From a virus, in the IMG/VR virus record IMGVR_UViG_3300028025_005824, positions 1 to 20,299 of that record: DNA of 20,299 nucleotides. One strand, given 5' to 3'. Positions 1 to 20,299 of the stretch are shown here, piece after piece; position 1 is the first letter of the stretch; each line of letters opens with the position of its first letter. The notes under the pieces were generated by a model. The model searched no databases. It was given only the letters and a program-made list of their open reading frames with translations, and was not told the DNA's origin. The position numbers and the translations under genes were made by a program.

Positions 1-1307
1 CCTGAAGTAAGTTTTGTAATTGTTGGTGGTGTAAAATTAGCAAAACTTGGTAATAAACTTGCTCCATTTGATTTTAAATATTGACCACTAGTTCCTGCAC
101 CAGCATTTTGCAAAGATCCATTAGCTGTTGTTCCTGCACATACTACACCATAAGCCGTTGTTAAAGTTGTTAAACCCGTTCCTCCTTGAGGAACAGTAAC
201 TGCAGTATTGTCAGTTAAAATTGTTGCTGATGCATTAGGTAAGGTGTAAGTTTTTTCTGTGCTAGTTGCTCCTGTAAATTTTGTAAATCCATTTCCCGTG
301 CCTCCAAAAGTTGAGGCAATAGTTTGTGATAATGCTGCAGATCCATCAAAGTTATTACCATAAATTGATCTTGCAGTTTGTAAAGTAGTTGCTGTTCCCG
401 CATTACCAGTTATATTTGTTTGGTCTCCAGTATTAGTTCCTGAAATTGTTGCATCACTTGAAACAGTTAAGTTACCAGATAAATCAATAGTTCTATCTAT
501 ATCATTAATTTTTAAGTTTAATGTGCGTGATGCACTAAGAGTTTCGTTTGGTTTTATAGTAAGTGCATTTGAAGTCGCACCTTTAACCACTAAACCACTT
601 TGATTTAATGAGATAGAAGTTATATCTGTGTTTGCTCCTGCTTCTGCTAAAGTATAGCTTTTATCTTGAAAAGTGTATATTCTATTTGCGGTATTGGCAT
701 GTGTAGAATATGTAGTATAATAATTACCATCATTTTTGTATTTAATATTTCCGTTGCTATCAGCAAATAAAGCGGAAAATGCAGATGGAGGAGAGGCGTC
801 AGCGGATTGGTGTTTTAAATCAATATATCCATTACCAGCTGTTCCGTTTACTTGGAATGCAGAAGCATCAACTCTGCCATCTACATTCAAGTTATTTGTT
901 GTTTTATGATATGTCAAACCAGCATCTCCACCTATACTTCCGCTATCATTAAATTGAACTTGTGTATTTGTTCCAGCGGCACTTGCGGTTATTGACAAAT
1001 TACCAGATCCTAAAATTGAAGTTGAGTTTATTGTTTTGATATTTGTTCCAGAAACTAAAGTATCTTGTTTTGCATTAAGGGCATTTTGAAGATCTGTTTG
1101 ATTTGATAATGTGCCACCAATAGAACCCCATGATGAAGAATTGCTATCAACATAAGATTTAGTTGCGGCTTGATTAGGCTCTGTTGGGCTACCACTTAAT
1201 ATTAACGCACCAGTCATTGTGTCGCCCGCTTTTTTTACTGCTCCTATGTCATCAGCTGTTGGCTCAACACCTGACAAACCTCTGTAAAGGCTTGATAATC
1301 CTTTCAT
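1..1307 (-). CDS. Phage tail fibre protein, C-terminus cut by left edge
   Basis: An open frame runs from ATG at 1307 to the left edge without a stop (435 full codons), so this is the N-terminal part of a longer protein. Visible modules are the phage-fibre motif GDTMTGALILSG (residues 28-39) followed by AATKSYVDS (47-55), the widespread fibre segment NAKQDTLVSGTNIKTIN (78-94) with GSGNLSI (100-106), and two GGTG turns (residues 335 and 375) flanking TYTLPNASATIL. Composition is rich in Gly, Ser, Thr and Asn, as expected of trimeric beta-structured fibres. Such proteins usually bind the host surface. It is the most downstream gene of the tail module, 81 bp after the W-FF protein gene, and has no Shine-Dalgarno sequence before its ATG, only an AT-rich leader. 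The distal, receptor-binding end is not in the window. The fibre family is clear; the receptor is unknown. Confidence 0.88.
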   Translation of the reverse strand, partial: MKGLSSLYRGLSGVEPTADDIGAVKKAGDTMTGALILSGSPTEPNQAATKSYVDSNSSSWGSIGGTLSNQTDLQNALNAKQDTLVSGTNIKTINSTSILGSGNLSITASAAGTNTQVQFNDSGSIGGDAGLTYHKTTNNLNVDGRVDASAFQVNGTAGNGYIDLKHQSADASPPSAFSALFADSNGNIKYKNDGNYYTTYSTHANTANRIYTFQDKSYTLAEAGANTDITSISLNQSGLVVKGATSNALTIKPNETLSASRTLNLKINDIDRTIDLSGNLTVSSDATISGTNTGDQTNITGNAGTATTLQTARSIYGNNFDGSAALSQTIASTFGGTGNGFTKFTGATSTEKTYTLPNASATILTDNTAVTVPQGGTGLTTLTTAYGVVCAGTTANGSLQNAGAGTSGQYLKSNGASLLPSFANFTPPTITKLTS

Positions 1308-1388
1308 AAATATATAAATGCTTAATCTAATTTACATTTACTCAAGAAACAATGGTCATTATTAATGTTTTAAATAAATAATCAACAA
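1308..1388 (-). other. 81 bp AT-rich gap before the tail fibre gene
   Basis: No gene is visible here. Read on the minus strand it holds the small palindrome AATGACCATT (1351-1360) and the 10-mer TTGAGTAAAT (1336-1345), which recurs in the gap at 11029-11110. No good -35/-10 pair and no hairpin with a U-tract were found. It may hold a regulatory site for the fibre gene, but that is inference. Confidence 0.4.
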
Positions 1389-1691
1389 TTATTTTAACTC
1401 TTGATACATATTTTCAAAAAATGTATGCCACTTACTGCTCAACTTTTCTTGGGAAGATGGAATACCAAAAGATGCACCAGTTGTTTTGTAGCTTTTTTCA
1501 AAAAAATTATACCAAATTCTATCAATATTTTTGTTTTCATCAATTATTGGCTGTAAGGCGTTAGGTAAACCAATATTTTGTGCATAATCATTTTTTATTA
1601 CTGTCTTAATTTGTTGAAAAAATGTATTCCATTCTGGCTTTATCATGCCGTTGTCTTCAACTGGTTGGTTATTGTTTGGTATATTAATCAT
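1389..1691 (-). CDS. Small protein with three W-x-x-F-F repeats (tail-associated, unknown)
   Basis: This 100 aa protein has no function I can name. It contains three copies of a short unit: a Pro-containing turn, a polar linker, then W-x-x-F-F. The aromatic cores are W21/F24-F25, W60/F63-F64 and W88/F91-F92. They are preceded by NIPNNNQP, GLPNALQP and GIPSSQEK respectively. I chose the ATG at 1691, which overlaps the end of the gp10-like gene by 8 nt. A TTG at 1703 would add four residues, but neither start has a clear ribosome site. It lies directly after the gp4-gp10 pair, where P22 encodes the gp26 tail needle, and before the fibre gene. A role as plug or fibre adaptor is possible. It is much shorter than gp26 and lacks its long coiled coil. 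Confidence 0.75.
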   Translation of the reverse strand: MINIPNNNQPVEDNGMIKPEWNTFFQQIKTVIKNDYAQNIGLPNALQPIIDENKNIDRIWYNFFEKSYKTTGASFGIPSSQEKLSSKWHTFFENMYQELK

Positions 1692-3102
1692 TTTCTGTTT
1701 CAATTTCTACAAAACAGCCAGCAATTACAAATTTAGTTGGCTCACTGTAATTTAATTTTGTTATAAAAGAACGACCTTGCCCTATTTGTGTCCAAAATAT
1801 TTCCGTCCAGTAAGAACCTTCCGTTCCTAGTGGTTGCCATAATTCATTGCTAAATGTTTTACCGCCATCAATAGAAAACTTTCCCATAATTTGTGGATTT
1901 TGACCTTGTCCAGTTGCTATTCCAACGCCCGTTTCCATACAAACTATAAATCTTGACATTGTCATTCTTGCAAAATTTTTAAACAAGGTTGTTCCTATAA
2001 CCTCTCTTTTAATTACGGCACCATTTTCAGTATGCAAATTATCTTTTAATTCATATATAACGCCCGTTTCAAAATCTCCTATTAAATTTTTATTGTTAAA
2101 ATTTATATAACAATTTGCTTTCCATCTACCACTTTTTCCTGCGTTGTTAATACTTTCTCTTTCATGCCATAATTCTGTTGATATATCGTATTCCCAAGTT
2201 TTATTTGCCGATGGAAAAGTAATACAATAAAATTTATGTCCTCCTAAAATATAAGTAAAAGCTATAGCATCATTTATTATTGCATATTCTCCAATTTCCT
2301 GCGATATTGGAAAAGTAGATATTTGTTTTAATTGGTATCCTATAGTTTGGTAAATTATTCCATCATTACCTAAGAAAAAATATGAATTATCAAGAGTTGC
2401 TATTGAATATTTAGAAGCACAACCTTTTTCAATATAAACACCTTCTTTTCTTTGAAATAAAGGATTTCCTGATCCAGTATTATAATAAACTTGAATTATA
2501 TCTTCTTTAAAAAACCAAAGTTCTAAATTATTTTGATAAACTCTAACAATTTTTGATGAATTAGCCTCAACAGTTGCGGCATTTAATGCATTCCAATTTT
2601 GTGTTGTATTAACATCTGACCATTGAAATTCATTTGAATCTATTAAGGCAGATACAGTAAAGCCGTCAAGTGTTGTTATTGAGCCAGAATTGTTAAAATC
2701 TCCATCTGTTATTTGCAATAATGATCCCGCAGTGCTTGTGCAATAATAAGTAATACCGCCTGGAAATTGTATTGTAACTTGAGCACCATTGTCAGTCATA
2801 ATGACTTGACCTATTTGAGTTGTTATTTCACCAATTAAAGTCCTTGCTTTACCTGAGTCAATTTTAAAAACTTTATTTCCTGCTACAATAAATAAATCTC
2901 CATTCATTACATGCATTCCATAAATTGGCAAAGAAACCGCTGTATCTAACCATACATCAAACCCTGCTGTTCCTAAAACCATATTAGGAAATGCACTAGT
3001 TTGAGGTGCTATTTCAGCATAACAATTAACTAATCGTTCAGCAGATATTAAGCCACTTTTAGCTTTATATGAATTTACTCCAAAATGTATTTGCTGGATC
3101 AT
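1684..3102 (-). CDS. P22 gp10-like packaged-DNA stabilisation / tail hub protein
   Basis: The 472 aa length matches P22 gp10 (about 470 residues). The N-terminus, with FGVNSYKAKSG, then the RLVNCYAE segment and FPNMVLGTAGF, is typical of the phage stabilisation protein family. In this family a short N-terminal strand with the (R/L)xxNxYxE motif leads into a beta-propeller-like body rich in repeated short strands such as GDLFIVAGNKVFKID. In P22 this protein sits below gp4 under the portal and helps close the DNA channel after packaging. Its ATG (3102-3100) shares one base with the TAA of the gp4-like gene, which suggests translational coupling. Its own end overlaps the W-FF gene. Family assignment is from motifs, length and context; the structural role is inferred from P22. 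Confidence 0.85.
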   Translation of the reverse strand: MIQQIHFGVNSYKAKSGLISAERLVNCYAEIAPQTSAFPNMVLGTAGFDVWLDTAVSLPIYGMHVMNGDLFIVAGNKVFKIDSGKARTLIGEITTQIGQVIMTDNGAQVTIQFPGGITYYCTSTAGSLLQITDGDFNNSGSITTLDGFTVSALIDSNEFQWSDVNTTQNWNALNAATVEANSSKIVRVYQNNLELWFFKEDIIQVYYNTGSGNPLFQRKEGVYIEKGCASKYSIATLDNSYFFLGNDGIIYQTIGYQLKQISTFPISQEIGEYAIINDAIAFTYILGGHKFYCITFPSANKTWEYDISTELWHERESINNAGKSGRWKANCYINFNNKNLIGDFETGVIYELKDNLHTENGAVIKREVIGTTLFKNFARMTMSRFIVCMETGVGIATGQGQNPQIMGKFSIDGGKTFSNELWQPLGTEGSYWTEIFWTQIGQGRSFITKLNYSEPTKFVIAGCFVEIETEND

Positions 3103-4040
3103 TATCTATATAAATTATAAGTTGGAACAAAATAAATTGAATCTTCTCTATCATATCCTTTTAAATTACGCAACATTTCATCGTATGTTCTTTTAATTTG
3201 CTCAGATTTTGTTTTGTCAATTGAAAAATCATAAGATAAACGAGAAGCTAAACCAAAAGCTAAAGTTTCAGCCCATTCAATAGGAAAATCAGGATTGTCA
3301 TTGCCTTCATTTAAATCAAAAAACATTTTCTGAAATGTAAATTTAATTGTATTAGAAGCGTCATTTGGAGCTTGATATAAATAAATTGTTCCCGAGCTTA
3401 ATTGTTTGTCGTAATAGAATTGAGTTGGTTGTCCAATTACTGTTTTTTGAGCAAGATTAAAATAATCACTTCTAGCAAGGTCATTTAAAGGAGTATCATA
3501 ATTTGAGGAATCCCTCCTCCTTGCTGATGTTATTGCTTCGGGGCGTGTAATTTTAGTTTGGTAAACATAAACAGTTGCTTCATTTGATACATTATTAGTT
3601 AAAGGAGCAGTCAAAGTAATTGTTGTTCCCGCTATATTAGAAATAGTTGTCCAATGCAAATTACCATCATTTTGCATTATTCCTATGTTGTATCCAATAA
3701 TAAATCCACTTGCACTAGTAACTACAATTAAGCTTGCTCCACTTGTTGCTGTTGCATTAGTTGTGGTTTGGGCAAAAGATTCTGTTGCATTGGCAGTTGT
3801 TCCATCTAAAATATAACTTTCTTGACCTACTTTTAAAAATAAAGTTCCCTCGGCGTATTTCCAAAGATAAACACCTTCACTTTTTAAGCCTTTGACATAT
3901 AAATTTAATGCTTCTGATGCTTCATTAATTTCTTCTGCAGTTAAATCTCTTCCCCGAGTTTTAATTCCTATAATTTTATAAGCACGATTAATTATATTAT
4001 TTCTTGTTTGTGTAAATGTATTTGTTCCTGAAACGCTCAT
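3102..4040 (-). CDS. P22 gp4-like head-tail adaptor / tail accessory factor
   Basis: The predicted 312 aa protein starts MSVSGTNTFTQTRNNII. Its N-terminal helical region (EEINEASEALNLYVKGLKSEG) is characteristic of phage connector proteins that bind under the portal. The C-terminal part, DFPIEWAETLAFGLASRL followed by a KRTYDEMLRNLKGYDRED segment and YFVP, is the other conserved block. Between them is a Thr/Ala-rich beta insertion that makes the protein much longer than P22 gp4 (about 165 residues). The ATG at 4040 lies one base after the stop of the upstream chaperone-like gene. A TTG at 4049 would add three residues but has no better ribosome site. It is paired with the gp10-like gene by a TAATG overlap, as expected for two consecutive tail-closure proteins. 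Confidence 0.8.
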   Translation of the reverse strand: MSVSGTNTFTQTRNNIINRAYKIIGIKTRGRDLTAEEINEASEALNLYVKGLKSEGVYLWKYAEGTLFLKVGQESYILDGTTANATESFAQTTTNATATSGASLIVVTSASGFIIGYNIGIMQNDGNLHWTTISNIAGTTITLTAPLTNNVSNEATVYVYQTKITRPEAITSARRRDSSNYDTPLNDLARSDYFNLAQKTVIGQPTQFYYDKQLSSGTIYLYQAPNDASNTIKFTFQKMFFDLNEGNDNPDFPIEWAETLAFGLASRLSYDFSIDKTKSEQIKRTYDEMLRNLKGYDREDSIYFVPTYNLYR

Positions 4041-4041
4041 G

Positions 4042-4449
4042 TTAATCAATAAAATTAATGTTTAAATTATTTAACTCAGTCAAACTATTTGCATTATTAA
4101 TAGCATCTTGCAATAATCTAGCATCTGCTCTATTTTTTAAAATATTTTGAGGTATAGGGTTTAAATTACTTAAATCTAATGATCTTATAATATACCAATC
4201 AGTATTTTTTAAATAATTTAAACATATATTAATTTTAATAATTTTTTGTTGTTCTAATAAAAAATTATTAGGAATTATATATTCTTGAAAAATCCCATCA
4301 ACAACGCACATTTGTTTACCCAAAGCAATTTGATGTTGTTCATCGGTAATTTCAATGTAAGGCTCAGGAATTGACGCATAATTAATTATGTCTGGATAAT
4401 ATCCTTTTACTAAAGTTGTTTTTGTATCGTAATTTACTTTTACTGTCAT
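4042..4449 (-). CDS. Probable tail-fibre assembly chaperone-like protein
   Basis: This 135 aa protein has two recognisable parts. The N-terminal half carries a YIEITDEQHQIAL segment followed by a DGIF turn. The C-terminal half is helical and contains NYLKNTDWYIIRSLDL, then IPQNILKNRADARLL. The TDWYxIR...IP...RA.AR pattern is typical of small phage tail-fibre assembly or tail-assembly-chaperone proteins, which are usually encoded next to the fibre they fold. It lies 19 nt downstream of the 411 aa fibre/spike gene, consistent with that role. There is no Shine-Dalgarno sequence; the leader is A/T only. The family match is by motif; the client protein is inferred from position. Confidence 0.62.
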   Translation of the reverse strand: MTVKVNYDTKTTLVKGYYPDIINYASIPEPYIEITDEQHQIALGKQMCVVDGIFQEYIIPNNFLLEQQKIIKINICLNYLKNTDWYIIRSLDLSNLNPIPQNILKNRADARLLQDAINNANSLTELNNLNINFID

Positions 4450-4468
4450 ATTTTTTAATAATTAATAA

Positions 4469-5704
4469 TTAATAACCAATTGCCATGTATCTGCAAATGC
4501 CACTATTTGGGACGCCCGTCCATTCTTCCGCATTAACAGTTAAACCAGAATTAGACAAGCTTGTTATACGCGCGTTTGTGGTTATACCAAAACTGTTTCC
4601 AAGAGTTACTTGAAGCACAAAATTTGGAAAAGCAATTGGAAATGTTGCAGAAACTGAAATGGGTGGTTCTCCTACTGGAGTAGCACCCCATTGTAAAATT
4701 AAATCATTTGGCAAATAAGTATAGCCTAAATAACCTTTGTTATTTGTAAAATTATTAATATTAAATGAACTTGAAATAACTATCCAGTAAGCCAAAGCAG
4801 AGTCATATCTCAAACACACAAAATCAGTTGTTAAATCTAATGTTATATTTCTGTTTGCAGCATTATTTTGAGAATTAATTTGAGGATTAAAAATGTTTCC
4901 AGTTGCATGTTTTAGAACTACATTTCTAGCATTGTTTGCGCTTCTCAAAAAAATAACTTGACCATCTTGACCACCATTAATTGTATCTAAATCATCGGAA
5001 GATGTTGATCCTTCGGTATCTATAGCATATGAACTTGAATTATTATTTAATGTAATAACTCCCGCTGATATTGTCAAAGCTGTAGAAGTTCCTGATAAAA
5101 GTGGTAATGAGTTAGGATTTAAAACAACTATATCAACGCCATCATAAGTGCAAAAATATCTTTGGTTAGCTTTTAAATCATTAGCTTTTAAATTAATTTT
5201 TGTTCCTTGTTGCGTATATTTCTTAAAATTTTGAGCAGTTAAACTATCTATTGTTAAAGTTGGATTATTTGCACAATCTATGTGAATTTGTATAACAAAT
5301 GTTTGTGAGTTATTATATGAAATAACTGTAGGATTTGCTGATAATGTGTAAGCTGTTGAAGTTCCTGTTGTTAATCCCCAATATGAAGTTGGTCGGACAT
5401 CAAAATCATTTAAAGATGTAATTTCAGCTGTAGCACCAACGGGATCACAAGTTTCTACTGTATTATCTAAAGAATCTTTAACAATTAATTTTAATTGCGA
5501 TAAATCAGAATACCATATTTCTGGAAAACGCCCATTAGCGTCAGACAAAACTGGATTAGTATTCGCTACGGTTAAATTAATGTCTTGATATGTTGTTACT
5601 GGCGTTGTTGTTCCAGTTAAATAAAAATAATATTTATATCCTACCCCAACAGCTCCTGCGTTGGTGAATATTCTTGCAATTGGTTCAATAAATCTTTGTG
5701 CCAT
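4469..5704 (-). CDS. Tail fibre/spike protein with gp53-like C-terminal domain
   Basis: A 411 aa receptor-binding type protein. Residues 1-90 (MAQRFIEPIARIFTNAGA, YYFYLTGTTTPVTTYQD, NPVLSDANGRFPEIW) form the widespread phage N-terminal domain that attaches fibres or spikes to the virion. Two middle beta modules begin with similar GTSTA(Y/L)T(L/I)SA strings. Residues 325-411 (GYTYLPNDLILQWG, then FPIAFPNFVLQV, ending YMAIGY) match the gp53-like putative tail-fibre C-terminal domain, in which LP.GLI.QWG and the final IGY are hallmarks. It sits between the ejection genes and the assembly chaperone-like gene, two bases after the stop of the 977 aa gene. The phage thus has two fibre-type proteins. 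The receptor is unknown. Confidence 0.85.
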   Translation of the reverse strand: MAQRFIEPIARIFTNAGAVGVGYKYYFYLTGTTTPVTTYQDINLTVANTNPVLSDANGRFPEIWYSDLSQLKLIVKDSLDNTVETCDPVGATAEITSLNDFDVRPTSYWGLTTGTSTAYTLSANPTVISYNNSQTFVIQIHIDCANNPTLTIDSLTAQNFKKYTQQGTKINLKANDLKANQRYFCTYDGVDIVVLNPNSLPLLSGTSTALTISAGVITLNNNSSSYAIDTEGSTSSDDLDTINGGQDGQVIFLRSANNARNVVLKHATGNIFNPQINSQNNAANRNITLDLTTDFVCLRYDSALAYWIVISSSFNINNFTNNKGYLGYTYLPNDLILQWGATPVGEPPISVSATFPIAFPNFVLQVTLGNSFGITTNARITSLSNSGLTVNAEEWTGVPNSGICRYMAIGY

Positions 5705-5706
5705 AA

Positions 5707-8640
5707 TTAGTCCCTATAATAACGATTTTTAATTTTTTGAGTTTCTTGTTCAGGATTAATATCTTGCATTAATATTTGATCTTGAGACATGTTTGGCTCT
5801 TCTACGTTGGCATCATCAATACCAAAATCTAAAGTATTTGCAGCCGCTTTTCCAGAAAATTTATCTAATTGTTTTAAATCCGTAACTGCTTGAGAAACAA
5901 AAGGTTTTTGCTCCTTAGACGCTTTATTTATAATATTTTCAAGATATTTAATTGAAGCATTTTTATTAGTAATAATTTTAGCAATTTCCTTAGCATTTTC
6001 AGGATTTAAACCTCTATAATTTTTTACTAAAAATTGTTCTCCTGCTTTTGTTGCGTTTGTTATTGCCGCATATTTACCAAAATTACTTGTAGCGTAAGAA
6101 ATTAAACCATTAAAAGCTCTTAAAATAAAATTTGTGCTTTCTTCTTGGGTGCTTGGTTTATCTAATCTTAAAGATTTAATAGCCTTATTAAACAAAGCTT
6201 CTTTGTTAATATTATCAATAAATTCTTCATAATCTTTTTCACCTAAAAAAGTTTTTAATTGATCTTTTTTAAATTTATTTTCAATTATTTTTTTTACTTG
6301 AATTTCTGTTGGTATATTAGAGCTATCAAATTTTATTAATTTTTCTACATCTTTAACAATTGTATCTTTTGCCCCAACTTTTACATCATCTAAAATATCT
6401 TGTCTTTTTAAACCAGATTTAGAAGTAAATTCATTTATTTTTTTTATTATTTCAGAAGGTTCGTATTTCGAAAATTCTTTTCCAAATTCTACGGCATCTT
6501 TTTTTATTGCCAAAGGTCTAAAAACATTATCGGCTTCTTTAAAAGTAGGAGACACTTCTCCAATAATATTATCAACCTTGCTTCTTAAAATTGACAATCT
6601 TCTAACTTCTTTATTTTGCCCATTTCTAATAGCTACGGAAATTTTATCATCAAACATTTCTCTTGTAGCGTGCAATGTTTCAATAGAATTATCAGAAGCA
6701 TCAGGATTTAAAAATTGTTTGGCTTTATTTTTTGTTTCTTGAAATACTTGATTATTTTCTAATTCATCAAGTTGTTTAGCCAATTCTATTGATTTTGGCG
6801 ACATTTGATTAAGATTAGTAATTTCTTTTCTAACATTAACTATTTTGCCACCTTCTTCAATTGTAGTTGTTTGTTTTCTTAAGGTGTTTTGAAATTCTTC
6901 AATTCCTTTTTTAGACAAATCTCGTTTATCATAAGATGATCCAGCTTTTATTCCAGCTATGCCACTTTTAACAGTTTGTGGAGTTATTTTTTTTAATTTA
7001 TTAATAGCGTCTATATTTATTCCTAAAGAATCTGTTTCTTTTAAAAATTCTTTAGCTTCATTGTATTTTGTGCTATCTTGAGAAAAAGTTGTTGCTCTAT
7101 TGCCTTTTGTTGTGTTTGTTAATTCTTCTTTAATAAAATCTAAAACTTTATTTACTCTAGGTTTTTCTTTAAAATAGCCAGCTTCCCAAAGTTTTTCTCC
7201 AATTTGATCAATTGAAGCTCCCTTAGTTCCTTCTTTTCTTAACAAACCTGGTAAAGTTTTATTTGTAATTCCCAAAGAAGCTAATTCTCCTTGAAAATCA
7301 TAAATACCTCCTAATTCTTTTATAAATTGCAACGGGCTTTTTGGAGCGTATTTTTTTAAATCTTGTGTGGCAGTTTTATATTTATCAGCAATATTAAATA
7401 ATTCTTCTTTGTTAGAGCCTTCAAATTTACCTTTTGCTTGTTGAAATAATTCTTTTTCTTCTTTAGAAACTAATGGTTTTTCAATATCCCTAGACTTACT
7501 TTGAAGATTATATTTATTAATAAAGTCAGTTTTAGTTTTTGTTGAAGAATCGGTTTTAAAACTTTTTACACCTTCGGAAACTGTCGTAGTTTGTGGAGAA
7601 GTAGTTGTTTTAACTTCTTTAAATTCAAATTTAGGCACTATTGTTCTATCAGCTTCCGCTTCTGCATATAAAGGAGAAGCTAAAGATTTTTGCGTGTCAC
7701 TAATTTGCTTGGTGTAATCGTCGGCATTGTCTATTTTAGAAATAATTTTTAAATCATTATTTATTCTAGTAAAAGCCTCTTTATTTCTTCCTTCTGTAAA
7801 ATCTTTAACTATTTCTCTTGCTTGCGGATATTTTGAAACAACACTTCTTGCAAAAGTTTTAAATTCGGGATTTTGAATATCAACTCCTGTCAAAGGTTTA
7901 TCGCTAGGCTTGTCTAGCAATTCTTTTAAAGCTAATTTTGCAGATTCTGGGTCTATTGCTTTTGCACCAACTTCTTCGGCGGTATCTTTTGTAAATAAAT
8001 TTTTAACATAAGAAGTAGCTTTTTTAGCTTTAAAAGCAACATTTTGAGCTCCCGAAATAACATAAGGAGCAACTTGTTGCACAGCTCCACCTACAACACC
8101 ACCAACAGCCGTTCCCGTTGCAACATCTTTTAAAGTTTGTGGAATATTAGTTAAATCTTCAGTTTCACCTAAGGCGCTTGCTCCACCTAAACTAGCACCT
8201 CCTTTTACAGCAGTTCCAAAACCTTGACCAGTTAAACCAAGAGCTTTAAGGCTTTTTCCAGCAATCCCGACATCGGAAAATATTTGACCAGCAAAAGATG
8301 TTAAAGGTCGGTCTTGTCTTGCCTTATCTAGTTTGGCTCTTTCGGTAGTTCTTGCTTCTCTATATAAATCACCAATATCTATGTTTTGCGTAGCTTGACC
8401 ACCAAATAATTTTGCAACACCAGCGGAAATTCCCGCTTTAATTTCATCGCCAAAACCTAAGGGGTTAGTTGCGGTTATAAAAGCAGCTTCTCCCATTGAC
8501 ATTTTGGGTTCGCTAGATTGGCTTTCATCATCTAATTGAAAGCCAGCAGGTAGTCCAAAATTTTCTTGGTAATTTCCTTGCTGACTTTCTTGTGGCGATT
8601 TGTCTAAAACAAATCCTTGTGGAATTACTGGTTTTGCCAT
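5707..8640 (-). CDS. Large DNA-ejection (internal virion) protein, gp16-like
   Basis: This is the largest gene in the window (977 aa). The N-terminus carries two copies of an (I/L)PxGFxLD motif (IPQGFVLD near residue 6, LPAGFQLD near residue 30), common in phage ejection proteins. A Gly/Ala-rich, hydrophobic region at about residues 110-200 (GASLGGASALGE, VATGTAVGGVVGGAV) could insert in a membrane. The rest is long, Lys/Glu-rich and mostly helical, including LYAEAEADRTIV and several coiled-coil-like stretches. Proteins of this kind are carried in the head and enter the cell with the DNA. It is the third of three consecutive ejection-type genes in the P22 order gp7-gp20-gp16. It overlaps the 397 aa gene by 16 nt, with its ribosome site inside that gene. 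No transglycosylase motif was recognised. Function rests on context and motif style. Confidence 0.7.
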   Translation of the reverse strand: MAKPVIPQGFVLDKSPQESQQGNYQENFGLPAGFQLDDESQSSEPKMSMGEAAFITATNPLGFGDEIKAGISAGVAKLFGGQATQNIDIGDLYREARTTERAKLDKARQDRPLTSFAGQIFSDVGIAGKSLKALGLTGQGFGTAVKGGASLGGASALGETEDLTNIPQTLKDVATGTAVGGVVGGAVQQVAPYVISGAQNVAFKAKKATSYVKNLFTKDTAEEVGAKAIDPESAKLALKELLDKPSDKPLTGVDIQNPEFKTFARSVVSKYPQAREIVKDFTEGRNKEAFTRINNDLKIISKIDNADDYTKQISDTQKSLASPLYAEAEADRTIVPKFEFKEVKTTTSPQTTTVSEGVKSFKTDSSTKTKTDFINKYNLQSKSRDIEKPLVSKEEKELFQQAKGKFEGSNKEELFNIADKYKTATQDLKKYAPKSPLQFIKELGGIYDFQGELASLGITNKTLPGLLRKEGTKGASIDQIGEKLWEAGYFKEKPRVNKVLDFIKEELTNTTKGNRATTFSQDSTKYNEAKEFLKETDSLGINIDAINKLKKITPQTVKSGIAGIKAGSSYDKRDLSKKGIEEFQNTLRKQTTTIEEGGKIVNVRKEITNLNQMSPKSIELAKQLDELENNQVFQETKNKAKQFLNPDASDNSIETLHATREMFDDKISVAIRNGQNKEVRRLSILRSKVDNIIGEVSPTFKEADNVFRPLAIKKDAVEFGKEFSKYEPSEIIKKINEFTSKSGLKRQDILDDVKVGAKDTIVKDVEKLIKFDSSNIPTEIQVKKIIENKFKKDQLKTFLGEKDYEEFIDNINKEALFNKAIKSLRLDKPSTQEESTNFILRAFNGLISYATSNFGKYAAITNATKAGEQFLVKNYRGLNPENAKEIAKIITNKNASIKYLENIINKASKEQKPFVSQAVTDLKQLDKFSGKAAANTLDFGIDDANVEEPNMSQDQILMQDINPEQETQKIKNRYYRD

Positions 8641-9818
8641 TGTCCTCCTTTAAAAACCGCTTTTTCTCCTGTTTGTGGGTTTGTAGCTGTTTGACCTTCT
8701 TTGATTATCTTTCCATTAATAATGGAATATTTGCCTTTAGAAACAATTGTTGGATTTAATGGTTTATAACCTAATTCAGAGGATGTTGAGTTTAGTGTTT
8801 GTATTTTAGTCTCAATAAACGATTTAAGAACTGACTCTTTTTCTTCTGGTGACATTCCAGTATCTCCAAGGGTAGATTTTAGTGACTCACCTTCTTCTTG
8901 TGTAAATTGTGAGCCAAAAGTATCTTTTAATAAAGGCAGAATCTCGTTATCCACAACAGCAATATATTCTCTTCTTGAAACTGCGCCTTGCGGGACTGTT
9001 AAACCTAATTCTCTCATGGCTGTATTTCTAACCATACCTAAGCCAGTGTAGGTTGCAGTCTCGCCCAGTTTACTTAGTTTATTTACCACATTAATTAACT
9101 GAGGCATTTTAGAAGAAGCTGATTGTAATAATGCTGTTTTTTCACCCCTAACTTTTCCAACTTCTTCTTGCTGTTTTTTAAACGTTCCAAGAGTTATTCC
9201 TTGATCTCTTGCTAATGCTCTTTCTTGTTCAACATCTAAAAATTCTCCAGTTTTTCTTAAATTATCTAAGTTGACTCCTTTGGTATCAGCGACTATTTTA
9301 CCTTGTTGTAAACCTTCAGTTTTAATTTGTGCTGCTTGGTATTGTTCTTTTAAATCTTGTTCTCTGCCTTTTAAGCGAGAAGAAAATCGTTTAAATTCAA
9401 GGATTGCCTCTGGTGATTTTTCAGAGGGTAAAGGCAATTCTTTTCCAGTTGCTTCAAAATATTCATTGTGCATTTGTTCCCATTTTTTTTGAGAAAAAGC
9501 ATATTGAGGCATTGAAGCATAAGAATCTAAAATTCTAGCTCCTTGAATATCAAAATAATCTTGTTGTTTTCTTATACCTTCAGCACGAGTTGGGTTATAA
9601 GCTGCAAGTTGGCGTAAAGCGTTAACATCACCCATTGAAGCAGTTTTAGATAAAATATTTTCTGCTTCGGCTTGAGCTAATTTATATTTATTAATATCCA
9701 TTTCTTGTTGGGCAGCAAGAAGCTGTAGTTGATTAGCTTTTGCTTGCTGACCAAATTGGTAGCCTTTTAAAATGCTACCTACATAATCTGGAGTTTGTTG
9801 CTGAATTAATTCTGTCAT
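8625..9818 (-). CDS. DNA-ejection protein, gp20-like
   Basis: A 397 aa protein with a Gln/Ala-rich helical N-terminus (QQAKANQLQLLAAQQEMD) and long charged helices through the middle. The conserved C-terminal block reads RREYIAVVDNEILPLLKDTFG, then SQFTQEEGESLKSTLGD, and then a short SPEEKESVLKSFIETK helix. This block (V.n.ILP.L...FG.QFT..EG..L...LGD) recurs in phage DNA-injection proteins. The last 25 residues (ATNPQTGEKAVFKGGQW) are a beta-turn motif also seen at the ends of such proteins. It is the middle gene of three ejection-type genes. Its ATG shares one base with the TAA of the 245 aa gene (TAATG). In P22, gp20 is packaged in the head and delivered to the cell with gp7 and gp16. The analogy is by order and motif. 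Confidence 0.7.
   Translation of the reverse strand: MTELIQQQTPDYVGSILKGYQFGQQAKANQLQLLAAQQEMDINKYKLAQAEAENILSKTASMGDVNALRQLAAYNPTRAEGIRKQQDYFDIQGARILDSYASMPQYAFSQKKWEQMHNEYFEATGKELPLPSEKSPEAILEFKRFSSRLKGREQDLKEQYQAAQIKTEGLQQGKIVADTKGVNLDNLRKTGEFLDVEQERALARDQGITLGTFKKQQEEVGKVRGEKTALLQSASSKMPQLINVVNKLSKLGETATYTGLGMVRNTAMRELGLTVPQGAVSRREYIAVVDNEILPLLKDTFGSQFTQEEGESLKSTLGDTGMSPEEKESVLKSFIETKIQTLNSTSSELGYKPLNPTIVSKGKYSIINGKIIKEGQTATNPQTGEKAVFKGGQWQNQ
8644..8649 (-). promoter_or_regulatory. Ribosome binding site of the 977 aa ejection gene, inside the upstream gene
   Basis: AGGAGG lies three bases before the ATG at 8640 and is formed by the Gly-Gly codons of the C-terminal FKGGQWQNQ of the preceding protein. 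The same bases therefore encode a conserved-looking tail motif and start the next gene. The spacing is short, but the match to the anti-Shine-Dalgarno is complete and it supports this start. Confidence 0.7.
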
Positions 9819-10555
9819 TAATATCCCATTAAAGATTGACCAGCATTCATAAATGCTCTTGAATTATATTGCCCGCCACCTGTTGAGGTAAAGCCAGAAG
9901 GTGATTTTGTTTGCGAACCCATGCCTTGCATTCCCATCCCTAATATACTGCCGCCAATTTGACTCATTCCACTGCCAATAATATTGCCCATTTGGGCATC
10001 ACGGTTAGCCATAGCCATACCTTGACCTAAAATACCTTGTTGTGATGCAGAAGCCATATTTGATCCTGCAAATAATTCTGCGTTACTCATTGCTGTAGCA
10101 GCATTTTGTCCTATTCCAGCAAGTCCTTGTAAGTATCCAACTTGATTGCCAAATTCTTGAGAAGCTGTTCCTTGAGCAAATTCTTCTAAAGATTTCATTG
10201 CCGCACCTGATTTTAAACCACCTCTAGAAGCTAATAAATTTTGGATTGAGTTTTGACCTTGTTGTAATCTAAATTGGTATCCTGGTGCATTTTCTAAACG
10301 AGACATTACAGAAGTTGGGTCGCCAGTAAGATATTGTTGAAGCAAATTTAAACCTTGTCTTCCTGCTTGTTCGTATGGTTGCTGATATGATAAAGCATTA
10401 TTTCTACCTTGACGCATTTGTGCAAGGTAAGCGTCCATTGCATTTGCTTGAGCTTTTGCTGCTTTTTTTGCTGATTTATTGGCAAAATATCCTTGGACAC
10501 CCATGCCTCCAGCCATTAATCCAGTTCCACCTATCGCTACCGCCGCGTAAGTCAT
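9818..10555 (-). CDS. DNA-ejection/transfer protein, gp7-like
   Basis: A 245 aa protein very rich in Gly, Ala, Gln, Ser and Met. The N-terminal segment (AAVAIGGTGLMAGGMGVQGY) is a hydrophobic Gly-rich helix that could span a membrane. A NKSAKKAAKAQANAMDAY helix follows, then QQPYEQAGRQGLNLLQQYLTG and APGYQFRLQQGQNSI, which are recurrent in phage DNA-transfer proteins, along with LASRGGLKSGAA. The C-terminal third is a low-complexity Gly/Met/Gln region. Length is close to P22 gp7 (about 230 residues). It starts with a strong GGAGG site (10560-10564), and its ATG overlaps the stop of the cupin-like gene by four bases (ATGA). It begins the three-gene ejection block. Assignment is from motifs and order. 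Confidence 0.72.
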   Translation of the reverse strand: MTYAAVAIGGTGLMAGGMGVQGYFANKSAKKAAKAQANAMDAYLAQMRQGRNNALSYQQPYEQAGRQGLNLLQQYLTGDPTSVMSRLENAPGYQFRLQQGQNSIQNLLASRGGLKSGAAMKSLEEFAQGTASQEFGNQVGYLQGLAGIGQNAATAMSNAELFAGSNMASASQQGILGQGMAMANRDAQMGNIIGSGMSQIGGSILGMGMQGMGSQTKSPSGFTSTGGGQYNSRAFMNAGQSLMGY

Positions 10556-11028
10556 TTACCCTCCAATAAATTTGGTTGAATCCATGATAAATCACTTTCG
10601 TGAACTAATTCATTTTGTAAATCTTCTACTATAGTATGTTCGCTATGATGAATAGTTGACCAAATTGTTTCTTCGTGGACATAAATTAGTCTTTTAGTTC
10701 CTGCTTTTGAAATCCAAGTTGCAGGAGCTTTAATACGATTAACTCCGTCTGGAGTCATAACCGATACATCGCCTTTAGATAAAATACTAACATGATCAAA
10801 ATTGTGAACTTTTCCCGTCAAGAGCATATCTTTAGGAAGAGTAATTTGTCTAGTATATGTTTTGTTGCAAATAAAATGCTCTAAAGGAAGTTCTTTTGCA
10901 GTTTGCTCAGAACCTTCAAAATAATTTTTTAAAAAATATTCTGCCAACTCTATTTTTTCCATATTAGAAAGAGTAGATAAGTCTTTATTGTATTTTTCAG
11001 CTATAACAGGCAGATTAAAACAATCCAT
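10552..11028 (-). CDS. Cupin-like phage protein of unknown function
   Basis: A 158 aa protein. The core, at about residues 58-128, reads YTRQITLPKDMLLTGKVH, then HVSILSKGDVSVMTPDGV, APATWISKAGTKRLIYVHEE and TIWSTIHHSE. This strand-turn pattern, with a G(D/K)-type turn and His residues at positions 75, 79, 118, 127 and 128, looks like a small double-stranded beta-helix (cupin/RmlC-like). Similar proteins are commonly found in late operons of tailed phages with no assigned function. The N-terminal 50 residues are helical. It is the first gene after the 82 bp gap holding a promoter-like sequence, and is translationally linked to the ejection block by an ATGA overlap. It might be a virion decoration or assembly protein; no enzyme activity can be claimed. 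Confidence 0.72.
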   Translation of the reverse strand: MDCFNLPVIAEKYNKDLSTLSNMEKIELAEYFLKNYFEGSEQTAKELPLEHFICNKTYTRQITLPKDMLLTGKVHNFDHVSILSKGDVSVMTPDGVNRIKAPATWISKAGTKRLIYVHEETIWSTIHHSEHTIVEDLQNELVHESDLSWIQPNLLEGK

Positions 11029-11029
11029 T

Positions 11030-11111
11030 ATTCTTGAGTTTTTAATTTTTTATGCACTATTTACTCAAATATTGCTTAATTATTGATTAATTATTTTTTA
11101 GTGTCAAGAAT
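11030..11111. repeat. 8 bp inverted repeat bounding the promoter-bearing gap
   Basis: On the minus strand ATTCTTGA (11104-11111) and its exact complement TCAAGAAT (11030-11037) bound the gap, with the promoter-like hexamers between them. The first arm overlaps the -35 hexamer. The arms are 66 bases apart, so a simple terminator hairpin is unlikely; two operator half-sites or chance are the alternatives. Confidence 0.4.
11079..11107 (-). promoter_or_regulatory. Candidate sigma70 promoter before the cupin-like and ejection genes
   Basis: On the minus strand TTGACA (11102-11107) is a perfect -35 hexamer. A 17-base spacer separates it from AATAAT (11079-11084), which matches the -10 consensus at five of six positions. 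It lies in the 82 bp gap between the lysine-rich ORF and the cupin-like gene, pointing toward the cupin and ejection genes. Predicted transcription would begin near 11072. Found by reading the sequence; not tested. Confidence 0.5.
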
Positions 11112-11209
11112 TATTTTTTCTTGCCACCTTTTTTTGTTCCACATTTTTTCATATTTTTCATTGAATTTTTCATTGATTTTTTTTCTGATTTTACTGGTTT
11201 CTTTTTCAT
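11111..11209 (-). CDS. 32 aa lysine-rich basic peptide
   Basis: Reading the minus strand from ATG at 11209 to TAA at 11111 gives a 32-residue protein. It starts MKKKPVKSEKKSMKN, contains two SMKN units, and ends CGTKKGGKKK with one cysteine. About half the residues are Lys, so it would be highly basic. It starts 8 nt after the ParB-like gene's stop, in line with the close packing of the operon. The open frame fills a stretch that otherwise would be the longest non-coding gap in the window. No Shine-Dalgarno site is visible. Short Lys/Gly-rich peptides occur in phage late operons and could bind DNA or capsid interior. The AAA-rich composition of the strand could also produce such an ORF by chance, so expression is uncertain. 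Confidence 0.55.
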   Translation of the reverse strand: MKKKPVKSEKKSMKNSMKNMKKCGTKKGGKKK

Positions 11210-11217
11210 AAGTTTAT

Positions 11218-11565
11218 TTAAGATTTATAAGGTTCTGGCATCACTTCTAATCGTTTTGCCCTAATTGTTGTTTTTCCTTCCAAAATTGCTTTTGCTACTC
11301 TATGCCAACCATCGCAAATATAACCAGCTGAATCAATGATTACTGGATATTTTAAATCTGCTTTTTCAACTCGCTTCCAATGATAAAGAAAACTGGTTAA
11401 AGTTGGTTGGCAAATAGGATGATTCATATTAACGCCAGCAAGAGGCAAATCAAATTCTTCTAAGTCTGCCGCCGCTTTAATTAAATCTTGCACATCATAG
11501 ACTTTCTCACCAACTTGATAATTGCTATCTAACCAATGGAAATCGTCTATTTTAATAGGCTTCAT
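11218..11565 (-). CDS. ParB/sulfiredoxin-like domain protein
   Basis: A 115 aa protein with one compact domain. Residues 72-105 (KYPVIIDSAGYICDGWHR, then VAKAILEGKTTIRAKRL) fit the ParB-like N-terminal fold: a PVIID strand, a G-x-I-x-DG turn, then HR followed by a helix and a G-containing strand. D85, G86, H88 and R89 stand where this superfamily binds nucleotide or phosphate. The helix-turn-helix DNA-binding part of true partition ParB proteins is absent, and no ParA is nearby, so a partition function is not supported. Stand-alone copies of this domain are often found in phage genomes with no known role. It lies 2 nt after the CDRTGFK gene and just before the lysine-rich ORF. CTPase, nuclease or regulatory activity are all possible. 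Confidence 0.72.
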   Translation of the reverse strand: MKPIKIDDFHWLDSNYQVGEKVYDVQDLIKAAADLEEFDLPLAGVNMNHPICQPTLTSFLYHWKRVEKADLKYPVIIDSAGYICDGWHRVAKAILEGKTTIRAKRLEVMPEPYKS

Positions 11566-11567
11566 AT

Positions 11568-11783
11568 TTAATTATAATTAGGTGTTGGTACATTAATAAA
11601 ATTATCTTTTGTTTCTGGTCTAGAGTCAGCAATTTTTTGAGCTGGAGGATAAACAATTGCAGTATCCTGAGGTTGCCTTCTCCTCCAGACTTTTTTCCAA
11701 ACTAATTTTCCGTCCCATTCATATTGACATTCTGAGCGCCATTTTTTAAAGCCAGTTCTGTCGCATATTACTAAATAATCCAT
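11568..11783 (-). CDS. Small CDRTGFK-motif phage protein
   Basis: A 71 aa protein, MDYLVICDRTGFKKWRSECQ at its start, then YEWDGKLVWKKVW, a basic RRRQPQD segment and a C-terminal tail with RPE. The arrangement CDR(S/T)GFK, a WDG or similar turn with an adjacent strand, and PQD followed by RPE is shared with small proteins found in late operons of many tailed phages. Two cysteines (C7, C19) might bind a metal, though a full zinc site is not evident. It lies 1 nt after the 215 aa structural gene and 2 nt before the ParB-like gene, so it is part of the same transcript. I recognise the family pattern but know no function for it; a small virion or assembly component is a guess. Confidence 0.7.
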   Translation of the reverse strand: MDYLVICDRTGFKKWRSECQYEWDGKLVWKKVWRRRQPQDTAIVYPPAQKIADSRPETKDNFINVPTPNYN

Positions 11784-11784
11784 A

Positions 11785-12432
11785 TTAATTAACTTGTATT
11801 AATAATTCGGCACCAGATAAATAGGAATTAATTTTAACACGCATAGCCATTGGCATAGTTGTATAATTACTATTTTTAGATGTTGTTGCATTTACAACAT
11901 TACTATCATCTGAGTTTAACCAATTAAATGTTCTATTATCTTTTGATTGAACATTATCATTTGTTTGTTGAACTGTATAACTTATAGTCCCCGTTTTTAT
12001 AAATGTCAAGCCAGTAATTCGTTCATTTCTATCAGAAAATGTCCTTTTTATAGGAATTATTTGAGAAACAGCTGCATTAACTGGACCAGCTTCAACATTT
12101 GTTGCAACCGCTCCACTTGCCGCAATACTTTGTATTGAATAAAAATAATTCGTTGTTTCAACTGTTGAGTTATTAGGTCCAGTAACGCCTTCAGAAATTG
12201 CAATTGTCTTATTTTTGTCTTCATAACCAGAAATTACAAAAGTAACCCCAGATAAGTTACCAGTTGATTCAAAGCCAATTTTTTTAGCAAATCCGTCAGG
12301 AGTGATCCATTCGCCTCCAGTTACCCCAGCTCCGTTAAGAGTAAAATAACCAGAACCGCCTAGCGTTTGATCCTCAAATACACCATTTGGATCGACATCA
12401 GCTAAATCCATTTTAACTTCAATTCTACGCAT
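11785..12432 (-). CDS. Probable virion structural protein (215 aa)
   Basis: A 215 aa beta-rich protein. The start MRRIEVKMDLADVDPNGVFED is followed by SGYFTLNGAGVTGGEW, a SGVTFVISGYE strand and ISEGVTGPNNSTVETTNYF. This pattern (DPNG.., LNGA.., GITF.I.G.., ISE.VTGPN) is typical of structural proteins encoded after the capsid gene in podovirus-like phages. Its likely place is head decoration or a tail component; which cannot be told from sequence alone. A clear AGGAG ribosome site (12438-12442) five bases before ATG 12432 fixes the start; it overlaps the stop codon of the preceding 231 aa gene. No enzyme motif is present. Confidence 0.7.
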   Translation of the reverse strand: MRRIEVKMDLADVDPNGVFEDQTLGGSGYFTLNGAGVTGGEWITPDGFAKKIGFESTGNLSGVTFVISGYEDKNKTIAISEGVTGPNNSTVETTNYFYSIQSIAASGAVATNVEAGPVNAAVSQIIPIKRTFSDRNERITGLTFIKTGTISYTVQQTNDNVQSKDNRTFNWLNSDDSNVVNATTSKNSNYTTMPMAMRVKINSYLSGAELLIQVN

Positions 12433-12440
12433 GTTTGCTC

Positions 12441-13136
12441 CTACCTTTCTTTTGATACAAAAATATAATCAATAGACATAGTTTTAGCCACAGCCTCTCC
12501 ATTCTGAATACCAAAAGAAATTGTTAATTCCTCATCGTCAGGTAAATTGGTTACAGCTAATTTGCCAAGAATAGTTGGATTATTATTATTTGTAGATGCC
12601 GCATAAACAATTTCATTTATACCATTATAATAAAAACCTACGGTTAAATAAGTATTATCAGCAACAGTTGTAATTGCAGTAGCGGTTGAAGCAGTTGAAT
12701 CTTTAACAACTACAAAATCTAAATTAGCATCGCCATCATCTTTTCTAAAGTAAACGCCATCAGTTACAGCCAAAGGAGTTGTGTCGGTGATTTGAAGACC
12801 AACTACAAAATCGCTTTGAGTTGCATCGGAAACAGCAAGTCTAGCTTTGAAAAACAATTTCTTGCCAGCTTCAAATTTAAATGATTCTCCAACTTTTTGT
12901 AAAGCATTTAAATCATCATCTGCAGCACTGTTAGTAAGCAAAAGAACGCCACCATCAACATTAGCTAAAGCTTGTGTTGCTCCAGCTTGGGTTTCTGTAA
13001 CCGTCCAGTTACCAGCTGCGTAAATATCAAAATCATCAAAATATGTGTGAGATTGAGTAAAATCAGGTTGAGTCAATTGACCCAAGATGTTTTGTGCGGT
13101 AATATTATTAACGCCATTAGGAAAATTTGTAGCCAT
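12441..13136 (-). CDS. Probable virion protein with a lectin-like beta-sandwich fold (231 aa)
   Basis: A 231 aa protein whose sequence suggests a jelly-roll: a DDFDIYAAGNWTVTETQAG opening, LLLTNSAADDDLNALQKVGE, KKLFFKARLAVSDATQSDFV, VGLQITDTTPLAVTDGVYFR, and a closing MSIDYIFV strand. This strand order resembles concanavalin-like (LamG-type) domains and is common in proteins encoded just after the capsid gene of podovirus-like phages. A head decoration or capsid-associated role is likely, with carbohydrate binding as an alternative. It is separated from the capsid gene by a 71 bp gap with a GC-rich hairpin, and has no Shine-Dalgarno sequence before its ATG. Confidence 0.68.
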   Translation of the reverse strand: MATNFPNGVNNITAQNILGQLTQPDFTQSHTYFDDFDIYAAGNWTVTETQAGATQALANVDGGVLLLTNSAADDDLNALQKVGESFKFEAGKKLFFKARLAVSDATQSDFVVGLQITDTTPLAVTDGVYFRKDDGDANLDFVVVKDSTASTATAITTVADNTYLTVGFYYNGINEIVYAASTNNNNPTILGKLAVTNLPDDEELTISFGIQNGEAVAKTMSIDYIFVSKER

Positions 13137-13158
13137 AAATTTTTATAAATAATGTTGT

Positions 13159-13177
13159 AGGGAGAATTTCACTCCCT
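13159..13177. terminator. GC-rich hairpin between the capsid gene and the 231 aa gene
   Basis: The arms AGGGAG (13159-13164) and CTCCCT (13172-13177) pair perfectly around a 7-base loop, in a 71 bp gap that is otherwise AT-rich. On the minus strand, the coding strand, it is followed by ACAACATTATTTAT, which is not a proper U-tract. On the plus strand it is followed by TTTT. It may be a weak or factor-assisted terminator, an mRNA 3'-end protecting structure for the capsid transcript, or a terminator for an antisense transcript. Confidence 0.45.
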
Positions 13178-13207
13178 TTTACCCAGAATATAGGACAACT
13201 GTTAAAA

Positions 13208-14113
13208 TTAAACGCCTTGTGAAGCAAAATAGCCACGAGGATCAGTAACGCCTACTGAATAGGAAGTCATAATTTTATATTTATGATCTCCTGATTCAAA
13301 AGCACCATCGTTGCTAAATTCACCTTGAACTGCAGTGATCATTTTAGCACCTTCTGGAGCATCTGTTTTAATAAAATAAGCGTCGTCGGAAGTCAAATGC
13401 GGATTAACTAAAATTCCACCTGAAAACAAACCCATATATTTTAAAGCATTAATATCGTTATTAGCTTGTCCAACACGAAGTTGAGATTCTAAAATACGAG
13501 TAGCTTCAAACATTAAAGCTGATGGAACTTGTAATAAAATTGGTTTAATTTTAGCTTTGATTCCTCTATCGTTATTAGTTTCTCTAATTTGAATACACAA
13601 TTCTTCCAAAGATTCCTCTGATAAATCAGAAGGAGTAGCTAAAGTGTTAGAAAAGTTGCCTGCACGACTTGGATGGTCAGTTGCAAAAAACTTTTTATTA
13701 TCACCAAAAGTGTAGCCTGAATCAAAGCCGTTATTGAATAAATCAGCAACATCGACTTCTTTAGTTTCACGAAGTGAAGATGCTAAATATTCGTTACCTT
13801 TAGATACAACATTAAGATATTTATTAAATTTACGAGCTTCCCAAGAAACTTGATAACCTAATGCACGAGTTCTTTGTTGGTATCTTGAAACATAGCCTTG
13901 CGACATTGAATCATAATCAACACCAGCACCTTCGTTTTTAGTTTTTAAAAGACCAAAAGGCGAAATTAAAACATCTTCATCAAATTGTTCATCTGTTGAC
14001 TCCATTTTGACAAGTTTTGATGCTAAAAGATCATCCTCGGTGTATGCTCCCCAATAAGTTTTTACCCCTGGTTTAAGAGCTTTTGGAATTGTTCCTGTTA
14101 CTATAATAGACAT
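13208..14113 (-). CDS. Major capsid protein (Mu gpT / HK97-fold type)
   Basis: A 301 aa protein. The KKFFATDHPSRAGNFSN segment (residues 140-156) followed by a PSDLSEESLEELCIQIRE helix (161-178), then IKPILLQVPSALMFEATRIL (189-208), is the signature order of gpT-like major head subunits: the F..DHP loop, the spine helix and the LxVPxxL strand. The C-terminal part ends with VTDPRGYFAS, a typical terminal strand. Length is near Mu gpT (about 305 aa) and well short of the P22 coat (about 430), so the shell protein is not P22-like although the portal is. Shell proteins of this fold assemble around a scaffold, and the scaffold and a GroES are both encoded just upstream. There is no Shine-Dalgarno sequence; the 24 bp leader is almost only A and T, although this is probably the most expressed gene. 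Confidence 0.87.
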   Translation of the reverse strand: MSIIVTGTIPKALKPGVKTYWGAYTEDDLLASKLVKMESTDEQFDEDVLISPFGLLKTKNEGAGVDYDSMSQGYVSRYQQRTRALGYQVSWEARKFNKYLNVVSKGNEYLASSLRETKEVDVADLFNNGFDSGYTFGDNKKFFATDHPSRAGNFSNTLATPSDLSEESLEELCIQIRETNNDRGIKAKIKPILLQVPSALMFEATRILESQLRVGQANNDINALKYMGLFSGGILVNPHLTSDDAYFIKTDAPEGAKMITAVQGEFSNDGAFESGDHKYKIMTSYSVGVTDPRGYFASQGV

Positions 14114-14137
14114 AATTTATATTTTTTATTATTAATA

Positions 14138-14749
14138 TTAGATACCACTAGTTACGTTTGCTTCTGTGTGGTTATTGATTTTAACACGCCATTTAGCGTG
14201 TTGACCAATAGCATTATCAGGAGCATCAACTAATCTTAAAATTTTAAGTTGGAAAGTTGCATCGGTAGCGGGAGTTGAAGTGTCCAATTCTACACCAGAC
14301 AAGCCAGTGACAGTTGAGCCAGATTCAGCAAATACTACGTTAGCGTTTAATCCAACAGCAGTTACTGCTAAAGCGGTGCCAGCAGTTTCTTCTTGAATTT
14401 CAAATTCTTGAAGTGGGCTGTCTGCAACAATAGCTACTGCTTCGGTTGAAGCTGGATTGTAAACTGAGTTTAGGTTAAGTGGATTAGCCAAGAAACCAAT
14501 AATAACACCAGTGATTTTATTAGTATCACCAGCCGTTGCTTTATTAATTTCAGGTAAAGAACCTGCGGCAAATTGTCTTCCACTAGTCAAAACATTTGCT
14601 GTATTAGATGTTCCAGTTTTTACAATTGGATCACCAATAAATAATGCAGTTGCATAACTAGCTGGAATGTAGTAATAATTTTTAGGAATCTCTACAAAAG
14701 GAGAGTTCTTAACGGGCACTAATCCGTATGGAGTATTTAAATTTGTCAT
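14138..14749 (-). CDS. Probable capsid decoration/structural protein (203 aa)
   Basis: A 203 aa beta-rich protein starting MTNLNTPYGLVPVKNSPFVE, followed by YYYIPASYATALFIGDPIVKT, ITGVIIGFLANPLN and a C-terminal LKILRLVD strand. The pattern (NTP.GL.PV..., Y.I...YAT.L..GD.V) is characteristic of small structural proteins encoded immediately before or after the capsid protein in many podovirus-like phages, thought to decorate or stabilise the head. It is 2 nt after the 172 aa gene and 24 nt before the capsid gene. No Shine-Dalgarno is visible. Pattern recognition and position support a virion protein; exact role unknown. Confidence 0.68.
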   Translation of the reverse strand: MTNLNTPYGLVPVKNSPFVEIPKNYYYIPASYATALFIGDPIVKTGTSNTANVLTSGRQFAAGSLPEINKATAGDTNKITGVIIGFLANPLNLNSVYNPASTEAVAIVADSPLQEFEIQEETAGTALAVTAVGLNANVVFAESGSTVTGLSGVELDTSTPATDATFQLKILRLVDAPDNAIGQHAKWRVKINNHTEANVTSGI

Positions 14750-14751
14750 AA

Positions 14752-15270
14752 TTATTTAATTAATTTTTTTTGATCCTGTGCAACATAAGTCATTGAACCC
14801 ATACCAAGATCTTTTCCTGCAAGTTTATCAATGCTTTCTTGTTGACGATTATTTATTTTAATTTGATTATCTCTCTGTATTTTTTCGTTCATTTCCTCAG
14901 AAATTTCCATGGCATAACGCATAAATGTTTCGCCCATTTTATTTTGACCACCTCTGATTGGAGCAATTTCTAATCCATTTTCATTGGTAGCAGGTTTATA
15001 TCCTAAATCAATTAAATCTTGTAATCGATTAGGGATGTTACCAGAAACCCAGCGCCTTATAAAACCTGCTTTTTTTGGCAAATCTGATAAAGCACCATGT
15101 CTTTTTAAATGTGAACGCGGGCTTCTAATAAATTCTCTTCCATCGGGTAATTTAATAATTTCAATATCACGATTAGTAGGTCTAATTTCTCTATCACTAT
15201 AATTAGATACTCTTTCTTGAGCATGTTCTTTTGAACTTTCTCTGTTTGAATCAATATTTTTGTTTGTCAT
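14752..15270 (-). CDS. Small capsid-module protein with RRWV motif (172 aa)
   Basis: A predicted 172 aa charged protein. The central part, KAGFIRRWVSGNIPNRLQDL followed by IDLGYKPA, matches a recurring phage pattern (PG..RRWV.D...R......LGY..V) seen in small head-module proteins. The N-terminus is polar and probably flexible (DSNRESSKEHAQERVSNYSD); the C-terminus is helical. I chose ATG 15270 because a GAGAA ribosome site (15276-15280) lies 5 bases before it. A TTG at 15282 would add four residues but would place that site inside the gene. It lies 15 nt after the scaffold gene and 2 nt before the 203 aa gene. A role in head assembly is inferred; no enzymatic function is suggested. Confidence 0.66.
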   Translation of the reverse strand: MTNKNIDSNRESSKEHAQERVSNYSDREIRPTNRDIEIIKLPDGREFIRSPRSHLKRHGALSDLPKKAGFIRRWVSGNIPNRLQDLIDLGYKPATNENGLEIAPIRGGQNKMGETFMRYAMEISEEMNEKIQRDNQIKINNRQQESIDKLAGKDLGMGSMTYVAQDQKKLIK

Positions 15271-15275
15271 AAATT

Positions 15276-15280
15276 TTCTC
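15276..15280 (-). promoter_or_regulatory. Ribosome binding site deciding the start of the 172 aa gene
   Basis: GAGAA on the minus strand lies 5 bases before ATG 15270. It favours that start over the TTG at 15282, which has no such site. Confidence 0.5.
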
Positions 15281-15285
15281 AATTA

Positions 15286-16290
15286 TTAATTATTAAAATA
15301 GTCATTAATGGCGTTTTGTTGCATATCTTTAATTTGAGCAGAAGTAAAATTGTGATTCTTTGCAAAATATTGACATGTTTGACGCACATCTAGTGGTAAA
15401 TCATTATAACTATATTGTTTTTTACCTACATTAATACCTCTTTTACCGCTTTCTACACTTGGAGCTTTAGCTCTATTTAATTTATCACTAAATGTTGATT
15501 GAATTTCTTCGCTAACCATTTCTAATCTTTCGCGAAGAGGAATGCGTTCTGATAAAGTAGCAAAATAAGTTTCTGCATATCCTCTCATCGGAGCATTTTC
15601 ATAAAACCAAGTGTTATCTGGAGCCCAATTATCAAATATTTTTTTATCTTCAGGCTGTATTTGTGATTTTGGCTCTTCTTGAATGTTTTCATCAATTTTA
15701 TTTTCGGTAAAAGAAATTTTATTTTTTTCTAATTCATTTCTTTGTTTTTGAATTGCTCTAACTTTAGCAACATCACCCTCTAAAATTGCATTTTCTTCTG
15801 CCTCATCTAAAGATTGAAACCGTTTTTGATTGTTTTCTTCATATGAAAATTTTTGGACATTTAAAATGACGTCCATTTGCTTGCGAAGTTCTGACATTTC
15901 TCTTTCAAGAGCGGTTTTTTCAGAAGCCAGTTTTCGATTTCTTTCATTTAATACGGGAGTTTCTTTTTCCTGAACTTCTAAAAATTCTTGTGCTGTTTTA
16001 TGAGGTTTTAGCGTTCCATCTTTATATCTTCCTTTAAAAAATTTGCCAGTTCTCCAGCCACGATCCCAAGCGTCTTTTTCTGTATCACTTAAAGTTTCAT
16101 AAAAAGCTCTTTCTTCACTTTTTGCTGATTTTTCAAATAGATTATTGTCTTTTTCAATTTCTTCTTCTTCCATTTCTTTTAAAATTGGATTAGAAGATAA
16201 GTTTTTATTTTCCTCAACTTTTGGCTCAAGTTCTTGTGAGTTTAAACCAATATCAATATCTATTTCTTCAGAACGATCAATTACTTGCAT
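15286..16290 (-). CDS. Scaffolding-type protein
   Basis: A 334 aa, highly charged, mostly helical protein. The N-terminus is very acidic (EMEEEEIEKD). A conserved-looking core, DAWDRGWRTGKFFKGRYKDG with a following AQEFLE, leads into a coiled coil at about residues 108-145 (ETPVLNERNRKLASEKTALE, then MSELRKQM). The last 60 residues are basic and aromatic, with QYSYNDLPLDVRQTCQYFA, and could bind the capsid protein as scaffold C-termini do. The G-W...F.G......A.EF segment followed by a coiled coil is typical of phage scaffolds placed between portal and capsid genes, as here. It starts at ATG 16290 with a GAGGA ribosome site (16294-16298), and its start overlaps the end of the GroES gene by 10 nt. 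No internal protease motif was seen. Confidence 0.72.
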   Translation of the reverse strand: MQVIDRSEEIDIDIGLNSQELEPKVEENKNLSSNPILKEMEEEEIEKDNNLFEKSAKSEERAFYETLSDTEKDAWDRGWRTGKFFKGRYKDGTLKPHKTAQEFLEVQEKETPVLNERNRKLASEKTALEREMSELRKQMDVILNVQKFSYEENNQKRFQSLDEAEENAILEGDVAKVRAIQKQRNELEKNKISFTENKIDENIQEEPKSQIQPEDKKIFDNWAPDNTWFYENAPMRGYAETYFATLSERIPLRERLEMVSEEIQSTFSDKLNRAKAPSVESGKRGINVGKKQYSYNDLPLDVRQTCQYFAKNHNFTSAQIKDMQQNAINDYFNN

Positions 16291-16625
16291 ATTTCCTCAT
16301 TAATTTGAATTGCTAAAATATTACGATCAAGAATAATTCTATATTCTTTGCCATCTTTGGTTTGATCTTTGCTTAATCTATAACCCTCATAAGATGGAAT
16401 TAAAATTTTATCACCAACTTTTGGCTTTTTTTTCCATTCCTTATCAGTTCCTTGGTCAAAAGCTTTTTCACCAATATCAATAATAGTTGCCAAAGTTTTA
16501 GCTCCCTGCATATCATCTCTTGATGAATCAGGTATAATTATTCCACCAGAAGTTTTTTCTTCAACTACATCAGGCAAAATTAAAATTCTATATTCAGGAA
16601 CACTGTAACCAGAAGTATTAATCAT
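16281..16625 (-). CDS. groES: GroES-like co-chaperonin (Cpn10), phage-encoded
   Basis: A 114 aa protein that aligns by eye with GroES along its length. YRILILPDVVEEKTSGGIII (12-31) is the first strand and the mobile loop (residues 22-36), where the GGI(I/V) core contacts GroEL. A VGDKILIPSYEGYRL segment follows, and EYRIILDRNILAIQI is the closing strand with the conserved ILAI. It is longer than a usual GroES (about 97 residues), partly through an insertion around residues 54-68 (KAFDQGTDKEWKKKP). It would pair with the host GroEL to fold phage proteins, as T4 gp31 does for its capsid protein; its place right before the scaffold supports that. It starts with a perfect AGGAGG site and overlaps both neighbours, so it is fully part of the operon. 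Confidence 0.9.
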   Translation of the reverse strand: MINTSGYSVPEYRILILPDVVEEKTSGGIIIPDSSRDDMQGAKTLATIIDIGEKAFDQGTDKEWKKKPKVGDKILIPSYEGYRLSKDQTKDGKEYRIILDRNILAIQINEEICK

Positions 16626-16899
16626 TCAAACCTCCTGCAAAACCTTTTAAAATTTCTTCTAAATCGCTAGATTCTTTTGAATTTAATAAATTGTCAATTA
16701 CATCAATAGATTGACAGCCACCAAGAGAACTTAAAACAAAATCATTTTGAAATTTTCCATTATTTATATAATTGTATGCAACATCATTTAATAAACTGAT
16801 ACGCTTCTTTAATAAATAATTTTTAAATTGAATAGTAACTGGGTTTTTAAGCCAATCTTTTAATTCTTGCATTTGTATTTGACTCTGTATTTGACTCAT
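16618..16899 (-). CDS. Small protein of unknown function following the portal (93 aa)
   Basis: A 93 aa protein, largely helical (QELKDWLKNPVTIQFKNYLL), with a C-terminal EEILKGFAGGLND. I do not recognise a function. Small helical proteins are often encoded directly after P22-type portals. The first residues read MSQIQSQIQMQ, encoded by a perfect 12 bp tandem duplication (16874-16897). The M at residue 10 (codon ending 16872) could be an alternative start, so the duplication may lie outside the mature gene. ATG 16899 is 3 nt after the portal stop and has a weak GAG in front; the second ATG has none. The gene ends with an 8 nt overlap into the GroES gene, whose ribosome site it carries. A role in head assembly is a guess from position. 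Confidence 0.6.
   Translation of the reverse strand: MSQIQSQIQMQELKDWLKNPVTIQFKNYLLKKRISLLNDVAYNYINNGKFQNDFVLSSLGGCQSIDVIDNLLNSKESSDLEEILKGFAGGLND
16631..16636 (-). promoter_or_regulatory. Ribosome binding site of the GroES gene
   Basis: AGGAGG lies 5 bases before ATG 16625, the best ribosome site in the window, and is formed by Ala-Gly-Gly codons near the end of the upstream 93 aa gene. Confidence 0.75.
16874..16897. repeat. Perfect 12 bp tandem duplication
   Basis: TGTATTTGACTC occurs twice head to tail on the plus strand (16874-16885 and 16886-16897). On the minus strand it encodes SQIQ twice at the start of the 93 aa protein. In-frame length suggests replication slippage. Confidence 0.8.
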
Positions 16900-16902
16900 A
16901 AT

Positions 16903-19077
16903 TTACTCATTATTTTGATTAATATTATTATCAATAGTTTCGGGTTTAATTTCCTTAACTTGTTGATTTTCTAGCTTTGCTAGCTCTACTGCCGCTTTAA
17001 ATCTTCTATCTTCTTTGCGGTCTTGCATTTCGTTTTGTCTTGATTCTGCATCAATCATATTATCCAAAACGTCTAATTTTTCTTTAGTTTCTGCCATCTC
17101 GGTATCTTTAACTAATTTGCCTGCTTGTGCATAGTTGACCAATACCTCTGAGTCAGTTTTTGCCGATTCTTTTTGTAGCCTCATTTGCTCTAGCTCTAAT
17201 TCAGCAGATTTAATTTGCACATTTGCTTGTATTTGCATTCGTTTAGTTTCTTCTTGTGCCATTGTTAATTCAACGGCAGGGTCAGGTTGTGGTTGTGGTT
17301 GAATAATAAACTTATCAAAATTTTCAACACCCGCTATTTCAAAAACTGTTTTATGCAACAACATTTGATCAACATAAGGTGAATTAATAAATCCCATTAA
17401 AAATTGTGCTTTTGCGAATTTTTGCATTGAAATCACAGTTTCAGGATCTACGACTGGGACAATATCATAACCTTTTAAATCAAAATCTTCCTTAACATTT
17501 GGCACTTCGTTTAGCTTCATGTCTAAAATTTCAGAATATTTTTTTTGAGATAAATAAGTTGAATTTATTTCGTAAAATATCTTAACTTCATTTTTTAGTG
17601 AGTTATAGATTCTTTTAAAAACACTCTTAAATTGTTTTTGCCCTTGCTCTGCCATTCCCATATAAGTAGTAGCAGCAATATTTCCAGCATTTTCACCAGT
17701 CAATACATCTCTTAAAGAAGCTAATTCTTTACCTGCATTTACTAAAAATTGCATTAAAACAAATAAAGTTTGCGATGGTTCAGCATGTGGCAAAGGGACA
17801 ATAGCATCGCGAATACTTCCACCGTAAGAATCAACCATTTTCCATTCTGATAGCTTGAAGGGTTTCATGCCACCAGAAATATTTAATGTTTTAGCAATAA
17901 ATCCGCCACCTGTATTCTGTAAAGTTCCAGCATCATTAAGTTGATTAATATTTGAATTAATCGCAGAATTTATGTTGTATAACAAATGCCCCAATCCAAT
18001 CGAGTAAAAAGATCCGTCGGGTGATGGGATAAAATTATATGCGGTAAAAAATTTTATAGGTTTAATTTTAATTATTTCTTGTTTTTTATTATATTTAACA
18101 TCTTTTTCATCAAATCTTTTTACTAACTTTATTAATTTGTTAGTAGCTTTATGAACTACTGCAATATATGGCTCTGGGTATCCATCATTATCTAAATCAA
18201 AATAATTGTGTTGCTCTAAAAAAATAACTAAACCCGCTGATGCTTCATCGCTTGTTTGTTTTTCGTCGTCAGCATCTAAAGAATTATCAAAAGATGCACT
18301 ATCTTGTGCTTCTGGATTAAAATCAAAATCAATGTAATCACCACTACGAATTGACGAAACAACATCTTGCGGATATTTTTCAATGATATGCGTAACTGGT
18401 GCATCAAAAGATGTGGCAAAATCATTAATGATTAATTTGTCGGGATAAATTAAATCTGATTTTATGCATTCGTCATTATTATCATAATAATTTTTTTTAA
18501 ACATTATTCCAAGCGTTGCTAACGCTACAAACAATGCGTCCATGTCTTTTTCAAAACCTTCAATTTCTTCATTCAATTGATAGTTCATTACTGTTGCAAC
18601 TCTTTGACCGCGTTTAAGCTTGGCACCTACATTTTGAATTGCTGGCAAACCTGTTTCGTCTAGTGTGGCAATTGATCCATCTTCGTTTCTCATCTCATTA
18701 CCTTCTAGATCTTTCATCACTTCGCCATCATCATTGCCAATAACTTTGGCTTTTACGATATTACTATCTTTAAAAATTTCGGTATAACATTTTGCGGAAA
18801 AATCAACACAAGCCGTAGAGATTAAAGGAAACATTATATTAGATGAACCTTCAAAAGGAAATGAGCGCTTATCGCCGATTGCTAAAGTGCATTTGACTAA
18901 ATCTTGTAATACTTTTTGTTTTTCGCTACGAGATTGTAAGTCAGTGTTATATCTAGTTATAACTTCACTTGCGATAAGTGTTTTACTTTCTTCAGACAAT
19001 ATACTTGCTAGATTGTCAGTCGACAAAATAGTTTTAAAATCAAGTTTTGAATTGTAAGAATTTTTTTGAATTAACAA
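16903..19077 (-). CDS. P22-type portal protein
   Basis: 724 aa, almost the same length as P22 gp1 (725). The block DKRSFPFEGSSNIMFPLIST (69-88) with the following FSAKCYTEIF is the family signature near the N-terminus. The middle region has LDNDGYPEPYIAVVHKATNK followed by LVKRFD, the typical D.DNDG..EPY...H segment. The C-terminal 120 residues are Gln/Glu-rich helices (MAQEETKRMQIQANVQ, LELEQMRLQKESAK), matching the C-terminal helical barrel of P22 portals. Twelve copies would form the DNA channel at one vertex. No ATG lies in frame before the first conserved block (the first is M82). The reading frame opens at TTG 19077 after an in-frame TAA, so a TTG or similar start must be used. Adjacent to terminase, separated by 79 bp. 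Confidence 0.88.
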   Translation of the reverse strand: MLIQKNSYNSKLDFKTILSTDNLASILSEESKTLIASEVITRYNTDLQSRSEKQKVLQDLVKCTLAIGDKRSFPFEGSSNIMFPLISTACVDFSAKCYTEIFKDSNIVKAKVIGNDDGEVMKDLEGNEMRNEDGSIATLDETGLPAIQNVGAKLKRGQRVATVMNYQLNEEIEGFEKDMDALFVALATLGIMFKKNYYDNNDECIKSDLIYPDKLIINDFATSFDAPVTHIIEKYPQDVVSSIRSGDYIDFDFNPEAQDSASFDNSLDADDEKQTSDEASAGLVIFLEQHNYFDLDNDGYPEPYIAVVHKATNKLIKLVKRFDEKDVKYNKKQEIIKIKPIKFFTAYNFIPSPDGSFYSIGLGHLLYNINSAINSNINQLNDAGTLQNTGGGFIAKTLNISGGMKPFKLSEWKMVDSYGGSIRDAIVPLPHAEPSQTLFVLMQFLVNAGKELASLRDVLTGENAGNIAATTYMGMAEQGQKQFKSVFKRIYNSLKNEVKIFYEINSTYLSQKKYSEILDMKLNEVPNVKEDFDLKGYDIVPVVDPETVISMQKFAKAQFLMGFINSPYVDQMLLHKTVFEIAGVENFDKFIIQPQPQPDPAVELTMAQEETKRMQIQANVQIKSAELELEQMRLQKESAKTDSEVLVNYAQAGKLVKDTEMAETKEKLDVLDNMIDAESRQNEMQDRKEDRRFKAAVELAKLENQQVKEIKPETIDNNINQNNE

Positions 19078-19156
19078 TTTTTAAATTCGTTTAATGTTTA
19101 TAATTATCTAATAATTAAATATAATTAACTATATCAAAATATTTGTCAAGCACTTT
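19078..19156 (-). promoter_or_regulatory. 79 bp gap between terminase and portal, with a weak promoter candidate
   Basis: Very AT-rich. On the minus strand TTGACA (19144-19149) is followed after 17 bases by AATTAT (19121-19126), only four of six matches to the -10. A perfect 7-3-7 palindrome, TAATTAT-CTA-ATAATTA on the plus strand, spans 19101-19117. No terminator-like GC hairpin is present. The gap may hold a promoter or operator for the portal-capsid genes, but the -10 is poor. Confidence 0.35.
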
Positions 19157-20299
19157 TTAATAACCCGTGATTGCATTTCTATTTGATGCGTTCATGAACT
19201 CTTCTAAAACATACTCGTCTTGATAATCATAATTGTCTTGTTTAAAAGTTTCAAGCCGATGACATGAAGCCGCAAAAGTTTGGAAAGCATCTGCTCCATT
19301 TGAATTAATGTCGTGAAGGGGTTGGTCCATAAAGCAACCAAGTTTGTCATTAAACTTCTTGCGATATTCCCGCAATCTGTTCAATCCTAATTCACATTTT
19401 GTTTGATTAAACCAGCAACGATTTAAAATTGTGCGAGCGTCGTTGATTGAATTCATTTTATTTTGTGCGCGTGTTATTTTCTCAAATCTAAAACCAAATT
19501 GTTGAGCGACTTCTAAGCCATCTTTTCCATCGTAATAACTACGTGTTGAAATGTCATGCGGTGCGAAATGGTAGCCGTAATTATAGTCTTTATCTTTTAG
19601 AATCTTAAAATAATGCGGTAGTGGCTCTTCGCTCATTTCGTAGTAATCAACCAAAGTAAAATCAAAGCCCTTTTTTTGAAAAAACCAAATGCAAGTTGTG
19701 TCATTAATCCCTAAATCCCAAGCTGTATGCACGGGTAAATATTTATCGACACTTACTCTTCCAATCCTTCCATCTTGTTCCGCTTTGATTAACTCTTTTG
19801 ACCAGTAAGCGCCAACAATTGCTTTTTGAAATGCTTCTTTGCTATTGCTTGGAAACTCTTGCTTCATTAAATCGCCCTGTGTCTCTTCCTTCTTACAATA
19901 CCAAGTTTTTTGCTGTTTTGTTAGCTTTATGCCCTCATTTTCCAGTTCTAAGAAATAATCGCTTTGTTTGTCGCTCAATCTATAGTCGGCGTCCATTTTG
20001 TATTTTTTGTCTTTCCACCAGCCAAAAAAATGGAACTTCCAATCTAAAGCCGTTAATTCATCTTTCATTCTCATCTTCCTTTCTGCTACATCACATAAAC
20101 TAAAGAAATGCCCGCTTGCTCCTTGTGCAGTCGATTCAATTACTATTTGTTGACCTTGATGCACTGTATTAAGCGAACCGCTCATTATCTCTTCTGCTTT
20201 CTCAGGACTCTTACGGCATATCTTGCCGAACTCCGTAATATGTAAGCGTTGAACTGTTCCCGACCGTGCCGAGGTGGTGACGGAATAAGATGAACCATT
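19157..20299 (-). CDS. terL: Terminase large subunit, N-terminus cut by right edge
   Basis: The open frame runs in from the right edge and ends at TAA 19157, giving the C-terminal 380 residues. RLHITEFGK (fragment residues 18-26) fits the Walker B/catalytic Glu region, and IVIESTAQGASGHFF (52-66) fits the ATPase coupling motif. The RNase H-like nuclease follows: HTAWDLGIND (first Asp at fragment 195), YGYHFAPHD (Asp 249) and HDINSNGADAFQ (Asp 330 and 337), the three acidic positions expected for cutting DNA. The Walker A half is outside the window. An internal ATG at 20185 is not a real start, because it lies after the Walker B strand. The protein pumps DNA into the head through the portal encoded 79 bp downstream. 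GC content climbs toward the right edge, unlike the rest of the window. Confidence 0.92.
   Translation of the reverse strand, partial: NGSSYSVTTSARSGTVQRLHITEFGKICRKSPEKAEEIMSGSLNTVHQGQQIVIESTAQGASGHFFSLCDVAERKMRMKDELTALDWKFHFFGWWKDKKYKMDADYRLSDKQSDYFLELENEGIKLTKQQKTWYCKKEETQGDLMKQEFPSNSKEAFQKAIVGAYWSKELIKAEQDGRIGRVSVDKYLPVHTAWDLGINDTTCIWFFQKKGFDFTLVDYYEMSEEPLPHYFKILKDKDYNYGYHFAPHDISTRSYYDGKDGLEVAQQFGFRFEKITRAQNKMNSINDARTILNRCWFNQTKCELGLNRLREYRKKFNDKLGCFMDQPLHDINSNGADAFQTFAASCHRLETFKQDNYDYQDEYVLEEFMNASNRNAITGY

Follow-up and report, generated by a model that had tools for sequence, protein, structure and literature searches.

The window analyzed here is a viral DNA stretch of 20,299 nt (positions 1 to 20,299 of IMG/VR record IMGVR_UViG_3300028025_005824), and its features are collected in Table 1. 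Near its start lies the gene of a small protein, P0001, which has 100 amino acids when read from the ATG and 104 when read from an upstream TTG start. The first-pass annotation had reported the 100-residue frame correctly, without giving its strand. The ATG of P0001 sits within the final bases of a gp10-like gene, the two genes overlapping by 8 nt, which bears out the position after gp10 proposed at that stage. The gp10-like profile matches the PDB chains 9vyg_M (Pan3), 7eeq_1 (Pam1), 8tvr_S and 8eap_G (P22 gp10), and 7sg7_T (Sf6 gp8). The protein located at the adaptor position has no significant match in the PDB. On the other side of P0001 is a fibre gene, whose product has its own conserved N-terminus in most members of the P0001 family described below. 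At least two N-terminal types were observed among the fibres of this family, GLSxxYKGLSGVEPT... and MSGGFSIYNPTNPRGQSS..., with very different bodies.

Table 1. Positions of genes and repeat units in the window
Feature	Position	Strand	Remarks
Fibre gene, truncated at the window end	3..1307	(-)	begins ~80 nt after the P0001 gene
CDS of the three-unit protein P0001	1389..1691	(-)	ORF, 100 aa; conserved in 33 IMG/VR loci
P0001 unit 3, shortened	1398..1463	(-)	residues 77-98; core W88-H-T-F-F; predicted AF2 helix 86-99
P0001 unit 2	1479..1568	(-)	residues 42-71; core W60-Y-N-F-F; predicted AF2 helix 58-71
P0001 unit 1	1593..1682	(-)	residues 4-33; core W21-N-T-F-F; predicted AF2 helix 18-35
gp10-like hub protein, proposed docking partner	1684..3102	(-)	phrog_578, head closure Hc3, E 8e-98
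Protein at gp4 (adaptor) position	3102..4049	(-)	phrog_12985; gp4 identity by position only
Likely ejection protein	8625..9818	(-)	matches endolysin-annotated phrog_26675 at 214-348, E 6.9e-24
158-aa protein	10552..11028	(-)	related to phrogs 12032 and 24280, annotated 'short tail fiber' / 'tail fiber adhesin'
Major-head-like protein	13208..14113	(-)	resembles Mu gpT (PF10124, E 4.3e-07), not P22-type coat
GroES-like co-chaperonin	16281..16625	(-)	Pfam Cpn10, E 4.3e-12; phrog_3188; between portal and head genes

The window as a whole is a mosaic, in which a Mu gpT-like head protein is combined with a P22-like hub and portal. It also encodes a GroES-like co-chaperonin, a likely ejection protein and a 158-aa protein, the family of which also follows the gene after gp10 (hereafter gp10+1) in several Vibrio-type phages.

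P0001 is composed of three units, each with a W-x-x-F-F core and each opened by an IP or LP motif (residues 4, 42 and 77). Units 1 and 2 also share a Gln-Pro (residues 9-10 and 47-48) and an Ile four residues before the Trp. All of these elements, including the cores at W21, W60 and W88, are present as the first-pass annotation had described them. Among 200,000 composition-preserving shuffles of P0001, none contained three W..FF stretches and five contained two. Unit 3 is without the N-terminal half, and its match to the unit profile introduced below is confined to the helix part (residues 85-97). AF2 gave a poor model of P0001 (pLDDT 56, pTM 0.43), with three helices of 14-18 residues each placed at low confidence; a Foldseek search with this model retrieved nothing (best E 6.6).

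Relatives of P0001 were identified in 33 loci of a viral-contig scan (IMG/VR) and are 59-100% identical over residues 1-100; together with locus L074 they form the window family of 34 sequences, 27 of which are distinct. Conservation of the repeats, on which the initial reading of the protein hinged, extends to the entire family. All 34 homologues retain exactly three W..FF cores with identical spacings of 39, 28 and 13 residues, the last being the distance from the third Trp to the chain end, where no C-terminal tip or knob domain follows. In the 18-row family alignment none of the nine core W/F positions varies. Six near-genome-size contigs of the family (42-47 kb) were searched with a unit profile of 19 rows, four of them window-family units, at E values up to 10; each contig gave exactly three matches, all in the P0001 homologue, and no further unit copy was found elsewhere in any of the six. 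P0001 alone had no relative among 50,697 phage records and only chance-level matches in PHROGs, the window-family profile had no match in the PDB, and none of the 127 stretches retrieved by a pattern search of genome_contigs was confirmed as a P0001 relative.

The gp10-like protein of the window matches 43 phage records, and the gp10 regions of 14 phage loci, with Pan3 later added as a fifteenth, were read. In several of the first 14 loci the gene after gp10 opens with the unit pattern, e.g. PPRVAITDPRTGLISREWYLFF. Related short-tailed phages of the P22-like type nearly always have a single-copy unit, xPPRVPLIDPRTGLISREWYRFFLNLF, at the head of their gp10+1 gene. Thus W-x-x-F-F units after gp10-like genes elsewhere, which the first-pass annotation had suggested looking for, do occur at gp10+1 in many related phages. 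We refer to their carriers as gp10+1 hub-unit proteins, a grouping defined in this analysis, with PPRVPLIDPRTGLISREWYRFF as the hallmark. P0001 has a unit homologous to this hallmark and is encoded right after the gp10-like gene, but it has three units in place of the single N-terminal unit that characterizes the grouping.

A gp10 profile scan of IMG/VR yielded 80 loci, from which L075 and L083 were dropped for a gp10 match cut at the contig end; the remaining 78 loci have a complete gp10 match and include four of the window family. An ORF lies right after gp10 in 73 of the 74 non-family loci, and 63 of these 73 ORFs contain the strict unit pattern. A unit profile was then seeded from 52 distinct gp10+1 units of other phages, with no window-family members, and compared with the 4,682 ORFs of 92 gp10 loci (78 IMG/VR loci and 14 phage loci). 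It gave 78 matches (E<0.01) in 78 of the 92 loci, all of them at gp10+1; since gp10+1 units seeded the profile, this recovery is partly by construction, and a less circular measure is given by the phage loci, with 7 of 14 matched, and by the window family, with 4 of 4. In a second gp10 scan the unit was matched in 66 of 72 newly numbered loci, several of which lie on contigs already counted in the first scan. Pooling of the two IMG/VR scans resulted in 136 unit-bearing ORFs, corresponding to 115 distinct proteins, among which more than one unit occurs only in the window family. No second unit was detected in any protein outside this family in both gp10 scans and the phage loci. In phage DSL-LC05 (L061, 4904-5553) the gp10+1 ORF carries the unit, and its annotated start at 4990 seems too late. 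The unit profile had chance matches only in the PDB (best E 0.68), the unit is absent from Pfam and PHROGs as far as tested, and no published account of it was found in a literature search with few terms among openly available papers.

The triple units of the window and the single units of other phages are linked by several comparisons. The 52-unit profile scores P0001 at three places with 9.7, 11.8 and 6.5 bits (E for one sequence, 4.4e-12 over the whole protein), whereas no stretch in 2,000 shuffles exceeded 4.8 bits, and it matches all three units in each of 18 aligned family members. Profile-profile comparison (hhalign) of the single-copy units with window units 1, 2 and 3 gave probabilities of 93, 96 and 88%, respectively; unit 1 matched unit 2 at 96%, and the standard units matched the divergent units of the VvAW1 type at 97%. 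The value for unit 2 against unit 3 (93.6%) was discarded because the compared segments overlapped by residues. The nearest gp10 outside the window family (L076, 45% identity) is followed by a 160-aa protein with a very similar first unit, which shows the same pattern LPNN..Q..SGIV..PWYRFFQQ; unlike P0001, this protein has a single unit and then a different C-terminal part.

These comparisons bear on the alternative that the repeats of P0001 are merely convergent aromatic peptides that share no ancestry with the gp10+1 units. A chance likeness of this kind is offered by the best Pfam match of P0001, PF16078 (2-oxogl_dehyd_N), a cellular enzyme family: the similarity is limited to a short x-x-W-x-x-F-F stretch, at the motif level, and its 21.1 bits fall below the curated gathering cut-off of 27. 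The motif is short, but convergence would have to account for three matches from an independent profile at the same genome position, for profile-profile values of 88-96% and for the one-unit neighbor of the L076 gp10. It is already largely contradicted, and we regard it as very improbable.

The gene immediately 3' of gp10 in P22 and Sf6 encodes the needle gp26, and the P0001 gene has the same position. As described in passages of PMC3741392, one gp26 trimer per virion is located on six gp10 and twelve gp4 subunits, its N-terminus forms the plug of the DNA exit channel in P22, and DNA leaks without gp26. The same passages describe the shaft of gp26-type needles as a long trimeric coiled coil of 11-16 heptads and the Sf6 needle knob as TNF-like. 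P0001 shares the gene position, and we propose for it docking on the hub; it differs from gp26 in the absence of a shaft and a knob and in having three units per chain instead of one. Comparison of the units with six gp26-type N-termini (P22, Sf6 and four others) gave hhalign probabilities of 0.1-0.3%, and 0.1% for the pooled unit set. At only 100 aa P0001 has no long trimeric coiled-coil shaft, and the tip or knob is missing in 34 of 34 family members. P0001 is therefore no gp26 family member, whether judged by its sequence, by a shaft or by a tip. A segment of P22 gp26, LPRNVFSKSYLLYV, taken by eye for an in-register unit, was dropped as the profile comparison gave no support.

A second point of reference is the needle of cyanophage Pan3 (PDB 9vyg, 9vzi), a 197-aa gp10+1 protein annotated as needle, whose gene lies right after the gp10-like gene, as that of P0001 does. 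Its N-terminus has the divergent unit VPIVDxxGxP. The PDB entries were used as chain lists, not coordinates: 9vyg lists residues 1-69 of the Pan3 needle in three chains beside six gp10-like chains, and 8eap lists residues 3-64 of P22 gp26 in three chains. The Pan3 needle presents one unit in each of three deposited chains, whereas P0001 holds three units in one chain. The divergent units match the Pan3-type needle N-termini at 62% and the standard units match them at 7%; the 62% value is flawed, since L232, one of the four rows in the Pan3-type set, matched by chance in tblastn (E 0.075), and three likely true rows, L234-L236 (E about 0.3), were missing from it. Judged from these profiles, the unit appears to be linked to the Pan3 hub complex (9vyg) moderately and indirectly, only through the divergent unit type.

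The regions downstream of the unit in its relatives are informative in this respect. Twelve gp10+1 proteins align as a unit, a coil of variable length and a conserved C-terminal domain. The AF2 model of a representative single-unit protein (L130; mean pLDDT 80) has a unit helix at 25-33, a coil helix at 54-75 and, spanning 88-232, a beta knob, and this knob, which fills the structure-search lists of the protein, matches TNF/C1q folds in both Foldseek (4-1BBL, C1q, APRIL) and VIA (Z up to 17.8). The coil and knob resemble the gp26-type needle of P22 and Sf6; the Sf6 knob is not among the best 50 matches of L130 listed by Foldseek or VIA, so the TNF-like comparison relies on the fold class and the literature. 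A TNF/C1q-like fold like that of the single-unit knobs was also observed in a portal-tail chain of cyanophage A4 (PDB 9k09_A, Z 15.6). In other gp10+1 proteins the unit is fused to a 590-aa spike with a pectate-lyase-like domain (L069) or, in its divergent form, precedes a collar-type fibre (VvAW1). Finally, unit-only gp10+1 proteins of 48-58 aa are present in Pseudanabaena phage Pam5 (48 aa), L085 (49 aa) and L123 (58 aa); like P0001 they lack a shaft and a knob, and they differ from it in having one unit each rather than three. A single unit followed by a coiled coil with a TNF/C1q-like knob, by a fibre or by a spike is a tail-needle architecture.

Since the unit is the N-terminal piece of the needle, fibre and spike proteins of relatives, P0001 looks like a shaftless needle base. 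The first-pass annotation had held that P0001 is no gp26 needle; its shortness and the lack of a coiled coil agree with this, as does the absence of support for homology to gp26, and what that view had missed is that the unit heads the coils and knobs of relatives. The same architectures weigh on the possibility that P0001 is an assembly factor or an ejected minor protein, which would bind gp10 transiently and be absent from the finished tail tip. The small size of the protein, its low-confidence fold and the absence of an appended domain would suit such a role; however, the homologous unit heads virion parts, and the gp10+1 protein of Pan3 is present in a solved tail structure, making this role improbable in our judgment.

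We consider it fairly likely that P0001 is a shaftless tail-needle equivalent, acting as a plug that docks on the gp10-like hub. It would dock on the hub and probably plugs it, and it probably functions like a needle base. In each unit an extended, Pro-rich segment would be followed by a turn and an N-capped amphipathic helix, the W/F/F face of which may pack on the hub, in putative contact with gp10. The docking site of P0001 would be the distal opening of the gp10 hexamer; in analogy to gp26, the protein may close the DNA exit after packaging. In relatives one unit bears a coiled coil with a knob, a fibre or a spike, whereas the window family has three units and nothing behind them; the neighboring fibre may hang on P0001. 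From the first-pass interpretation, the conserved repeats, the needle position and the plausibility of a symmetric hub as partner are retained; its use of the missing coiled coil as a sign of a non-needle is not.

The fibre itself could also be the main partner, with P0001 joining it to the tail and the units gripping the fibre trimer, which would be compatible with docking on the hub. The fibre gene is directly next in most family loci, where fibre bodies vary and P0001 is constant, and the fusions of the unit to fibres or spikes in other phages, such as the pectate-lyase-like spike, point in the same direction. However, the unit follows the gp10 gene and not any one fibre type, and at least two different fibre N-termini occur in the family beside near-identical small proteins. 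Only a 40-residue fibre repeat is common to the next-gene fibre and one gp10+1 protein, and L043 has a 530-aa ORF between the small gene and the fibre. A role chiefly as a fibre adaptor therefore seems rather unlikely.

Within the reading of P0001 as a docking plug, we tentatively suggest a covalent pseudo-trimer, in which one chain with three docking units would replace three needle chains on the six-fold gp10 hub; we hold this to be possible, if somewhat doubtful. If it is true, three units in one chain would make a trimerising coil unnecessary, so that one copy per virion (or two, for six sites) would close the tail. The suggestion fits because every homologue seen has exactly three units with rigid spacings, as expected for a symmetry-matched part, although the shortened unit 3 speaks against a strict equivalence of the three units to three needle chains. 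The window family thereby raises the question of how a six-fold hub is closed without a trimeric needle, and whether one chain can stand for three.

The unit offers a sequence-based entry to the question of how short-tailed phages attach needles, fibres or spikes to the gp10 hub, probably by one short unit that heads the gp10+1 gene in most of the relatives examined, and many unnamed gp10+1 genes would become annotatable as hub-docking proteins. As the window family indicates, this unit can occur without an appended domain and in three copies.
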